Below are positions 1-64,000 of a stretch of 64,000 bases of DNA, piece after piece. Below the pieces are notes generated by a model. The model saw nothing but the letters and a program-made list of their open reading frames with translations, was not told the origin of the DNA and did not search any database. This DNA is from Halococcus salsus (GTDB lineage: Archaea; Halobacteriota; Halobacteria; Halobacteriales; Halococcaceae), in assembly GCF_009900715.1 (NCBI RefSeq), contig NZ_JAAAJC010000002.1, forward strand, positions 186,001-250,000, in the 5' to 3' direction. The number at the start of each line of letters is the position of its first letter. Within the stretch, counting starts at the first letter, position 1. The translations under genes and the position numbers were made by a program.

Positions 1-817
1 CCACTTGGTGGCCGTGGAGCGCCACACCGGGCGCGATGCGGTCGAGCTGGTGGCTGAAGAGGTGTTCGGCCCCGCTCGCGGGTCGCGAGGAGTCCGCGAT
101 CGACATCGCGACCCCCGAGGAGACGAGGGCCTTCACTACGACCCACGCGGACTCTTCGAGCCCCTTCTTTATCGAGTCGGCGTTGTCGACCAGCATCTCG
201 GCGGTCATTCGGCTCAGTGCGCCGGCGTACTCGGAGTACTCGACGTTCTGGAGCCGGTGGGCGAGCTGCCAGTCCCGAACGGCGGTGTAGTTCGAGATGA
301 TGTCGGCACAGCCCGCAGTAGTGAGCTCCCACGGCGCGTCGGCGATCACGCCCGTATCGGCGACCACGGCCAGCGGCGGCTCGGCGGCCACGCTGTGACG
401 GGTGTCACCCTCGGGGACCGAACCGCGACCGGAGACGATGCCGTCGTGGCTCGCCGCGGTCGGCACCGAGACGAACCCCAGTTCGAGGGTGTCGCTCGCC
501 ATCTTCGCGATGTCGATGGGTTTGCCGCCGCCGACGCCAACCAGAAATCCCGCGTCCTCCTCGCGGGCGGTCTCGACGACGCGCTCGACGGCGCTGAAGC
601 TCGCCTCCTCGACGACGACCGTCGCCGGCTCTGGACCACCCGCGGCGAACGACGCCGCGACGCGATCGGCGGCCACCTCACGAGCGGTCGGGGAGGTGAC
701 GAGGAGGGGCTGGCCACCGAGGTGGAGCTCGGCGATGGCGTCGGTGGTCTCGTCGAGGACGCCGTGGCCCACCACGACGTTTCGCGGCAGGCGGATCCAC
801 GTCGATTTGTCGAACAT
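1..817 (-). CDS. egsA: Glycerol-1-phosphate dehydrogenase, 3' end outside the window
   Basis: This enzyme reduces dihydroxyacetone phosphate to sn-glycerol-1-phosphate, the backbone of archaeal lipids. 272 codons are visible and the reading frame runs off the left edge; the family is about 350 residues, so roughly 80 are missing. The protein starts MFDKSTWIRLPRNVVVGHG. A nucleotide-binding stretch reads GVGGGKPIDIAK, and the metal/substrate region reads PTAASHDGIVSG, with further histidines in SHQLDRI and HGHQ near the visible end. The ATG at 817 lies about 27 bases after a TATA-like GTTATG on the minus strand (841-847), which fits leaderless initiation. It is the last gene of the left minus-strand block. 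The call rests on motif and length recognition. Confidence 0.93.
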   Translation of the reverse strand, partial: MFDKSTWIRLPRNVVVGHGVLDETTDAIAELHLGGQPLLVTSPTAREVAADRVAASFAAGGPEPATVVVEEASFSAVERVVETAREEDAGFLVGVGGGKPIDIAKMASDTLELGFVSVPTAASHDGIVSGRGSVPEGDTRHSVAAEPPLAVVADTGVIADAPWELTTAGCADIISNYTAVRDWQLAHRLQNVEYSEYAGALSRMTAEMLVDNADSIKKGLEESAWVVVKALVSSGVAMSIADSSRPASGAEHLFSHQLDRIAPGVALHGHQV

Positions 818-879
818 GTTCTCGGGTGTCCCCGGCGGCGCATAACGTTCCCGACCGCGAGCGCGGGAACCGGCCCCCG

Positions 880-1857
880 TCAGATCGTATCGAGGATGCC
901 CAACACCCGCTCCTCGGCGGCGCGGTCGGGACCGTTCTCGCGGCCGGTGCGCCCGGAGTCGCGGTGGTCCTCGACGGTCGCGGCGAGCGCCTCCTCGATC
1001 GGGGTCGCCGCCCACCCGAGCCCTGCGAGCTTCGCGGTCGAGAGCACGTGCGGGTAGTCGAGCTGGAGTGGGAAGTCCTCGGGCGCGAGGTCGGCGGCGG
1101 CGAGTTCGCGCTCGTTCGCGGTCACGACCTCGACCTCGGCCCCGAGCGCGTCGGCGACGAGTTCGATCCACTCTTCGAGGATCGGGAGCCGACGGTCGCC
1201 GACGTTGTAGGACTCACCTGGATCGCCGTCCTCGGCCACCCGCACCAGCGCGCTCGCCACGTCCTCGACGAAGACCATGTGCCGGAGGCTGTCACCGTCG
1301 CCGGGGACCACCACCCGGTCGTGGTTCGCGACGCGGTCGACCCAGTAATCGAACCGTTCGGTGTAGTCGTGAGGACCGTAGACCACGGGCGGGCGGACGC
1401 TCATCGCGTTCACACCCGCCTCGCCCGCGGCCGCAACCACACGGTCGATTTCGGCCTTTCGCGGGCCGTAGGTCGCCCACGAGTCGTCGGTCGCCTGCTC
1501 GTCGGTACACTCGTGGAGCGGCGTTTCGTCCTCGCGTTTGGGGATCGCGTTGGCCCCGTAGGCCGCGCCGCTCGATATCACGACGTAGGCGTTCACGTCG
1601 GCGAACACGTCGACCGCGCGGCGGACCTCGTCGGGATGATAGGCCACACAGTCGATCACGACGTCGGGGTCGGTCCGCTGGGCCGCGTCTTCGAGGGCTT
1701 CGGGGTCGGTCCGGTCGCCGACGACGTGCTCGACGGTCTCGAAGGGTATCTCGTGGTTCCCGCGGTTGAAGACGGTGACCTCGTAGTCGTGGCCGAGGAG
1801 TGCCGCGACGGTGTGACGGCCGATGAAGCGCGTACCGCCGATGACGAGTGCGTTCAC
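880..1857 (-). CDS. NAD-dependent epimerase/dehydratase (extended SDR)
   Basis: A 325-residue extended short-chain dehydrogenase/reductase. The N-terminus MNALVIGGTRFIGRHTVAAL carries the Rossmann motif GGTRFIG. The Ser and YxxxK active-site region is visible as VISSGAAYGA and later TYGPRKAE. Proteins of this type act on NDP-sugars or on RNA-bound or isoprenoid substrates, and the substrate cannot be read from the sequence. The reading frame extends to 1956, but the GTG at 1857 is preferred: the Rossmann strand begins there, and a TATA-like CGTTTTGC lies about 27 bases upstream on the minus strand (1882-1888). It is separated by 62 bases from egsA downstream and has its own promoter. Confidence 0.85.
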   Translation of the reverse strand: MNALVIGGTRFIGRHTVAALLGHDYEVTVFNRGNHEIPFETVEHVVGDRTDPEALEDAAQRTDPDVVIDCVAYHPDEVRRAVDVFADVNAYVVISSGAAYGANAIPKREDETPLHECTDEQATDDSWATYGPRKAEIDRVVAAAGEAGVNAMSVRPPVVYGPHDYTERFDYWVDRVANHDRVVVPGDGDSLRHMVFVEDVASALVRVAEDGDPGESYNVGDRRLPILEEWIELVADALGAEVEVVTANERELAAADLAPEDFPLQLDYPHVLSTAKLAGLGWAATPIEEALAATVEDHRDSGRTGRENGPDRAAEERVLGILDTI

Positions 1858-1912
1858 GGCTACATACGCACGGCGAAGCCGCAAAACGATGTCGAGCGGT
1901 GCGGGAGCGTTC

Positions 1913-2590
1913 TCACGACGTCGTCTGCCCGCGTTCGGTCGGGTTCTGCATCCCACCCTTGACCCCGCGATGGACCAGGTAGACGTTCACCGGGTAGGCC
2001 ACGAAGTAGCCCACCGAGAGCGAGAACGCGAGCCCCGTCCAGAAGAGCAGGGCTCCGATGTGGGCGTCCCCGGCGATCCAGATGTCGGTGCCGATGGCGG
2101 CGACCTCCATCACGGTGATGCTCGCGGTCTCGCTGTAGAACGAATCCGAGAGCGCCTCGCGGAAGCCGACGCCCTCCTGGAGCAACGGGCCGATGGTGAG
2201 CGCGAAGCCGAACAGGTAGGCGAGCGAGAACGTCACGGCCGCGGTGAGCGCCGTGCTGGAGACCGCGAACACGCCCGCCATCGTCACCACGCCGACCACT
2301 TCACCCGCCCCACACCCCGAGTAGCAGTGGGTGACCGACCGAAAGCCCTTCCGCCAGAGCGAGTCGCTCGCGATCTGCGACCGCCCGGCGTACCAGTAGG
2401 CCCCGAGCGCGATCGGCCCGGAGTAGAGCGTCGAGAGCCCCCACGCGAACTGCATCAGCGAGGCCGTCTCGGGGTTGTTGGTCCGGAGGTCCCACGCGAG
2501 AACGACGAGCGACGATGCAACGAGGACGACCCACACCGCGACCACGACCGGGTCGGTGAGAAGACCGGTGAGTGCCGTTTCGAGAGTCAC
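1913..2590 (-). CDS. DUF4396 membrane protein
   Basis: 225 residues with several hydrophobic segments (about residues 12-33, 45-66, 90-120, 125-145, 160-180 and 185-205), so a polytopic membrane protein. The FRSVTHCYSGCGAGEVVG segment, with its closely spaced His and Cys, matches the DUF4396 family, whose biochemical role is unknown; a metal-related role is possible for these residues but is inference. The C-terminus is short and cytosolic-looking (NPTERGQTTS). It lies 100 bases downstream of gltB on the same strand. Two identical 12-bp palindromes sit in that gap, suggesting independent control. Confidence 0.8.
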   Translation of the reverse strand: MTLETALTGLLTDPVVVAVWVVLVASSLVVLAWDLRTNNPETASLMQFAWGLSTLYSGPIALGAYWYAGRSQIASDSLWRKGFRSVTHCYSGCGAGEVVGVVTMAGVFAVSSTALTAAVTFSLAYLFGFALTIGPLLQEGVGFREALSDSFYSETASITVMEVAAIGTDIWIAGDAHIGALLFWTGLAFSLSVGYFVAYPVNVYLVHRGVKGGMQNPTERGQTTS

Positions 2591-2626
2591 GTCGGTCGAT
2601 AGGGGTTCGGGGTTTACCGGGATTCT

Positions 2627-2673
2627 GGTTTCGAAACCGAAGTTATTTCGATTCGGGATTTGGTTTCGAAACC
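2627..2673. promoter_or_regulatory. Pair of identical palindromes upstream of the DUF4396 gene
   Basis: The perfect palindrome GGTTTCGAAACC occurs at 2627-2638 and again at 2662-2673, with starts 35 bp apart, between the gltB stop and the DUF4396 start. They lie about 37-48 and 72-83 bases before the DUF4396 start codon at 2590, upstream of a weak TATA-like GGTAAACC on the minus strand. Two copies of one perfect palindrome in a 100-bp gap look like an operator or activator site. The protein that binds is unknown. Confidence 0.55.
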
Positions 2674-2690
2674 GTTCGGACGATCCGCCC

Positions 2691-5600
2691 TCAGTCCGCG
2701 CCGCCCTCGGCGACGCGCTGCTCGCCGCTCGCGGCGCTCGCCTGGGCCGGCGGTCGGGTTCTGACGTCGGCCTCCTCGCGCTCGGCGATGGCGTCGGCGT
2801 AGGCGTCGGGCATCACCTTCACGAACTGCGTCTTCACGTCCTCCCAGTCGTCGAGCACGGCCGCGCCACGCTCGGAGTCGGTGTAGGCGACGTGGTTCTC
2901 GACCAGCCGACGGAGCATCGCCTCGTCCTTCCGGTCGAGGTCGCGGCTCGTGCTCACCATGCCGTGGTTGACCTTCGCGTCGAACTCGTCGTCGGGGTCG
3001 AGGACGTAGGCCACCCCGCCGCTCATCCCGGCCGCGAAGTTCTTGCCCGTACTCCCGAGCACCGCGATGGCTCCACCGGTCATGTACTCACAGCCGTGGT
3101 CACCCACGGACTCCACCACGCCCGTCACGCCGGAGTTCCGAACCGCGAACCGCTCGCCCGCCTTGCCGTTGATGTAGGCCTCGCCCTCGGTCGCGCCGTA
3201 GAGCGCGACGTTACCGATCAGGCTGTTCTCGGCGGCCTCGTAGGCCGCGTCGGGCGGGGTTTCGAGCACGAGTTTGCCGCCCGAGAGCCCCTTGCCGACG
3301 TAGTCGTTCGCGGTCCCGGTGAGGTCCATCGTCACGCCCGAGGCGAGGAAGGCCCCGAAGCTCTGCCCGGCCGTGCCGTCGAAGCCCAGGCGGATGGTGT
3401 CCTCGCCGAGACCCGACCCACCGTGGGCCGTCGAGATACGGTTCGAGAGCAGCGCGCCGACCGCCCGGTCGACGTTCGAGATGTCGTAGTTCAACGAGAC
3501 GGGCTGGCCCGCCTCGATCGCTTCCTCCGCGTCGGCGACGATCTCGTGGTCCAGCTGCTCGTCGATCTCGTGGGTCTGTTCCCTGACCTTGGTTCGTTCG
3601 GTGCCGGGCTCGCCGTCGCTCCGGGGCTCGGCGAGCACCGCCGAGAGGTCGACCTTCCGCGCCTTCTCCTGGCTGACGTCCTCGCGCTGGGCGAGGAACG
3701 ACGGCCGGCCGACCATCTCCTCGACGGTGGTGAAGCCGAGCTCGGCCATCAGCTCGCGGAGCTCCTGGGCAATGAACGTCATGTAGTTGATGACGTGGTC
3801 GGGCTCGCCCGAGAAGCGCTCGCGGAGCTCCTCGCGCTGGGTCGCGACGCCCACGGGACAGGTGTTCTCGTGACACTGGCGGGCCATCACACAGCCCGAC
3901 GTCACGAGCGAGGCGGTCCCGAAGATGTACTCCTCCGCACCGAGCAGCGCCGCGACCGCGACGTCCCTTCCGGTCTTCAGACCGCCGTCGGTCGAGACGC
4001 GGATCCGGGAACGCAGGCGGGTCTCCCGCAGCATCTGGTTCGTCTCGGCGAGGCCGAGTTCCCACGGGACGCCCGCGTTCTTGATCGAGGTTCGCGGGCT
4101 CGCACCCGTCCCCCCGGAGTGACCCGAGATGTGGACCACGTCGGCGTTGGCCTTCGCGACCCCGGCCGCGATGGTGCCGATCCCCGCCTCCGAGACCAGT
4201 TTGACGTTGATGTCGGCCTCGGGGTTCGCGGCCTTCAGGTCGTGGATCAGCTGTTTCAGGTCCTCGATCGAGTAGATGTCGTGGAGCGGCGGCGGCGAGA
4301 TGAGTCCCACACCTGGAGTGGCGTGGCGGACGTGGGCGATCATCTCGTTGACCTTCTTGCCCGGGAGGTGGCCGCCCTCGCCCGGCTTGCTTCCCTGGGC
4401 CATCTTGATCTGGAGCTCGTCGGCCGAGGTGAGGTACTCGGAGGTGACCCCGAACCGACCCGACGCGACCTGTTTGACGTTACACTCCTTCTCGGTGCCG
4501 AACCGTTCGGGCGGTTCGCCGCCCTCGCCGGTGTTCGACTTCCCTCCCAACCTGTGCATCGCCACCGCGTTGTTCTCGTGCATCTCGGGCGAGAGACTCC
4601 CGAGGCTCATCGCGGCCGTCGAGAACCGTTTCACGATCTCAGTGACGGGTTCGACTTCGTCGATCGGGACCGACTCGCGGTCGGAGTCGAATTCGAGCAA
4701 GCCGCGGAGACTCTGGAGGCGTTCCTGCTGGTTGTTCATCAGCTCGGCGAACTCGCCGTACTGCTCGTAGTCGCCACGGCGGACGGCCTGCTGGAGCGCG
4801 CCCACGGTCTTGGGGTTCCACTCGTGGAAGATCCCGCCGGAGCGGTGTTCGTACTCGCCCTGGCGCTCGATCTGTGGGTCCGCCGAGAACGCGACGGCGT
4901 GGCGGTCCGCGAGGTCCTCCTCGACGTCCTCGATACCGATCCCGCCGGTTCGTGAGGGGGTTCCCTCGAAGTACTCCGCGACGAACGCCGAGTTCACCCC
5001 GACCGCCTCGAAGATCTGCGCGCCCTGGTAGCTTTGGACCGTGGAGATCCCCATCTTCGACATGGTCTTCAGGAGGCCGTCTTCGAGCGCCTCGATGTAG
5101 GCCCCGATCGCGGCGTCGAGCTCCGCACCGTCGCCACCCGCGGTGAGGTCCGCGATGGTCTGGTAGGCGAGGTAGGGGTTGATCGCGCCCGCGCCGTAGC
5201 CCACGAGCGTCGCGATGTGGTGGACGGCTCTAGGGTCGGCCGACTCGACAACGAGCCCCGCTCGATTTCGGAGCCCGTTGCGCACGAGGTGGTGGTGGAC
5301 CGCGGCGGTCGCGAGCAGGCTCGGGATCGGCTTCCGGGACTCGCTCGCCGCACGGTCCGAGAGCACCACGATGTCGTGGTCGTCGGCGGCGACGCTGGCG
5401 TCCTCGCGCACCCGTTCGACCGCGGTTTCGAGGTCGCCGTCGGCCTCGTAGGTGATGTCGACGGTCGCTGACGTCAGCCCGTTGGCGTCGCCGTTCATCG
5501 ACTTGATCGCCTCGGTCTGGGCGTCGGTGAGGATCGGCGAGTCGGAGACCAGCTGGCGAGCGTGCTCGCGGGTCTCGCCGAGGAGGTTGTGCTGGTTGCC

Positions 5601-7250
5601 GAGCCGGGTTTCGAGCGAGGTCACCAGCTCCTCGCGGATGTAGTCCAGCGGCGGGTTGGTGACCTGGGCGAACAGCTGTCGGAAGTAGGTGAACAGCGGG
5701 CGGTTGAACTGCGAGAGCACCGAGAGCGGCGTGTCGTCGCCCATCGACCCGACGGGGTCCTTGCCCTTGGTCGCCATCGGTTCGAGCAGGTTGTCGAGTT
5801 CGTCGTAGGTGTAGCCGTAGAGCGCCTGGTGGGAGCGGAGGTCGTCGACCGCCTCCTCGGTGTCGCGTGCGGCGTGTTCGTGGGCCGCCTCGCCGGCGAG
5901 GTCGTCGAGGTGGACCTGCTCCTCGCCGACCCACTCGGCGTACTTCTCGTCGGTGAGGCTCTCGAAGGCCTCCTCGTCGGGCACGACCCGGCCCGCTTCC
6001 GGGTCGGCGACGAAGAGCTGCCCGGGTTCGAGCCGGCCGCGCTCTTCGATTTCGGACGGGTCGAGGTCGAGCGCGCCGGCCTCCGAAGCCATCACCAGTC
6101 GGTTGTCGGTGGTGATGTCGTACCGGCAGGGCCGGAACCCGTTCCGGTCGAGCACCGCGCCGACGCGTTCGCCGTCGGTGGCCGCGACGAGGGCGGGACC
6201 GTCCCAGGGCTCCGAGAGCGAGGCGTGGTAGTCGTAGAACGCCCGCCGCTCGTCGCTCATCTGGTGTTCCTCGCCGCGGAACGCCTCGGGGATCAGGAGG
6301 CGGAGCGCGTGAGGCAGGTCCCGCCCGCCCTGGAGGAGGAGTTCGAGCGCGTTGTCGACGCTCGCGGTGTCCGATTGCTCGGGGTCGGCGATCACGGGTC
6401 GGACGGCGTCGATGTCGAACTCGTCGGTTCGGATGTCGTTCTCACGTGCCCGCATCCAGTTGACGTTGCCCTGGATGGTGTTGATCTCGCCGTTGTGGAT
6501 CACGTTCCGGTAGGGGTGGGCGAGATGCCACGCGCCGAGGGTGTTGGTCGAGAAACGAGCGTGGACCAGCACGAACGTCGAGCGTACCCGCGCGTCGGTG
6601 AGGTCGGGGTAGTAGTCGGCGATCTGGTCGCCCTTCAGGAGCCCCTTGTAGACCAGCGTCTGCCGGTCGAGCGAACAGATGTAGAACCGCTCCTCGCCGT
6701 CGGGCTCGCGCTCGGCGACCGCCTGTTCGACCGCCCGCCGGGCGACGTAGAGCCGGTGGTCGAACGCCTCGGTTCCGATGTCGTCGTCCGGGACGACGAA
6801 CGCCTGGGCGGAATCGGGCTCGGCGTCGAGCGCGGTCTTGCCGAGGTCCGCGTTGTCGGTCGGGACGTCGCGCCAGTGCCGCACTGAAAGACCGTGGTCG
6901 GCGAGCCGGTCCTCGAAGAGTTCCTGTAACGTCCGGCGGGCCGCGTCGTCGCGCGGGAAGAAGACCGAACCGACGGCGTAGGTCTCGGGGAGGTCGACGT
7001 CGAGTTCGTCGGCGAAGAAGTCGTGGGGCGTCTGGAGCATGATCCCCGCGCCGTCGCCGGTGTTCTCCTCCGCACCGGTCGTGCCACGGTGTTCGAGGTT
7101 CGCGAGGAGGTCGAGACTGTCGGCGACGACCGAGTGGTCACAGCCGCCATCGAGATCCATCACGACGCCAACACCGCAGTTCGACCGCGCCCCGGAGGGG
7201 TCGACGAGCGTCGCCGCCGACTCCTCTCCGGAGGGGTGATGAGTAGCCAT
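2691..7250 (-). CDS. gltB: Glutamate synthase large subunit (GOGAT)
   Basis: A 1519-residue glutamate synthase, full length. It transfers the amide nitrogen of glutamine to 2-oxoglutarate. The mature N-terminal nucleophile is Cys25 in NCGVGVVMDL, preceded by a 24-residue propeptide as in other Ntn glutaminases. The FMN-binding synthase domain includes GSKPGEGGHLPGKK and the loop HISGHSGGTGASP. The 3Fe-4S ligands are in CVMARQCHENTCPVG (C-x5-C-x4-C). The C-terminal beta-helix domain has repeated glycine motifs such as YMTGGAIAVLG. No small subunit (gltD) lies within the window, so ferredoxin is the likely electron donor; this is inference. The start ATG at 7250 sits 27 bases after a TATA-like CTTATT. 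Confidence 0.97.
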   Translation of the reverse strand: MATHHPSGEESAATLVDPSGARSNCGVGVVMDLDGGCDHSVVADSLDLLANLEHRGTTGAEENTGDGAGIMLQTPHDFFADELDVDLPETYAVGSVFFPRDDAARRTLQELFEDRLADHGLSVRHWRDVPTDNADLGKTALDAEPDSAQAFVVPDDDIGTEAFDHRLYVARRAVEQAVAEREPDGEERFYICSLDRQTLVYKGLLKGDQIADYYPDLTDARVRSTFVLVHARFSTNTLGAWHLAHPYRNVIHNGEINTIQGNVNWMRARENDIRTDEFDIDAVRPVIADPEQSDTASVDNALELLLQGGRDLPHALRLLIPEAFRGEEHQMSDERRAFYDYHASLSEPWDGPALVAATDGERVGAVLDRNGFRPCRYDITTDNRLVMASEAGALDLDPSEIEERGRLEPGQLFVADPEAGRVVPDEEAFESLTDEKYAEWVGEEQVHLDDLAGEAAHEHAARDTEEAVDDLRSHQALYGYTYDELDNLLEPMATKGKDPVGSMGDDTPLSVLSQFNRPLFTYFRQLFAQVTNPPLDYIREELVTSLETRLGNQHNLLGETREHARQLVSDSPILTDAQTEAIKSMNGDANGLTSATVDITYEADGDLETAVERVREDASVAADDHDIVVLSDRAASESRKPIPSLLATAAVHHHLVRNGLRNRAGLVVESADPRAVHHIATLVGYGAGAINPYLAYQTIADLTAGGDGAELDAAIGAYIEALEDGLLKTMSKMGISTVQSYQGAQIFEAVGVNSAFVAEYFEGTPSRTGGIGIEDVEEDLADRHAVAFSADPQIERQGEYEHRSGGIFHEWNPKTVGALQQAVRRGDYEQYGEFAELMNNQQERLQSLRGLLEFDSDRESVPIDEVEPVTEIVKRFSTAAMSLGSLSPEMHENNAVAMHRLGGKSNTGEGGEPPERFGTEKECNVKQVASGRFGVTSEYLTSADELQIKMAQGSKPGEGGHLPGKKVNEMIAHVRHATPGVGLISPPPLHDIYSIEDLKQLIHDLKAANPEADINVKLVSEAGIGTIAAGVAKANADVVHISGHSGGTGASPRTSIKNAGVPWELGLAETNQMLRETRLRSRIRVSTDGGLKTGRDVAVAALLGAEEYIFGTASLVTSGCVMARQCHENTCPVGVATQREELRERFSGEPDHVINYMTFIAQELRELMAELGFTTVEEMVGRPSFLAQREDVSQEKARKVDLSAVLAEPRSDGEPGTERTKVREQTHEIDEQLDHEIVADAEEAIEAGQPVSLNYDISNVDRAVGALLSNRISTAHGGSGLGEDTIRLGFDGTAGQSFGAFLASGVTMDLTGTANDYVGKGLSGGKLVLETPPDAAYEAAENSLIGNVALYGATEGEAYINGKAGERFAVRNSGVTGVVESVGDHGCEYMTGGAIAVLGSTGKNFAAGMSGGVAYVLDPDDEFDAKVNHGMVSTSRDLDRKDEAMLRRLVENHVAYTDSERGAAVLDDWEDVKTQFVKVMPDAYADAIAEREEADVRTRPPAQASAASGEQRVAEGGAD

Positions 7251-7273
7251 ATGTCACCGGATACCGTGGTGTC

Positions 7274-7281
7274 CAATAAGA
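7274..7281 (-). promoter_or_regulatory. TATA box of gltB
   Basis: On the minus strand this reads CTTATTGG, about 27 bases before the gltB ATG. It fits the leaderless promoter layout seen across the window. Confidence 0.5.
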
Positions 7282-7365
7282 GGTTGTCCCTGAAAGCATA
7301 AGTGTCTGTTAATACCATACATATGCATCGGAGCCGCTCGAAGGGTCCGCGGATCCGGGGCCGGT

Positions 7366-8826
7366 TCAGTAGGATTTGGCGAAGTAGGCCGTCTCGGTGG
7401 CCTCGTCGCCACAGATCGCACAGGTCTCCTGGATCGGGTCCTCGTCGCGGTCGAGGGGCACCATCACGATCTCGGCGGCGATCTGGTCCTTGATCTCGGT
7501 CTCGCAGGCCTCGTCGCCACACCACCCGGTTTTGACGTAGCCGCCGTGCTGGCCGATGGTTCCCAACAACTCGTTGCGGCTCTCGGCTTCGCGGACGTTC
7601 TCCTCTAGGTGCTCCTCGGCGGCGGCGTAGAGCTTCGCGAAGACGGTGTCGAGGTGCTCCTCGACGGTGCTCGCGATCCCGTCCCGTGACTCGACCACGG
7701 ACTCGCCGTCGGGGCGGTGGACCAGCGTGGCCTCGCCGTCCTCGACTTCGTGGGGGCCGACCTCGATCCGGAGGGGGACCCCGTAGAGCTCCCACTCGTT
7801 GAACTTGAAGCCGGGGTTGCGCTCGTCGCGGTCGTCGAGTTCGACCCGCAGACCGGCCTCGTCGAGTTCGGCCGCGAGGTCGGCAGCGTAGTCGAGCACT
7901 TCTTCCTGAGTGTCCTCCTGCCAGATCGGCACCACGACGACCTGTTCGGGGGCGAGCGCAGGTGGGAGCACGAGCCCCTGGTCGTCGGAGTGGGTCATCA
8001 CCATCCCGCCGAGCGCGCGCCACGACAGCCCCCACGAGGTGGTGTGGGCGACGTGTTCGTTCTCGTCGCGGTCGACGTAGGTCATGTCGAACGCCTCCGC
8101 GAACCCGTCGCCGAGGTAGTGGCTGGTGGCGGCCTGGAGCGCCCGGCCGTCGGGCATGAGGGGCTGGATGGCCGCCGTGGTGTGTGCGCCGGGGAACTTG
8201 TCGTGTTCGGGTTTGCGGCCCTCCAGCACGGGCATCGCGAGCACCTCCTCGTGGAGCTGGCGGTACTGTTCGAGCCGGCGCATCGTCTCCTCCCACGCCG
8301 CCTCGCCGTCCTGGTGGGCGGTGTGACCCTCCTGCCAGAGGAACTCCTTCGTGCGGAAGAACGGCTTCGTGTCGGTGGCCTCCCAGCGCACCACCGAACA
8401 CCACTGGTTCACCCGCATCGGGAGGTCGCGGTGGCTCCGGATCCACTGGCTCATGAAGGGCGTGATGATCGACTCGCTGGTGGGACGCACGGCGAGCCGT
8501 TCGTCGAGCTCCTCGTTGCCCGCCTCGGTGACCCACGCCACCTCGGGGTCGAAGCCCTCCACGATGTCCTTCTCACGTTCGAGGTATCTCTCGGGGATGA
8601 ACATCGGGAAGTAGGCGTTCTTGACGCCGGTGTCCTTGAACCAGCCGTCGAGATGGTCCTGGATGCCCTCCCAGAGGGCGTAGCCGCGGGGTCGGGTGAC
8701 GATGAACCCGCCCATCGGGGCGTAGTCCGCGAGCTTCGCTTTCTTGACGACCTCGGCGAACCACTCGCCGGTCGCGTACTCCTTCGATTCCGTGATACCG
8801 AGTTCCTGTGATTCCGGTTCGCTCAT
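7366..8826 (-). CDS. proS: Prolyl-tRNA synthetase
   Basis: 486 residues, the normal length for the archaeal/eukaryotic-type enzyme that charges tRNA-Pro. Class II motif 2 is seen as VRWEATDTKPFFRTKEFLWQ, and the proline-specific loop region has HTTSWGLSWR. The C-terminal zinc-binding extension has cysteines in GWCGDEACE and ETCAICG, and the chain ends in the characteristic tyrosine (FAKSY). The reading frame continues to 9021, but the upstream part is low-quality sequence. The ATG at 8826 begins MSEPESQELG, and a TATA-like GTTTAACC lies about 27 bases before it. It is transcribed toward gltB but has its own promoter. Confidence 0.97.
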   Translation of the reverse strand: MSEPESQELGITESKEYATGEWFAEVVKKAKLADYAPMGGFIVTRPRGYALWEGIQDHLDGWFKDTGVKNAYFPMFIPERYLEREKDIVEGFDPEVAWVTEAGNEELDERLAVRPTSESIITPFMSQWIRSHRDLPMRVNQWCSVVRWEATDTKPFFRTKEFLWQEGHTAHQDGEAAWEETMRRLEQYRQLHEEVLAMPVLEGRKPEHDKFPGAHTTAAIQPLMPDGRALQAATSHYLGDGFAEAFDMTYVDRDENEHVAHTTSWGLSWRALGGMVMTHSDDQGLVLPPALAPEQVVVVPIWQEDTQEEVLDYAADLAAELDEAGLRVELDDRDERNPGFKFNEWELYGVPLRIEVGPHEVEDGEATLVHRPDGESVVESRDGIASTVEEHLDTVFAKLYAAAEEHLEENVREAESRNELLGTIGQHGGYVKTGWCGDEACETEIKDQIAAEIVMVPLDRDEDPIQETCAICGDEATETAYFAKSY

Positions 8827-9445
8827 ACGTAGTCGTGTCCGTGATGGGTTAAACGCGGTGCGGTTCCGTCGAGTGGGAAGGGATGATGAGTGGCTCAGTG
8901 GCCACTCGGCGGGAACGGAACCGGCGAGCCGGCTCGACGGGAAGCGATCCCCCGATCGAGTCGGTCGTCCATGAGCCATCGCAACGGCCGCGGTACAATA
9001 AATCCGAGGGGTCGTGAGCACACCCGCCGGAGGGGAGTGGCCGACCCGTTGCGGTGCGGCTGCTGTCGGCGCGCGGGAGGCTGAAAGCCGACTCGCGCGA
9101 GGGATGAGTGAAGCGAGTGAGCGAAGCGAACGAGCGGAACGAATCGGCTGGGGAGGTATGTGGCCGATGCGGGGCGGAGGCGGTCTCTCGTTTGTGTCGG
9201 GATTCGTGAACTGTGCTGCTACGATCGTGAACTAATCTGGAAGACGGATCGGAGAACCTCCGGAGTGCCACCAGAACTTCGACATCGAACGCGCGCTCGA
9301 ATACACCCCGCTCGCGGTCGGCCTCAGGGAAGCGGGCGAACTCGTGGCGGCACGGGGCCCCATCTCCTCCCCGCAGAGTATTTTTCAGCGATCCGTAGAC
9401 GATCGGTGTCGGTAGATTAATACTATGGAGAATAGTTGACAATGT
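8827..9445. other. Non-coding gap between proS and the TAXI operon
   Basis: About 620 bases with no convincing gene. It holds the divergent promoters of proS (near 8853) and of the TAXI lipoprotein gene (near 9415). Between them is a stretch rich in GAGCGAAGCGAACGAG-type repeats (about 9100-9140). That stretch is enclosed by near-complementary arms AGCCGACTCG (9086-9095) and CGAATCGGCT (9140-9149), which could form a long hairpin with one mismatch. Short open frames here look like chance frames in high-GC DNA. Confidence 0.5.
9415..9422 (+). promoter_or_regulatory. TATA box of the TAXI transporter operon
   Basis: GATTAATA lies about 27 bases before the ATG at 9446, giving a leaderless transcript for the TAXI lipoprotein and probably the whole operon. 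Confidence 0.55.
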
Positions 9446-10684
9446 ATGGCTCCAAACGACGAGCGGACACGACGGACCGAGACCGACGACTCCAACGCGT
9501 CGCGCCGACGATTCCTCAAGTCGGCGGGTGCGGTCGGCGTCGTCGCGGCGGGCGGGCTGGCCGGCTGTTCCGGTGGCGGCGGTGGCGGCAACGAGTCGGG
9601 CAACGGCTCCGGTGGCGGAGGCACGAGCGGTTCCGGCGGCGGAACCAGCGGTGGCGGTGGCGGCGGTGGTGGATCGAGCGGTAACGGGTCGAGCTCGGGC
9701 GGCGGGGGCGGCAACGCGCTCGTCTGGGACGCGGGCGGAACTGGTGGAACGTACTACCCCCTCTCGAACGAGATCAAACAGGTCGTCGAGTCGAACACCG
9801 ACTTCAGCCTCCAGGTGCGCTCGACGGGCGCGTCGGTCGAGAACGTCGGCAGCCTCTCGGACGGCTCCGCCGACTTCGCGCTGATCCAGAACGACGTCGC
9901 CTTCTTCGCGAAGAACGGCACCGGCATCGACGCCTTCGAGGGCAACGCGATCGAGAACCTCCGCGGCGTCGGGACCCTCTACCCGGAGACCATCACGGTC
10001 GTCACGCCCGGTGACAGCGACATCGCGTCGCTCTCGGACCTCAGCGGCGCGACGATCAACACCGGCGACCTCGGAAGCGGGACCCAGGTCGACGCGAACG
10101 CGATCCTCGAAGCCGTCGGTGTCACCGACTTCTCCGAACAGAACACCGACTTCTCGCAGGCCGCCGAACAGATCCAGAACGGCGACATCGACGCGGCGTT
10201 CGTCGTCGGCGGCTGGCCGGTCGGCGCGATCGCCGAGCTCGCCGAGACCAGCTCGATCGGGATCGTGGCGATCGAGGGCGAGGAACGCCAGCAGGTCAAA
10301 CAGGCCGCGGACTACTTCGCGGACGACCGGATCCCTGGCGGGACCTACCAGGGCGTCAGCGAACCGAAGCCCACCGTCTCCGTGCAGGCGATGATCGCGA
10401 CGACCACCCAGGTCCCCGAGGAGACCGTCGAGACGGTCACCGCCGCGGTCTTCGACAACGTCTCCGACCTCACGATAAAGACCGAGTTCATCAGCGCGGG
10501 GTCGGCACAGGAGGGGATGTCGATCGAACTCCACCCGGGCGCGGCGGCCTACTTCGAGTCCGGCGGCGGGTCGGGCAACGCCAGCGGGACTTCCGGAACC
10601 AGCGAGACCGGGATGGGCGGGACGACCGGCGGCACGAGCGGCACCGCCGAAACCGGGATGGGCGGCGGAACGACCAGCTCCTGA
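9446..10684 (+). CDS. TAXI-family TRAP transporter solute-binding lipoprotein
   Basis: A 412-residue extracytoplasmic binding protein for a TRAP transporter of the TAXI type. The N-terminus has a twin-arginine motif (SRRRFLK, residues 19-25) and a lipobox LAGC with Cys41, so it should be Tat-exported and lipid-anchored. A Gly/Ser linker follows (about 42-88). The TAXI fold starts at LVWDAGGTGGTYYPLSNE and includes DGSADFALIQNDVAF. An unusual feature is the C-terminal 40-residue Gly/Ser/Thr tail with two copies of a GTSGTxETGMGG unit. It is the first gene of an operon with a DUF1850 protein and a fused permease. The substrate is unknown; TAXI systems commonly carry glutamate or other organic acids. 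Confidence 0.92.
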   Translation: MAPNDERTRRTETDDSNASRRRFLKSAGAVGVVAAGGLAGCSGGGGGGNESGNGSGGGGTSGSGGGTSGGGGGGGGSSGNGSSSGGGGGNALVWDAGGTGGTYYPLSNEIKQVVESNTDFSLQVRSTGASVENVGSLSDGSADFALIQNDVAFFAKNGTGIDAFEGNAIENLRGVGTLYPETITVVTPGDSDIASLSDLSGATINTGDLGSGTQVDANAILEAVGVTDFSEQNTDFSQAAEQIQNGDIDAAFVVGGWPVGAIAELAETSSIGIVAIEGEERQQVKQAADYFADDRIPGGTYQGVSEPKPTVSVQAMIATTTQVPEETVETVTAAVFDNVSDLTIKTEFISAGSAQEGMSIELHPGAAAYFESGGGSGNASGTSGTSETGMGGTTGGTSGTAETGMGGGTTSS

Positions 10685-10768
10685 GCGGGCCGGAACGGCG
10701 GTCGCGAGTCTCTCTCCATACCTCTCACATGCACCTGACCGAGAAATGACGGCACGGGAATCGAGTCG

Positions 10769-11278
10769 ATGACGAACCGGCGAGCCAAACGCGTGGTCGG
10801 TCTGGCGGTCGTGGCCATAGCGGCCGTCGTGGCCGTCACCGCCGTCGCCGCCGCCACGCCCGGCGGGAACGTCCTCGTCGTCGCGGACGCCGACACCGGC
10901 GAGCAGCTGCTCACCACACCGGTCGAGGAGGGCACGCCGGTGATGCTCAACTACACCCACAGCGTGGAGAAGACCCCCGTCCACGACATCTACCGGGTCA
11001 ACAACGGCTCGCTGGAGATGACGCGCATGGAGTTCCAGTCCTACGGCTGGGGGTTACCCGCACGCGAGAACGTGACCCGGGAGGGCAAGTGGTTCGTCTT
11101 CGACCCCCCGGGCACCTACGAGGAGCTCTACGTCGAACCCGGCTCCGTCGCCGGCCACCGACTCCGCGTCGGTGACGAACACTACGACCTCGTGGCGCTC
11201 TCCGATGGCGACGGCGTCCGGCTCTCGATCGAACGGCGCTCGATGCTGACGACCACCCTCGACGAGTTCAACCGATGA
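10769..11278 (+). CDS. DUF1850 protein of the TAXI transporter
   Basis: 169 residues. A single hydrophobic N-terminal segment (about 9-29) suggests a signal or anchor, and the rest is outside the membrane. The family hallmark is NYTHSVEKTPVHDIYR (about 57-72), followed by FQSYGWGLP. DUF1850 proteins regularly accompany TAXI-type TRAP transporters, as here, but their job is not established. The stop codon overlaps the start of the permease gene by four bases (ATGA), indicating translational coupling. Confidence 0.88.
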   Translation: MTNRRAKRVVGLAVVAIAAVVAVTAVAAATPGGNVLVVADADTGEQLLTTPVEEGTPVMLNYTHSVEKTPVHDIYRVNNGSLEMTRMEFQSYGWGLPARENVTREGKWFVFDPPGTYEELYVEPGSVAGHRLRVGDEHYDLVALSDGDGVRLSIERRSMLTTTLDEFNR

Positions 11279-14010
11279 GTACCGATACACCACCCGACGA
11301 CCCGAACGACGACCGGACCGACGAGACGACCGAGGACCCCGAGGAGCTCATCGACGAGCTCGAACGCCGGCGGTCGCTTCGGGGGACCGCCGCGTTGGTG
11401 GTCCTCGTCGTCGGCGTGCTCTTCTCGGCCTACCAGCTCTGGCTCGCCGCCCGCGGGTTCTTCTTCGAGGTCACACTACCCTTCGTCGGCGAGGTCGGCC
11501 CCGGCTCGCTCCAGTCGCTCCAGGTCAACAGCATCCACGTCACCGTCGGGCTGCTCCTCACCTTCCTGCTGTTCCCGGCGAGCCAGGGCGACGGCGCGCT
11601 GTCGAAACGGCTGGCCCGGGTCGTCCCGGGGCTCGAAACCCGTCTCGGTACTGACCATCCGGCGACGCGCGGTGTGCGCGGCGTGCGTCGTGGCGTCCGA
11701 TGGCTCCTGCTCGACCCCGACCGCAACCGCGTGACGCCCGTCGACGCGGTCTTGCTGGTGCTCTCGGCGCTCACGACCCTCTACATGTTGACCGAGTTCG
11801 AGGAGATCAACCTCCTCCGGTCGCTGGGGCTGGACTCCGGACAGACGATCGTCGAGGTGTACCCGTTCCTCGACCTGCCGGTGCAGGCGATTTCGGCGCT
11901 CGGCATCCCGCTGGACGAGGTCTCCTACGCGTTCGTGCTCGGGGCGATCGGGATCCTCCTCGTGCTCGAAGCCACCCGGCGCACCCTCGGGGTCTACCTC
12001 ATGGGGATCGTCGGGTCGTTCATCGTCTACGCGCGGTACGGCTACCTGATCCCGGGCGACGCCCCAATCGTGGGCGTGCTCGGGCGGATCCAGCAGGTCG
12101 GCTGGGCCGACATCATCCAGAACCTCTGGTACAACACCGCGAACGGCGTCTTCGGTGTCCCAGTACAGGTGAGCGTGCAGTTCATCTACATCTTCATCCT
12201 GTTCGGGGCGTTCCTCGAGATGAGCGGCGCGGGCCAGTGGTTCATCGACCTCGCCTACGCCGCGACCGGCCGGCGGAAGGGCGGGCCGGCGAAGGCGTCG
12301 ATCCTCGCCTCCGGCTTCATGGGGATGATCTCCGGGTCGTCGATCGCGAACACCGTCACCACGGGGGCGTTCACGATCCCGCTGATGAAGCGCACGGGCT
12401 ACCGCTCTGAGTTCGCGGGCGGCGTCGAGGCCTCGGCCTCCTCCGGCGGCCAGATCCTCCCGCCGGTGATGGGCGCGGCGGCGTTCCTGATCGTCGAGTA
12501 CACGGGCACCCCGTTCGCGGACGTGATCGTCGCGGCGCTGGTTCCCGCGGTGGTGTTCTTCTTCGGGGTCTGGGTGATGGTCCACCTCGAAGCCTCACGG
12601 ATGGGGCTCGGCGGCGTCGACCCTAGCGAACTCGTGGCGCTCGGCTCACACCTCCGGCGGGGCTGGTTCTACCTCTTGCCGCTCGGATTGCTGCTCTACT
12701 ACCTCATCGGCGTCCGGCTGACGGTCGCGCGCTCGGCGTGGTACACCGTCGTCGCCATCGCCGCGCTGGTCGCGCTGGTCGCGGCCTACAACGAGCGCAC
12801 GCGCTGGCCGCTGCTCGGCGTCATTGGGGCCGTCGTCGGTGGCGAGTTCGTCGCCCACCTCGTGGCCGGCACGGGGATCGTCGGCGCGGTGACGGGTGCC
12901 GGGGGTGCGGGGATGGCACCGGTGGCGGCCGCCGCGGCGGTCGGGGGCGACCTCGGCTGGATCGTCATCGCCGTGAGCGTGCTCACCTTGCTCGCTCGGC
13001 CCCGGTCGGCCGCGCCGCTGCTGAACTACGACGCCCAGGTCGACGAGGCGACCGAGAACGTGGCCGATTCGGTCGGGTGGTCGTCGCTCGCCGACAACCG
13101 AGCGCTCGGCTACGGCTCGTTCCTCGTGAAGGCGATGGAGTCGGGGGCACGAACCGCCACCCCGGTGGTCATCGCGGTGGCCGCGGCGGGCGTCATCCCC
13201 GGCGTCATCAGCACCACTGGCCTCGGCCCGAACCTCACGTCGTTGATCCTCTCGGTGGCGGGCGGGTCGCTCGTCGTCCTGCTGGTGATCACCGCCATCT
13301 CGTCGATCATCCTCGGGATGGGGATGCCGACCACCGTGACCTACATCATCCTGGTCTCGCTGCTCGGAACCGCCATCGCCGAGTTCGAGGTCCCGTTACT
13401 CGCAGCGCACCTGTTCATCCTCTACTTCGGCGTGATCGCCGACATCACGCCGCCGGTCGCGGTCGCCGCCTACGCCGCCTCCGGGATCGCGAAGTCCGAC
13501 CCGTTCCAGACCGGGATCGAGGCGTTCTCGCTCTCGCTCAACAAGGTCATCGTGCCGTTCGCGTTCGTCTTCGTCCCGGGGATCGCGTTACTCCGACGGA
13601 CCGCGGGCGTGCCGGCGGACGCCGACGAGGCCTACCACGTCCTCGGGCTCGCCGACGTGCTCGACGTCGGCTACTTCGTCCCGGAGGTCGCCGTCCCGAT
13701 CGTCGGGGTGTTCCTCGGCGTCGTCGCGCTCGCCGCGACGGTCATCGGCTTCCTCTACACCGACGTCTCGCGTGGCGAGCGCGCCGCGTTCGCGGTCGCC
13801 GCCGTCCTGTTGATGGCCCCCGCCCTGCTGTTCAACCCCGTCCAAACCCTCCTCGGCGCGAACGCCGGGTTCGGACCGCTGACCTTCGACCTCGCGCTCC
13901 GTGCGGTCGGCGGGGTGTTGTTCGCCGCGCTGGCGCTCTCGAACCGGCGGCGAGCCGGGTCGGGAGCCACCCCCGCAGAGGAGGGGGAATCGTCCGCGAC
14001 CGAGGCCTGA
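11275..14010 (+). CDS. Fused TRAP transporter permease (4TM + 12TM)
   Basis: 911 residues, the fused DctQ/DctM-type permease of a TAXI TRAP transporter; it drives secondary uptake of the solute captured by the lipoprotein. After a hydrophilic acidic N-terminus (about 1-40) there are numerous hydrophobic segments. The large-subunit signature is GSSIANTVTTGAFTIPLMK followed by EASASSGGQILPPVMGAAAF, repeated in pseudo-symmetric form as IILGMGMPTTVTYIILVSLL and ADITPPVAVAAYAASGIA. A Gly/Ala-rich extra region near residues 520-565 divides the two halves. The C-terminus is a short charged tail. It overlaps the DUF1850 gene by four bases and ends the operon. Confidence 0.95.
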   Translation: MSTDTPPDDPNDDRTDETTEDPEELIDELERRRSLRGTAALVVLVVGVLFSAYQLWLAARGFFFEVTLPFVGEVGPGSLQSLQVNSIHVTVGLLLTFLLFPASQGDGALSKRLARVVPGLETRLGTDHPATRGVRGVRRGVRWLLLDPDRNRVTPVDAVLLVLSALTTLYMLTEFEEINLLRSLGLDSGQTIVEVYPFLDLPVQAISALGIPLDEVSYAFVLGAIGILLVLEATRRTLGVYLMGIVGSFIVYARYGYLIPGDAPIVGVLGRIQQVGWADIIQNLWYNTANGVFGVPVQVSVQFIYIFILFGAFLEMSGAGQWFIDLAYAATGRRKGGPAKASILASGFMGMISGSSIANTVTTGAFTIPLMKRTGYRSEFAGGVEASASSGGQILPPVMGAAAFLIVEYTGTPFADVIVAALVPAVVFFFGVWVMVHLEASRMGLGGVDPSELVALGSHLRRGWFYLLPLGLLLYYLIGVRLTVARSAWYTVVAIAALVALVAAYNERTRWPLLGVIGAVVGGEFVAHLVAGTGIVGAVTGAGGAGMAPVAAAAAVGGDLGWIVIAVSVLTLLARPRSAAPLLNYDAQVDEATENVADSVGWSSLADNRALGYGSFLVKAMESGARTATPVVIAVAAAGVIPGVISTTGLGPNLTSLILSVAGGSLVVLLVITAISSIILGMGMPTTVTYIILVSLLGTAIAEFEVPLLAAHLFILYFGVIADITPPVAVAAYAASGIAKSDPFQTGIEAFSLSLNKVIVPFAFVFVPGIALLRRTAGVPADADEAYHVLGLADVLDVGYFVPEVAVPIVGVFLGVVALAATVIGFLYTDVSRGERAAFAVAAVLLMAPALLFNPVQTLLGANAGFGPLTFDLALRAVGGVLFAALALSNRRRAGSGATPAEEGESSATEA

Positions 14011-14015
14011 GACCA

Positions 14016-14492
14016 CTACTCGATCGCGAACGGGCTCTCGCGTTCGGTCCACTCCCAACCCGGGAGCCGTGTCTGGAACCCCGCCGCGAGCGCGGCGTCG
14101 AGGTCGTCGAGTCCCGCGGGTCCCGCCGTGTGGGTCGTGACGTCGGCGTAGTGGAAGGTGGCCTCGCCGAGCAGGCGGAGCGGCTGGGTCCCCGCGACCA
14201 TCCCCGCGAGCTCGCGCCCGAGGAGTTCGTCGACCACGAAGCCCGGGTAGTCGCCCTCGACGTCGAGCTCGCGGAGCACGCGAACGAGAGCCGCGACGTT
14301 CACCGCGAGGTCGCCGTCGGCGAACACGTCGTCGACCGCACGCCGGTACTCGTCCCGTGTCACGCGCCCGACCTCGGTGTCGAACGCCGCCCCGAGGTCG
14401 GCACGGACCTCGTTGACGAGGGGGACCACTCGCGGGGCGCGCTCGACGGTCCAGTCGCGTTCGGCCGCCACGGCCGCGGGTGTGAGTCGCAT
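14016..14492 (-). CDS. Haloarchaeal protein of unknown function
   Basis: 158 residues, soluble, starting MRLTPAAVAAERDWTVERAP. I do not recognise a family; the composition (Leu, Val, acidic residues, no cysteines) looks like a helical cytosolic protein. A longer frame exists to 14549, but a TATA-like TTATAAAA on the minus strand (14537-14544) lies inside that extension. The ATG at 14492 is therefore the more likely start. It converges with the TAXI permease gene, its stop being five bases beyond the permease stop, and is divergent from the termination factor gene. Confidence 0.6.
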   Translation of the reverse strand: MRLTPAAVAAERDWTVERAPRVVPLVNEVRADLGAAFDTEVGRVTRDEYRRAVDDVFADGDLAVNVAALVRVLRELDVEGDYPGFVVDELLGRELAGMVAGTQPLRLLGEATFHYADVTTHTAGPAGLDDLDAALAAGFQTRLPGWEWTERESPFAIE

Positions 14493-14621
14493 GGGTCGAC
14501 CCACGCGACGCGCTCGGGTGGCTCTTTTGCGAAAGGTTTTATAATCCACATCCTATACCCGAGGGTACACGCGGGTTTTCGGGCCTCACAGTGCCGAAGC
14601 GCATCGAGACCCGAACCCACG

Positions 14622-14635
14622 GGCCCGTACGGGCC
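14622..14635. repeat. 14-bp perfect palindrome before the termination-factor gene
   Basis: GGCCCGTACGGGCC, a perfect palindrome about 150 bases before the ATG of the FttA gene. It lies in a 290-base gap that also carries the promoter of the divergent unknown gene. It could be an operator or a 5'-UTR hairpin. No TATA box is visible 27 bases before that ATG, so a longer leader is likely. Confidence 0.4.
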
Positions 14636-14782
14636 GAACAACCTCCAGAGTGTATCGTATGCTATACGCGTCGCGTTTCCGACGACCGACGACCCGCCAG
14701 CGGCGTCGCCGGAGCGGGTCGCGGGTCGGACGCGTGGAGCCTCGATACACCGACCATCCTCTCACATGACCCGAGTCTCAGT

Positions 14783-16693
14783 ATGAGTACGGTAGACAAA
14801 CAGCTCGACGAAATCGAGTCGACGATAACGAACCAGCTCCCCGACCGGATCTCCGTGACGGACGTGACCTACGAGGGTCCCGAGCTCGTGATCTACACAC
14901 GGGACCCGAAGGAGTTCGCACGCAACGGCGACCTCGTGCGGAACCTCGCGGGCCAGCTCCGAAAGCGGATCACGGTGCGGCCCGAACCCGACTCCCTCAC
15001 CCCCGAGGCCGACGCCCGCGCGGCGGTCCTCGACGTGATCCCCGACAAGGCCGACGTCTCGGAGCTCGACTTCCACGAGGACACCGGCGAGGTCGTGATC
15101 CAGGCCGCCAAACCCGGCATGGTGATCGGCCGCCACGGCTCCACCCTCCGCGAGATAACCAAGAAAGTCGGCTGGACGCCGGAGGTCGTCCGGACCCCGC
15201 CGATCGAGTCCTCGACGGTCTCGAACGTTCGGAGCTTCCTCAAACAGGAGCGCGAGGAACGCCGCGACATCCTCGAACGCGTCGGGCGGCAGATCCACCG
15301 CGACCAGATGTCCGACGACGAGTGGGTCCGGATCACGACCCTCGGGTGCTGTCGGGAGGTCGGCCGGGCGAGCTTCATCCTCTCGACCCCCGAGACACGG
15401 ATCCTGATCGACTGTGGCGACAAACCGGGTTCGGACGACACGCCCTACCTCCAGATCCCCGAGGCGAACCCGCTGAACTCGCTCGACGCGGTGGTCCTGA
15501 CCCACGCCCACCTCGACCACTCCGCGCTGATCCCGCTGTTGTTCAAGTACGGCTACGACGGCCCGATCTACACAACCGAACCGACCCGCGACCTGATGGG
15601 GCTCCTCCAGCTCGACTACCTCGACGTCGCCTCGAAGGAGGGGCGCACCCCACCCTACGAGAGCGCGATGGTGCGCGAGGCGGTCAAACACACTATCCCT
15701 GTCGAATACGGCGACGTCACCGACATCGCGCCCGACATCAAGCTCACCCTCCACAACGCCGGCCACATCCTCGGGAGTTCGGTGGCGCACTTCCACATCG
15801 GCGACGGCTTCTACAACGTCGCGTTCTCGGGCGACATCCACTACGACGACACCCGGCTGTTCAACGGCGCGGTCAACGACTTCCCGCGGGTCGAGACCCT
15901 CGTGATGGAGTCGACCTACGGGGGCCGCAACGACTACCAGACCGACCAGGCCGACTCCGAGCAGCGGCTGGTCGACGTGATCAACGAGACCCACGACAAG
16001 GGCGGGAAGATACTGATCCCCGCGTTCGCCGTGGGCCGCTCACAGGAGATCATGTTGGTGGTCGAGGAGGCGATGCGCAAGGGGAAGATCCCGGAGATGC
16101 CGATCCACCTCGACGGGATGATCTGGGAGGCCACCGCGATCCACTCGACCTATCCCGAGTACCTCCGTGACGACCTCCGGGATCGTATCTTCCACGACGA
16201 CGAGAACCCGTTCCTCGCCCCGCAGTTCAACCACATCGACGCCGGCGAGGAGGAACGCGAGGAGATCGCGGCGGGCGATCCTGCGATCATTCTCTCGACC
16301 TCCGGGATGGTCACCGGCGGGCCGATCATGTCCTGGCTCTCACACCTCGGCGGCGACCCGGATACCACGATGACCTTCGTCGGCTACCAGGCTCAGGGCA
16401 CGCTCGGCCGCCGGATCCAGAACGGCTGGGACGAGGTCCCGATGAACGGCGGGCGCGGCCGCGGCGGCACCCTCAGCCTCGAACTCGACGTCGAGACCGT
16501 CGACGGCTTCTCCGGCCACGCCGACAGACAGGGGCTCGAGAACTTCGTGAAGACGATGAACCCCCGTCCGGAGAAGGTGCTCTGTGTCCACGGCGACGAA
16601 CGCAGCGTCCAGGACTTCTCCTCGGCGCTCTATCACAACTACAACATGCGGACCTTCGCCCCGAAGAACCTCGAAACCTTCCGGTTCAAGTAG
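14783..16693 (+). CDS. fttA: Archaeal transcription termination factor aCPSF1/FttA (KH, beta-CASP ribonuclease)
   Basis: 636 residues, the expected length. FttA cleaves RNA behind RNA polymerase to end transcription. N-terminal KH domains come first, with the GxxG loop in VIGRHGSTLREIT near residue 115. The metallo-beta-lactamase motif is THAHLDHS near residue 240, followed by NAGHILGSSV and the metal-ligand Asp in FSGDIHYDD. Beta-CASP motifs include MESTYGG, GFSGHADRQG and LCVHGDE toward the C-terminus. The frame is open upstream to 14591, but the protein family begins at MSTVDKQLDEIES. It is a single-gene transcription unit. Confidence 0.97.
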   Translation: MSTVDKQLDEIESTITNQLPDRISVTDVTYEGPELVIYTRDPKEFARNGDLVRNLAGQLRKRITVRPEPDSLTPEADARAAVLDVIPDKADVSELDFHEDTGEVVIQAAKPGMVIGRHGSTLREITKKVGWTPEVVRTPPIESSTVSNVRSFLKQEREERRDILERVGRQIHRDQMSDDEWVRITTLGCCREVGRASFILSTPETRILIDCGDKPGSDDTPYLQIPEANPLNSLDAVVLTHAHLDHSALIPLLFKYGYDGPIYTTEPTRDLMGLLQLDYLDVASKEGRTPPYESAMVREAVKHTIPVEYGDVTDIAPDIKLTLHNAGHILGSSVAHFHIGDGFYNVAFSGDIHYDDTRLFNGAVNDFPRVETLVMESTYGGRNDYQTDQADSEQRLVDVINETHDKGGKILIPAFAVGRSQEIMLVVEEAMRKGKIPEMPIHLDGMIWEATAIHSTYPEYLRDDLRDRIFHDDENPFLAPQFNHIDAGEEEREEIAAGDPAIILSTSGMVTGGPIMSWLSHLGGDPDTTMTFVGYQAQGTLGRRIQNGWDEVPMNGGRGRGGTLSLELDVETVDGFSGHADRQGLENFVKTMNPRPEKVLCVHGDERSVQDFSSALYHNYNMRTFAPKNLETFRFK

Positions 16694-16703
16694 TTTCGAG
16701 AAT

Positions 16704-17555
16704 TCACACACCGCGAAGCCCGAGGATCGCTCGGGCCTCGGCGGGCGTCGCGACCGGTCGCCCGAGTTCGTTCGCGACCCGAACCACGCGCTCGACCAGC
16801 TGGGCGTTCGACGCGGCGAGCTCGCCACGGCGGTAGTAGACGTTGTCCTCCAGTCCGACGCGGACGTGTCCCCCGAAGAGGACCCCCATCGTCGCGAACG
16901 GGAGTTGGTGGCGACCGAATCCCAAGGTGTTGAACGTGGCACCTTCGGGGAGGTCGTCGATCGCGGTCAGGAAGTTTCGCGGCGTGGGGCGAGTGAGCGT
17001 GCCCGGCCCGAAGATCAGGGTCGCGTAGACCGGGTCGGCGAGGTCACGGCGGTCGAGGAGTCCTCGGATCTCGTTGCGGTGGCCGTCGTTGAAGACCTCC
17101 AACTCGGGTTTGATGCCTCGCTCGTGCATCTCGTCGTAGAGCGAGTCCACCAGCCCGCGCGTGTTCTCGCTGGTGAGGTGTGCGTACCGATTGAGTGGCC
17201 CCATGTCGAGCGAGGCCATCTCGGGTGCCGGGTCGGTCCGGAGCGGCCGGTGGCGGTCGGCGTCGGGTGCGGCGGTCCCTCCAGTTGAGTGCTGGATGAT
17301 CACGTCGTCCGCGTGGCGGCGAACCGCGTCGTCGATCGCCTGGAAGCGCCCGGTGTCGAACGTGCGCTCGCCGTTGGGTCGCCGGGCGTGGAGGTGGACG
17401 ACCGCCGCCCCCGCTCGCTCCGCCGCGGCCGCCGCCCGCCCGATCTCCTCGGGGCTTTCGGGGAGGTTCGGGGTCGCCTCCTTGCCGTGGACGCCGCCGG
17501 TGAGCGCCGCGGTCACGATGACGGGCTCGTCGGCGAGAAAGGAATCGTAGCTCAT
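16704..17555 (-). CDS. BKACE-family 3-keto acid cleavage enzyme (DUF849)
   Basis: 283 residues of the beta-keto acid cleavage enzyme family, zinc enzymes that condense a beta-keto acid with acetyl-CoA to give acetoacetate and a CoA ester. Visible features are VIVTAALTGGVHGKEATPNLP at the start, the zinc-ligand pair in VVHLHAR, the Ser/Gly strand IIQHSTGGTA, and the late GGHVRVGLEDNVY motif with the catalytic region. The physiological substrate is not predictable; lysine degradation and carnitine-type substrates are known in the family. Its start overlaps the stop of a 59-residue four-cysteine protein by four bases, so the two are translationally coupled. Confidence 0.9.
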   Translation of the reverse strand: MSYDSFLADEPVIVTAALTGGVHGKEATPNLPESPEEIGRAAAAAERAGAAVVHLHARRPNGERTFDTGRFQAIDDAVRRHADDVIIQHSTGGTAAPDADRHRPLRTDPAPEMASLDMGPLNRYAHLTSENTRGLVDSLYDEMHERGIKPELEVFNDGHRNEIRGLLDRRDLADPVYATLIFGPGTLTRPTPRNFLTAIDDLPEGATFNTLGFGRHQLPFATMGVLFGGHVRVGLEDNVYYRRGELAASNAQLVERVVRVANELGRPVATPAEARAILGLRGV

Positions 17556-17731
17556 TCGGCGTGCTCGCGGTAGATCTCGCAGTGGCGCTCGTGATCGAGG
17601 TCGTAGCGGTCGTTACAGATGTCGGCACGCATCGGCTCGACGAACCGCTCGGCCGCCGTACAGTACGCCCGCTCGGTGTCGAACTCGTGGTCGCCGGCCG
17701 CCGCACGGTAGCTGAGATACGGGCAGGACAT
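17552..17731 (-). CDS. Small four-cysteine protein coupled to the BKACE gene
   Basis: 59 residues starting MSCPYLSYRAA. Four cysteines at positions 3, 24, 39 and 51 are spread along the chain, with conserved-looking stretches FVEPMRADICNDRY and HERHCEIYREH. The spacing is not a classical zinc ribbon; metal or Fe-S binding is possible but unproven. The frame extends to 17785, but the ATG at 17731 lies 27 bases after a TATA-like CGTTACC and matches the start of the Cys-containing sequence. The last four bases overlap the BKACE start (ATGA). Confidence 0.7.
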   Translation of the reverse strand: MSCPYLSYRAAAGDHEFDTERAYCTAAERFVEPMRADICNDRYDLDHERHCEIYREHAE

Positions 17732-17805
17732 GCGATGGAATCGGGTCGCGACGGGGTAACGATTTCCCCGCCTCGCGACTCCCACCGTGCCCGTCGTCCC
17801 GGTGG

Positions 17806-17811
17806 CTATTT
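17806..17811 (+). promoter_or_regulatory. TATA box of the cytidine deaminase gene
   Basis: CTATTT lies about 28 bases before the ATG at 17836, consistent with a leaderless transcript. Confidence 0.45.
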
Positions 17812-17835
17812 CATCCCGCGCCGGCCAGAACGAGC

Positions 17836-18231
17836 ATGGACGACGAGGATCTCCTGGCCGCCGCCCGCGAGGCGACCGCGAACGCCCACGTCCCCTACTC
17901 CGAGTATCGGGTCGGGGCGGCGCTCGAAGCGGCGGACGGCACCGTGTTCACGGGCTGCAACATCGAGAACGCCAACTACTCCAACAGCCTCCACGCCGAG
18001 GAAGTGGCACTCTCGGAGGCGGTCAAGACCGGCCACCGCGAGTTCACGGGGATCGCGGTGACCTCCTCCGAGCGCGACGGCGTACTCCCCTGCGGGATGT
18101 GCCGCCAGACCCTCTCGGAGTTCTGTGAGGACGACTTCCGGGTGGTCTGTGACGAGGCCGAGGGCGTCGTCGAGTACGAACTCGGCGACCTCCTGCCCGA
18201 CGCCATCTCGGCGGACACCCTCGGAAAGTGA
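17836..18231 (+). CDS. cdd: Cytidine deaminase
   Basis: 131 residues, the size of homotetrameric cytidine deaminases. It hydrolyses cytidine or deoxycytidine to the uridine compound in pyrimidine salvage. The zinc site is LHAEEVAL with His and the proton-shuttling Glu, and PCGMCRQ with two cysteines. The first ligand is His rather than the Cys usual in tetrameric enzymes (CAE), a minor variation. Uridine phosphorylase lies 965 bases further on in the same direction, with an Mrr-like gene on the other strand between them, so salvage genes are grouped but interrupted. Confidence 0.95.
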   Translation: MDDEDLLAAAREATANAHVPYSEYRVGAALEAADGTVFTGCNIENANYSNSLHAEEVALSEAVKTGHREFTGIAVTSSERDGVLPCGMCRQTLSEFCEDDFRVVCDEAEGVVEYELGDLLPDAISADTLGK

Positions 18232-18267
18232 AAAGCGGAGAGGGACGCAACCGCCAAGAACGGATTT

Positions 18268-19089
18268 CTATGGTGTGAGCGACCGGCGTCGACGATAAAA
18301 GTACACGGGGAGAGTGATGTAGAAGACGAACAAACCCAGGAGATACATCCACGCCGTTGGGTTCCATGAGCTATGGCGGCGGACGTGTCTGATATCGAAA
18401 TAGAGTGAAACTCCAACGACTACAAGAGCGACAGCCCAAACAAGTGAGAGTACACCGCCAAGGGCTTCGAGCACGCCAATACCGGAATTGAGCAACAATC
18501 CGTCTATCAAGAAAACGACGACCGCAACTCCGCTACTCTTGAGTAAGGTTTGATACCAGTTCCGACCGCTCCCGATCCGGGAAAGGAGACCCTGGTTCTC
18601 CTTTACGGAAGGAGTACTTCCCCGCGGAGGTGTGTGTTGTGGTCGGACCTGGGACTGCGACCCTTCCGACGCATCGATATCGTACTGAGTAAGAAGGTTT
18701 TCAGCCTGCAAGTTATCGACCATTGAGACGAGTCCGTCGCCATCGACCAGCTTGACGTTCAACTCGTCCGCTCGTTGCTCTGCTGCCCGCGTGAATTGGT
18801 TTGTCGTCACAACGACGACCGAATCCACATTTGGTTGTTGGTGCCTCAAACTCGCATACTGTTGAATGGCAGGCCCACCAACGGTGGTATTCGGTCCATA
18901 TCGTTTCGCTTGGATTAGTTTCTTTTGTGGATACGGATCCGATTTCGTTGCAACAACGTCGATTCCAGCATCAGCAGAGGCTTGGGAGACCTCACACGTC
19001 CAACCCATCCGCTCCCACAGATCACCAACGAAATGTTCGAAATCGTAATCATCCATTTGTTGAAGACGACTCTTGACAGTAGCTTGCAT
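18268..19089 (-). CDS. Mrr-like restriction endonuclease with C-terminal membrane segments
   Basis: 273 residues. The N-terminal half is an Mrr-type PD-(D/E)xK nuclease domain: DAGIDVVATK (catalytic Asp) and LIQAKRYGPN (the QAK of the active site), then AIQQYASLRHQ and VVTTNQFTRAA. The C-terminal part has about three hydrophobic segments (GVAVVVFLIDGLLL, VLSLVWAVALVVVGV, WMYLLGLFVFYITL), so the nuclease is probably tethered to the membrane. A TATA box (TTTATA, 19119-19124) lies about 30 bases before the ATG, supporting this start over 19128. Base composition is clearly more AT-rich than the flanking genes, suggesting lateral acquisition. A role in defence against modified foreign DNA is inferred from the family. 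Confidence 0.85.
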   Translation of the reverse strand: MQATVKSRLQQMDDYDFEHFVGDLWERMGWTCEVSQASADAGIDVVATKSDPYPQKKLIQAKRYGPNTTVGGPAIQQYASLRHQQPNVDSVVVVTTNQFTRAAEQRADELNVKLVDGDGLVSMVDNLQAENLLTQYDIDASEGSQSQVRPQHTPPRGSTPSVKENQGLLSRIGSGRNWYQTLLKSSGVAVVVFLIDGLLLNSGIGVLEALGGVLSLVWAVALVVVGVSLYFDIRHVRRHSSWNPTAWMYLLGLFVFYITLPVYFYRRRRSLTP

Positions 19090-19118
19090 CGAATAGGATC
19101 GATCACGAAAACCAACAC

Positions 19119-19124
19119 TATAAA
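19119..19124 (-). promoter_or_regulatory. TATA box of the Mrr-like gene
   Basis: Minus-strand TTTATA about 30 bases before the ATG at 19089. It decides the start codon of the nuclease. Confidence 0.55.
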
Positions 19125-19164
19125 TCAACCCCTTAGGTGAACTCTCCAGAACGGAAAGCCACGA

Positions 19165-19171
19165 CTTATTT
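19165..19171 (+). promoter_or_regulatory. TATA box of the uridine phosphorylase gene
   Basis: CTTATTT centred about 28 bases before the ATG at 19196; leaderless layout. Confidence 0.5.
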
Positions 19172-19195
19172 GCTGGAGGTCGGTGAAATCAGGCT

Positions 19196-20029
19196 ATGAC
19201 TGGCGACAGCGAGGACCCGAACGACGAGGTCCAGTACCACCTCGCGGTGGGGCCCGACGACGTCGCGGGAACCGTGCTCGTTCCGGGCGATCCTGAGAGA
19301 GTCGAGAAGATAGTCGACCTGTGGGACGAGTTCGAGCTGGTGGCCGAACACCGGGAGTTCCGGACCGCGACGGGTGCGCATCGCGGGACGCCGATCTCGA
19401 CCACCTCCACGGGGATCGGCAGTCCGTCGGCGGCCATCGCACTCGAAGAGCTGGCGCGGGTGGGCTGTGAGACGTTCATCCGGGTGGGATCGTGCGGCGC
19501 GATCCAGCCCGGCATGGACGTGGGCGACCTCGTCATCACGACCGGAGCCGTCCGACAGGAGGGCACCAGCGACGAGTACGTTCGCGAGGACTACCCCGCG
19601 ACCGCCGACGACCGGGTAGTGGCGGCGCTGGTGGCGGCCGCCGAGGAGCTCGGCTACGACTACCACGTCGGCGTCACCGCGAGCACCGATAGCTTCTATC
19701 CCGGTCAGGGCCGGCCGGGCTTCGAGGGGTTCGAAGCCGCTGGGAGCGACGACCTAGTCGACGACCTCCGCGAGGCGGGCGTGTTGAACATCGAGATGGA
19801 GGCGAGCTCGATCCTGACCCTCGCGGGCCTCTACGGGCTCCGAGCGGGTGCGGTCTGTACGGTCTACGCCAACCGCGTCACCGGCGAGTTCCGGACCGAG
19901 GGCGAGTCCCGGGCGGCCGAGACCGCGAGCCTCGCGGCGACCTACCTCGAACGGATGGACGAACGGGCGCGCGAGGCCGGGGCCGACCGCTGGCATCCGG
20001 GGCTCGGCCTCGGCGACGCCACCGAGTGA
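19196..20029 (+). CDS. udp: Uridine phosphorylase (nucleoside phosphorylase family)
   Basis: 277 residues. It phosphorolyses uridine to uracil and ribose 1-phosphate. Family motifs are LVPGDPERVEKIVDLWDEFE at the phosphate site, STGIGSPSAAIALEEL, FIRVGSCGAI (phosphate-binding Arg) and the nucleoside-binding NIEMEASSILTLAGL. The segment VTASTDSFYPGQGRPGF is typical of the uridine rather than the purine branch. It has its own promoter. Functionally it pairs with cytidine deaminase upstream, and haloarchaeal nucleoside degradation passes ribose 1-phosphate onward. Confidence 0.9.
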   Translation: MTGDSEDPNDEVQYHLAVGPDDVAGTVLVPGDPERVEKIVDLWDEFELVAEHREFRTATGAHRGTPISTTSTGIGSPSAAIALEELARVGCETFIRVGSCGAIQPGMDVGDLVITTGAVRQEGTSDEYVREDYPATADDRVVAALVAAAEELGYDYHVGVTASTDSFYPGQGRPGFEGFEAAGSDDLVDDLREAGVLNIEMEASSILTLAGLYGLRAGAVCTVYANRVTGEFRTEGESRAAETASLAATYLERMDERAREAGADRWHPGLGLGDATE

Positions 20030-20106
20030 GTCGGGTGAAGAGCGGCCGTGACACGCCGTAGAGCCGGGCGGGAAACGTTTTTCCTCGTCGCAACCCAGCG
20101 ATCGAT

Positions 20107-20760
20107 GTGGCGTCCCCGTTCGAGATCCTTGGCCTCGACCCCGATGCCGACGAGCCGGCGGTCCGCCGGGCCTACCGCGAGCGCGTCTTCGAGGCCCACC
20201 CGGACCACGGCGGGTCGGCCGCCGAGTTCCGCCGGGTGAAGACCGCCTACGAACGGCTCTTGAGCGGCGAGTCGGTCGAGGCCGAGCCGGCGATCGCGGA
20301 CGCCCCCGCCGACGAACCCACCGCCACGGAGCCGGAGAAGGTCCGGGTCGAATACCTCAACTACGCGGTGCTCGACGACCACGGCTGGGGGATCGACGAC
20401 CCGGACCTGTTCGAGACCGCCGCGGCGGCGGACCTCGCGGACGCCGACCACGGCGAGTTCCTGGTCCACCCCCGCGAGTCGCTGCTCGAAGCCGCCGAGA
20501 ACCGCGGCTACGCCTGGCCCTACGCCTGCCGAGGTGGGGCGTGTGCGAACTGCGCGGTCGCACTGCTGGAAGGGGAGCTGGAGATGCCGAACGACACCGT
20601 GTTGCCTCCGGAGATGAAATCACGGGGGATCCGGCTCTCGTGTAACGGCATCCCGGTCTCCGACGAACTCAAGGTGCTCTACAACATCAAACACCTCCCC
20701 GCGCTCGAAGAGCTCCGCCTCCCGCCCCGGCCGTTCGAGCAGGCCTACGCAAGTGACTGA
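20107..20760 (+). CDS. J-domain/[2Fe-2S] ferredoxin fusion
   Basis: 217 residues with two modules. Residues about 4-60 form a DnaJ J-domain: FEILGLDPDADEPAVRRAYR with the HPD tripeptide in EAHPDHGG. Residues about 80-205 form a plant-type [2Fe-2S] ferredoxin with cysteines in YACRGGACANCAVAL and a fourth in RLSCNGIP. It carries the acidic stretch typical of haloarchaeal ferredoxins. The start is GTG at 20107, 27 bases after a TATA-like CGTTTTT; the ATG two bases earlier is out of frame. The J-domain may recruit DnaK to help maturation, or couple redox state to chaperone action; both are inference. Confidence 0.9.
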   Translation: MASPFEILGLDPDADEPAVRRAYRERVFEAHPDHGGSAAEFRRVKTAYERLLSGESVEAEPAIADAPADEPTATEPEKVRVEYLNYAVLDDHGWGIDDPDLFETAAAADLADADHGEFLVHPRESLLEAAENRGYAWPYACRGGACANCAVALLEGELEMPNDTVLPPEMKSRGIRLSCNGIPVSDELKVLYNIKHLPALEELRLPPRPFEQAYASD

Positions 20761-20871
20761 CCCCGGAGATGTCAACGATCGATCGATGGGGAATTCCGCC
20801 GCCGTCGCTCGATTCGCGGGCCGAAACCGACGATCCAAAGTGTTGATGATGGTCGGGAAGCAAGCGGGCGC

Positions 20872-21546
20872 ATGAAGCGTCGAACGTTCCTGAAAGCGAC
20901 GAGTATCTCGACGGTCGCGGGGATGACGGCCCTCGCGGGTTGTTCGAGCGGGAGCAACGAGAGCGGGAACGGCAGCGGTGCCAACGGGAGCGGCGAGGGA
21001 ACGAGCGGCGGCACGGGAACGAGCGGCGGTGCGAGCACGACCCAGTCGGGCGGGGGCACCGCGATGACCTCCTCGGGGACCAACGGCTCGACCACGGGCG
21101 CGAACGGCACCGCGGCGACGAGCGGCGGCGGGGGCGGAACGGAGACCGTCGGGATGTACACCGACGGGAGTACGTACTACTTCGACCCGATCGGGCTGTT
21201 CGTCGAACCCGGCACCACCGTCGACTTCGTGATCGAGTCCGGGGCGCACTCCGCGACCTCCTACACGACCGACAACCCGTCGGTGAGCGAACGCCGTATC
21301 CCAGAGGGCGCGGAGTCGTGGGACAGCGGCACCATCAGCGGCAGTGACAGCTTCGAGTACACCTTCGAGACCGAGGGCACCTACGACTACTACTGCATCC
21401 CGCACAAGACGCTCGGGATGGTCGGTCGGGTCGTCTGTGGGAGCCCCGGTGGCCCCGCCGAGGGCAGCATGCCCCCGGACGGCGACGTCCCGGAGAGTTC
21501 GGCGATCGTCGAGCAGGGTTCGATCGCCTTCAGCGACTTCAGCTGA
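20872..21546 (+). CDS. Halocyanin (blue copper lipoprotein)
   Basis: 224 residues. A Tat-type lipoprotein signal (MKRRTFLKATSISTV, lipobox LAGC at about residues 21-24) precedes an 80-residue Gly/Ser/Thr/Asn linker, then a cupredoxin domain. Copper ligands are the His in SGAHSATSYT and the Cys, His and Met in YYCIPHKTLGM. Halocyanins are membrane-anchored peripheral electron carriers, probably feeding a terminal oxidase; oxidase genes occur at 47-51 kb. The linker contains several N-x-S/T sequons that may be glycosylated. Confidence 0.93.
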   Translation: MKRRTFLKATSISTVAGMTALAGCSSGSNESGNGSGANGSGEGTSGGTGTSGGASTTQSGGGTAMTSSGTNGSTTGANGTAATSGGGGGTETVGMYTDGSTYYFDPIGLFVEPGTTVDFVIESGAHSATSYTTDNPSVSERRIPEGAESWDSGTISGSDSFEYTFETEGTYDYYCIPHKTLGMVGRVVCGSPGGPAEGSMPPDGDVPESSAIVEQGSIAFSDFS

Positions 21547-21629
21547 CGACGTAGCCATCGGTCGAACCGGCGGCGGGTGCCGCCGCGGAACCACCGGAAG
21601 TTATCCCATCTCCACGTGAGAATCGAAGG

Positions 21630-22121
21630 ATGAGCGAGAGCGCCCCGTCGGGGTCGATGGAGTCGCTCGATCCGCGCGCCAGAACCGTCTGGGTCGTCTT
21701 CGAACTCGTGGTAGGGGCCGTCGTCGGGCTCGGCGGCACGTGGCTTGTCGACCGGTTCGTTTTCGCGCTCGCGTTCTGGGTCGGACCGGCGGCGGCGGTC
21801 GTGCTCGCGCTTGCCGGCGCTGGGTACGCCCTGCTTCGCTACCGTATCTGGCGCTTCGAAGTCCAAGAGGACGCGATCTACCTCGAACGTGGGGTCTTCA
21901 CCCGGGTCGAGTCGGTGGTGCCGTTCGTCCGGATACAGAACGTCGACACCCAGCGCGGTCCGGTCGAACGTCTCGCGGGGCTGTCGAGCGTCGTGGTCTA
22001 CACGGCGGGCACGCGCGGTGCGGACGCCACCCTCCCCGGTCTCGCGCCCGAGCGGGCGACGGCGCTCCGCGAGGAGCTGCGCGAACTCGCCGTCGAGAGC
22101 GAGTACGAGGACGCGTTATGA
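21630..22121 (+). CDS. Bacterial PH-domain membrane protein, small partner
   Basis: 163 residues with two closely spaced hydrophobic segments (about 27-48 and 53-70) followed by a bacterial PH (DUF304/bPH2) domain: YLERGVFTRVESVVPFVRIQNVDTQRGPVER is split here as the core, of which VVPFVRIQNVDTQ is the diagnostic strand. A TATA-like GTTATCC lies 27 bases before the start. The stop overlaps the start of the larger bPH gene by four bases, so both are made together. The family, YdbS/YdbT-like in bacteria, has no settled function in archaea. Confidence 0.85.
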   Translation: MSESAPSGSMESLDPRARTVWVVFELVVGAVVGLGGTWLVDRFVFALAFWVGPAAAVVLALAGAGYALLRYRIWRFEVQEDAIYLERGVFTRVESVVPFVRIQNVDTQRGPVERLAGLSSVVVYTAGTRGADATLPGLAPERATALREELRELAVESEYEDAL

Positions 22122-23638
22122 GGCTCCACCGGCTGTCGGCCCCGCTGCGCGCGGCGTCCGACCTCGAGATCGGACAGGTCCTGCTGCTCGGCGGCGGCGG
22201 TGCGGTCGTCGGCAGCGAGGGCGGGATGGGGGGCGGCATCGTCACCGGGCTCGCCATCGTCCTCGTGCTGTTCGTCGTCCAACTGGGGTGGGAGATACTC
22301 TACGTCCAGCGGTTCGCCTACCGGCTCACCGACGACAGCCTCGACATCGACTCCGGGGTGCTCTCGCGACGCGAACGGTCCATCCCGATCCGGCGGGTCC
22401 AGAACGTCGACATCACCCGGGACCCGTTCGCGCGGCTCGCGGGGCTCGCGGCGGTGGCGTTCGAGACCGCCGGCGGGGGCGACGACGCCGAGGGTGAGAT
22501 CCGCTACGTCACCACGACGGAGGCCGAACGCCTCCGGAACGAGATCCAGCGGCTGAAGCGCGCGAACACCGGGAGCGGGTCGGGCGAAACGACCGATTCG
22601 ATCGACGAGAACCGGACGGAAACGACGGACGAGGACCGAGAGGAACTGTTCGTCCTCTCGACCCGCGACCTCCTGGCGGCGAGCGCTCTCTCGCTCGACC
22701 TCAGACCGCTCCTGCCGGTGGCGCTGCTGGTCTTCGAGGGGACGCGGTATCTCCCGAACGGGTTCGCGAGCGCCGTGGTCGGCAGCCCGAGGCTCGGCGT
22801 GGTGCTGACCGCCGTCGGGTCGTTCCTCGCGGGCGCGGCCGTGACCTTCGCCCGGTTCTACGGGTTCCGGCTCTGGCGGTCGGGCGACGAACTCCGCTAC
22901 GAACGCGGGCTGGTGAGCCGGTACACGGGGTCGATACCGTTCGAGAAGATCCAGCACCTCGTCGTGAGCGAGAACGTCCTCTTGCGCCGGTTCGGCTACG
23001 CGGCGCTCGACGTCGAGACCGCGGGCTACGGGAGCCAGAGCGCGGCCACCCGGGGCTCGGAGTCGGTCGTCCCGTTCGCCGAGCGCGGGGCGGTGCTGGC
23101 GCTCGCGCGCTCGATAGACGGGTTCGAGTTCGACACACCGACCTTCTCCCGACCGCCGAAGCGTGCCCGACGGCGCTACGCCGGCCGGTACGCCATCGCA
23201 GTCCTACTGGTGACCGGCGGGCTGTTCGTCGCGAACCGACTGTTCAATTTCGACCCCCTCCAGTGGTGGTTCGCACCGCTCGCGCTCCTGATCGCCGCGC
23301 CGTTCGCGGCCCACTACACCTGGCTCCATCGCGGCGTGGCGACCGACGAGGGGTTCGTGCTGACCCGCAACGGCTTCTGGCGACGGACCACCGAGGTGGT
23401 CCCCTATTACCGCGTTCAGACCGTGAACGAGGACCATACGCTCTTCCAGCGCCGGTGGGACCTCGCCACGGTCGTGGTCGACACCGCGGGGACGGGGAGC
23501 CTGGGTCGCGAGGGCGCACGCGCCGTGGATTTCGACCGTCACGAGGCCGACGCGCTTCGTGAGACCGTCCGACAGCGGCTTCGACGAAGCGTGATCGAGC
23601 GCCGGGTGGAGCGCCGCCGCCGGTCCAGCGGCTCGTGA
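22118..23638 (+). CDS. Multi-repeat bacterial PH-domain membrane protein
   Basis: 506 residues, the large partner of the preceding gene (YdbT-like). It has three bPH units, each beginning after a hydrophobic pair: IDSGVLSRRERSIPIRRVQN, YERGLVSRYTGSIPFEKIQ and LTRNGFWRRTTEVVPYYRVQ. An acidic, low-complexity spacer (about residues 140-185) separates the first from the rest. The start is the ATG at 22118 in the ATGA overlap. The pair is common in Gram-positive bacteria and haloarchaea, always at the membrane; its role is unknown. Confidence 0.87.
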   Translation: MRLHRLSAPLRAASDLEIGQVLLLGGGGAVVGSEGGMGGGIVTGLAIVLVLFVVQLGWEILYVQRFAYRLTDDSLDIDSGVLSRRERSIPIRRVQNVDITRDPFARLAGLAAVAFETAGGGDDAEGEIRYVTTTEAERLRNEIQRLKRANTGSGSGETTDSIDENRTETTDEDREELFVLSTRDLLAASALSLDLRPLLPVALLVFEGTRYLPNGFASAVVGSPRLGVVLTAVGSFLAGAAVTFARFYGFRLWRSGDELRYERGLVSRYTGSIPFEKIQHLVVSENVLLRRFGYAALDVETAGYGSQSAATRGSESVVPFAERGAVLALARSIDGFEFDTPTFSRPPKRARRRYAGRYAIAVLLVTGGLFVANRLFNFDPLQWWFAPLALLIAAPFAAHYTWLHRGVATDEGFVLTRNGFWRRTTEVVPYYRVQTVNEDHTLFQRRWDLATVVVDTAGTGSLGREGARAVDFDRHEADALRETVRQRLRRSVIERRVERRRRSSGS

Positions 23639-23745
23639 CGACCCGGTGCGAACGGCTGGCCGCGGAGACGACGGGTGCTCGTATCGGAGAACCGGCATGT
23701 TGAAGGTGGTTCCGTCGGCACGAACGGTGAAATGAGGGAGCAGGC

Positions 23746-25335
23746 GTGAACACGCGGCGGGCGGTCGGCGGAGTCGTCGGGCTGGCGATCCTCTTGGGCG
23801 TGGCGTACGTGGTCAGACCCTGGCTCCAGTGGCTGGTCTACGGGCTCTACACGACGCCGATCGCGTGGGTGTTCGTTCCGGTCGGGCTCGCCGCCGTGGC
23901 CTACTTCGGGGTCTCGTTCGAGTCCCGCGGGGCGAACCGGCCGCTCGGGATCGCGCTCGGCCTCGTGGTCGTGGCGGTGATCGTGCTGACCTCGGTCGGC
24001 GGGCTCTACGCGCAGACGACGCTCGCCGACCGGACGATGGCCGGCGCGACGCCGACCCAGGGGCTCTCGCCCGCCGACGCCGACCACCCGCGGGTCGTCA
24101 CCCGGAACGTCTCGGACAACTACGCCGCCAACACCCTCCAGCTCTCGCGCTACCGGGTCTCGAACCCGGACGTCACCTTCCGGAACGGCACCCCGTACTG
24201 GTCGTACGCGCTCTCGCCCGACGGGGTCCGGAACCACTTCGCGCTGAAACAGGACGGGACGGTGCTCGTCAACATGAGCGCCCAGAACGCGAAGGTCGAG
24301 ACCGTCAGGGGCGAACTCGACGCGGGCATCGGCACCGCGTGGTACAACAACTACCGGTGGAGCGTGCTCAAACAGGGACAGTACCTCGTCGACTACGGCG
24401 ACCCGTTCATGGTTCCCCATCGGAACGAGTCGTACATCGCAGTACCGTACACCAAACCCAGCTTCCACGTTCGGGCGCTCCCGGTCCCGCTGCCCTACAC
24501 CGTGCCGGAGTGGGGTGGCGTGGCACTGGTCGCGCCGGACGGCAGCGTGACCGACCTCTCGCCCGCGGAAGCCCGGTCGAATCCCGTGCTTCGGGGGCAG
24601 AAGCTCGTCCCCTTCGACCTGACGCGTGAGCGGGTGACCGCCACGAAGTACCGCAACGGCATCCTCAACACCCTCCCCGTGGTCGGCTCACACACCGACG
24701 AGATCGAGGTGGCCGCCACGCCCGGCAGCGGCAACGAACAGCCGTATCTCGTGCCCACGGCGGACGGCACGAAGTACGTAGTCGCGGTCGAGCCGTTCGG
24801 GAACGCACAGGGTCTCCGGGAGGTCTGGGAGATCGACGGCCGGACCGGCGAGGCCTCGGTCTATCGCAGCCCCTCGGGCGAGTCGCTGTTCGGCCCTCGG
24901 AAGGCCGCCGACTACGTTCGCCAGGCGAGCCGGACCACCGACTGGAACCGGTTCTCCCCGGCCGAGCCGCTGCCGGTGGCGGTCGACGACCGGCTCTACT
25001 GGATGGTGAAGGTCGTCCCCGAGGGCGGGTCCGGGATCTCGTACGTGGCGTTCGTGAACGCCGAGTCCTCGAACGTACAGGAGACCGCCTCGACCGCCGC
25101 GGTCGAGGAGTTCCTCCGTGGGAATCGGTCGGCGGCGCAGTCGGTGCGCGATGGCGGGCCGAACGCCTCGACGGGCGGGCCGCGGAACGAAACGGTGGCC
25201 GGCGGAAACGTCAGTCTCGTTGTCGAGAAGCGCGCGCCGAACGGGTCGGTGGTGGCGACCATGACGGTCTACGAGAACGAGTCGGTCTCGATCGAACCCG
25301 CGCGGAACGGCACGAACGCGACTGCGACGGAATAG
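23746..25335 (+). CDS. Large membrane-anchored surface protein, unknown function
   Basis: 529 residues from a GTG start. Three hydrophobic segments lie in the first 90 residues (about 7-24, 37-57 and 66-86); the remaining 440 residues look extracytoplasmic. Twelve N-x-S/T sequons (for example NVSDN, NGTPY, NMSAQ, NESYI, NGTNAT) suggest heavy N-glycosylation. The central region contains WEIDGRTGEASVY and ALSPDGVRNHF, resembling beta-propeller or PQQ-like strands, but no clear repeat. I do not recognise a family. It is transcribed alone, 107 bases after the bPH pair. Confidence 0.7.
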   Translation: MNTRRAVGGVVGLAILLGVAYVVRPWLQWLVYGLYTTPIAWVFVPVGLAAVAYFGVSFESRGANRPLGIALGLVVVAVIVLTSVGGLYAQTTLADRTMAGATPTQGLSPADADHPRVVTRNVSDNYAANTLQLSRYRVSNPDVTFRNGTPYWSYALSPDGVRNHFALKQDGTVLVNMSAQNAKVETVRGELDAGIGTAWYNNYRWSVLKQGQYLVDYGDPFMVPHRNESYIAVPYTKPSFHVRALPVPLPYTVPEWGGVALVAPDGSVTDLSPAEARSNPVLRGQKLVPFDLTRERVTATKYRNGILNTLPVVGSHTDEIEVAATPGSGNEQPYLVPTADGTKYVVAVEPFGNAQGLREVWEIDGRTGEASVYRSPSGESLFGPRKAADYVRQASRTTDWNRFSPAEPLPVAVDDRLYWMVKVVPEGGSGISYVAFVNAESSNVQETASTAAVEEFLRGNRSAAQSVRDGGPNASTGGPRNETVAGGNVSLVVEKRAPNGSVVATMTVYENESVSIEPARNGTNATATE

Positions 25336-25393
25336 CGGTCGGACGGGCGACGGACGAAGGGCATTAAGCGACGGCCCGGCAAACCAGTTCATC

Positions 25394-27784
25394 ATGACCA
25401 CCACTATCACCGGCGAACACACGACCGCCGAGGTCTTCCTCGACGAGGCCGACCTCGAAGGCCTCACGCGCGACCAGATCCAGGAGATGGTGGACCACGA
25501 GGCGTTCACCGAACCCGTGCGGGTGATGCCCGATGTCCATCCTGGCGCGGGCTGTGTGATCGGCTTCACGATGCCGATCGCCGACAAGGTCGTACCGAAC
25601 GTGGTGGGGGTCGACATCGGTTGTTTCACGGGCGACACCGAAGTTGAACTCCTTGACGGCCACGACCATCGTATGGATGAGTTGAGCGAACGGAACGAAC
25701 CGTTCGGGGTGTGGAGCTGTAAACCGGACGGGGAAGTGGTGGCTGCGAAAGCGACCGCCCGAAAGACCCGCTCCGATGCATCTCTCGTTCGCGTCACGCT
25801 CGACAATGGGGAGGAGATCGATTGCACACCGGACCACGAGTTCATGCTTCGTGACGGGACCTATCGTGAAGCGCAGAACCTCACGGCGGAGCAGTCGTTG
25901 ATGCCGTTCTATACACGTACCGACGAGGATGGGTATCGGCTCGTCTATCAGAACCTTCCGCAGTCATCGTATCAACGAGGCCACTGGATCGTCGCTCGTT
26001 CCGGTTTGATGGGGCCGGTACCGTCGTACGATGACCAGACGACCGTCATCCACCATCGAAACTTCACCGAACACGATAACCGCCCGTCAAACTTGGAGTA
26101 TATGGGCGCACGCGATCACTCGACGTTTCACCGGAATATCGTCGAACGGAACGAACACTGGCAATCCGACGCATTCGAGCAAGCTCGCATCGAAGCGATC
26201 AGGCGATCGTTCACGGAGGGTGGTGCGATGTACGAACAGCGAGCCGCACAGGGTACGGAGAACATTACTAGATGGATGGAGGAGAATCCAGAGGCTTTTG
26301 CCCAGTCCGTCGAAGACAACGGGGAGCGCGGCAAGAAGTATCTCCGAGCGTTCAACACCAGCGAGCGTACCTGCGACCTTTGTGACGAGGTGTTCGACAA
26401 CCCAGCGGCCGAATACTGGCATCAAGTAAAGCAACATCCGGAGAAAACGGAGTACAACACCGACCACAAGAACGCCCGGAGTGCGATGGAGAATCACGAG
26501 GTCGCTTCCGTCGAAACGCTCGACGAGACGGAGGACGTTTACTGCCTCAACGTCCCCAACTATCACAATTTCGCGCTTTCATCCGGTGTCTTCGTCCACA
26601 ACTGTGGTATGTTAGCGACCCAACTCGACTCGAAACCGGACCTCACCGAGGAGGCGATCGACGACCGGATCCGCGAGACGATCCCGATGGGGTGGCACGC
26701 ACACGACGACCAGACCTACCACGTCGGCGAGGACTTCCCCTGGACGGAGGCGACGGCGAAGGTCGAACGGCTGCAAGCGGGTCGCGACACCGACTTCGCG
26801 TTCGACGGCTACGACCTCGAGTACTTCAAAGATCTCTGTGAGAAGGCCGGCGTCGACCTCAACAAGGCCATCAACCAGGTGGGCACCCTCGGCGGCGGCA
26901 ACCACTTCATCGAGGTCGCCGAGTCCGACCGGACCGGGAACTGGTGGCTGGTGTTCCACAGCGGGAGCCGCGCGCTCGGCAACTCCGTGGCCGACTACTG
27001 GCAGACCGAGGCGACCGAGCGGCGGAACGCGACCGCGATCGACCCGGTCACCGCCGAGGACCTCCCCGAGGAGGTCCGGGACGCGGGCGGGACGCCCGCG
27101 GACGTCACGGACGAGACCGGCCGCCGGATCGACATGGACCGAGTGGCGGCGTTCTGCCGCGAACGCTTCGAGGGGAGCGAGATCGAGGCCAACGTCAATC
27201 GACTCAGGCAGGTGCACCACGACCGTCAGGAGGCGTTCGAGGCCGACCGGAACACCGACCTCGACTACCTGGAGGGCGAGGCCGCCCACGGCTACCTCGT
27301 CGACATGGCGTTCTGTCAGACCTACGCGTGGGAGAACCGTCGGTGGATGGCCCACCTCGTGACCGACGCGCTCGGGGTCGAGGTCGCCGACTCGATCCAC
27401 TCGCCGCACAACCTCATCGACTTCGAGGACCTCGTGATCCGAAAGGGCGCGACCCGCGCCCACGAGGGCGAGCGGCTCATCGTGCCGTACAACATGGGCG
27501 AGGGCTCGGTCGTCCTTCGAGGAAAGGGCAACCCCGAGTGGAACCGGAGCGCGCCCCACGGAACGGGCCGGAGCGGAAGCCGTCGGTGGGCGAAGAAGGA
27601 GTTCACGATGGAGGAGTTCGAGGCCGCGATGGACGGGGTGTTCTCGACCTCGGTGAACAAGAACACCATCGACGAGAGCCCGATGGCGTACAAGGACCCC
27701 GCGCTCGTCGAGTCCCGGATCGACGAGACCGGCGAGGTCGTCGACCGGCTCCGACCCGTCATCAACTGCAAAGCCGACTGGTAG
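25394..27784 (+). CDS. rtcB: RNA-splicing ligase RtcB, interrupted by an intein
   Basis: 796 residues, of which 327 are an intein; the spliced ligase would be 469 residues, close to the family norm. RtcB joins tRNA exon halves using GTP and Mn2+. The intein sits exactly before the metal-binding Cys of the GVDIG/CGM motif, now residue 404. Downstream motifs are intact: TLGGGNHFIEV, LVFHSGSRALGN, AHEGERLIVPYNMGEG and the guanylated His in APHGTGRSGSRR. Activity therefore requires splicing. The start ATG at 25394 has a TATA-like GCATTAAG 27 bases upstream. The intein is lower in GC than the exteins. Confidence 0.96.
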   Translation: MTTTITGEHTTAEVFLDEADLEGLTRDQIQEMVDHEAFTEPVRVMPDVHPGAGCVIGFTMPIADKVVPNVVGVDIGCFTGDTEVELLDGHDHRMDELSERNEPFGVWSCKPDGEVVAAKATARKTRSDASLVRVTLDNGEEIDCTPDHEFMLRDGTYREAQNLTAEQSLMPFYTRTDEDGYRLVYQNLPQSSYQRGHWIVARSGLMGPVPSYDDQTTVIHHRNFTEHDNRPSNLEYMGARDHSTFHRNIVERNEHWQSDAFEQARIEAIRRSFTEGGAMYEQRAAQGTENITRWMEENPEAFAQSVEDNGERGKKYLRAFNTSERTCDLCDEVFDNPAAEYWHQVKQHPEKTEYNTDHKNARSAMENHEVASVETLDETEDVYCLNVPNYHNFALSSGVFVHNCGMLATQLDSKPDLTEEAIDDRIRETIPMGWHAHDDQTYHVGEDFPWTEATAKVERLQAGRDTDFAFDGYDLEYFKDLCEKAGVDLNKAINQVGTLGGGNHFIEVAESDRTGNWWLVFHSGSRALGNSVADYWQTEATERRNATAIDPVTAEDLPEEVRDAGGTPADVTDETGRRIDMDRVAAFCRERFEGSEIEANVNRLRQVHHDRQEAFEADRNTDLDYLEGEAAHGYLVDMAFCQTYAWENRRWMAHLVTDALGVEVADSIHSPHNLIDFEDLVIRKGATRAHEGERLIVPYNMGEGSVVLRGKGNPEWNRSAPHGTGRSGSRRWAKKEFTMEEFEAAMDGVFSTSVNKNTIDESPMAYKDPALVESRIDETGEVVDRLRPVINCKADW
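25622..26602 (+). other. Intein in rtcB with HNH endonuclease and C2H2 zinc finger
   Basis: Codons 77-403 of rtcB. Splice blocks: CFTGDTEVELLDG (block A, Cys nucleophile), IDCTPDHEF (block B TxxH), and VYCLNVPNYHNFALSSG then VHN followed by the extein Cys (blocks F/G). An HNH homing-endonuclease motif spans about residues 220-246 (IHHRNF, SNLEYM, DHSTFH). At residues 327-348 there is a canonical C2H2 zinc finger, C-x2-C-x12-H-x4-H, in TCDLCDEVF and YWHQVKQH. Such a finger could guide the endonuclease to its site. Composition is distinctly more AT-rich than the flanking ligase, fitting mobile origin. Confidence 0.93.
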
Positions 27785-27791
27785 GCGGCGT

Positions 27792-28076
27792 TCAGATCGC
27801 GTCGTCCGGGTCGTGTTTCTCGGCCATCCGGCTCGCCTCGGTGGCGTAGCGCTCCCTGCGTTCCGGGTCCTCGACCGGCCCGATGCTCCCGGGGTCGGCG
27901 TCGATCGCCGCGGTGGTCTCGCGAACGTCGGTGAAGGAGGTGAGCGCGCGCTCCTTTCTGGAGTAGCGCGTCCCGTCGGTGGTGGCGTAGGTCAGTATCA
28001 CGAGGTTCTGCTCGTCGTCGGAGTAGGTCCGTTCGACCAGCCAGACGCGTGTCGGTTCGGTCGTGGAATCGGACAT
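27792..28076 (-). CDS. Small haloarchaeal protein of unknown function
   Basis: 94 residues, soluble, with alternating charged residues: VWLVERTYSDDEQNLVILTY then KERALTSFTD and an Arg/Glu-rich C-terminal helix (DPERRERYATEAS). No family recognised beyond similarity in style to haloarchaeal conserved small proteins. A TATA-like TTTATCC lies 27 bases before the ATG. It converges with rtcB, the two stops being about 10 bases apart. Confidence 0.6.
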   Translation of the reverse strand: MSDSTTEPTRVWLVERTYSDDEQNLVILTYATTDGTRYSRKERALTSFTDVRETTAAIDADPGSIGPVEDPERRERYATEASRMAEKHDPDDAI

Positions 28077-28142
28077 GACGGGTCGTAGCCCGCTCGGGGA
28101 TAAATGGTCGCGGGTGGTGCGGTCGTGCGGCGGTTCGTGCGG

Positions 28143-29180
28143 TTATCGCGGCGAGAGGTCGAAGGCGTCGGCGAGGAGCGCGTGGGATTCGAGGACGTTC
28201 TCGGGGTCGGCGATCTGGTTCTGGATCACGACGTCGTCGACCCCGATCTGGTCGGTCATCGTCCCGAGGACCTCGCGCACCGTCGAGGGACTCCCCGATA
28301 TTGCCCGCGGCCACGCACCCGGATCGACATCGGTCGGGGTCGGGTCGGGGACCCCGCCGAGCTCCTCGACCGCCTCGTCGGCCGACCGGATCGGTGGCCG
28401 GTCGATATCGCCCTGCCGGAGCCGTCGCCGGGAGGCCTCGGTGGTCGCGCGCCGCCGCGCGGCTTCCTCGTCGGTCTCGGCGCAGGTGACGTTCGTCGCG
28501 AGCATCCCCCGGGGTTCGTCGGGCCCCGCGCCGAACGGCGAGGGTTCGAAGCGCTCGCGGTAGACCTCGAAGGCTCTGACCGCGGGTTCGGGTCGGATGA
28601 ACGCCGCGAAGCAGTACTGGAGCCCGAGCTCCCCGGCGACCGCGGCGCTCGACGGGCTCGACCCGAGCACCCACATCTCGGGGGCGGTGTCGGCCGCCTG
28701 CGGCACGTCGAGCTGGCCGAACTGGTTGTCGTCGTCGAAGCCGTCGTAGAGGTGGGCCGCGACCTCGTGGATCTTTTCCTTGTGGTCGTTCGCCCCGCGG
28801 CGCTGCTGGCTTCGATCGGGCTGGAGCGCGAAGTCGGAGAGCGGGGAGCCGTTCGCCCGGCCGAGCCCGCAGTCGATCCGGCCGGGCGCGAGCGAGTCGA
28901 GCACGCCGAACGTCTCGGCCACCTTGTAGGGGCTGTAGTGGTTGAGGAGAACGGTACCGGATCCGACTCGGATGTCGTCGGTCTTGGCCGCGATGTGGGG
29001 GATCAGCACTTCGGGCGTGGTGCTGGCGAGCCGGTCGGTGAAGTCGTGGTGTTCGGCCACCCAGAAGCGGTCGTAGCCCAGCTGCTCGGCGTGTCGGGCG
29101 CGTTCGACGGTGTTCTCGAAGGCTTCGGTCGCGGAGCCACCCTCGGGAACCGGCGCGAGGTCGACGATCGAGAGGTTCAC
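28143..29180 (-). CDS. LLM-class flavin-dependent oxidoreductase (luciferase-like monooxygenase)
   Basis: 345 residues. The TIM-barrel LLM signature is clear: MNLSIVDLAPVPEG at the start, YDRFWVAEHHDF, VGSGTVLLNHYSPYKVAE, LAPGRIDCGLGRANGSP, and a flavin-phosphate region MWVLGSSPSSA. Members use FMN or F420; the subgroup that begins this way is usually FMN-dependent with an unknown substrate. The GTG at 29180 is preferred because the barrel starts there and a minus-strand TATA box (GTATATCC, 29203-29210) lies 27 bases upstream. It is a single gene. Confidence 0.9.
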   Translation of the reverse strand: MNLSIVDLAPVPEGGSATEAFENTVERARHAEQLGYDRFWVAEHHDFTDRLASTTPEVLIPHIAAKTDDIRVGSGTVLLNHYSPYKVAETFGVLDSLAPGRIDCGLGRANGSPLSDFALQPDRSQQRRGANDHKEKIHEVAAHLYDGFDDDNQFGQLDVPQAADTAPEMWVLGSSPSSAAVAGELGLQYCFAAFIRPEPAVRAFEVYRERFEPSPFGAGPDEPRGMLATNVTCAETDEEAARRRATTEASRRRLRQGDIDRPPIRSADEAVEELGGVPDPTPTDVDPGAWPRAISGSPSTVREVLGTMTDQIGVDDVVIQNQIADPENVLESHALLADAFDLSPR

Positions 29181-29238
29181 GTCGGATCGACGGGTCGGAC
29201 AAGGATATACCACCCGCCACGTGGCGGCACGGTACCCC

Positions 29239-31047
29239 TCAGTCGTCCGTGGCCTCGTTGAGGTAGAGCACGGCGTTGACCAGCCCGATGTGGCTGAACG
29301 CCTGGGGGAAGTTGCCGAGGTGCTCGCCGGTCTCGGGGTCGACCTCCTCGGCGAACAGCCCGAGCGGGCTGATGTACTCCATCACGCCCTCGAAGACCTC
29401 GCGGGCCTCCTCGACACGGTCCGAGCGCGCGAGACACTCGACCAGCCAGAACGAACAGAGCACGAACGCGCCCTCCTCACCGGGCAACCCGTCGTCGCCC
29501 TCGTAGCGATGGACCAGCCCGTCGTCGGTCATCAGGTGCTCCATCACGGCGTCGATAGTCGCCTGGAAGCGGTCGTCGTCGAACGGCAGGAAGCCGACGC
29601 TCCCGAGCCGGAGCGCGGCGGCGTCGACGGTCTCGCCCGCGAAGGTCTGAGTGAAACAGTCGAGCTCGTCGTCGTAACCCTCTTCGAGCACGACCTCGCG
29701 GATCGTCTCGCGGTCGCCGCGCCAGCGTTCGAGGGGTGCATCGAAGCCGTGTTCCTCGGCGATCTCGATCCCGCGGTCGAGCGCGGCCCAGCAGAGCACC
29801 TTCGAGTGGACGATGTGGCTGGGCTCGCTTCTGACCTCCCAGATCCCGTTGTCCTTCCGGTCCCAGACCCCCGAGACGTACTCGATCATCTCCTTCAGGA
29901 CCTCCCAATCGCCCTCGTAGATATCGGCCCCGTAGTCGCTAGCGGTGTAGATGGCGGTCATGAGCTCGCCGTAGGTGTCGAGCTGTTCCTGGTCGCCCGC
30001 GGCGTTGCCGACCCGAACGGGCTGTGAGCCCCGGTAGCCCGAGAGGTGGTCGAGTTCCTCCTCGACCATCTCGGGCTCGTAGTGGAGGCCGTAGAGCGGG
30101 TGGCCGATCTCGCCGGGGTCGTCCTTGTGACACATCGTGAGACACCAGTCGAAGCCGTTGCGCGCCTCGCGCTCGTGGCCGAGCTCGTGGAGCGCCTGGA
30201 TGGTGTAGGAGACGTCGCGGATCCACGCGTAGCGGTAGTCCCAGTTCCTGATCCCGCCGATCTCCTCGGGGAGCGAGGTGGTCGGTGCGGCGGCGATGGC
30301 GTGGGTCTGCGGGTTCATCAGCAATCGGAGCACGAGCTCCGAGCGAACCACGTAGTCGTGGTACGGCCCCTCGAACGCACAGCCCGACTCGTCGGGGCAC
30401 TGGTGGGTCCAGTCCTGCCAGAAGTCGATCGTCTCGCGCAACAGCCCGGCGCAGTCGGCGGCGTCGATCGGTTCCCGGTCGTTGTACTGGAGCACGAACC
30501 AGTCGGTCTCGTCCGTGTCGAGGGTCTCGGTGGCGGTGGCGTACTCGATCGTCCCCTCGGTGGTCTCGAACGGCGCTTCGCCCCAGAGGTAGCACTGCTC
30601 GCCGTTGCCGCGCCCGAGGACACCCTCGCTCGTCGTCTCGACGGTGGTCCCCACCCGATCGTAGTCGAACCGGGGGTCGAACTCCAACTCGAACTCGACG
30701 GACCCCTCGACGCAGGTGACCTTCCGGTAGATCGCGCTCACGGTGTGGCCGAGTTCCATGCCGTCGACCACGGGCATGAAGTCGGTGACGACCATCGTCC
30801 CCGAGTCGGTCTCGAAGGAGGTCTCGAGCACGTTGGTCCGGGTGATGTAGGACTGTTCTGACGTGTACTCCTCGGCGGGCTGGATGCTGAAGTGCCCACC
30901 ACCGTCGTCGTCGAGCAGCGCGGCGAAGACGCTCGACGACTCGATATGCGGAAAGCAACACCAGTCGATCGAGCCCTCCTCGGAGACCAGCGGACAGGTT
31001 TCGAGGTTGCCGATGACTCCGTAGCCCTCGATCGGCGTGAATTCCAT
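29239..31047 (-). CDS. GH15 glucoamylase/trehalase-like glycoside hydrolase
   Basis: 602 residues. An N-terminal beta-sandwich (MEFTPIEGYGVIGNLETCP, EEGSIDWCCFPHIES) is followed by the (alpha/alpha)6 catalytic domain with IRNWDYRYAWIRDVSYTIQA, YEPEMVEEELDHLSGYRGS and the late EEVDPETGEHLGNFPQAFSH. These are hallmarks of the archaeal GH15 family, which includes glucoamylases and trehalases; there is no signal peptide, so it acts in the cytoplasm, probably on storage or compatible-solute glucosides. The ATG at 31047 has a TATA box 27 bases upstream, which rules out the longer frame to 31071. Confidence 0.92.
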   Translation of the reverse strand: MEFTPIEGYGVIGNLETCPLVSEEGSIDWCCFPHIESSSVFAALLDDDGGGHFSIQPAEEYTSEQSYITRTNVLETSFETDSGTMVVTDFMPVVDGMELGHTVSAIYRKVTCVEGSVEFELEFDPRFDYDRVGTTVETTSEGVLGRGNGEQCYLWGEAPFETTEGTIEYATATETLDTDETDWFVLQYNDREPIDAADCAGLLRETIDFWQDWTHQCPDESGCAFEGPYHDYVVRSELVLRLLMNPQTHAIAAAPTTSLPEEIGGIRNWDYRYAWIRDVSYTIQALHELGHEREARNGFDWCLTMCHKDDPGEIGHPLYGLHYEPEMVEEELDHLSGYRGSQPVRVGNAAGDQEQLDTYGELMTAIYTASDYGADIYEGDWEVLKEMIEYVSGVWDRKDNGIWEVRSEPSHIVHSKVLCWAALDRGIEIAEEHGFDAPLERWRGDRETIREVVLEEGYDDELDCFTQTFAGETVDAAALRLGSVGFLPFDDDRFQATIDAVMEHLMTDDGLVHRYEGDDGLPGEEGAFVLCSFWLVECLARSDRVEEAREVFEGVMEYISPLGLFAEEVDPETGEHLGNFPQAFSHIGLVNAVLYLNEATDD

Positions 31048-31495
31048 ACGAAACTCACGACGGACCCCCATATAGTACCCCGTACCCTGGAGCCGCTTAC
31101 CGATCCACTACCGGAGGGTCGGCGGTCGCGGCCGGTGCGCCGCGGTGGTAGTGGTGGTGCGGCTGCGGCGGCGACGGCGGTAGCTGTGGCGGTGGCGGTA
31201 GCTGTAGCGGTGCGGTGTCTCGGCGAGCGGCAGTGAGCCGAGATGAGCGGTTGCGGGGCGGTCGCGGGGCGGTCCTGGCAGATGAAGGGCGAGCGAACGC
31301 CGACGGCGTGAGCGAGGGCTTCGGCGGTGCGGGCGGAGGCGGTGCTGTGCGGTCGCGGGATGTGAGGGAGTCGTACCGTGAGCGAGTGAACGAGCGAGCG
31401 GGCCGACGATTGACCGAAGGGAAAGAGGAGGCTTTTGATCCACATTTTGCCAGGGAGGCCGCTTCGCGGCCGACCGCAGCAAAAGGTGGGTGGTC
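31048..31495. other. Gene-free gap with low-complexity DNA
   Basis: About 450 bases. The left part has the promoter of the GH15 gene (TATA at 31070-31078). From about 31140 to 31215 there is irregular GGTAGCTGTGGCGGT-type low-complexity sequence. A GAGCGAGTGAACGAGCGAGCG stretch lies near 31380-31400, similar in style to the one at 9100-9140. At the right end is a nested hairpin. I see no gene here; the open frames look like chance. Confidence 0.5.
31445..31484 (-). terminator. Nested hairpin just after the NDH-2-like gene
   Basis: Outer arms TTTTGC (31445-31450) and GCAAAA (31479-31484) enclose a perfect GGCCGC-ttc-GCGGCC stem-loop (31457-31471). It lies 12-51 bases beyond the stop of the minus-strand oxidoreductase gene, so it may end its transcript. 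It may instead be part of a dispersed repeat; only a genome search can tell. Confidence 0.4.
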
Positions 31496-32650
31496 CTACA
31501 TATCGGACCAGGCCCGCGCCGCCCGCCCCGGCCCCGTAATGTCGTTGATCCAACGTGCGGCGATGGCCTTCTTGATGAAGACCGCGGCGGGACCGCTGAA
31601 GGTGTTGAGCGGGATGCCGACCACGTCGTGGGCGACCGCCTTCTCACCGATCGAGACGAGGGTGCCCTTATCCTCGTGGGTCCAGCTGTCGAGGGGCTGG
31701 CCGTGGAGCGCGCGCGCGACGTTCTCGCCTGCGACCTCGGCGGCCTGCCAGGCGGCCTGTGCGGTCGGCGGCGCGGGGCCGTCGGGCTGGTCGACGATCG
31801 CCGAGTCGCCGAGCGCGAACACGCGGTCGTCGTTGGTCTCGAAGGTGGCCTCGGCGTTGACCCGGTTGTGTTCGTTGTCGAGGCCCGAGTCGTCGATCGC
31901 GTCCTGGCCCGTGATGCCGCCGGTCCAGACGAACACGTCGTGTTCGAGCGTCTCGCCCGAGTCGAAGTGGATCACGCCCGCTTCGGCCTCGGTGATCGGG
32001 TCGTTCGTCGAGATCTCGATGTCACGCTCTTCGAGCCGCTTTCTGAGCGCGCCCTGGAGCTCGGGGTCCATCCCCGGGAAGACGTTGTCGAGCGCCTCGA
32101 CCAGCGTGATATCGATCGGCGCGTGGTGCATGTCGCGGAACTCGGCGATCTCGCCGGCGCTCTGGATGCCCGAGAGCCCGGCCCCGCCGATGGCGACGTG
32201 GGCGGGGTCGTCGGCCGTGGCCTCGCGCGCGGCCTCCTTGACCTGGTCGTGGATGGTGAGCGCGTCGTCGAGGCTCTTGAGGGTGAGCGAGTGCTCTTCG
32301 AGCCCGTCGATCCCGTAGTAGGCGGTCTGGGAACCGAGGGTCACGAGGAGGTAGTCGTAGGAGACCGTCGAGCCGTCCGCGAGTTCGACCGCCCGGTCGT
32401 CGCAGTCGAGCCCCGAGACCTCGCCCTGGATGAACCGCGTGCCCGGCGATTTGATCTCGTCGACCGGGATCGTGACCTTGTCCTGAACGCTCGGGTCGCG
32501 GATACACCGATGGGACTCGTGGAGCACGAGGTGGTGGTCGTGGTCCGAGACCCACGTGATGTCGGCTTCGTCGCCGAGCGTCTCCTCCAGTTTCTTGATT
32601 GCGCCCGCCCCGGCGTAGCCCGCACCGAGAACGACGACAGTCTCCGTCAT
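31496..32650 (-). CDS. NAD(P)/FAD-dependent oxidoreductase, NDH-2-like
   Basis: 384 residues. Two dinucleotide-binding motifs are visible: VVVLGAGYAGAGAIKKLEE at the N-terminus (FAD) and HVAIGGAGLSGIQSAGEIAE near residue 160 (NADH). VFALGDSAIVDQPDGPAPPTAQ is the late FAD motif of type II NADH dehydrogenases, and the C-terminal region (FSGPAAVFIKKAIAARWIND) may touch the membrane. It would pass electrons from NADH to menaquinone without proton pumping; sulfide:quinone reductase-like function is an alternative, though the paired redox cysteines of that family are not seen. A TATA-like CCTTTGTAACG precedes the ATG at 32650. Confidence 0.88.
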   Translation of the reverse strand: MTETVVVLGAGYAGAGAIKKLEETLGDEADITWVSDHDHHLVLHESHRCIRDPSVQDKVTIPVDEIKSPGTRFIQGEVSGLDCDDRAVELADGSTVSYDYLLVTLGSQTAYYGIDGLEEHSLTLKSLDDALTIHDQVKEAAREATADDPAHVAIGGAGLSGIQSAGEIAEFRDMHHAPIDITLVEALDNVFPGMDPELQGALRKRLEERDIEISTNDPITEAEAGVIHFDSGETLEHDVFVWTGGITGQDAIDDSGLDNEHNRVNAEATFETNDDRVFALGDSAIVDQPDGPAPPTAQAAWQAAEVAGENVARALHGQPLDSWTHEDKGTLVSIGEKAVAHDVVGIPLNTFSGPAAVFIKKAIAARWINDITGPGRAARAWSDM

Positions 32651-32793
32651 AGGCGCACGTGTGTGGGCAGGCGTTACAAAGGCTTTGAAACGATATCGGA
32701 TGTGAAACCGACGAGTTCGGCCGGGAGTCGCCGATACGGTGGCGCTTCGGCTCGTTCGGCGTCGCCCGGTTCGGGCGGGAGCCGACGCGCGGG

Positions 32794-32802
32794 GTTTTAA
32801 TT
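32794..32802 (+). promoter_or_regulatory. TATA box of the TrkA-N/DHH gene
   Basis: GTTTTAATT, 27 bases before the ATG at 32825. Leaderless layout. Confidence 0.5.
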
Positions 32803-32824
32803 CCCGTGGAGCCAACCCGACTCC

Positions 32825-34342
32825 ATGGTTTCGCGGTTGGTGTTGGGCTGTGGGTCGGTCGGGCGGACCATCGTGAGCGCGCTCGCCGACCGGCCGGGCG
32901 ACGTCCTCGTGGTCTGTGACAACGAACACCGGATCGAGACCCTCCGGAGCGACCGCATCGACACCCACCGCGCCGACCCGACCGACCCCGCGACGTTGGA
33001 CGAGGTCGACCGGTCGATCGACGTGCTCGTGGTCGCGAGCGACGACCCCGACATCAATCGGGCCGCGACCGAGACCGCCCGGGAGGCCTACCCCGAGGCG
33101 TTCGTGCTGGCCTACACCGGCAAGGAACCCTCGATCGAGTGTCGACTCGACATCGAGGCGAACGCCGACCGGGTCGTCGAGTCCGCCGGCACCGCCGCCG
33201 ACGACCTGATCGAGCGTATCGGCGAGGAGAGCATGCGCCCGCGGCGGCTCTGGCGTGTCCTCCGGTCGATCGCGGGTCGGCTCGCGGTCGTGACCCACGA
33301 CAACCCCGACCCAGACGCGATCGCGAGCGCGTTCGCGCTGAAGAAGATCGCAACCGCCGCGGGCTGTGAGACGGACATCTGCTACTACGGCACGATCACC
33401 CACCAGCAGAACCGCGCGATGGTCAACCTGCTCGACCTCGAGATGCGCCAGCTGGAGGGCGACGAGACCGAGGAGTACGACGGGATCGCGCTCGTCGACC
33501 ACTCCCGACCGGGCGTCAACGACCAGCTCCCCGAGGACACCCCCGTGGACGTCCTGATCGACCACCACCCGCCGCGCGCACCGGTCGAGGCCCGGTTCGT
33601 CGACCTCCGGAGCGACGTCGGCGCGACCTCGACCCTCCTCGTGGAGTACCTCCGCCAGCTCGGTATCCGGGCCGACGAGACCGTGGCGACCGCGCTGCTC
33701 TACGGGATCCGAGTCGACACCAAGGACTTCCGGCGCGAGGTTTCCACGGTCGACTTCGAGGCCGCCGCGTACCTCCTGCCGTTCGTGAAGGATTCGGTGC
33801 TCGAACAGGTCGAGACCCCGAGCATGAGCGCCGAGACAATCGAGACGATGGCGCGGGCGATCCGGAACCGAGAGGTCCAGGGCTCGGTGCTCGTGAGCTA
33901 CATCGACGACCTCCACGAGCGCGACGCGCTGGCCCAGTCGGCCGACCAGCTCCTCGACATCGAGGGCGTCAGAACCACGCTGGTCTACGGGATCATCGAC
34001 GGCACCGTCTACTGTTCCGGCCGAACCAGGGGGACGAACCTCGACCTCGGCGAAGCCCTCCGGGACGCTTTCGAGCAGATCGGGAGCGCCGGCGGCCACG
34101 CCGACATGGCGGGCGCACAGATCCCGCTGGGGCTCCTCGGGGACTCCGACGAGTCCGAACTCTCGAACATCGTCCACGACGTCATGGCCGACCGGTTCTA
34201 CGGCGCGCTCGAAACCCGGGACGAGGGTCGACCCGCGCCGGTCGAGACCGACGGTGGCGAGGGCGAGAGCGGTGACGGGACGCCGTCCACGGAATCGGCC
34301 GATGCCGACCCCGGAACCGACGAATCGGAGCTGGACGGCTGA
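32825..34342 (+). CDS. TrkA-N/DHH phosphoesterase fusion protein
   Basis: 505 residues. Residues about 1-125 form a TrkA-N (RCK-type) Rossmann domain: RLVLGCGSVGRTIVSALAD, VLVVCDNEHRIETL, VLVVASDDPDINRAA. Residues about 150-480 form a DHH/DHHA1 phosphoesterase: VVTHDNPDPDAIAS, IALVDHSRP, VLIDHHPPRAP and the DHHA1 motif GSAGGHADMAGAQIP. Such fusions are widespread in archaea; the DHH part resembles cyclic-dinucleotide or nanoRNA phosphodiesterases, and the TrkA-N part binds NAD(H) or a nucleotide. An acidic low-complexity tail of about 40 residues ends the chain. The start is supported by its promoter. Confidence 0.9.
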   Translation: MVSRLVLGCGSVGRTIVSALADRPGDVLVVCDNEHRIETLRSDRIDTHRADPTDPATLDEVDRSIDVLVVASDDPDINRAATETAREAYPEAFVLAYTGKEPSIECRLDIEANADRVVESAGTAADDLIERIGEESMRPRRLWRVLRSIAGRLAVVTHDNPDPDAIASAFALKKIATAAGCETDICYYGTITHQQNRAMVNLLDLEMRQLEGDETEEYDGIALVDHSRPGVNDQLPEDTPVDVLIDHHPPRAPVEARFVDLRSDVGATSTLLVEYLRQLGIRADETVATALLYGIRVDTKDFRREVSTVDFEAAAYLLPFVKDSVLEQVETPSMSAETIETMARAIRNREVQGSVLVSYIDDLHERDALAQSADQLLDIEGVRTTLVYGIIDGTVYCSGRTRGTNLDLGEALRDAFEQIGSAGGHADMAGAQIPLGLLGDSDESELSNIVHDVMADRFYGALETRDEGRPAPVETDGGEGESGDGTPSTESADADPGTDESELDG

Positions 34343-34380
34343 ACGAGGGGTTTTTGTTCCGGGCTGCCGACCCGTTCCCA

Positions 34381-35187
34381 ATGGCCACCGAGAACGAGAA
34401 GCCCCGGGTTTCGGAGTACATGACCCCGGACGTCGTGACGGTCTCGCCCGACGACACGGTGGCGTCGGTCGCCGAACTCGTCGCCGAGAACGACGCCCAC
34501 AGCGGGTTCCCGGTCTGTGAGGGTCGCCACTGCGAGGGGTTCGTCACCGCCCGCGACCTCCTGCTCGCCGACACCGACGACGCGCTGGTCTTCACCGTCA
34601 TGTCCGAGGACCTCGTCGTCGCCCACCCCGAGATGGCGATCTCCGACGCCTCGCGCGTCATCCTCCGGTCGGGGATCCAACAGCTCCCGGTGGTCGACGA
34701 CGCCGGCAAGCTCGTCGGGATCATCTCGAACACCGATATCGTCCGGAGCCAGATCGAACGCGCCACGCCGGGGAAAGTCGCCAAGCTCTCGCGCACGCTC
34801 GAGAACATCCACGACGTCGAGACCCGCGAGGAGCGCCGGTCGGTGGCGCTCGCCGACCTCACGCCCACCCAGTCGAAGGTCTACGCCGACGAACTCGAAG
34901 GCCGGCGCTACGAACTCGAACGTGGCCTCGCCGAGCCGCTCGTGGTGATCGACACCAAGGACGAGAAGCTCCTGCTCGCCGACGGCCACCACCGGGTGAA
35001 GGCCGCCGCACGCGCCGGGATCGAGGCGATGGACGCCTATGTCATCGCGATCGACGAGCCGATCGAGCTCGGGATGGCCGAGACCGCCCGCAAGGAGGGG
35101 CTCGCCACTATCGACGACATCACGGTCGTGGACTACGCCCACCACCCGCTGGTCGAGACGATCGAGCGGCTCCAGGACCCCGACTGA
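34381..35187 (+). CDS. CBS-pair/ParB-fold (SerK-like) protein
   Basis: 268 residues. A tandem CBS pair occupies about residues 10-125 (VSEYMTPDVVTVSPDDTVAS and QLPVVDDAGKLVGIISNTDI). A ParB/sulfiredoxin-fold domain follows, with LADLTPTQSK, PLVVIDTKDEKLLLADGHHR and an Arg-Val-Lys helix. The DGHHR nucleotide-binding motif is shared with ParB and with the archaeal ADP-dependent serine kinase SerK, so a small-molecule kinase controlled by adenine nucleotides at the CBS pair is plausible; a DNA-binding role is the alternative. The start is the ATG at 34381, after a T-rich promoter. Confidence 0.85.
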   Translation: MATENEKPRVSEYMTPDVVTVSPDDTVASVAELVAENDAHSGFPVCEGRHCEGFVTARDLLLADTDDALVFTVMSEDLVVAHPEMAISDASRVILRSGIQQLPVVDDAGKLVGIISNTDIVRSQIERATPGKVAKLSRTLENIHDVETREERRSVALADLTPTQSKVYADELEGRRYELERGLAEPLVVIDTKDEKLLLADGHHRVKAAARAGIEAMDAYVIAIDEPIELGMAETARKEGLATIDDITVVDYAHHPLVETIERLQDPD

Positions 35188-35241
35188 ACCCACGATCGGG
35201 GCGTCGGAACCTTCATTGACGACCGTCGCAAAAGTTGCCCG

Positions 35242-36942
<1,701 letters not shown>

Positions 36943-37004
36943 CGGCGGATCCCCCGTTCGGTGAGGCGAACCCTTTTCTCCGCAACCGACGGAGCTTCGA
37001 GGCG

Positions 37005-38912
37005 ATGGAGGGCGACGACGTGGTCGAGCCGAGCCCGGCGTTCCGCGACCGTGCGAACTGCCGGACCGACCCCCGCGACCGGTTCGCCGACGACTGGCCC
37101 GGTTCCTGGGCCGCCGCCGGCGACCTGCTCGACTGGGTCGAACCCTACGAGTCGGTGCTCGCCGGCGACCGACCGCCGTTCGAGTGGTTCACCGGCGGAA
37201 CGCTCAACGCCTGTCACGAGTGTCTCGACCGCCACCTCGCCGAACGCAAGAACCACCTCGCGCTCCGGTGGGAGGGCCAGCTCGGCGAGCGCCGGAGCCT
37301 CACCTACCTCGACCTCTATCACGAGGTCAACGCGTTCGCGGCCGCGCTCCGGGACCTGGGTGTGGAGGAGGGCGAGGTCGTCACCCTCTACATGCCGGTC
37401 ATCCCCGAACTCGTCGTGGCGATGCTGGCGTGTGCCCGCCTCGGTGCCCCACACTCGGTGGTGTTCGCGGGCTTCTCGGCCGACGCGCTCGCCGACCGGA
37501 TGGACCGCGCCGACTCGCGGTATCTGATCACCTGTGACGGCTACTACCGCCGTGGCGACGCGATCAACCAGAAACGCCGGGCGGACAACGCCCGGCTCGC
37601 CATCGACCACGCACTGGCGGCGACCGTCGTGGTCGAGCGGCTCGGCGGCGCGCGGCTCGGGGCCGACCAGCACGACTACCACGCGCTGGTCGACGACCAC
37701 GTGGGTAGGGAGATCGCCCCGGTCGCCCGCGACGCCGGCGACGTCCTCTTTCTGATCCACACCTCCGGTACCACGGGCCGACCGAAGTCCGTCGCCCACA
37801 CGACCGGGGGCTACCTCGCTCAGGTCGCCTGGACCGCCCGGAACGTGCTCGATATCACCCCCGGCGACACCTACTGGTGTTCGGCCGACATCGGCTGGGT
37901 GACGGGCCACTCCTACATCGTCTACGGGCCGCTCGCGCTCGGCACGACCACGATGCTCTACGAGGGGACCGCCGACCACCCCGAGAAGGACCGGATCTTC
38001 TCGCTGATCGAGCGCAACGCCGTCGACGTGTTCTACACCGCCCCCACGACGATCCGGTCGTTCATGAAGTGGGGCCCGGAGTATCCCGCACGTCACGACC
38101 TCTCGAGCCTCCGCCTGCTGGGGACCGTCGGTAAACCGATCGACCCCGAGGCGTGGCACTGGTATCACGACCACGTCGGCGGCGGCTCGTGTCCGGTGGT
38201 CGATACCTGGTGGCAGACCGAGACGGGCGCGATCCTCGTCTCGACCCTGCCGGGTGTGGACGGGATGAAACCCGGCGCGGCGGGACCGCCCTTGCCGGGC
38301 ATCGACGCCGCCGTTCTCGCGCCGGACGGCACCGAGTGTCCGACCGGCGAGGTGGGGACGCTCGCGATCCGGTCGCCGTGGCCGGCAATGCCGCGCGAGC
38401 TCGCGACCGGGACCGACTGGGGGAGCGCCGCCGTCAGCGACGACTGGCAGTACCGCTCGGGCGACAAGGCGGTCGTCGACGCCGACGGCTACATCCGGGT
38501 GCTCGGGCGGGCGGACGACGCGATCACCGTCCCGGGTCGGCGGGTCGGCGCGGCGGAGATCGAGGGCGCGGTGGTCGGGGTCGACGGCGTCGCCGAGGCC
38601 GCCGTCGTCGGTGTGGAACATCCGACACGGGGAACGGCGGTCCACGCCTACGTCAGCCCCGAAGCCACCCGGACGGCCGACGACGCGCTTCGCGAGGCGG
38701 TGCTCGGGGCGGTCGAGGCCGCCATCGGGCCGATGGTTCGACCCGAACGGGTGGTGTTCACGCCCGAACTCCCGAAGACCCGCTCGGGCAAGATCATGCG
38801 CCGGCTCCTGAAAGACGTCGCCAACGGCGAGCCCTACGGCGATATCAGCGCGCTCCGCAACCCCGAGGTCGTCGGCGAGCTCGAATCCGGCGACGGTGTT
38901 TCGGAAGAATAG
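37005..38912 (+). CDS. acs: Acetyl-CoA synthetase (acetate--CoA ligase), copy 1
   Basis: 635 residues of the AMP-forming acyl-CoA synthetase family. Motifs: FLIHTSGTTGRPKSVAHTTGG (P-loop), CSADIGWVTGHSYIVYGPLA, VVDTWWQTETGAIL (acetate pocket Trp), and the acetylation-sensitive A10 lysine in KTRSGKIMRR. It activates acetate, or a close short-chain acid, to the CoA ester with ATP. It is about 45 % alike by eye to the second copy at 40.8 kb, so propionate or another acid is possible for one of them. The end of the gene lies within a 13-bp inverted repeat, and an HTH-10 regulator follows in the same direction. Confidence 0.93.
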   Translation: MEGDDVVEPSPAFRDRANCRTDPRDRFADDWPGSWAAAGDLLDWVEPYESVLAGDRPPFEWFTGGTLNACHECLDRHLAERKNHLALRWEGQLGERRSLTYLDLYHEVNAFAAALRDLGVEEGEVVTLYMPVIPELVVAMLACARLGAPHSVVFAGFSADALADRMDRADSRYLITCDGYYRRGDAINQKRRADNARLAIDHALAATVVVERLGGARLGADQHDYHALVDDHVGREIAPVARDAGDVLFLIHTSGTTGRPKSVAHTTGGYLAQVAWTARNVLDITPGDTYWCSADIGWVTGHSYIVYGPLALGTTTMLYEGTADHPEKDRIFSLIERNAVDVFYTAPTTIRSFMKWGPEYPARHDLSSLRLLGTVGKPIDPEAWHWYHDHVGGGSCPVVDTWWQTETGAILVSTLPGVDGMKPGAAGPPLPGIDAAVLAPDGTECPTGEVGTLAIRSPWPAMPRELATGTDWGSAAVSDDWQYRSGDKAVVDADGYIRVLGRADDAITVPGRRVGAAEIEGAVVGVDGVAEAAVVGVEHPTRGTAVHAYVSPEATRTADDALREAVLGAVEAAIGPMVRPERVVFTPELPKTRSGKIMRRLLKDVANGEPYGDISALRNPEVVGELESGDGVSEE

Positions 38913-38929
38913 GTATTTCCGAAACGCCG
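38894..38929. repeat. Long inverted repeat across the stop of acs copy 1
   Basis: Arms at 38894-38906 (CGGTGTTTCGGAA) and 38917-38929 (TTCCGAAACGCCG) pair over 13 bases with one wobble, separated by 10 bases that contain the acs stop codon (38910-38912). The core TTTCGGAA recurs once more at 39006-39013 in front of the regulator gene. It could be a terminator of acs, or an operator for the downstream regulator 110-140 bases before its start. Confidence 0.6.
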
Positions 38930-38983
38930 TCACCGGTCCAGGGCGGTGGTTTCGGTCGTCGTTCGGGAGATTCGGTCGGTTCG

Positions 38984-38995
38984 GTCCGTACGGAC
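38984..38995. promoter_or_regulatory. 12-bp palindrome upstream of the HTH-10 regulator
   Basis: GTCCGTACGGAC, a perfect palindrome 41-52 bases before the regulator's ATG at 39036 and just upstream of its TATA-like CTATTTCGG. This is the usual position of an archaeal activator site. The binding protein is unknown; autoregulation is possible. Confidence 0.45.
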
Positions 38996-39035
38996 GGAAG
39001 AGCTATTTCGGAAGAGCGGATACGAACGAAACGAG

Positions 39036-40685
39036 ATGGTAGAGATGGCCGCGTTTCTCTGCGAGCGGGGGTACGAGGGGCTCCGCCGGGCGACCCGGAC
39101 CCACCGGGCCGACCTCGTCGTTCGGCTCTGTGGTGAGGTGGGACTCCGGCCGAGCGAAATCGTCGCGGTCGGGATCGACGACCTCCACGAGGTCGACTCG
39201 GTCGAGTTTCTCGCCGTCGACGGGCGCGAGGCGTTCGTTCCGGAGGCGGTGGGCCACGCCCTCCGGAAGTACGCCAGCACCGTCGACGACGGCCCCCTGA
39301 TCGACGTCTCGCCGCGCCGGGTGCAGATGCTGGTTCGGGAGACCGGCGAGCGGGCGGCCGAGGCGACCGGCGACGACCGGTTTCGCGGGGTGTCGACGCG
39401 CGACCTCCGGGCCGCCCACGCGCGTCGGCTCCTATCCGACGGGACCGACCCTCGGGTCGTGCTCGCGGTGAGCGCCTACGAACGGCTGTCGGCGCTCGAA
39501 CCCCACCTCGCGGCCCCCGACCACGAGGCGGTCGCCGCGGCGTTCGCCGAGGACGGGAACCGGGCCGAGCGCCCGCCGGCGCGGCTCCAGCGGGCGGTGA
39601 CGGTCGCGGCCGACGTGGGCGAGGCGCTCGCCGCCGCGACCGAGCCGTCGGCGATCCACGAGACCGTCTGCGCCCGGCTGGCCGACACCGACGGCTACCG
39701 GTTCGCGTGGACCGCGACGGTGACCGGGGACGACACCGCGGTCCACGCGCACGCGGGCGTGGCGGCCGACACCGTCGAACGGACCCTCCTCGACCGGGCG
39801 GAGCTCGTGGAGGAGGCGCTCGACGACCGAACGGTCCGGACCGAGGCGGGCGAGTCGTCCACGCTCGTCGTCGTCCCGCTCGTGAGCCAGGAGCCCACCC
39901 GGAGCGTGCTGGGACTCGGGGTCGCGAGCGGGGCGGTCGTCCCGCTCGAACGCGACCTCCTCCAAGTGCTCGGCACACAGATCGGCCACGCGCTGGCGGC
40001 GGTCGAGCGCAGGCGGCTCCTCCTCGCCGACAGCGTGACCGAACTCCGTTTCGACGTCGACACCGAAGCGGCCGTTCTCCCGCGGGTCGCGGCCGGGCTC
40101 GACTGTACATTCGAGCTGGTGGGAGTCGTCCCCACGGACGAGGGGTTGTTGTGTTACGTCGCGGTCCGGAACGCAACCCCGGACGCCGTCCTCGAACGGG
40201 CGACGACCACCGACGCGGTCGGGGACGTCCGGTTCGTCGGCGACGACGAGGACGGGGTGGTGCTCGAGGTCACGCTCCATCGCTCCCCCCTCCGGACCTT
40301 CGTGACGGCGGGCGGCTACGCCCGGTCGTACGAGGTCGACGCCGGTGGCGGGACGATCGTCGGCGAACTCGCCCCCGACACCGACGTTCGCGGCGTCGTC
40401 GAGGCCGTGGCCGACACGTTCCCCGGGGTCCACCTCGCGGCGAAGCGGAAGGCCGACCACGAGGTCGCGACCGGCGGGGGCTTCCGGGGACCGCTCGCCG
40501 ACGACCTCACCGACCGCCAGGCCGCGGTGCTCCGGGCGGCGTTCTTCGGCGGCTACTTCGAGTGGCCGCGCGACTCCACCGCCGAGGAGCTGGCCGACTC
40601 GCTCGACGTCTCGCCGCCGACCCTCCACCACCACCTCCGGGTCGCCCAACAGAAGCTCCTCCGGGCCTTCCTCGACGGCACGTGA
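39036..40685 (+). CDS. HTH-10 (Bat-type) regulator with a recombinase-like N-terminus
   Basis: 549 residues. Residues about 1-160 resemble a tyrosine recombinase catalytic domain: LCGEVGLRPSEIVAVGIDDL (box I Arg38), VDGREAFVPE, then STRDLRAAHARRLLSDGTDP, matching the HxLR...H box but with the first His replaced by Arg. Tyr148 has no clear catalytic context, so the domain is probably inactive. A GAF-like sensor domain (about 185-330) follows, then a Bat-type region and a C-terminal HTH-10 domain (LTDRQAAVLRAAFFGGYFEW, STAEELADSLDVSPPTLHHH). Starts at 38946 or 39045 are possible. It sits between two acs genes, so acetate metabolism is the likely target. Confidence 0.88.
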   Translation: MVEMAAFLCERGYEGLRRATRTHRADLVVRLCGEVGLRPSEIVAVGIDDLHEVDSVEFLAVDGREAFVPEAVGHALRKYASTVDDGPLIDVSPRRVQMLVRETGERAAEATGDDRFRGVSTRDLRAAHARRLLSDGTDPRVVLAVSAYERLSALEPHLAAPDHEAVAAAFAEDGNRAERPPARLQRAVTVAADVGEALAAATEPSAIHETVCARLADTDGYRFAWTATVTGDDTAVHAHAGVAADTVERTLLDRAELVEEALDDRTVRTEAGESSTLVVVPLVSQEPTRSVLGLGVASGAVVPLERDLLQVLGTQIGHALAAVERRRLLLADSVTELRFDVDTEAAVLPRVAAGLDCTFELVGVVPTDEGLLCYVAVRNATPDAVLERATTTDAVGDVRFVGDDEDGVVLEVTLHRSPLRTFVTAGGYARSYEVDAGGGTIVGELAPDTDVRGVVEAVADTFPGVHLAAKRKADHEVATGGGFRGPLADDLTDRQAAVLRAAFFGGYFEWPRDSTAEELADSLDVSPPTLHHHLRVAQQKLLRAFLDGT

Positions 40686-40707
40686 CCGGCGACGACCGGC
40701 CTCGGTC

Positions 40708-40768
40708 GGTTTCGGCCTGACCGGCCACTCCGCGAAACCCGGTGACGGGACGCGGTTCGCACCGCGTC
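40708..40768. promoter_or_regulatory. Two inverted repeats upstream of acs copy 2
   Basis: GGTTTCG (40708-40714) and CGAAACC (40733-40739) form one inverted repeat with an 18-base spacer. A second, GACGCGGT-tcgc-ACCGCGTC (40749-40768), is a perfect 8-bp stem with a 4-base loop. They fill the region between the regulator's stop and the acs TATA box at 40801-40807. Either could be an operator, or the second could end the regulator transcript. Confidence 0.5.
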
Positions 40769-40800
40769 ACGGGCGGTCGTTACGATAATTAGCTAGTTGG

Positions 40801-40807
40801 CTTATGA
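40801..40807 (+). promoter_or_regulatory. TATA box of acs copy 2
   Basis: CTTATGA, about 31 bases before the ATG at 40835, in a locally AT-rich stretch. Confidence 0.45.
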
Positions 40808-40834
40808 AGAATGGTGTAGAACGTGGGGTCGGGT

Positions 40835-42811
<1,977 letters not shown>

Positions 42812-42823
42812 GGAGCCCCCAAC

Positions 42824-43435
42824 ATGCCACTCGACACCGACATCGGCGATCCCGCACCGCTCGGTCTCGTGAGTTTCGGGCTCACCACCGTGCTGTTGAG
42901 CCTCGTCAACGCCGGCCTCCTGCCGAGCGCCGGCGAGGCGGTCGTGTTGCCGTTGGCGCTCGCGTTCGGCGGAACCGGACAGCTCGTCGCGGGCGTCCTC
43001 GAATTCCGTACTGGGAACACCTTCGGCCAGACCGCCTTCTTCAGCTACGGGGCGTTCTGGTGGTGGTTCGGCCTGCTCCTGCTCTTCGACGGCAACGGCT
43101 GGCTCTCGATCCACACCCAGACCCTCGGGGCGGCGCTGCTCCTCTGGGGCGTGTTCACGTTCTACATGTGGATCAGCACGTTCGCGCTCAACTGGGGGCT
43201 CTGGAGCGTGTTCCTCACGCTGTGGGTCACGTTCGCGCTCCTCGGGTTCGGCGACCTGCTGGGCATCGACCTCCTCCTGATGCTCGGCGGCTACGTCGGC
43301 ATCCTCTCGGGCGCGCTCGCGATGTACGTCAGCTTCGCCGAGGTGGCGAACTGGTCGTTCGGCCACACGGTCGCCCCGCTCGGCGACGCGCCGATGGGGA
43401 GTAGCTCGACCACCACCGCCGACACCGCCGACTGA
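42824..43435 (+). CDS. AceTr/SatP-family acetate transporter
   Basis: 203 residues with six hydrophobic segments. The family motif near the N-terminus is GDPAPLGLVSFGLTTVLLSL (NPAPLGL in bacteria), and ALAFGGTGQLVAGVLEFRTG is the second diagnostic segment, followed by FGQTAFFSYGAFWW. The family (GPR1/FUN34/YaaH) forms hexameric acetate or succinate channels. Its position 12 bases after acs strongly supports acetate uptake. The C-terminus is short and hydrophilic. Confidence 0.93.
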   Translation: MPLDTDIGDPAPLGLVSFGLTTVLLSLVNAGLLPSAGEAVVLPLALAFGGTGQLVAGVLEFRTGNTFGQTAFFSYGAFWWWFGLLLLFDGNGWLSIHTQTLGAALLLWGVFTFYMWISTFALNWGLWSVFLTLWVTFALLGFGDLLGIDLLLMLGGYVGILSGALAMYVSFAEVANWSFGHTVAPLGDAPMGSSSTTTADTAD

Positions 43436-43543
43436 CCGCCACGGCCACGCGCCTCACCCCGCGCGCCCGTTGACTGTGCGGGGCATAAGCGCCCTCGATT
43501 AGCGGCGTAACTCATCCGTAGCATACCGGAAACCTACACAATC

Positions 43544-43551
43544 TTTATTAA
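43544..43551 (+). promoter_or_regulatory. TATA box upstream of a leader ORF and the symporter operon
   Basis: TTTATTAA in a strongly AT-rich stretch, 27 bases before the ATG at 43574, not before the symporter small-subunit ATG (43665). Initiation would therefore begin the transcript at the leader ORF. Confidence 0.6.
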
Positions 43552-43573
43552 CACTCCCGTCACTGGCACACTC

Positions 43574-43672
43574 ATGGCAGATGTAACAACCTGTCCGTGT
43601 GACGTGGCGTCGCGTCGTTCACCGTTCCGAACCGTCCACCCGTCGCCGCCGGAGGTCGGTGGGCATGGGTGA
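43574..43672 (+). CDS. Possible 32-residue leader peptide
   Basis: An ATG-started frame of 32 codons beginning MADVTTCPCDVASRR, too short for usual gene callers. Its ATG is placed exactly as expected for a leaderless transcript from the TATA box at 43544-43551. It ends with TGA at 43670-43672, overlapping the start of the DUF4212 gene (ATG 43665) in another frame. The ribosome site GGAGGT (43651-43656) for that gene lies inside it. The C-x-C motif is its only notable feature. It may couple translation to the symporter gene, or simply be leader RNA; protein production is unproven. Confidence 0.4.
   Translation: MADVTTCPCDVASRRSPFRTVHPSPPEVGGHG
43651..43656 (+). promoter_or_regulatory. Shine-Dalgarno site of the DUF4212 gene
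   Basis: GGAGGT eight bases before the ATG at 43665. Such sites are rare in this window, where most genes are leaderless; it supports the short start and internal translation initiation on a longer transcript. Confidence 0.6.
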
Positions 43673-43976
43673 ATCCGAGACGGGAACGAAGTCGGACGGC
43701 GAAACTCGGAGTGGGACGGGCATCAGCGAGGCCAACGCCAAGGAGTACTGGCGGCGGAACGTCAAGCTGATCGCCGGGCTGTTCGTCGTCTGGTTCGTCG
43801 TCTCGTTCCTCGTGGCGATCATCCTCGCGGAACCGCTCTCGACGGTCAACATCGGGGCGGTCCCGCTGCCGTTCTGGTTCGCCCAGCAGGGGTCGATCAT
43901 CGTCTTCGTGGCGCTGATCTGGATCTACGTCTGGCGGATGAACAAACTCGACCGCGAGTTCGGGGTGCAAGACTGA
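43665..43976 (+). CDS. DUF4212 small subunit of a sodium:solute symporter
   Basis: 103 residues. A hydrophilic Ser/Thr/Glu-rich N-terminus is followed by AKEYWRRNVKLIAGLFVVWF and two transmembrane helices (about 37-57 and 72-92), then WRMNKLDREFGVQD. DUF4212 proteins are the small partners of SSS-type symporters for acetate and similar acids. The stop is immediately followed by the ATG of the symporter, with no gap. The start is chosen by the GGAGGT site. Confidence 0.92.
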   Translation: MGESETGTKSDGETRSGTGISEANAKEYWRRNVKLIAGLFVVWFVVSFLVAIILAEPLSTVNIGAVPLPFWFAQQGSIIVFVALIWIYVWRMNKLDREFGVQD

Positions 43977-45836
43977 ATGACCGGACTCTCGACCGCACTG
44001 GTCCCGGCCCAGCTCGGGCTCGGGATCGACACGTGGAGCCTGATCCTGATCGCCCTCTCGATCGTTCTCTACTTCGGCATCGCCATCGTGATGCACGTCG
44101 GCGACACCGACGACTTCTACGTCGCGGGTCGGACGATCCCGGCGTGGGCGAACGGCACGGCGGTCGCCGCCGACTGGATGTCCGCCGCATCGTTCATCTC
44201 GCTCGCGGGCCTCGTCTCGTTCTTGGGGTACGACGGCACCGTCTACCTGATGGGCTGGACCGGCGGCTACGTGGTGCTCGCCCTGCTCATCGCGCCGTAC
44301 CTCCGCAAGTACGGCGAGTACACCATCCCCGACTTCATCGGGGACCGCTACTACTCGAACACCGCGCGCGGCGTCGCCGCGCTCGCGACGCTGTTCGTCT
44401 CGCTGACCTACATCGCCGGGCAGATGCGCGGCGTCGGCATCGTGCTCAGTCGATTCCTGGGTGTCGACATCAACCTCGGGATCATCGTCGCGCTCGGGCT
44501 CGTCGCACTGATCGGCGTGCTCGGCGGGATGAAGGCGATCACCTGGACCCAGGCGGCCCAGTACTTCATCCTGATCTTCGCGTTCGTGCTCGTCACGGTC
44601 GCGATCTCGCTCAACCTCACGAACAACCCCTTCCCACAAGGCGCACTCGTCACGAGCGACATTGCCTCACGACTCGGCCAGTTGCAGGCCGAGATCGGTG
44701 CCGGGGAGTACTTCTTACCCTTCCAGGAGTACTCACAGCTCCAAGTCTTCGCCATCGCGATGACGCTGATGCTCGGGACCGCGGGGCTGCCCCACGTCAT
44801 CATGCGCTTTTACACCGTGCCGAGCGCCTCGGACGCGCGCCGGTCGGCGGGCTTCGCACTGCTATTCATCTCGATCCTTTACGTGTGTGCGCCCGTGCTC
44901 GCGGTCTTCGCGAAGTTCAACCTCATCAGCACGCTACACAACACGCCCGTTCAGGAGGCTCAAGCCATCCCGTGGGTCAGTCGGTGGTCCGAGACCGGCC
45001 TGCTCACGATACAGGACCTCAACAACGACGGCGTCATCCAGATGGCGGGCGGCCTCGGGGCGACGGGCAGCGAGGTCATCGTCGACGCCGACATCATCGT
45101 GCTCTCGACGCCCGAGGTCGCGGGGCTCGCACCGATCGTGATCGGCCTCGTGGCGGCGGGCGGGCTGGCGGCGGCGCTCTCGACGGCGGACGGACTACTG
45201 ATCGCGATGTCGAGCGCCGTCTCGCACGACATCTACTACAAGATATTCAACCCGGACGCCTCCGAGCGCCAGCGCCTGCTCATCGCGCGGGTCGTCGTCA
45301 TCATCGCCGCGGCGGTCGCGGCGTACCTCGGCATCAACCCGCCGGGCTTCGTCGGTGAAGTGGTCGCGATCGCCTTCGGGCTCGCGGCCGCCAGCCTGTT
45401 CCCGGTGATCCTGCTCGGGATCTTCGACCCACGGATGAACCGCGAAGGGGCCATCACCGGCATCCTCGTCGGGTTGGTCTTCACGCTCGTCATGGTCGTG
45501 TTGATGACCTCCGATTCGATCTTCGGGACGGCGGATCCGATCCTCCCGACCTTCCTCGGGCTCGAAGCCCAGGGTATCGGGCTGGTCGGGACCATCCTCA
45601 ACTTCGTGGTGGCGTTCGCGGTCTCGCGGGTCACGCCGCCGCCACCCGAGGAGATCCAGAACCTCGTCGAGGACATCCGGCTGCCCCAGGGCTCGCGGAC
45701 CGGCAGCGAGACGGCCGCCGACGGCGGCGAGGTCCAGGCGGATGGTGGCGAGGTCCGGACCGACGGCGGTGCCGACCTCGCGACGGCCGCCCGCGACGCA
45801 CGAACGGATTCCCCGAATCGGGACGAAACGAACTAA
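43977..45836 (+). CDS. Sodium:solute symporter (SSS family), probable acetate/monocarboxylate carrier
   Basis: 619 residues with about 13 transmembrane helices. SSS motifs: DDFYVAGRTIPAWANGTAVA, ADWMSAASFISLAGL, IPDFIGDRYYSNTARG and AAALSTADGLLIAMSSAVSH. It is of the ActP/VC_2705 type that pairs with DUF4212 and carries acetate, pyruvate or lactate with sodium. An extra segment with GEYFLPFQEYSQLQ precedes helix 7. The C-terminal 60 residues are an acidic, Gly/Asp-rich tail. The acs-acetate-channel cluster immediately upstream suggests acetate. Confidence 0.93.
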   Translation: MTGLSTALVPAQLGLGIDTWSLILIALSIVLYFGIAIVMHVGDTDDFYVAGRTIPAWANGTAVAADWMSAASFISLAGLVSFLGYDGTVYLMGWTGGYVVLALLIAPYLRKYGEYTIPDFIGDRYYSNTARGVAALATLFVSLTYIAGQMRGVGIVLSRFLGVDINLGIIVALGLVALIGVLGGMKAITWTQAAQYFILIFAFVLVTVAISLNLTNNPFPQGALVTSDIASRLGQLQAEIGAGEYFLPFQEYSQLQVFAIAMTLMLGTAGLPHVIMRFYTVPSASDARRSAGFALLFISILYVCAPVLAVFAKFNLISTLHNTPVQEAQAIPWVSRWSETGLLTIQDLNNDGVIQMAGGLGATGSEVIVDADIIVLSTPEVAGLAPIVIGLVAAGGLAAALSTADGLLIAMSSAVSHDIYYKIFNPDASERQRLLIARVVVIIAAAVAAYLGINPPGFVGEVVAIAFGLAAASLFPVILLGIFDPRMNREGAITGILVGLVFTLVMVVLMTSDSIFGTADPILPTFLGLEAQGIGLVGTILNFVVAFAVSRVTPPPPEEIQNLVEDIRLPQGSRTGSETAADGGEVQADGGEVRTDGGADLATAARDARTDSPNRDETN

Positions 45837-45860
45837 CGTCGTGACTCGTTTCGTTTTCGA

Positions 45861-46298
45861 ATGAACCGGCCCGACAACACCGAACTCGCGCTGCTCGCGT
45901 TCCGCCGAGCCATCGGTCTCTGGGCGGGACTGTCCGTGTTCTATCTCGCGGGCTACTACCTCTTCGGCTACCCGTTCCCGACGCCGGTCGACCTCGTCGC
46001 GATCCTCGTGGTCGTCTGTCTCGGCGTGGTCCTCGGGGTCGCGTTCAGCTTCGCCTCGCCGCTCCCGCGCGGGACCGGCCTGCCACGGATCGTCCGGACC
46101 GCCCTGATCGCGATCCCCGCCCTCGGGATCGGCATCGCGCTACAGCTGTTCATCGAGGGGCCCCAGGGCGACCGGGCCTACTACGCCATGTTCGCGCTCG
46201 CGGCCTGGCTCGGCTCGACGTTCATCACCGAGGACGAGACCGACGAGGAGGAGGGAGCGGACACGTCCGACTTCGACGTCCTCGATCTGGGTCGCTGA
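45861..46298 (+). CDS. Small membrane protein of the acetate locus, unknown function
   Basis: 145 residues with four hydrophobic segments (about 18-36, 42-66, 78-100 and 105-125) and a very acidic C-terminus (EDETDEEEGADTSDFD). It starts MNRPDNTELALLAFRR. No family recognised. Only 24 bases separate it from the symporter gene, so it is probably the last gene of that operon; an accessory role in transport is inference. Confidence 0.65.
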   Translation: MNRPDNTELALLAFRRAIGLWAGLSVFYLAGYYLFGYPFPTPVDLVAILVVVCLGVVLGVAFSFASPLPRGTGLPRIVRTALIAIPALGIGIALQLFIEGPQGDRAYYAMFALAAWLGSTFITEDETDEEEGADTSDFDVLDLGR

Positions 46299-46341
46299 CG
46301 CTCGCTCGAACACCGACGCCGGAAAACGGTTCGGCCGCGAT

Positions 46342-46776
46342 TCACTCGGTCACGCGAACGAGCAACACCGGCACCGTGGTGTGTCGCAACACGTTCTCCG
46401 CGACGCTGCCCAACAGGACGTGGCTGAGTCCCGTCCGACCGTGGGTCCCCATCACGACGAGGTCCACGTCGTCGTGGTCCTCGACGTACTCGGTGATCCG
46501 TTGGTGAGGCGTTCCCCGTCGGGTGGCCGTGGTCGTCTCGAGCCCCGCCCGCTCGGCCGCGTCGCTGACCGCCTCGACGGCGCGCTCGCCGCGGGCTTCG
46601 AGGCGGCGCTGGATCCGTTCGCGGTCGTCGACGTCGAGGGTCCCGATCGTCCCCATGTTGGCGACGTAGAGCGCGTGAACGCTCGCGTCGTACTTTCCGG
46701 CGAGGTCGACCGCCCGCTCGATGACCTCGTCCATGAGTTCGCTGCCGTCCGTCGGCACCAGTATCCCCTGATACAT
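46342..46776 (-). CDS. Universal stress protein (UspA family), ATP-binding type
   Basis: 144 residues. MYQGILVPTDGSELMDEVIE and the ATP-binding signature VMGTHGRTGLSHVLLGSVAE (G-x2-G-x9-G-S) are intact, so it should bind ATP. The start is preceded at 27 bases by an AT-rich TATA box (46799-46806, minus strand). It converges with the acetate operon. Role: general stress response; UspA genes often sit beside transporters in haloarchaea. Confidence 0.93.
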   Translation of the reverse strand: MYQGILVPTDGSELMDEVIERAVDLAGKYDASVHALYVANMGTIGTLDVDDRERIQRRLEARGERAVEAVSDAAERAGLETTTATRRGTPHQRITEYVEDHDDVDLVVMGTHGRTGLSHVLLGSVAENVLRHTTVPVLLVRVTE

Positions 46777-46798
46777 GGGTGACGTGACGTGGCTCGGT

Positions 46799-46806
46799 TA
46801 TTTATT
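46799..46806 (-). promoter_or_regulatory. TATA box of the UspA gene
   Basis: Minus-strand AATAAATA, 27 bases before the ATG at 46776. The surrounding 46798-46825 is one of the most AT-rich spots in the window. Confidence 0.5.
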
Positions 46807-46890
46807 TTTATCGACCATTATAGTTCGTCGGGAGGCGGAAAGACGGTCGGGGTGCACGTAGTGAGGGTCGTCAGAACGATATCGGGAGGT

Positions 46891-47271
46891 TCACTCGTTC
46901 GGTTCGCCCGCGACCAGCACCGGCCGGTCGGTGTTCAAGATTACCGACTGTGCGCCGTCCCGGAGCTGGATCTTCCCGGCGGGCGAGTGGCGACGACCGC
47001 CGACGCACAGCAGGTCGGCGTCGTACTCGGCTGCCGCCGTGACGAGGGCGGTCGGCGGGGCGGACTCGACCGCCTCGACCGTGGTTTCGACCCCGTTCTC
47101 GCCGAAGAGGTCGGTGACCCGTTCGACCGCGTCGTCGACCGTCCCCGGCGTGTCGGTGGCGTGGACCACGACCACGTGGAGGTCGTCGGGTGCGGCGGGC
47201 AGGTCGAGGATGGCGCGGGCGGTCGTGAGCGCGCGGTCGTGGTCGCCCGCCCCCATGACGACGGTGTACAT
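46891..47271 (-). CDS. Universal stress protein-like protein, divergent
   Basis: 126 residues. The Usp fold is recognisable (MYTVVMGAGDHDRALTTARA, LHVVVVHATDTPGTVDDAVE, YDADLLCVGGRRHSPAGKIQ, VILNTDRPVLVAGE), but the ATP-binding loop is altered: GGRRHSPAGKIQLRDGAQ replaces G-x2-G-x9-G-S. It may not hydrolyse ATP. It is the second Usp in tandem with the previous one, with a 114-base promoter gap between. Confidence 0.85.
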   Translation of the reverse strand: MYTVVMGAGDHDRALTTARAILDLPAAPDDLHVVVVHATDTPGTVDDAVERVTDLFGENGVETTVEAVESAPPTALVTAAAEYDADLLCVGGRRHSPAGKIQLRDGAQSVILNTDRPVLVAGEPNE

Positions 47272-47302
47272 GGGGGCGAATGGACGTGCTCGGCCTTACC
47301 GA

Positions 47303-47578
47303 TTACGCCGTGTAGTGTCGGGAGACGTAGCCGACGGCCAACAGCACGACCCCGAGCCCGACACCCAGGGTGAGCATGCCGTAGACCGCGAGCCCGACCG
47401 GCGTCGGCTGGATCTCGAAGAGGAAGAACAACGAGACCGACTGGAGGTCCTGGATCCCGAGGGCCCCGAGGAGATAGCCCCAACAGCCCGCGATGGCGAC
47501 GACGACGACGTAGACGAACAGCACCACGCTTCGACCGTCGTAGCCGGCGATGCGCCCGGCCGTCGGGTTCTCGGACAT
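47303..47578 (-). CDS. Small two-helix or three-helix membrane protein near the oxidase genes
   Basis: 91 residues: SVVLFVYVVVVAIAGCWGYL (about 17-36), LFFLFEIQPTPVGLAVYGML and TLGVGLGVVLLAVGYVSRHY. Probably three membrane segments. I recognise it only as a haloarchaeal conserved small membrane protein found near cytochrome oxidase genes. Its start is 59 bases from that of the 28-residue gene on the other strand, so they share a promoter region. Confidence 0.65.
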   Translation of the reverse strand: MSENPTAGRIAGYDGRSVVLFVYVVVVAIAGCWGYLLGALGIQDLQSVSLFFLFEIQPTPVGLAVYGMLTLGVGLGVVLLAVGYVSRHYTA

Positions 47579-47637
47579 ACATCGTCTACCGGGCGCTGGA
47601 GGATTAGCCTTTTGTCCGCGCGTCCCCGAACGGCGCT

Positions 47638-47724
47638 ATGGCCGAAAAGGAGTACCTGCTAGCTATCCTCGTCGGGATCTCGGTGTCGATGGTCGTGCTG
47701 ACGTTCGCGCTGGTCATCAGCTGA
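47638..47724 (+). CDS. 28-residue single-helix membrane peptide beside coxA
   Basis: An ATG frame of 28 codons. The sequence starts MAEKEYLLAILVGISV and continues as one hydrophobic helix ending in VIS. It has the size and topology of single-helix oxidase subunits such as subunit IIa of ba3-type oxidases. It converges on coxA (stops 31 bases apart) and diverges from a small membrane protein gene. The charged head and uninterrupted helix argue against a chance frame, but expression is unproven. Confidence 0.55.
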   Translation: MAEKEYLLAILVGISVSMVVLTFALVIS

Positions 47725-47755
47725 GGACCGCCGGTCGAAGACCGCCAAAAAACGC

Positions 47756-49570
47756 CTATTCTTCCGCGTCGGTCGTCGTGTCGTCCTCGACGTCCATGGC
47801 TTCGCCGCCGTCGGTTCGAGCCGCTTCCTCCTCGCCGCCGTCGGTGAGCGCGGTCTCGATACGGCGCTCGTTCCAGCGCCACTCGTGGGTGAACTGGTTG
47901 GTCTCCTTCAGGTTCCACGGGTCGGTGTCCTCGATGGTAGGTGCCTCGAACCACGACTGGACGAAGTTCCAGAGCCAGATCGCCTGGCCGACGAGGATCA
48001 GGAACGCCCCGAGCGTGGCGACCTGGTGGAAGATCTGCATCATACCCTGCGGGCCGATCGAGAGGCTGTACGTTGCGTAGCGCCGGGGCATCCCGAGGTA
48101 GCCGAGGAAGAGCATCGAGAAGAACGTGAGGTTGGTGCCGACCATCGAGAGCCAGAAGTGCCAGCGCGCGAGCGTCTTCTGGTACATCTTCCCGGTGTAG
48201 AGCGGGAACCAGTAGTAGAGCCCCGCGAAGGCCGCGAAGCCGATCAGCCCCATCACGATGTAGTGGAAGTGACCGACCACGTAGTAGGTGGCGTGGAGCG
48301 TGAGGTCGACGGGCACCGCCGCGAGGAAGACGCCCGTCACGCCGCCGATGATGAAGTTCGAGACCGCCCCGATACTGAACAGCATCGGCGCGGTGAGTCG
48401 GATGTCACCGCCCCACATCGTGGTGATCCAGTTGAAGACCTTGACGGCGCTCGGGATCGCGATGGCGAGCGAGACCGCCATGAAGCTCGCGCGGAGCCGG
48501 GGGTCGATACCCGTCGTGAACATGTGGTGGGCCCACACGCCGAACGAGAGCACGCCGATCGCGAGCGTCGAGTAGACGACGAACTTGTAGCCGAAGAGTT
48601 TTCTCCCACTAAATTTCGGGATGATGAGGCTCAACAGCCCCATCGGCGGGAGCGCGAGGATGTAGACCTCGGGGTGGCCGAAGAACCAGAAGAGGTGTTG
48701 CCAGAGGATCGCGCCGCCGCCGACGAAGAAGGTCGTCCCGAAGTTCCGGTCGAGCAGGAGCATGACGAGCGCGCTCCCGAGCACGGGGAACGCGAAGAGG
48801 ATCAGGCCGGCTTGGGTCAGGACGGTCCAGCTGAAGATGTCGAGGTTCGCCCAGCTCACGTCCTCACCGCGTTCGGTGAAGACGGTGGCGATGAAGTTGA
48901 TCGCGCCCATCGTGGTGGAGATCCCCGAGAGGTGGAGGCCGAGCAGCATGTAGTCGACCCCGAGCCCGGCGGTGCCGGACTGGGTGCCGCTCCCGACGCC
49001 CGCCGAGAGCGGGGTGTACATCGTCCAGGCGGTCTGGGCGGGCTGGATGTCGGTGAAGGGCACCACGATGAACCCACCCCAGATCAGGAGGGTCGCGGGC
49101 GGGAGCATCCAGAAGGCGATGGAGTTGACCCGCGGGAACGCCATGTCGTCCGCGCCGATCAGGAGCGGGATGAAGTAGTTCCCGAACGCGAAGATGATCG
49201 GCGTCCCGAACAGGAACAGCATCGTGATGCCGTGGCTGGTGAGCATCGAGTTGTAGAACTGCGGCCCGATGATCGCCTCGCTCGGCGTGAGGAGTTCGGT
49301 CCGCATCAGCGTCACCATCAGCCCGGCGACCACGAACGTGATGACCGCGAAGACACCGTAGAGGATACCGATGTCCTTGTGGTCGACGGTCGTCAGCCAC
49401 CGGATCAACCCGCTGGGTTTCTCGTTGGAGTAGCCGGACTCCCGACCAACCGCGCCGCCGCCACCAACCGGGGTGTACGAGCGCCAGTCCTCGAGCCGGG
49501 AGAGCCACGCCGCCACCCCCACGAGTAACAGCCCCATTAACACCGTCAGTACTAGCTGCGCGTCTGCCAT
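47756..49570 (-). CDS. coxA: Cytochrome c oxidase subunit I
   Basis: 604 residues, the haem-copper catalytic subunit that reduces oxygen and pumps protons. Ligands and motifs: TSHGITMLFLFGTPI (low-spin haem His), WFFGHPEVYILALPP (CuB His and cross-linked Tyr), WAHHMFTTGI (CuB His pair) and VGHFHYIVMG (haem ligands). An extra hydrophobic segment at the N-terminus (residues 5-22) precedes the usual start WLTTVDHKDIGILYG. The GHPEVY motif marks an A-type oxidase. Subunit III lies at 50.7 kb on the opposite strand; subunit II is not in the window. Confidence 0.97.
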   Translation of the reverse strand: MADAQLVLTVLMGLLLVGVAAWLSRLEDWRSYTPVGGGGAVGRESGYSNEKPSGLIRWLTTVDHKDIGILYGVFAVITFVVAGLMVTLMRTELLTPSEAIIGPQFYNSMLTSHGITMLFLFGTPIIFAFGNYFIPLLIGADDMAFPRVNSIAFWMLPPATLLIWGGFIVVPFTDIQPAQTAWTMYTPLSAGVGSGTQSGTAGLGVDYMLLGLHLSGISTTMGAINFIATVFTERGEDVSWANLDIFSWTVLTQAGLILFAFPVLGSALVMLLLDRNFGTTFFVGGGAILWQHLFWFFGHPEVYILALPPMGLLSLIIPKFSGRKLFGYKFVVYSTLAIGVLSFGVWAHHMFTTGIDPRLRASFMAVSLAIAIPSAVKVFNWITTMWGGDIRLTAPMLFSIGAVSNFIIGGVTGVFLAAVPVDLTLHATYYVVGHFHYIVMGLIGFAAFAGLYYWFPLYTGKMYQKTLARWHFWLSMVGTNLTFFSMLFLGYLGMPRRYATYSLSIGPQGMMQIFHQVATLGAFLILVGQAIWLWNFVQSWFEAPTIEDTDPWNLKETNQFTHEWRWNERRIETALTDGGEEEAARTDGGEAMDVEDDTTTDAEE

Positions 49571-49687
49571 GGATCGTGGGACGAACCACGGGGTAAAGAA
49601 CCCTTAGATCTCGGCCACACTCTTCCCCCGGGTCCGTGTTCGGCCGCGGTGCTGTCGAACCGTCGAAAACCGCGGCCGCGGAGTGAC

Positions 49688-50056
49688 TCAGTTCGTGTCG
49701 TCCTCGTCGGGCTCGGCGTCGAGGGTGTCCTCGACCATCTCGTAGTCCTCGCCCGCCTCCTCTTCGGGTTCCTGTTCGGAGAGCGTAGCGTCGGTCGACG
49801 AGAGGTCGACCTCGCTGTCGGCCTCGCCCGTCGTGCCCTCGTCGCGCGAGATGATGCGACCCGAGAAGTAGGTGAGCGCCGCCAACGCGACGAACGGGAT
49901 CACCAACAGTCCCATGCTGACGGTCTCCATGTAGAGGTTCGGCCCCCACGGCTGGACCGCGAGGAACACCACCACGAAGAACAGGATGATCCCGAGCGGA
50001 ATGATGTTGACCGTGAGGTCGAGGAGGGTTTCACGGTCGAAGGTGCGCTCTGCCAT
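49688..50056 (-). CDS. Small acidic membrane protein of the oxidase locus
   Basis: 122 residues. It starts MAERTFDRETLLDLTVNIIP, has two helices (about 15-33 and 48-66), then a long acidic tail (EEEAGEDYEMVEDTLDAEPD). Conserved next to haloarchaeal coxA/coxC; likely an accessory or assembly protein, function unknown. It lies 117 bases upstream of coxA on the same strand, so the genes may share a transcript. Confidence 0.72.
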   Translation of the reverse strand: MAERTFDRETLLDLTVNIIPLGIILFFVVVFLAVQPWGPNLYMETVSMGLLVIPFVALAALTYFSGRIISRDEGTTGEADSEVDLSSTDATLSEQEPEEEAGEDYEMVEDTLDAEPDEDDTN

Positions 50057-50121
50057 TGCCCCACCCTCGCGGCGCGCGAATCAATAGGCTGTCGGTTCGT
50101 CGGCAGTCGAGGGGGAGGTCG

Positions 50122-50526
50122 TCAGGCCGAGCCGGCTTCCACGAATCGGCCGCTCGCGCCCGCGACCGCGACCACGACCCCCGCGATCAGCATCTCCGCG
50201 CCGCGGCCCACGATCCCGTTCGGCTGGGTCAGGACCGCGACGAGCGCGTCGACCGAGACCGCATCGAGCTGGGTCGCGGTGAGCGCGCCGCCGAGCACCA
50301 CGAGCACGACCCCGAACCCGAGCAGAACGTTCCACGGTCGCTTGGCGTAGCCGGATTCGAGGAGGATCCCCGCGACGCTCCCGACGAACAGGAGGAGGCC
50401 GCCGACCGCGACCGGGAAGACGTTGAACAACAGCCCCAGCTCCGAGAACACCAGCCCGAGCACCACGATGATCGGCCACGGGCTCGACATCCGGTACTGG
50501 TCGCTGAGACCAGGCTGCTCGTCCAT
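50122..50526 (-). CDS. Membrane protein of the oxidase locus, unknown function
   Basis: 134 residues starting MDEQPGLSDQYRMSSPWPI. Four hydrophobic segments follow: PIIVVLGLVFSELGLLFNVF, VAVGGLLLFVGSVAGILL, PWNVLLGFGVVLVVLGGAL and GAEMLIAGVVVAVAG. The frame is open to 50661, but the N-terminal extension lies in the coxC promoter region, so the ATG at 50526 is used. It is likely co-transcribed with the acidic protein and coxA. No family function is known to me. Confidence 0.7.
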   Translation of the reverse strand: MDEQPGLSDQYRMSSPWPIIVVLGLVFSELGLLFNVFPVAVGGLLLFVGSVAGILLESGYAKRPWNVLLGFGVVLVVLGGALTATQLDAVSVDALVAVLTQPNGIVGRGAEMLIAGVVVAVAGASGRFVEAGSA

Positions 50527-50630
50527 AGCGGGAGGAGGGTCGCGAGCGTAACAAACCCATCGGAAGCGGTCGTCGCCGTCGGTCGGGGGCGGTCGTCGCG
50601 GAAGCGGCGACCCCGAACGGTGTAGGAGGA

Positions 50631-50637
50631 CTTTTAC
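50631..50637 (+). promoter_or_regulatory. TATA box of coxC
   Basis: CTTTTAC, about 27 bases before the ATG at 50660; leaderless. Confidence 0.45.
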
Positions 50638-50659
50638 TGGTCGGTGTGCAACCGCCGCC

Positions 50660-51520
50660 ATGGGAACAGCGGACGATACGAGCGACGACGGCGGCGGACA
50701 TCACCTCCCGGCGGTGACGGACTTCCCGCGCGGGTTCGGCGAAGCCAGCTGGTGGCCCTACATCGCGTCGGTCGGCGCGGCGGGGATCTACATCGGCGCG
50801 GCCCTGTTCTTCATGGGCCACAACGGGGCTTCCATCGTGCCCGCGATCGCGGGCCCCGCCGTATTCGGGGTCTCGATCGTCGTCACGCTGGCTGGGATCT
50901 TCGGCTGGCTCTACCACGCCTTCGTCGCGAACTACTGGGAGCGCGCCGCCGACGAGCACTCGGGGAACATGCTTCGGTTCGGGATGTTGTTGTTCCTCTG
51001 TACCGAGATCTTCACCTTCGGTGCGGGCTTCGTCTACTACTTCTTCATCCGGACCGGGAGCTGGTCGGGTGCTGAGATCCCCGCCGAACTCCTGAGCCCG
51101 CTCGTCGCCGCCAACACCGTCCTGCTTGTCGTCAGCAGTTTCACCTTCCACTTCGCCGAGGTCGAACTCAGAAAGGACAACCACCGACGGTTCACCGCGT
51201 TGCTCGGGGTCACCCTCCTGCTCGGGCTGGTCTTCATCGGCGGCCAGATCTACGAGTACAACCTCTTCATCGTCCACGAGGGCTTCACGCTGACCTCCGG
51301 CATCTTCGCCAGCGCCTTCTTCGGACTCACGGGCCTCCACGGGCTCCACGTCTCGATGGGGGCGGTCCTCATCCTCATCGTGCTCGCGCGTGCGCTCATG
51401 GGCCAGTACTCCGCCGAGCGCCACACCTCGGTGAGCACGGTCTCGATGTACTGGCACTTCGTGGACGTCGTCTGGCTCTTCCTCGTCGCCGTGATCTACA
51501 TCGGCGCGGTCGCGCCGTGA
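50660..51520 (+). CDS. coxC: Cytochrome c oxidase subunit III
   Basis: 286 residues with seven membrane helices. After a His-containing N-terminus (DDGGGHHLPAVTDFPRGFGE) come GMLLFLCTEIFTFGAGFVYY (the Glu of subunit III), VELRKDNHRRFTALLGVTLL and FFGLTGLHGLHVSMGAVLIL, ending with SMYWHFVDVVWLFLVAVIYI. These are classical subunit III signatures. It is divergent from the coxA cluster, sharing the 133-base promoter gap. It helps stabilise the proton-pumping core. Confidence 0.96.
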   Translation: MGTADDTSDDGGGHHLPAVTDFPRGFGEASWWPYIASVGAAGIYIGAALFFMGHNGASIVPAIAGPAVFGVSIVVTLAGIFGWLYHAFVANYWERAADEHSGNMLRFGMLLFLCTEIFTFGAGFVYYFFIRTGSWSGAEIPAELLSPLVAANTVLLVVSSFTFHFAEVELRKDNHRRFTALLGVTLLLGLVFIGGQIYEYNLFIVHEGFTLTSGIFASAFFGLTGLHGLHVSMGAVLILIVLARALMGQYSAERHTSVSTVSMYWHFVDVVWLFLVAVIYIGAVAP

Positions 51521-51556
51521 CCCACCACACGTAACGTTCGAAAACCGAACCGCGGC

Positions 51557-52699
51557 TCAGATCTCGTTGAGCTTTCTGAGGATCTGGCCCCGGCGCTGTT
51601 CGTCCGCCCGGATACCCTTGCGTTCGAGCACGTTGCGTTCGAGCTTGTCGAGCGCCACCCGGAAGGCGCTCTCCGCACCGTAGCCCTCGCCCGTGCCCGC
51701 GACCTGGCCCTTGTCGGTTCGGAGCCGGATGCCACACCGGACCAGCGGCATCCCGCGGAGTTTCTCCTTGTGTTCGTGGAAGCGGACGTGGGCGTGTTGG
51801 ACCTGCATCTCACCGAACTTGTCGGCGACCTGCGTCACCGACTCGCGGACGCCGTCGCGGGTGATGGTGTCGAGCAGCGAGATGTTGGTGATCTGGACGT
51901 CGATGTGGTCCTCCTCGGTGAAGGTGAGCGCCCGGAGTACGTCGGTCTTGGTGAGGACGCCCGCGACGTGGCGGTCGTCGTCGCCGGGCGTGACGATGAC
52001 GCCGTTGTAGTCGTTGTCGAGCATCTTCGCGACCGCATCGCGAACCGTGTCCGCACCGGAGACGGTCTCCACAGGTGAATTCATCAGGTCGTAGACCGGG
52101 ATGTCGAGCATCCGCTGTGAGTCGCCCGAGCGCTCGCCCTCGGTCGGCTGGTTCATGTTCCGGACGACGAACTCCACGAGGTCGTGGGTGGTGAGCACGC
52201 CCGTGAGGTAGCCCGCGTCGTTGACGACCGGGAGGCGTGAGATGCCGTGCTCGCGGAGGCGGTTGATCGCCTGGCCGACGCGGGCGTCCTCGGCGATCGT
52301 GACCACGTCGTCGGTCTTGATCTGGGAGACGGTGAGTGCGTCGAGGTTCTCGAGGACGGCGTCGAGGATCCCGTCGGCGGTGACGATCCCCCAGAGCTCC
52401 TCGCCCTCGACGACCGGCGCGACCTTGGTGTTGCCCTCGACCAGCATCCGGGCGACCTCGCGAACGTCGGCGGTGCGCTCGATCCGTGGTGCCGAGTTCA
52501 TCACCGCGCTGACCTTCGTCGAGTCCTCGACGTGGGACTGCATCAACGAACGCTGGGTTATCACGCCGGCGTACGCACCGTCGTCGGTGACGATCAGTCC
52601 CCGCGGGCTCTCCTCGTCGAAGGCCGTCCGCACCTTTCCGAGGCGTTCGTCGGCGCTCACCGCGGTGTAGTCCGTGGTTGCGATATCGGCGATATCCAT
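51557..52699 (-). CDS. Four-CBS protein with C-terminal ribosome-hibernation-factor domain
   Basis: 380 residues. Four CBS domains (two Bateman modules) span about residues 1-255: GLIVTDDGAYAGVITQRSLM, VAPVVEGEELWGIVTADGIL, LPVVNDAGYLTGVLTTHDLV, GVIVTPGDDDRHVAGVLTKT. The C-terminal 110 residues resemble HPF/S30AE ribosome-binding factors (MQVQHAHVRFHEHKEKLRGM, RLRTDKGQVAGTGEGYGAES, RVALDKLERNVLERKGIRAD). Related CBS proteins act in archaeal ribosome hibernation; adenine nucleotides at the CBS domains would sense energy. A GTG at 52708 is an alternative start that better fits the TATA-like GATTAG near 52731. Confidence 0.88.
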   Translation of the reverse strand: MDIADIATTDYTAVSADERLGKVRTAFDEESPRGLIVTDDGAYAGVITQRSLMQSHVEDSTKVSAVMNSAPRIERTADVREVARMLVEGNTKVAPVVEGEELWGIVTADGILDAVLENLDALTVSQIKTDDVVTIAEDARVGQAINRLREHGISRLPVVNDAGYLTGVLTTHDLVEFVVRNMNQPTEGERSGDSQRMLDIPVYDLMNSPVETVSGADTVRDAVAKMLDNDYNGVIVTPGDDDRHVAGVLTKTDVLRALTFTEEDHIDVQITNISLLDTITRDGVRESVTQVADKFGEMQVQHAHVRFHEHKEKLRGMPLVRCGIRLRTDKGQVAGTGEGYGAESAFRVALDKLERNVLERKGIRADEQRRGQILRKLNEI

Positions 52700-52796
52700 C
52701 GTGCTCACCCCGTAGGGTTGGACGCCGGGGCTAATCAAGACTGTGCCCCGTGTGACCGCCAGAGCCTTGTTCACACCGTGAGTAGTTCCCCGACTG

Positions 52797-53102
52797 GTGC
52801 CCGACATCGACGTGTTCGGTCGGTACACGTATCTCGTGACGGAGGTCGTCTTCGGCGCGTTCGCCTACGCCCTCCTCTCGGCGACCGGCGCGCTCGGTCG
52901 TGCCGCCAAGACCGTCGTCGCGCTCTACCCGCTGGCGTACGTCTGGGACCGCTACACCCTCGACGTGGGAGTCTTCCAGATCAACCTCCGCACCGGCAGG
53001 GAATTTCTGGGGATCCCCATCGAGGAGCACCTCTTCATGGTCGTGGTGCCCTCGCTGGTGGTGGGCTTCTACGAGGTCGTCAATCCACGGGACGACACCT
53101 AA
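52797..53102 (+). CDS. Half-size lycopene cyclase domain protein
   Basis: 101 residues from a GTG start. Three hydrophobic segments and the signature REFLGIPIEEHLFMVVVPSL mark one unit of the CrtY-c/d (CarR-type) lycopene cyclase domain; the complete haloarchaeal enzyme (CrtY) has two such units in one chain. A single unit may dimerise or modify a related terpenoid. No other carotenoid gene is near. Its last four bases overlap the end of the convergent Rieske gene. Confidence 0.82.
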   Translation: MPDIDVFGRYTYLVTEVVFGAFAYALLSATGALGRAAKTVVALYPLAYVWDRYTLDVGVFQINLRTGREFLGIPIEEHLFMVVVPSLVVGFYEVVNPRDDT

Positions 53103-53512
53103 AACGAGAGGTGGGAACTCGAAGACGGCCCGTCGTCGCCGGTGCCGCCGTCCCGGAGGTAGTCGTAGTTGTCGTCGGTCAGCACTACCTCGCCGTCGGT
53201 GACGGCGACCTCGACACCGGGCAGCGTCGTCCCCGCCGCTTCGCCGTTGTCGCACTCCCCCGAGCAGGTGTCGAACAGCGAGCCGTGTTTCGGGCAGATG
53301 ATCTGCCCGTCGCGGATCGGCGCGCCCGAACCCCGGTCGAACCGCTGGGTCTCGTGGGTACAGGTGTTGATCCACGCCTCGATGCCGGGCTCCTCGTCGC
53401 AGTGGACCAGGATGACCTCCTGTTCGTTCGTGAAGGCGTCCTCGGCGGTGAAGAGGTACGACCCGCCCTCGGGAACGTCCGAAACGTCCGCGATACGCGT
53501 TCCGTCGACCAT
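53099..53512 (-). CDS. Rieske [2Fe-2S] domain protein
   Basis: 137 residues, soluble, no signal. Cluster ligands are in NTCTHETQRF (C-x-H) and IICPKHGSLFDTCSGECDNG (C-x2-H). It is a Rieske ferredoxin-like protein of the kind that feeds electrons to oxygenases or acts in stress responses, not a bc1 subunit, as there is no membrane anchor. The C-terminal tail is Gly/Asp/Ser-rich. Its stop overlaps the convergent cyclase gene. Confidence 0.92.
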   Translation of the reverse strand: MVDGTRIADVSDVPEGGSYLFTAEDAFTNEQEVILVHCDEEPGIEAWINTCTHETQRFDRGSGAPIRDGQIICPKHGSLFDTCSGECDNGEAAGTTLPGVEVAVTDGEVVLTDDNYDYLRDGGTGDDGPSSSSHLSF

Positions 53513-53574
53513 GTGGGTTGCATGGGATCGGACGGTAAAGCCGTGATGCTTCGAGGGCTGTTCGGAACTCGTCG

Positions 53575-53931
53575 TTAGCCCGTGGAGCCATTTCGTTTAG
53601 CGTTTTGCCTGTCGGCGTGAACGATACCCTCGTAGAGAATCAGCCCACCGCCAGCGAGGACACAGCCGAAGAACGCGACGAACGCGACTGTGTTGTCCTG
53701 TATTCCGAAAAGGAGAACACCAAACCCCAGCACGACGAAGAGATAGCCGACGCTCGCGCGCTGAAACCCTTCCAGCCACGAGAGAACGCTTGCGCCCCCG
53801 AAGACCAGCGCCGGGAGGACGACGGCCGACGGAGATCCCAGTCCGAGGACCCAATTGAGAAGGACCACAATTCCAGACCCGATGATCGCTAGCAGGTTTC
53901 CATACGACTGGCGAGAGGGAAGAGAGCTCAT
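53575..53931 (-). CDS. Membrane protein of unknown function, atypical composition
   Basis: 118 residues, starting MSSLPSRQSYGNLLAIIGSG, with four hydrophobic segments (LLAIIGSGIVVLLNWVLGLG, SAVVLPALVFGGASVLSWLE, ASVGYLFVVLGFGVLLFGI, NTVAFVAFFGCVLAGGGLIL). The frame can be read from a TTG at 53955, but a TATA-like TATTATTG (53951-53960) lies 26 bases before the ATG at 53931, so that start is preferred. GC content is lower than in neighbours. Family unknown. Confidence 0.6.
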   Translation of the reverse strand: MSSLPSRQSYGNLLAIIGSGIVVLLNWVLGLGSPSAVVLPALVFGGASVLSWLEGFQRASVGYLFVVLGFGVLLFGIQDNTVAFVAFFGCVLAGGGLILYEGIVHADRQNAKRNGSTG

Positions 53932-54031
53932 GTCCTCATATTCGTGTTGGAACAATAATAGTTGTTTCGAGGCGAACGCCCCATCTTCCGCTCCCCGATT
54001 ACGGACTAGGAGCGAAAAGAGAACACAGGAC

Positions 54032-55180
54032 TCACTCCAGAAACGCTTCGATCCGGTCCATCGCCTCGCGCAGCTCGTTCAGTCCCGTCGCGTACGAAAC
54101 CCGGAGATGGCCCTCGCCGCCCGCGCCGAAGACGTCGCCGGGGACCATCGCCACGCCGCACTCCTCGAGGACCGCCTCGGCGAACGCTTCGGCGTCCGCC
54201 CACGGGCTCTCGGGGAAGACGTAGAACGCGCCGGTGGCCTCGAAACAGTCGATGCCCATCTCCGCGAATCGCGAGAGCACGAACCGCCGCCGGCGGTCGT
54301 ACTGGGCGCGCATCTCCTGGACGTCGTCGTCGCAGTGTTCGAGCGCGTCGAGCGCGGCGTGCTGTGCGGTGGTGGGTGCCGAGAGCATCCCGTACTGGTG
54401 GATCCGGTTCATCGCGCGGATCGCCTCCGGGGGGGCGAGCGCGTAGCCGAGCCGGAGCCCCGTCATCGCGTAGGCTTTCGAGAAGCCGTTGAACACCACC
54501 GTTCGTTCGCGCATCCCCGGCAGGGTGGCGATCGAGGTGTGGTCGCCGTCGTAGGTCAGGTCGGCGTAGATCTCGTCGGCGAGCACGGTCAAATCGTGTT
54601 CGCGGGCGAACTCGGCCACCGGTTCGAGGTGCTCCTCGCGCATCGTCGCCCCCGTGGGATTGTTGGGATAGCAGTAGACCAGCGCCTCAGCTTCTTCGGC
54701 CCCAGCCTCCCGGAGCACCTCCGCCGTGAGCCGGAACTCGTCGGCTTCGCGCGTCGGTACCGGCAGGGGCTCCCCGCCCGCGAAGATCACGCCAGGCACG
54801 TACGACACGTACGACGGCTGGGCCACTGCGACCGTGTCCCCCGGGTCGCAGAACGCGCGGAACGCCGCGTCGATGGCCTCCGAAGCCCCCGCCGTCACCA
54901 GGATCTCCTCGTCGGGGTCGTAGTCGAGGTCGTACTGGCTCACCACCCGACCCGCGATGGCCTCCCTGAGTTCTCGCATCCCCCGGTTCGCGGTGTAGGA
55001 GGTCTTCCCCCGTTCGAGCGAGTCGATGGCGGCCTCGCGGGCGCTCCACGGTGCGGTGAAGTCGGGTTCGCCCACCCCGAGCGAGATCACGTCGTCCATC
55101 TCCTCGGCGAGTTCGAAGAAGCGCCGGATGCCCGAGGGCGGGACCTGCTCGACTCGTTCGGCTATCTTCACGCGAGCCAC
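54032..55180 (-). CDS. Class I/II aminotransferase (PLP-dependent)
   Basis: 382 residues of fold-type I aminotransferase, AspC-like. Motifs: ISLGVGEPDFTAPWSAREAA, YTANRGMRELREAIAG, YCYPNNPTGATMREEHLEPV, DEIYADLTYDG and the PLP lysine in NGFSKAYAMTGLRLGYALAP. The start is GTG at 55180; another GTG at 55171 (reading KIAERVEQVPPSG) is equally possible. An Lrp-type regulator is encoded 107 bases upstream in the same direction, a usual arrangement for amino-acid metabolism; the specific substrate is not evident. Confidence 0.94.
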   Translation of the reverse strand: MARVKIAERVEQVPPSGIRRFFELAEEMDDVISLGVGEPDFTAPWSAREAAIDSLERGKTSYTANRGMRELREAIAGRVVSQYDLDYDPDEEILVTAGASEAIDAAFRAFCDPGDTVAVAQPSYVSYVPGVIFAGGEPLPVPTREADEFRLTAEVLREAGAEEAEALVYCYPNNPTGATMREEHLEPVAEFAREHDLTVLADEIYADLTYDGDHTSIATLPGMRERTVVFNGFSKAYAMTGLRLGYALAPPEAIRAMNRIHQYGMLSAPTTAQHAALDALEHCDDDVQEMRAQYDRRRRFVLSRFAEMGIDCFEATGAFYVFPESPWADAEAFAEAVLEECGVAMVPGDVFGAGGEGHLRVSYATGLNELREAMDRIEAFLE

Positions 55181-55197
55181 CCCCGGTGGCGAGTAGC

Positions 55198-55246
55198 GCG
55201 GAACCGTCGGTTCCGCGGACCATGTGAGCGGCGGCTACGCCGCCGC
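55198..55246. repeat. Two adjacent perfect triloop hairpins
   Basis: GCGGAACC-gtc-GGTTCCGC (55198-55216, nine pairs with the flanking C and G) is followed by GCGGCGGC-tac-GCCGCCGC (55228-55246). Both lie between the Lrp gene and the aminotransferase start. Transcribed from the minus strand they would form stable stems; terminator, attenuator or dispersed repeat are all possible. Confidence 0.5.
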
Positions 55247-55286
55247 GAGCAGACGTGAGCAGGGAGCGCGGAACGCGCGACCGTGT

Positions 55287-55775
55287 TCATGGCGAGACCG
55301 ACAACCGGTCGTCGTCCCGGTCGCCGTCGAACTCGATGCCGTGTTCCTTGTAGGACTCCATCAGGTAGTGGGTCACGGTCTGGGTTATTTCAGGGACTGG
55401 CGCGACCTTCTCCGAGACGAATCTCGAAACCTCACCCATCGAGTCGGCCTCGACGGTCATCGAGAAGTCGTACTCGCCGCTCACGAGCCGGAGGGATTCC
55501 ACCTCGGGAAAGCCCACGAGCCGCTTCGCGATGTCGTCGTAGCCCGTCTCGCGGTCGAGGGTGACGTTACACTCGACCAGCGCACGGACGGGTTCGTCGT
55601 CGGTGTTCCGCCAGTCGACGACGGCGCTGTACCCGCGGATGACCCCGTCGGCTTCGAGCGCCTCGATGGTCGATTCGACCTCGCTCTCCTCGGCCCCCGT
55701 CATCCGGGCGAGGTCGGCGGTCGTGTATCGGGCGTTCTCGCGGAGCAACGACACCAGTTCCGCGCGGGTGTTCAT
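55287..55775 (-). CDS. Lrp/AsnC-family transcription regulator
   Basis: 162 residues. The N-terminal winged helix (LVSLLRENARYTTADLARMT, VIRGYSAVVDWRN) is followed by the RAM ligand domain (VSGEYDFSMTVEADSMGEVS). It starts MNTRAELVSLL at 55775; a TATA-like CCTTTTTGCG lies 27 bases upstream. Lrp proteins sense amino acids; the downstream aminotransferase is its likely target. The C-terminal basic-acidic tail (EFDGDRDDDRLSVSP) is typical of halophiles. Confidence 0.93.
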   Translation of the reverse strand: MNTRAELVSLLRENARYTTADLARMTGAEESEVESTIEALEADGVIRGYSAVVDWRNTDDEPVRALVECNVTLDRETGYDDIAKRLVGFPEVESLRLVSGEYDFSMTVEADSMGEVSRFVSEKVAPVPEITQTVTHYLMESYKEHGIEFDGDRDDDRLSVSP

Positions 55776-55855
55776 GTCGCGAGGTACGGCCACTGTCGCA
55801 AAAAGGTTGCTCCCGACCGGTTTTCGCGGCGGGCCGGTCCGGACGTCGTCCGGAG

Positions 55856-57466
55856 CTACCCCTCCTCGTCGAGGAACGCGGTCAGGAGCTTTCGTTGGGC
55901 CTTCCGGAGGTGGCTGTGGAGCGTCGGCGAGGAGATCCCCATCGAGGCCGCGAGCTCCTCGGCGGTCGAGCCGCGCGGCCAGTCGTAGTAGCCCGCGAAG
56001 AACGCCGCCCGCACGGCCGCGCGCTGTTTCTCGGTGAGTCGGTCGTCGACCGCCTGCCGGAAGCCCGCCTCGGTCCCGACGGGGAGCTCGACCGCGCGCT
56101 TCGAGAGGAACGCCGTTCCGGGGTAGGCCGCCTCGAAGGCGTCGACCACCCGTCGGACGTCCGTGTCGGCGGCGACCTCACAGACCAACCGCGCCTCGCC
56201 GTCCTCGGCCGTGAGCCGTCGGACCGTCCCGCCCATGTCGATCGCGATATCGGCCGGCCCCTCGGTGGTGGCGAACTCGAACAGCCCGTCCTCCTCGCCA
56301 CCGGAGACGAGACGTGCCTCCACGATCCCGGGGAACGTCTCGGCGAGGTCGAGCACGGATTCCGGCGGCGTTCCCTCGATCGTGACGTACTGGAGGACGG
56401 TGTCGTCGGCCGCCGGAACCATGCCGTCGAGGCTGTAGCGACAGTCGAGCCGGTCGGTGACCGCGACGGGGAACGCGGTGTCGTCCGTCAGGCGGAGGGT
56501 GACCGCGACCGCCGTATCGGAGAGCAGGAGCTTCATGTTCTGGGCGGCGCTGATCGCGAAGCCCGCGACCTCGCCGAGCACCGTGAGCCCCGCGCGCTCG
56601 CGCTCGGCGAAGGCGTCCGGGTGGGTCGCCGAGAGCCCGAGCACGCCGTAGACGACCTCCCGATAGGAGAGGGGGACCATCGCCATCGGTCCGGAGCTGC
56701 CGTGTGCGTCGGCCATCGAGGGGGACGGCTCCTCGACGACTTGGACCGTCCCGGTTTCGAGCGCGCGAACGCCCGGGTCCGCCAGCCCGCCGTCGGTGGC
56801 GACCGCCGCGATGTCCTCGACCCCCGCACCGGTCTCGACAGCGAGGCCGCCCGTCTCGTCGCGTTCGGCGATCCACGCGACCCCGTAGAGGTCGGAGGCC
56901 GCGATCCGCTCACAGACCGTGCGTTCGATCTCCTCGCGGGTCGCGGCCCCGACCAGCCCGCGGATGATCCCCTGGATCACGACGTTGATCCGGTCGAGCC
57001 GGGCGAGTTCGTCGCGCTGGCGTTCGAGCCGGCGCTCGCGTTCGGCCAGCGCCTTCTCGGCGCGACGCTGGCCCACCGCGTTCTCGACCCGGTTGGCGAG
57101 GAGTTCGTACTGGTCCACCCCGCCACCCTTCCGGAGGTAGTCGGTGACGCCCATCGAGATCGCCTCGCTCGCGGCCTCCTCGCTGCCCTTGCCGGTCGAG
57201 AGGATGAACGGGAGCTTCGGGTGGGAGTCGCGAACCGTCGCGAGGAGCTCTAGCCCGTCGGTTCCAGGCATCCGGTAGTCGCTGACGATACAGTCGACCG
57301 AGGCATCGTCGAGGTGGTCGAGCGCCGCCGCGGCGCTGGTTTCGGTCTCGACGACGAACCCGTCGATCCCCCCGAGCACCGTCGCGGCGAGCGAGACGAT
57401 CGCCGGCTCGTCGTCCACGAACAACACCCGGATCGGGTCGGCATCCGCCGCCGCGGATCGCTGCAT
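55856..57466 (-). CDS. Receiver/GAF/HTH-10 response regulator
   Basis: 536 residues. A receiver domain (about 10-125) with VLFVDDEPAIVSLAATVLGG, the phospho-acceptor Asp in DCIVSDYRMPGTDGLEL and FILSTGKGSEEAASEA is followed by a coiled linker, a GAF-type domain (about 165-315) and a Bat-type region. The C-terminal HTH-10 domain reads LTEKQRAAVRAAFFAGYYDW and STAEELAASMGISSPTLHSH. It begins at the ATG at 57466. It follows the large histidine kinase gene by 74 bases in the same direction, so they form a two-component pair. The receiver resembles the one at the kinase N-terminus almost residue for residue. Confidence 0.93.
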   Translation of the reverse strand: MQRSAAADADPIRVLFVDDEPAIVSLAATVLGGIDGFVVETETSAAAALDHLDDASVDCIVSDYRMPGTDGLELLATVRDSHPKLPFILSTGKGSEEAASEAISMGVTDYLRKGGGVDQYELLANRVENAVGQRRAEKALAERERRLERQRDELARLDRINVVIQGIIRGLVGAATREEIERTVCERIAASDLYGVAWIAERDETGGLAVETGAGVEDIAAVATDGGLADPGVRALETGTVQVVEEPSPSMADAHGSSGPMAMVPLSYREVVYGVLGLSATHPDAFAERERAGLTVLGEVAGFAISAAQNMKLLLSDTAVAVTLRLTDDTAFPVAVTDRLDCRYSLDGMVPAADDTVLQYVTIEGTPPESVLDLAETFPGIVEARLVSGGEEDGLFEFATTEGPADIAIDMGGTVRRLTAEDGEARLVCEVAADTDVRRVVDAFEAAYPGTAFLSKRAVELPVGTEAGFRQAVDDRLTEKQRAAVRAAFFAGYYDWPRGSTAEELAASMGISSPTLHSHLRKAQRKLLTAFLDEEG

Positions 57467-57540
57467 CGCCACAATACATATCTCTACAGCGGGAACTACA
57501 AAAAATATCGCCTCTCGGCCTCGTACGTGACGTCGTCCGA

Positions 57541-60500
57541 CTACGTCGTGACCTCGAAGCGAGCACCGTCGGTCCCGTCGACCGCACGGACGTCCCAGCC
57601 GTGGGCCTCGGCGATGTTCCGGACGATCATCAGGCCCAGCCCGGTCCCCGATTCGGTCGTCGAGTAGCCGTGTTCGAAGATCTTCTCGTGTTCGCCCTCG
57701 GGGATCCCCGGGCCGTCGTCGGCGACGTAGAAGCCGTTTTCGAGTGCCCCGACGACCACCGACGCCTCCTCGCCGGCGTGGTCGAGCGCGTTGCGAAAGA
57801 GGTTCTCGAACAGCCGCGTGAGGCGGTCGGGGTCGGCCTCGACGGTGTCGAGCGCCTCGACGGTGAGGCTCGCCGTCTCGGTGCCCGCCGTCCGCCACGC
57901 ACGCTCGGCGACGTCCTCGAACGCGACGGGTTCGGTCTCGCCGATGACCTTCCCCTGACGGGCGAGGGTGAGGACGTCCTCGATCAGGGTGTCCATTCGG
58001 TCGAGCGCCCACAGCGCGTCCTCGTGGTGGTCGGAGGGGGCCTCGGCCTCGGCGAGTTCGACCCGGCCGCGCGCGACGCTCATCGGGCTCCGGAGGTCGT
58101 GGCTGATCACGCTCGCGAACTCGTCGAGGAGTTCGTTCTGACGTTCGAGCTCGCGCTCGTGGCGCTTCTGCTCGGTGATGTCGGTGTAGAGCGAGTAGCC
58201 AGCGAGGTTGCGCGTGTCGGGTTCGAGCGGGACGATGTGGAGCAGGAAGTCCCGAACCCCGTCCGCGGTCCGCCGACGGACGGTCGCCTGGAGGCTCTCG
58301 CCCTCGATGAGCGCCTCGTTGAACGTGTCCGCCTCGGCTTCGTGCTCGGCCGGGACGATGTAGTCGTCGATGTTCTCGTCGATGACCTCCTCGCCGGGGT
58401 AGCCGAAGATCCGCTCGAATCGGGCGTTCACCCGTCTGGCGATCGGTTCGCCGTCGACCAGTTCGTAGCTCACCGCGGCGTCGGTGACGTTCTCGAACAG
58501 CGCGGTCAGCCGGTCGCGTTCGGTCACGAGCTCGTGCTGTCGCTCGCGGAGGAGGTGTTCGCGCTCGGCACGCTCCATCGCGGCCCCGGCGTTGGTCACC
58601 AGCAGCTTCGCCAGCGAGAACTCCCGGTCGGAGAAGGCCGCCGGCTCGACCGAGCCGACGATCATCAGGCCGTAGCCGTCGATGGGGAGCATCATCTCGC
58701 TCCGCATGGGCGTCTCGGGGTTGTAGACCCCCGGTTCGTCGTCGACACGGTCGTAGGAGCGGGGTTCGCCCGTCTCGAACGCCTCCCACGAGAGGCTGCC
58801 CTCGCCGGCGAAGGCCGGGGGCGCTTCGATCACCTCCATGCTTCGGTCCGACGTGACGACCGGTCGGAGGACGTCGTCGGTCTCGTCGTATCGCCAGATG
58901 GCGCTCAACGGGATGTCGAGCACGTCGTCGACCGTCGCGACGGCCGTCTCGGCCACCGCGTCCCGGTCGACCGCCGTCATCATCCGTCGGGTCGCGTCGT
59001 GGAGGGCTTCGAGGTCGTGTTCGTGTTTTCGGCGTTCGAGCTCGCGGCTCGCCCCGCGGGCGACGAGGTCGACGAAGCCCTGCTCGGCGCTCGAAAACGG
59101 GTCGCGCGGGTTCGGGTCCGCGAAGCAGAACGTCCCGTAGACCTCGTCGTCGACGGTGAGCTTCCCGCCGATGTAGCTATCGAGGTCGAACGACTCGCGT
59201 GCGGGGTCGCCCTTCCACCCCGCCGCGACCGCGTCGTTGACCGCGAACGGACCGTCGGTCTCGACCGTCCGTCGGCAGTAGACCGACGACAGCGGACACT
59301 CCGCCCCCGGCTCGATGGCCTCGTGCGAGCCGTGCGTCGCCTCGATCCGGAGCGTTCCGTCCTCGATGTGGGTCATGAATCCGACGTCGGCGTCGAGATA
59401 CGCACAGCCGAGTTCGAGCAGCCGGTCGATCCGCTCGTCGAAGTCGAGCCCGCTGCTCGACGTCGTCTCGTAGAGCTTGCGTCGGTACCGCTCGTTCTCC
59501 TTCTTCTCCGAGACGTCGCGGATGACGCCGACGCTGCCCTCGTATTCGCCGTCGGTCCGGAGCAGCGTGACCTGGGCTTCGCAGGGCCGGAGGCTGCCGT
59601 CGGCCAGTCGAACCTCGAACTCGAACGAGGCGGTGTCGCGCTCGGCGTCGTGGCTGAGGAGTCGGCGGACGACGTCGGTGCCCGCCTCGATCGCCTCCCC
59701 ATCGAGGATCGCCGAGATGTGCTCGCCGATCAGCGCCTCGCGGGTGTAGCCCACGACGTCGAGGAGGCGGTCGTTGGCCGCCATGAACCGACCCTCGGTG
59801 TCGAGCGCGTAGATGCTGTCGCCGGCGGTGTCGAGCATCCGGCGGTAGCGCCGGAGCTGCTCCTCGCGCGCGAGCCGGTCGAGCGCGGTCGCGGCGTTCG
59901 CGGTGAGCATCCGGGCGAGTTCGATGTCGGCGTCCCCGAAGTCCCCCTCCGTCGAGACGATGCTGAGGGTCCCGTGGTCGCCGATCGGGACGTAGAGCGC
60001 GCTCTCGACGTCGACACGGGTGTCAATCACGGCGCTCCCCGAGGCAACGATGGGCTGTTCGGCCTCGAACGCGCGCCACGGGAACCCCTCGTCGCGGTCG
60101 TAGCTCGGCCGGTCGCCGTGCTGCTCGGCACCGCTCGGCGTCAGCGCGACGGGGTCGAGGGTATCGGTCTCCGGATCGTAGAACCGGACCGCGGCCAGCG
60201 AGAAGCCGAGGACGTCCTCGACGGCCGCCGCGGTGGCGTCAGCCACGTCGGGGCGGCCCTCGGCGCGCATGAAATCCCGGGTCGCCTCGTGGAGCGCGGC
60301 GACGGTCCTCGCGCGGTCGCGGCGCTCGGTGGTGTCGCGGATCGCACCCGCGACCCCACGGAACTCGCCGTCGGCGAGTCGGAGCGCGAGGTGGTCCTCA
60401 CATGCCACCCGGTCGCCGTCGGCGGTCCGGATCTCGAACTCGACGGTCGTCTCCTCGGCACCCGTCGACAACATCTCGCCGACGAGCTCCTCGAACATCT

Positions 60501-62376
60501 CCGCGGTCTCGGGGTCCTTGATCTGCTCGACGCTCTCGCCGAGGACGTCCGCGGCCTCGTAGCCCGTGAGGTCGGTGAAGCCCTGGTTGACGAACTCGAA
60601 GCGGCCCTCGCTGTCGAGCACGTAGACCGCGTCGGTCGCCGTCCGGTACCGTTCGGACTCGCGCTCGCGGGCCTTTCGGTCGGTGATGTCGCGCCCGGTG
60701 CCGACGGCCCCCTGGAACTCCTCGGTCACGATCTGCGCGCCGCTGAACTCGTGGGGGATGACCGTACCGGTCTTCGTCACGAACGCCGACTCGACGGTGA
60801 CCCGCTCGCCGCGCTCGACCACCGCCTCGATCTTCTCCCGGAGCAGCGCGTGGTCGGCCGGCGGGATGAACTCGAGGCAGTTCATGCCCGCTATCTCCTC
60901 GGTCGAGTAGCCGACGACCGACTCGAAGGTCTCGTTCCACCTGAGCATCCGGCCGTCGGCGTCGAAGGCGTAGATCGGGTCCGGCGTGGCGTCGAACAGG
61001 CTCTCGATGACCGCCCGTTCCTCGTGGAGTTCGCGCTCGCGCGCCCGCCGCTCGGAGACGTCCCGGAACACCCCCTGTATCAACCGCCGGTCGTCGAGCT
61101 CGACGATGCTCGCGCCGACCTCCACCGGGACGTGCTCGCCGTCGGCACGCTCGACCACCAGTGGTGACCCGTCGAGGACGCCCACGGACCGTTTCCCGTC
61201 CACGAACGACTCCTCGTCGAAGAGCTCCCGATACCGTTCCGCCTCGTCCTCGGGATAGAGCTCGGTGTAGTCCGCCCCGAGGAGCGACTCGCGGTCGCGA
61301 CCGAGGAGCGCCGTGGCGGCGGCGTTGGTCTCGACGACCTCCCCCGTGGCCGCGTCGACGACGAGGACCGCGTCCGGCCCGGTGTCGAGCAGCGCCCGGT
61401 ACTTCCGTTCGGACTCGGCGAGCGCGCGTTCGCGGCGTTCGAGCTGGCCCCGCGTCTCGGCGGCGTGGATCGCCTGCGCGATGGTGCCGGCCAGCTCCGT
61501 GAGCGCGTCGCGTTCGTCGGCCTCGAACGCCCGTCGGTCGGCGTATATCCCGAGCACACCGTAGGACGCCTCGTCGTACGACAGCGGCAACGTGATGACC
61601 GAGTCGAACCCGTGGCAGTCCACCGTCTCGCGCCACGACTCGAACGTCCCGTCCTGGCCGTCGTGATAGACCTGGGGTTCGCCCGTGCGCATCGCCCGAC
61701 CGATCGGACCGTCGTCGAGCGTCGTGTCGTCGAGCGTCGTGTCGTCGAGCGTCGTGTCGTCGGTCGGGCGGTCGTCGAACGCCGCTCCGTCGCCGGCGCG
61801 TTCGCGAACCGCGAACCCGTCGTCGGTCGCCGTGGCGATCCACGCCTGGCTGTACGACGCGGAGCCCGCGAGGCACTCACAGACCCGTGTCTCGATCCCC
61901 TCGCGGGTCGACTGGCGAACGAGTTCGCGCTGGACCTCCGCCACGACGGCGTTGATCCGGGCGAGGTCGGCGGCACGGTCGGTGGCGCGGTCGGCCTCGA
62001 CGGCGTGTTCGATCCGGTTGGCGAGGAGTTCGTACTGTTCGCTCCCGGTGCCCTTCCGGAGGTAGTCGGTGACGCCGGCCGAGATCGCCTCGCTCGCGGC
62101 CTCCTCGCTGCCCTTGCCGGTGAAGAGGATGAACGGCACCGCCGGGTGGGAGTCGCGAACCGCCGCGAGGAATTCGAGCCCGTCCATCCCCGGCATGGTG
62201 TAGTCGCTCACGATACAGTCGACCGCCCCCGGCGCGTGCTCGAACCGTTCGAGCGCGGCCGAAGCCGACGTCTCGGTCGTCACGTCGACGCCGTCGAGGA
62301 GGCGGTCGAGGTGGGTCGCCCCGAGGTCCGCGACCGAGCGCTCGTCGTCAACCCACAACACCGAGATCTCGTCCAT
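57541..62376 (-). CDS. Hybrid-type histidine kinase with receiver, five PAS and four GAF domains
   Basis: 1611 residues. The order is receiver (1-120, SVLWVDDERS, DCIVSDYTMPGMDGLEF), GAF, PAS, PAS, PAS, GAF, PAS, GAF, GAF, PAS, then HisKA with the phospho-His in EFASVISHDLRSPMSVARGR and a HATPase domain (LFENLFRNALDHAGEEAS, YVADDGPGIPEGEHEKIFE, GTGLGLMIVRNIAEAH). Some PAS domains may bind haem or flavin; nothing shows which. A 15-bp tandem repeat in the first GAF (61711-61764) encodes TTLDD units. The start at 62376 has a TATA-like CTTTTTCTC 27 bases before it. No membrane segment is seen, so it senses inside the cell. Confidence 0.94.
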   Translation of the reverse strand: MDEISVLWVDDERSVADLGATHLDRLLDGVDVTTETSASAALERFEHAPGAVDCIVSDYTMPGMDGLEFLAAVRDSHPAVPFILFTGKGSEEAASEAISAGVTDYLRKGTGSEQYELLANRIEHAVEADRATDRAADLARINAVVAEVQRELVRQSTREGIETRVCECLAGSASYSQAWIATATDDGFAVRERAGDGAAFDDRPTDDTTLDDTTLDDTTLDDGPIGRAMRTGEPQVYHDGQDGTFESWRETVDCHGFDSVITLPLSYDEASYGVLGIYADRRAFEADERDALTELAGTIAQAIHAAETRGQLERRERALAESERKYRALLDTGPDAVLVVDAATGEVVETNAAATALLGRDRESLLGADYTELYPEDEAERYRELFDEESFVDGKRSVGVLDGSPLVVERADGEHVPVEVGASIVELDDRRLIQGVFRDVSERRARERELHEERAVIESLFDATPDPIYAFDADGRMLRWNETFESVVGYSTEEIAGMNCLEFIPPADHALLREKIEAVVERGERVTVESAFVTKTGTVIPHEFSGAQIVTEEFQGAVGTGRDITDRKARERESERYRTATDAVYVLDSEGRFEFVNQGFTDLTGYEAADVLGESVEQIKDPETAEMFEELVGEMLSTGAEETTVEFEIRTADGDRVACEDHLALRLADGEFRGVAGAIRDTTERRDRARTVAALHEATRDFMRAEGRPDVADATAAAVEDVLGFSLAAVRFYDPETDTLDPVALTPSGAEQHGDRPSYDRDEGFPWRAFEAEQPIVASGSAVIDTRVDVESALYVPIGDHGTLSIVSTEGDFGDADIELARMLTANAATALDRLAREEQLRRYRRMLDTAGDSIYALDTEGRFMAANDRLLDVVGYTREALIGEHISAILDGEAIEAGTDVVRRLLSHDAERDTASFEFEVRLADGSLRPCEAQVTLLRTDGEYEGSVGVIRDVSEKKENERYRRKLYETTSSSGLDFDERIDRLLELGCAYLDADVGFMTHIEDGTLRIEATHGSHEAIEPGAECPLSSVYCRRTVETDGPFAVNDAVAAGWKGDPARESFDLDSYIGGKLTVDDEVYGTFCFADPNPRDPFSSAEQGFVDLVARGASRELERRKHEHDLEALHDATRRMMTAVDRDAVAETAVATVDDVLDIPLSAIWRYDETDDVLRPVVTSDRSMEVIEAPPAFAGEGSLSWEAFETGEPRSYDRVDDEPGVYNPETPMRSEMMLPIDGYGLMIVGSVEPAAFSDREFSLAKLLVTNAGAAMERAEREHLLRERQHELVTERDRLTALFENVTDAAVSYELVDGEPIARRVNARFERIFGYPGEEVIDENIDDYIVPAEHEAEADTFNEALIEGESLQATVRRRTADGVRDFLLHIVPLEPDTRNLAGYSLYTDITEQKRHERELERQNELLDEFASVISHDLRSPMSVARGRVELAEAEAPSDHHEDALWALDRMDTLIEDVLTLARQGKVIGETEPVAFEDVAERAWRTAGTETASLTVEALDTVEADPDRLTRLFENLFRNALDHAGEEASVVVGALENGFYVADDGPGIPEGEHEKIFEHGYSTTESGTGLGLMIVRNIAEAHGWDVRAVDGTDGARFEVTT
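61711..61764 (-). repeat. 15-bp tandem repeat inside the histidine kinase gene
   Basis: GTCGTCGAGCGTCGT is repeated three times in full (61711, 61726, 61741) plus a partial copy. It encodes four TTLDD-type pentapeptides in an acidic loop of the first GAF domain. Repeats of this kind vary in copy number by slippage without shifting frame. Confidence 0.85.
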
Positions 62377-62459
62377 CGATATGGTCGAATGATGCCGTAC
62401 TGAGAAAAAGCTTCCTCGGGGCGGAAACACCTTTGCGTCTTCGGGGGTTCGAAGGGCGT

Positions 62460-63026
62460 ATGACGCTCGAAGAGTCCGCACGCGAGCTCGAACGCGGCGA
62501 CAGCGCGCCCGGCTTCGAACTCCCGGGGACCGACGGCGCGAGCCACGCGCTCGTCGATTATCACGACCACGACGCGCTCCTCGTGGTCTTCACCTGCAAT
62601 CACTGTCCCTACGCCCAGGCGAAGATCGAGGCGCTCAACGGACTGGCCGAGAGCTACGAGGAGGTCGCGGTCGTCGGTATCAACGCCAACGACGCCGAGG
62701 AGTACCCCGACGACTCCTTCGAGCGGATGCAGGAACTCGTCGAGGACGGCACGGTCCGCTACGACGCCTACCTCCGCGACGAGTCCCAGGAGGTCGCGCG
62801 GGCCTACGGCGCGGTCTGCACCCCCGACCCGTTCCTGTTCGCGAAGCGCGACGGCGGCTTCGAGCTCGCCTATCACGGCCGCCTCGACGACGCCACCGGC
62901 CCCGACGAGGAACCCTCGGGCGAACACGGCTTCGAGATGGCGGGCGCGATCGAGTCGGTATTGACGGGGGTCCCCGTCGACCAGCAGTTCCAGCCCTCGC
63001 GCGGCTGCTCGATCAAGTGGAAGTAG
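62460..63026 (+). CDS. Thioredoxin-like peroxiredoxin-family protein
   Basis: 188 residues, starting MTLEESARELERGDSAPGFE. It has the thioredoxin fold of the AhpC/TSA group, with CNHC in VVFTCNHCPYAQAKIE as a candidate redox pair and another Cys in GAVCTPDPFLFAK. Length and GINANDAEEYPDDSFERMQE fit the single-domain thioredoxin-family proteins annotated as redoxins in haloarchaea. It is divergent from the histidine kinase gene, sharing the 83-base promoter region, and has a TATA-like CTTTGCG 27 bases before its ATG. Confidence 0.9.
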   Translation: MTLEESARELERGDSAPGFELPGTDGASHALVDYHDHDALLVVFTCNHCPYAQAKIEALNGLAESYEEVAVVGINANDAEEYPDDSFERMQELVEDGTVRYDAYLRDESQEVARAYGAVCTPDPFLFAKRDGGFELAYHGRLDDATGPDEEPSGEHGFEMAGAIESVLTGVPVDQQFQPSRGCSIKWK

Positions 63027-63045
63027 GTTCGGAGTACTCCCAAAC

Positions 63046-63059
63046 TTCGGCCGGCCGAA
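63046..63059. terminator. Palindrome after the redoxin gene
   Basis: TTCGGCCGGCCGAA, a perfect 14-bp palindrome followed by AAAGG, about 20 bases after the redoxin stop. It may end that transcript or contribute to control of the following gene. Confidence 0.3.
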
Positions 63060-63071
63060 AAGGAAAACGGC

Positions 63072-63078
63072 TTTATAT
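63072..63078 (+). promoter_or_regulatory. TATA box of the metal-chelate binding protein gene
   Basis: TTTATAT, about 25 bases before the ATG at 63099 and immediately before an iron-box-like palindrome. Confidence 0.6.
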
Positions 63079-63079
63079 C

Positions 63080-63093
63080 TTAGGCTGGCCTAA
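63080..63093. promoter_or_regulatory. Iron-box (DtxR/SirR-type) operator
   Basis: TTAGGCTGGCCTAA: arms TTAGGC and GCCTAA are perfectly inverted around TG. This is the half-site of DtxR-family iron repressors (TTAGGTTAGCCTAA in bacteria), placed between the TATA box and the start of a siderophore-type binding protein. Binding with iron present would block transcription. Confidence 0.75.
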
Positions 63094-63098
63094 ACCGT

Positions 63099-64000
63099 AT
63101 GGCGAGCGACGAGACGGGAGACGGCGTATCGACGCGACGCGACTACGTGAAGTACGGCGGCGCGCTCATCGGCGGCGGGCTGTTCGCCGGCTGTACCGGT
63201 AGTGGAGGAAGCGGCTCGAACGGTTCGGGTGGTGCGAACGGATCGTCGGGGTCGACCGGGACGCAGGCCGACACTGCCTCGGGCGCGTCCGGTGACGGCA
63301 CCGAGACGGGAGGCGGGACGAACGAAACCGACGGGACGACGAGCGGGGCGGCGAACGCGTACTCGGTGACGATGGCCCCGATGGGCGAGGTGACGTTCGA
63401 GGCGGTCCCGAAGACCATCTTCACGCGGTTGACCCACCTCGCGGGGATGGCGTTCGCGCTCGGGCGAGGGAACGACGTCAACGCGATGCACGCGCCCGAC
63501 TACTACGACGCGCTCTGGAACCAGTTCACCCCGCGCCTGCCGGGGGTGTCGCTCGACTGGTCGGGACTCTACTCCTCGTGGGAACCGAGCAAGGAGAAGC
63601 TCTACGAGCTCGACAGCGACGTGCACCTCGCCGACCCCGCGAGCGTCTTCGCGGTCGAGGGCTGGAACGAGAGCGACCTCGCCGAGATCGAGGAAAACGT
63701 CGCGCCGTGGTTCGGGAACCAGTACAGCGACACCCACGCGACCCCGCCGAAGGCCTACCAGGACCAGTACCGCTACTACTCGCTCTGGGACATGTTCGAG
63801 AAGGTCGCGGCGGTGTTCCAGGAGCAGGAACGGTACCGGGCGCTGTCGTCCATCCACTCGGACCTGCGCGACACCATCGAATCGGAGCTCCCGGCGAAGG
63901 GCGAGCGGCCGACCGTGGCGCTGCTCGGCCTCAGCGACCTCGAAAGCATCTACGCCTACAAGGTCGGCGTCCCCGGCTTCCTGGTCGCGCACATCCGCCC
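63099..64000 (+). CDS. Metal-chelate (siderophore/cobalamin) ABC transporter binding lipoprotein, 3' end outside the window
   Basis: 300 codons are visible. The N-terminus has a Tat motif (STRRDYVKYGG, residues 11-21) and a lipobox FAGC with Cys32, then a Gly/Ser/Thr linker to about residue 85. The domain begins AYSVTMAPMGEVTFEAVPKT and includes NDVNAMHAPDYYDALWNQF and VALLGLSDLESIYAYKVGVPG, as in the BtuF/FhuD-type fold with a long backbone helix. The iron box in front supports uptake of ferric siderophore or haem. The permease and ATPase genes should lie to the right of the window. Expression is expected to rise when iron is scarce. Confidence 0.88.
   Translation, partial: MASDETGDGVSTRRDYVKYGGALIGGGLFAGCTGSGGSGSNGSGGANGSSGSTGTQADTASGASGDGTETGGGTNETDGTTSGAANAYSVTMAPMGEVTFEAVPKTIFTRLTHLAGMAFALGRGNDVNAMHAPDYYDALWNQFTPRLPGVSLDWSGLYSSWEPSKEKLYELDSDVHLADPASVFAVEGWNESDLAEIEENVAPWFGNQYSDTHATPPKAYQDQYRYYSLWDMFEKVAAVFQEQERYRALSSIHSDLRDTIESELPAKGERPTVALLGLSDLESIYAYKVGVPGFLVAHIR

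Follow-up and report, generated by a model that had tools for sequence, protein, structure and literature searches.

The window analysed here is a stretch of 64,000 nucleotides from the genome of Halococcus salsus, and the feature under study is a real gene with an ATG start and its own stop codon (Table 1). As the preliminary description had said of this Bat-type regulator, the gene is placed between two genes for AMP-forming acetyl-CoA synthetases, acs1 and acs2, and the placement is conserved across the family. Indeed, across ten families of the order, 40 sampled genome loci show the arrangement acs–regulator–acs, in one orientation and with the regulator directly between; the exceptions are contig ends at two loci (L138 and L143) and a damaged acs2 at a third (L079). 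After acs2, the 40 loci usually carry either a small membrane protein plus a sodium:solute symporter or a YaaH gene. Four annotated plasmid loci, from Haloferax, Halococcus and two Haladaptatus, have the same order, with the genes named acetate--CoA ligase, bacterio-opsin activator domain protein, acetate--CoA ligase, DUF4212 and cation/solute symporter. At the damaged locus (L079 6842-7440, G008:C2), only the N-terminal codons of acs2 are left, with the promoter element and start kept, and the remnant precedes a DUF4212-like gene and a symporter; an adapter, AGATGTGTATAAGAGACAG, and an N follow ~0.4 kb beyond the remnant, and either deletion or misassembly may account for the missing part.

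Table 1. Features of the regulator locus, with positions counted from the first nucleotide of the window.
Feature	Position	Strand	Basis
acs1, upstream AMP-forming acetyl-CoA synthetase	37005..38912	+	Pfam, synteny
YR-BAT regulator, 549 aa (recombinase-derived domain, GAF-like, BAT, HTH_10)	39036..40685	+	ORF, Pfam, model
Tyrosine-recombinase catalytic domain without a working active site, residues 1-178	39036..39569	+	AF2, XerA match, alignments
Helix start S92-PRRVQMLV-V100, with invariant R94/R95/M98	39309..39335	+	63-protein alignment
GAF-like domain with flanking helices, residues 182-330	39579..40025	+	Full-length model; Pfam in relatives
BAT domain (PF15915), residues 332-484	40029..40487	+	Pfam, 5e-39
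HTH_10 DNA-binding domain (PF04967), residues 491-542	40506..40661	+	Pfam, 3e-19
Promoter element TTACGATAATTAG-N8-CTTATG, 5' of acs2	40780..40806	+	Comparison of regulator-acs2 gaps
acs2, downstream AMP-forming acetyl-CoA synthetase	40823..42811 (likely start ATG 40835)	+	Pfam, synteny
GPR1/FUN34/YaaH family, putative acetate transporter	42824..43435	+	PF01184, 3e-40
Small membrane protein (in the DUF4212 place of annotated loci) and sodium:solute symporter	43599..45836	+	Position, BLAST between loci

The C-terminus of the window protein carries BAT and HTH_10 domains by Pfam, as in the HTH-10 (Bat-type) regulators, and both domains were found in all 29 of the fused relatives scanned; relatives of the window protein show 32–63% identity. 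The full-length model retains the N-terminal recombinase domain and places a GAF-like fold, then BAT and then the HTH after it, at a pTM of 0.43 that makes the relative arrangement of these domains unreliable. A Pfam match to GAF is present in relatives and absent from the window's copy of the regulator. There are also longer fused members of ~790–840 aa (L093, L142, L146, L152 and L153); in L093 an extra PAS domain lies between the recombinase domain and GAF, which suggests that sensors were added to the longer proteins. In the closest relative (L014/L076, G007:C14), the reading frame appears to shift behind the recombinase domain, where the translation SCLLYT is what CTGTCTCTTATACACATCT, a Nextera adapter, would encode; judging from these translated residues, the break is probably an assembly artefact rather than a natural split. 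The window holds a further HTH_10 gene, whose domain match (55880-56038 on the reverse strand) lies in an open frame of 1106 codons and is the genome's best for HTH_10, and some 31 HTH_10 matches lie above the cut-off in the genome as a whole.

On the window protein the Phage_integrase profile (PF00589) is sub-threshold, at 18.2 bits against a cut-off of 27.1, and a scan of genome contigs with the single regulator protein gave two weak, partial matches only. PF00589 is matched below 1e-3 by 20 of the 29 fused relatives, however, and the NCBIfam XerA_Arch profile (2.3e-5) and a PHROG integrase profile (1e-4) both match the window protein over approximately residues 6–142. Residues 1–181 were predicted by AlphaFold2 (AF2, with a 40-row alignment) to fold at a mean pLDDT of 92, and structural searches with Foldseek and VIA-align placed XerA first in the PDB (5hxy; Z 18.1, rmsd 2.9 over 158 residues), with a second XerA structure, 4a8e, also matching (Z 16.7) and other tyrosine recombinases, such as Tn1549 Int, XerH, Cre and lambda Int, coming next. 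Moreover, a profile made from 30 fused proteins alone reached Pyrococcus abyssi XerA at 3.1e-16, with the full domain covered. By predicted fold and profile, the N-terminal domain is confirmed as a tyrosine-recombinase catalytic domain, and chance or compositional similarity was ruled out by a profile match of 3e-16 and a fold match of Z 18. The preliminary description had read a recombinase pattern at residues 30–160; the relationship is real, but the domain is larger and spans residues ~1–178, and the expectations of a recombinase-like fold and of a likeness that goes beyond composition are both borne out. Neither the fused protein nor either of two scanned solo relatives gave a Pfam match to Phage_int_SAM, the core-binding domain found in SNJ2-type integrases.

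Aligned with the R-K-H/K-R-H/W-Y set of active tyrosine recombinases, the window protein has R38, no Lys, R122, R125, Y148 and H157, retaining R38 and R125 and lacking the other four of the six catalytic residues. The change of the first His of HxxR to Arg, already noticed in the preliminary description as one of several altered key positions, is indeed found at R122, and the Lys, the Trp and the nucleophilic Tyr are lost as well. Across the family, the Lys occurs in 0 of 63 fused domains (their hairpin being altered or shortened), the His in 3 and the nucleophile Tyr in 30, whereas each is present in 18 of 18 of the closest solo integrases; the Trp is found in 52 of the 63 and again in all 18 solo proteins, while Arg-I (R38) is kept in 54 and Arg-II (R125) in every fused domain. 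In these alignments all sampled fused members are shown to lack residues needed for DNA cutting. It is barely credible that the protein still works as a recombinase and regulates transcription besides, for instance through inversion or bridging of DNA at the acs locus. The family does appear among the tyrosine recombinases catalogued in PMC8371274, and three fused members (L019, L024 and L026) lack the Lys only, but the Lys is missing in 63 of 63, the His in 60 and the Tyr in 33, and changes of Lys or Tyr inactivate Cre, XerH and lambda Int (as cited in PMC10516654), to be set beside four of six residues lost in the window protein.

Outside the fused family, the closest relatives found for the domain are solo proteins of ~190–230 aa, ~40% identical over its whole length. 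Haloarchaeal plasmids carry them under the annotation of site-specific integrase, and they occur in chromosomal contigs too. Unlike the regulator, these solo integrases, including those of Halobacterium salinarum pHS1 and Haloarcula marismortui pNG200, have a complete R-K-H-R-W-Y set and no regulator fusion. The domain tree splits fused from solo domains at a single branch (SH-aLRT 97); on the fused side, L019, L024 and L026 group together in a small clade close to the base, a polarity that is suggestive only under the midpoint root used. Because the solo sites are intact and the clade that has lost only the Lys sits near the fused base, the sequences fit an active solo ancestor followed by stepwise loss of catalytic residues. 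Examined for a single fusion, the tree of the C-terminal part shows five label changes, with long branches. A phage source was considered and rejected, as the phage collection held one weak match (Haloferax phage LSV-48N integrase, 33%), so that the nearest relatives found are plasmid-type solo integrases and no named virus. The window's genome itself contains solo integrases of the same family that are broken or divergent (G000:C10:50025-50306, G000:C3:360754-361064 and G000:C2:178821-179381), of which the C3 and C10 copies resemble pseudogenes. A long open frame with the regulator-type N-terminus occurs in at least 129 of the 293 sampled genomes of the order, and no full-length fused protein was seen among the matches listed in 25 genomes with weak or no N-terminal matches.

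Five residues, R64, R94, R95, M98 and R125, never vary among the 63 fused proteins, and 61 of these proteins retain Q97; among the solo enzymes, R94, R95, Q97 and M98 are variable. The residues S92-P-R-R-V-Q-M open a helix (residues 93–111 in the predicted model) that, anchored at its N-cap, we take to correspond to the major-groove helix marked by STR(259)ALE in Cre and MTR(220)Q in XerD, while HMMER places residues 92–98 on XerA differently. As three of the invariant residues (R94, R95 and M98) lie on the helix so aligned, they suggest that a DNA-reading function would have been retained, and even fixed, in the fused domain. The acidity of the domain is close to that of the solo domains, which is normal for halophiles and uninformative. 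The proposal that a recombinase fold had been reused is thus supported by fold and profile, by the loss of catalytic residues in all fused members and by a likely base-reading helix that was kept; of the two uses first suggested, DNA binding or dimerisation, the invariant arginines favour DNA binding over dimerisation alone, short of proof. It is quite improbable that the domain is a small-molecule or protein sensor whose DNA-binding past is irrelevant: other HTH-10 proteins do have sensor modules (PAS, receiver) in the N-terminal place, and L093 includes a PAS of its own, but the conserved residues appear from the alignment to be arginines at DNA-facing recombinase positions rather than residues of a new pocket.

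A further line of evidence comes from the gap between the regulator and acs2, which contains TTnGnAYAnYTAG, then ~8 bases, and then a TATA-like YTTA. In the window's genome the copy at acs2 is the only match to TAATTAGN{8,11}YTTATG, and this strict pattern occurs once, at the acs2 promoter, in each of five same-genus genomes with the gene and nowhere in five same-genus genomes without it. The core pattern (YTAG, 7–11 bases and a TATA-like TTWW) is present in 40 of 40 acs2 promoters with the regulator versus 1 of 24 orthologous promoters without, the chance level being ~3 of 40 in shuffled controls that used a slightly narrower form of the core. On the acs2 protein tree, the element was concordant in ~7.8 and opposed in none of eight independent pairs differing in the regulator (p 0.008). 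The pattern was derived from viewing these same promoters, so the weight of the comparison rests on the regulator-less genomes and not on the discovery itself. The sole regulator-less match, L170 (G042), may be a leftover or may have arisen by chance. Some element matches upstream of acs1 were mis-assigned copies of acs2 promoters and were left out. Upstream of the regulator gene itself the element is found in 2 of 36 cases, near chance, and autoregulation is therefore unsupported. Farther upstream of acs2, near the end of the regulator gene, a CTAA-N4-YTAG dyad occurs at a dozen loci versus ~0.2 expected.

Work with Haloferax volcanii, in which acs7 is HVO_A0156 and acs8 is HVO_A0158, showed by Northern blot that the operon acs7-HVO_A0155-ssf-uspA28 yields a 4.6-kb transcript in acetate-grown cells that is absent from cells grown on glucose or casamino acids (PMC7746861). 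Haloferax lucentense has the same gene order with the regulator between both acs genes, and HVO_A0157 is therefore presumably the H. volcanii regulator; in H. lucentense the element lies 47 bases 5' of the second acs. A regulator of the acs genes or of the induced operon goes unmentioned both in PMC7746861 and in a study of acs in H. mediterranei (PMC11784441). A candidate regulator and a candidate binding site can now be named for acetate induction in Haloferax, a genetically tractable host in which this reading is directly testable.

Considering the acetate-induced counterpart operon together with the regulator's position and the element, we favour, with moderate confidence, a regulator that is dedicated to the downstream acetate operon and probably activates it, with the exapted recombinase domain as a putative DNA-binding and assembly module. 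The domain would have been retained for sequence-specific DNA binding and subunit assembly; with HTH_10 it would bind TTnGnAYAnYTAG just 5' of the acs2 TATA box and, in some genomes, the CTAA-N4-YTAG dyad as well. The GAF/BAT part may shift DNA binding on a signal tied to acetate supply, and the regulator would thereby control the downstream operon for acetate uptake and activation, more probably as an activator than as a repressor. Somewhat unlikely is a recombinase domain that stays off DNA and is solely a platform for dimerisation or tetramerisation. HTH_10, which belongs to a DNA-binding family and is present in all of the proteins, could suffice to read the element, and the promoter core YTAG presumably resembles the site of Bat-type activators; subunit assembly without DNA binding is likewise possible because tyrosine recombinases multimerise through this same catalytic domain. 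Arguing against such a platform, the phosphate-contacting Arg positions are kept (R125 in 63 of 63, R38 in 54 of 63), and R94, R95 and M98, which sit on the helix that likely reads bases, show stricter conservation than they do in the solo integrases. An extension of the favoured reading that we consider unlikely on the whole is an activator that reads specific DNA sequences through two modules, one of them the dead recombinase domain, bridging the distal dyad and the acs promoter through a recombinase-like synaptic assembly with no cutting. Were it true, a recombination synapse would have been turned into a transcription switch.

The fused regulators are almost certainly the proteins grouped as fam30-04 among the archaeal tyrosine recombinases (Badel et al. 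2021, PMC8371274), a family described there as having Phage_integrase, BAT and HTH_10, in some members with GAF_2, with membership set at 30% identity to listed members across 60% of the length. The Pfam architecture is the same, with the PF00589 part, sub-threshold in the window protein, provided by fold and profile. In its treatment of the family, the review lists these proteins as recombinases and does not discuss catalytic loss, acs synteny, a promoter element or function. Within the open-access literature, the family-wide loss of a working active site, the fixation at the acs locus and the coupling to a promoter element appear to be new, and a catalogued "recombinase" family would be reassigned to gene regulation. 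The whole suggests that an old enzyme of mobile DNA became a switch for acetate genes, and offers a clear case of a mobile-element enzyme exapted in a cellular archaeal regulator kept across haloarchaea.

A similar conversion has been described for MrpR of SPbeta, which has a recombinase fold, has lost recombination and acts as a DNA-binding repressor (PMC10516654). The SPbeta-type phage repressors MrpR/YopR and SroF (8a0a and 9rgl) have the tyrosine-recombinase fold in common with the regulator (structural match Z 12–14), but they are stand-alone, non-archaeal proteins that possess a core-binding domain and are unfused to GAF, BAT or HTH_10. According to the model and the structural matches, the fused regulator instead starts with the catalytic domain, without the preceding core-binding domain of the MrpR type. 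MrpR also keeps the Lys and the Tyr and has lost other residues, whereas the fused family is without the Lys. With Bat, the bacterio-opsin activator, and other HTH-10 proteins such as HVO_1357, the regulator has the BAT and HTH_10 C-terminus in common, and Bat is likewise encoded close to the gene it controls. The difference lies at the N-terminus, where Bat has PAS/GAF and HVO_1357 a receiver, and where the fused regulator has a recombinase domain.
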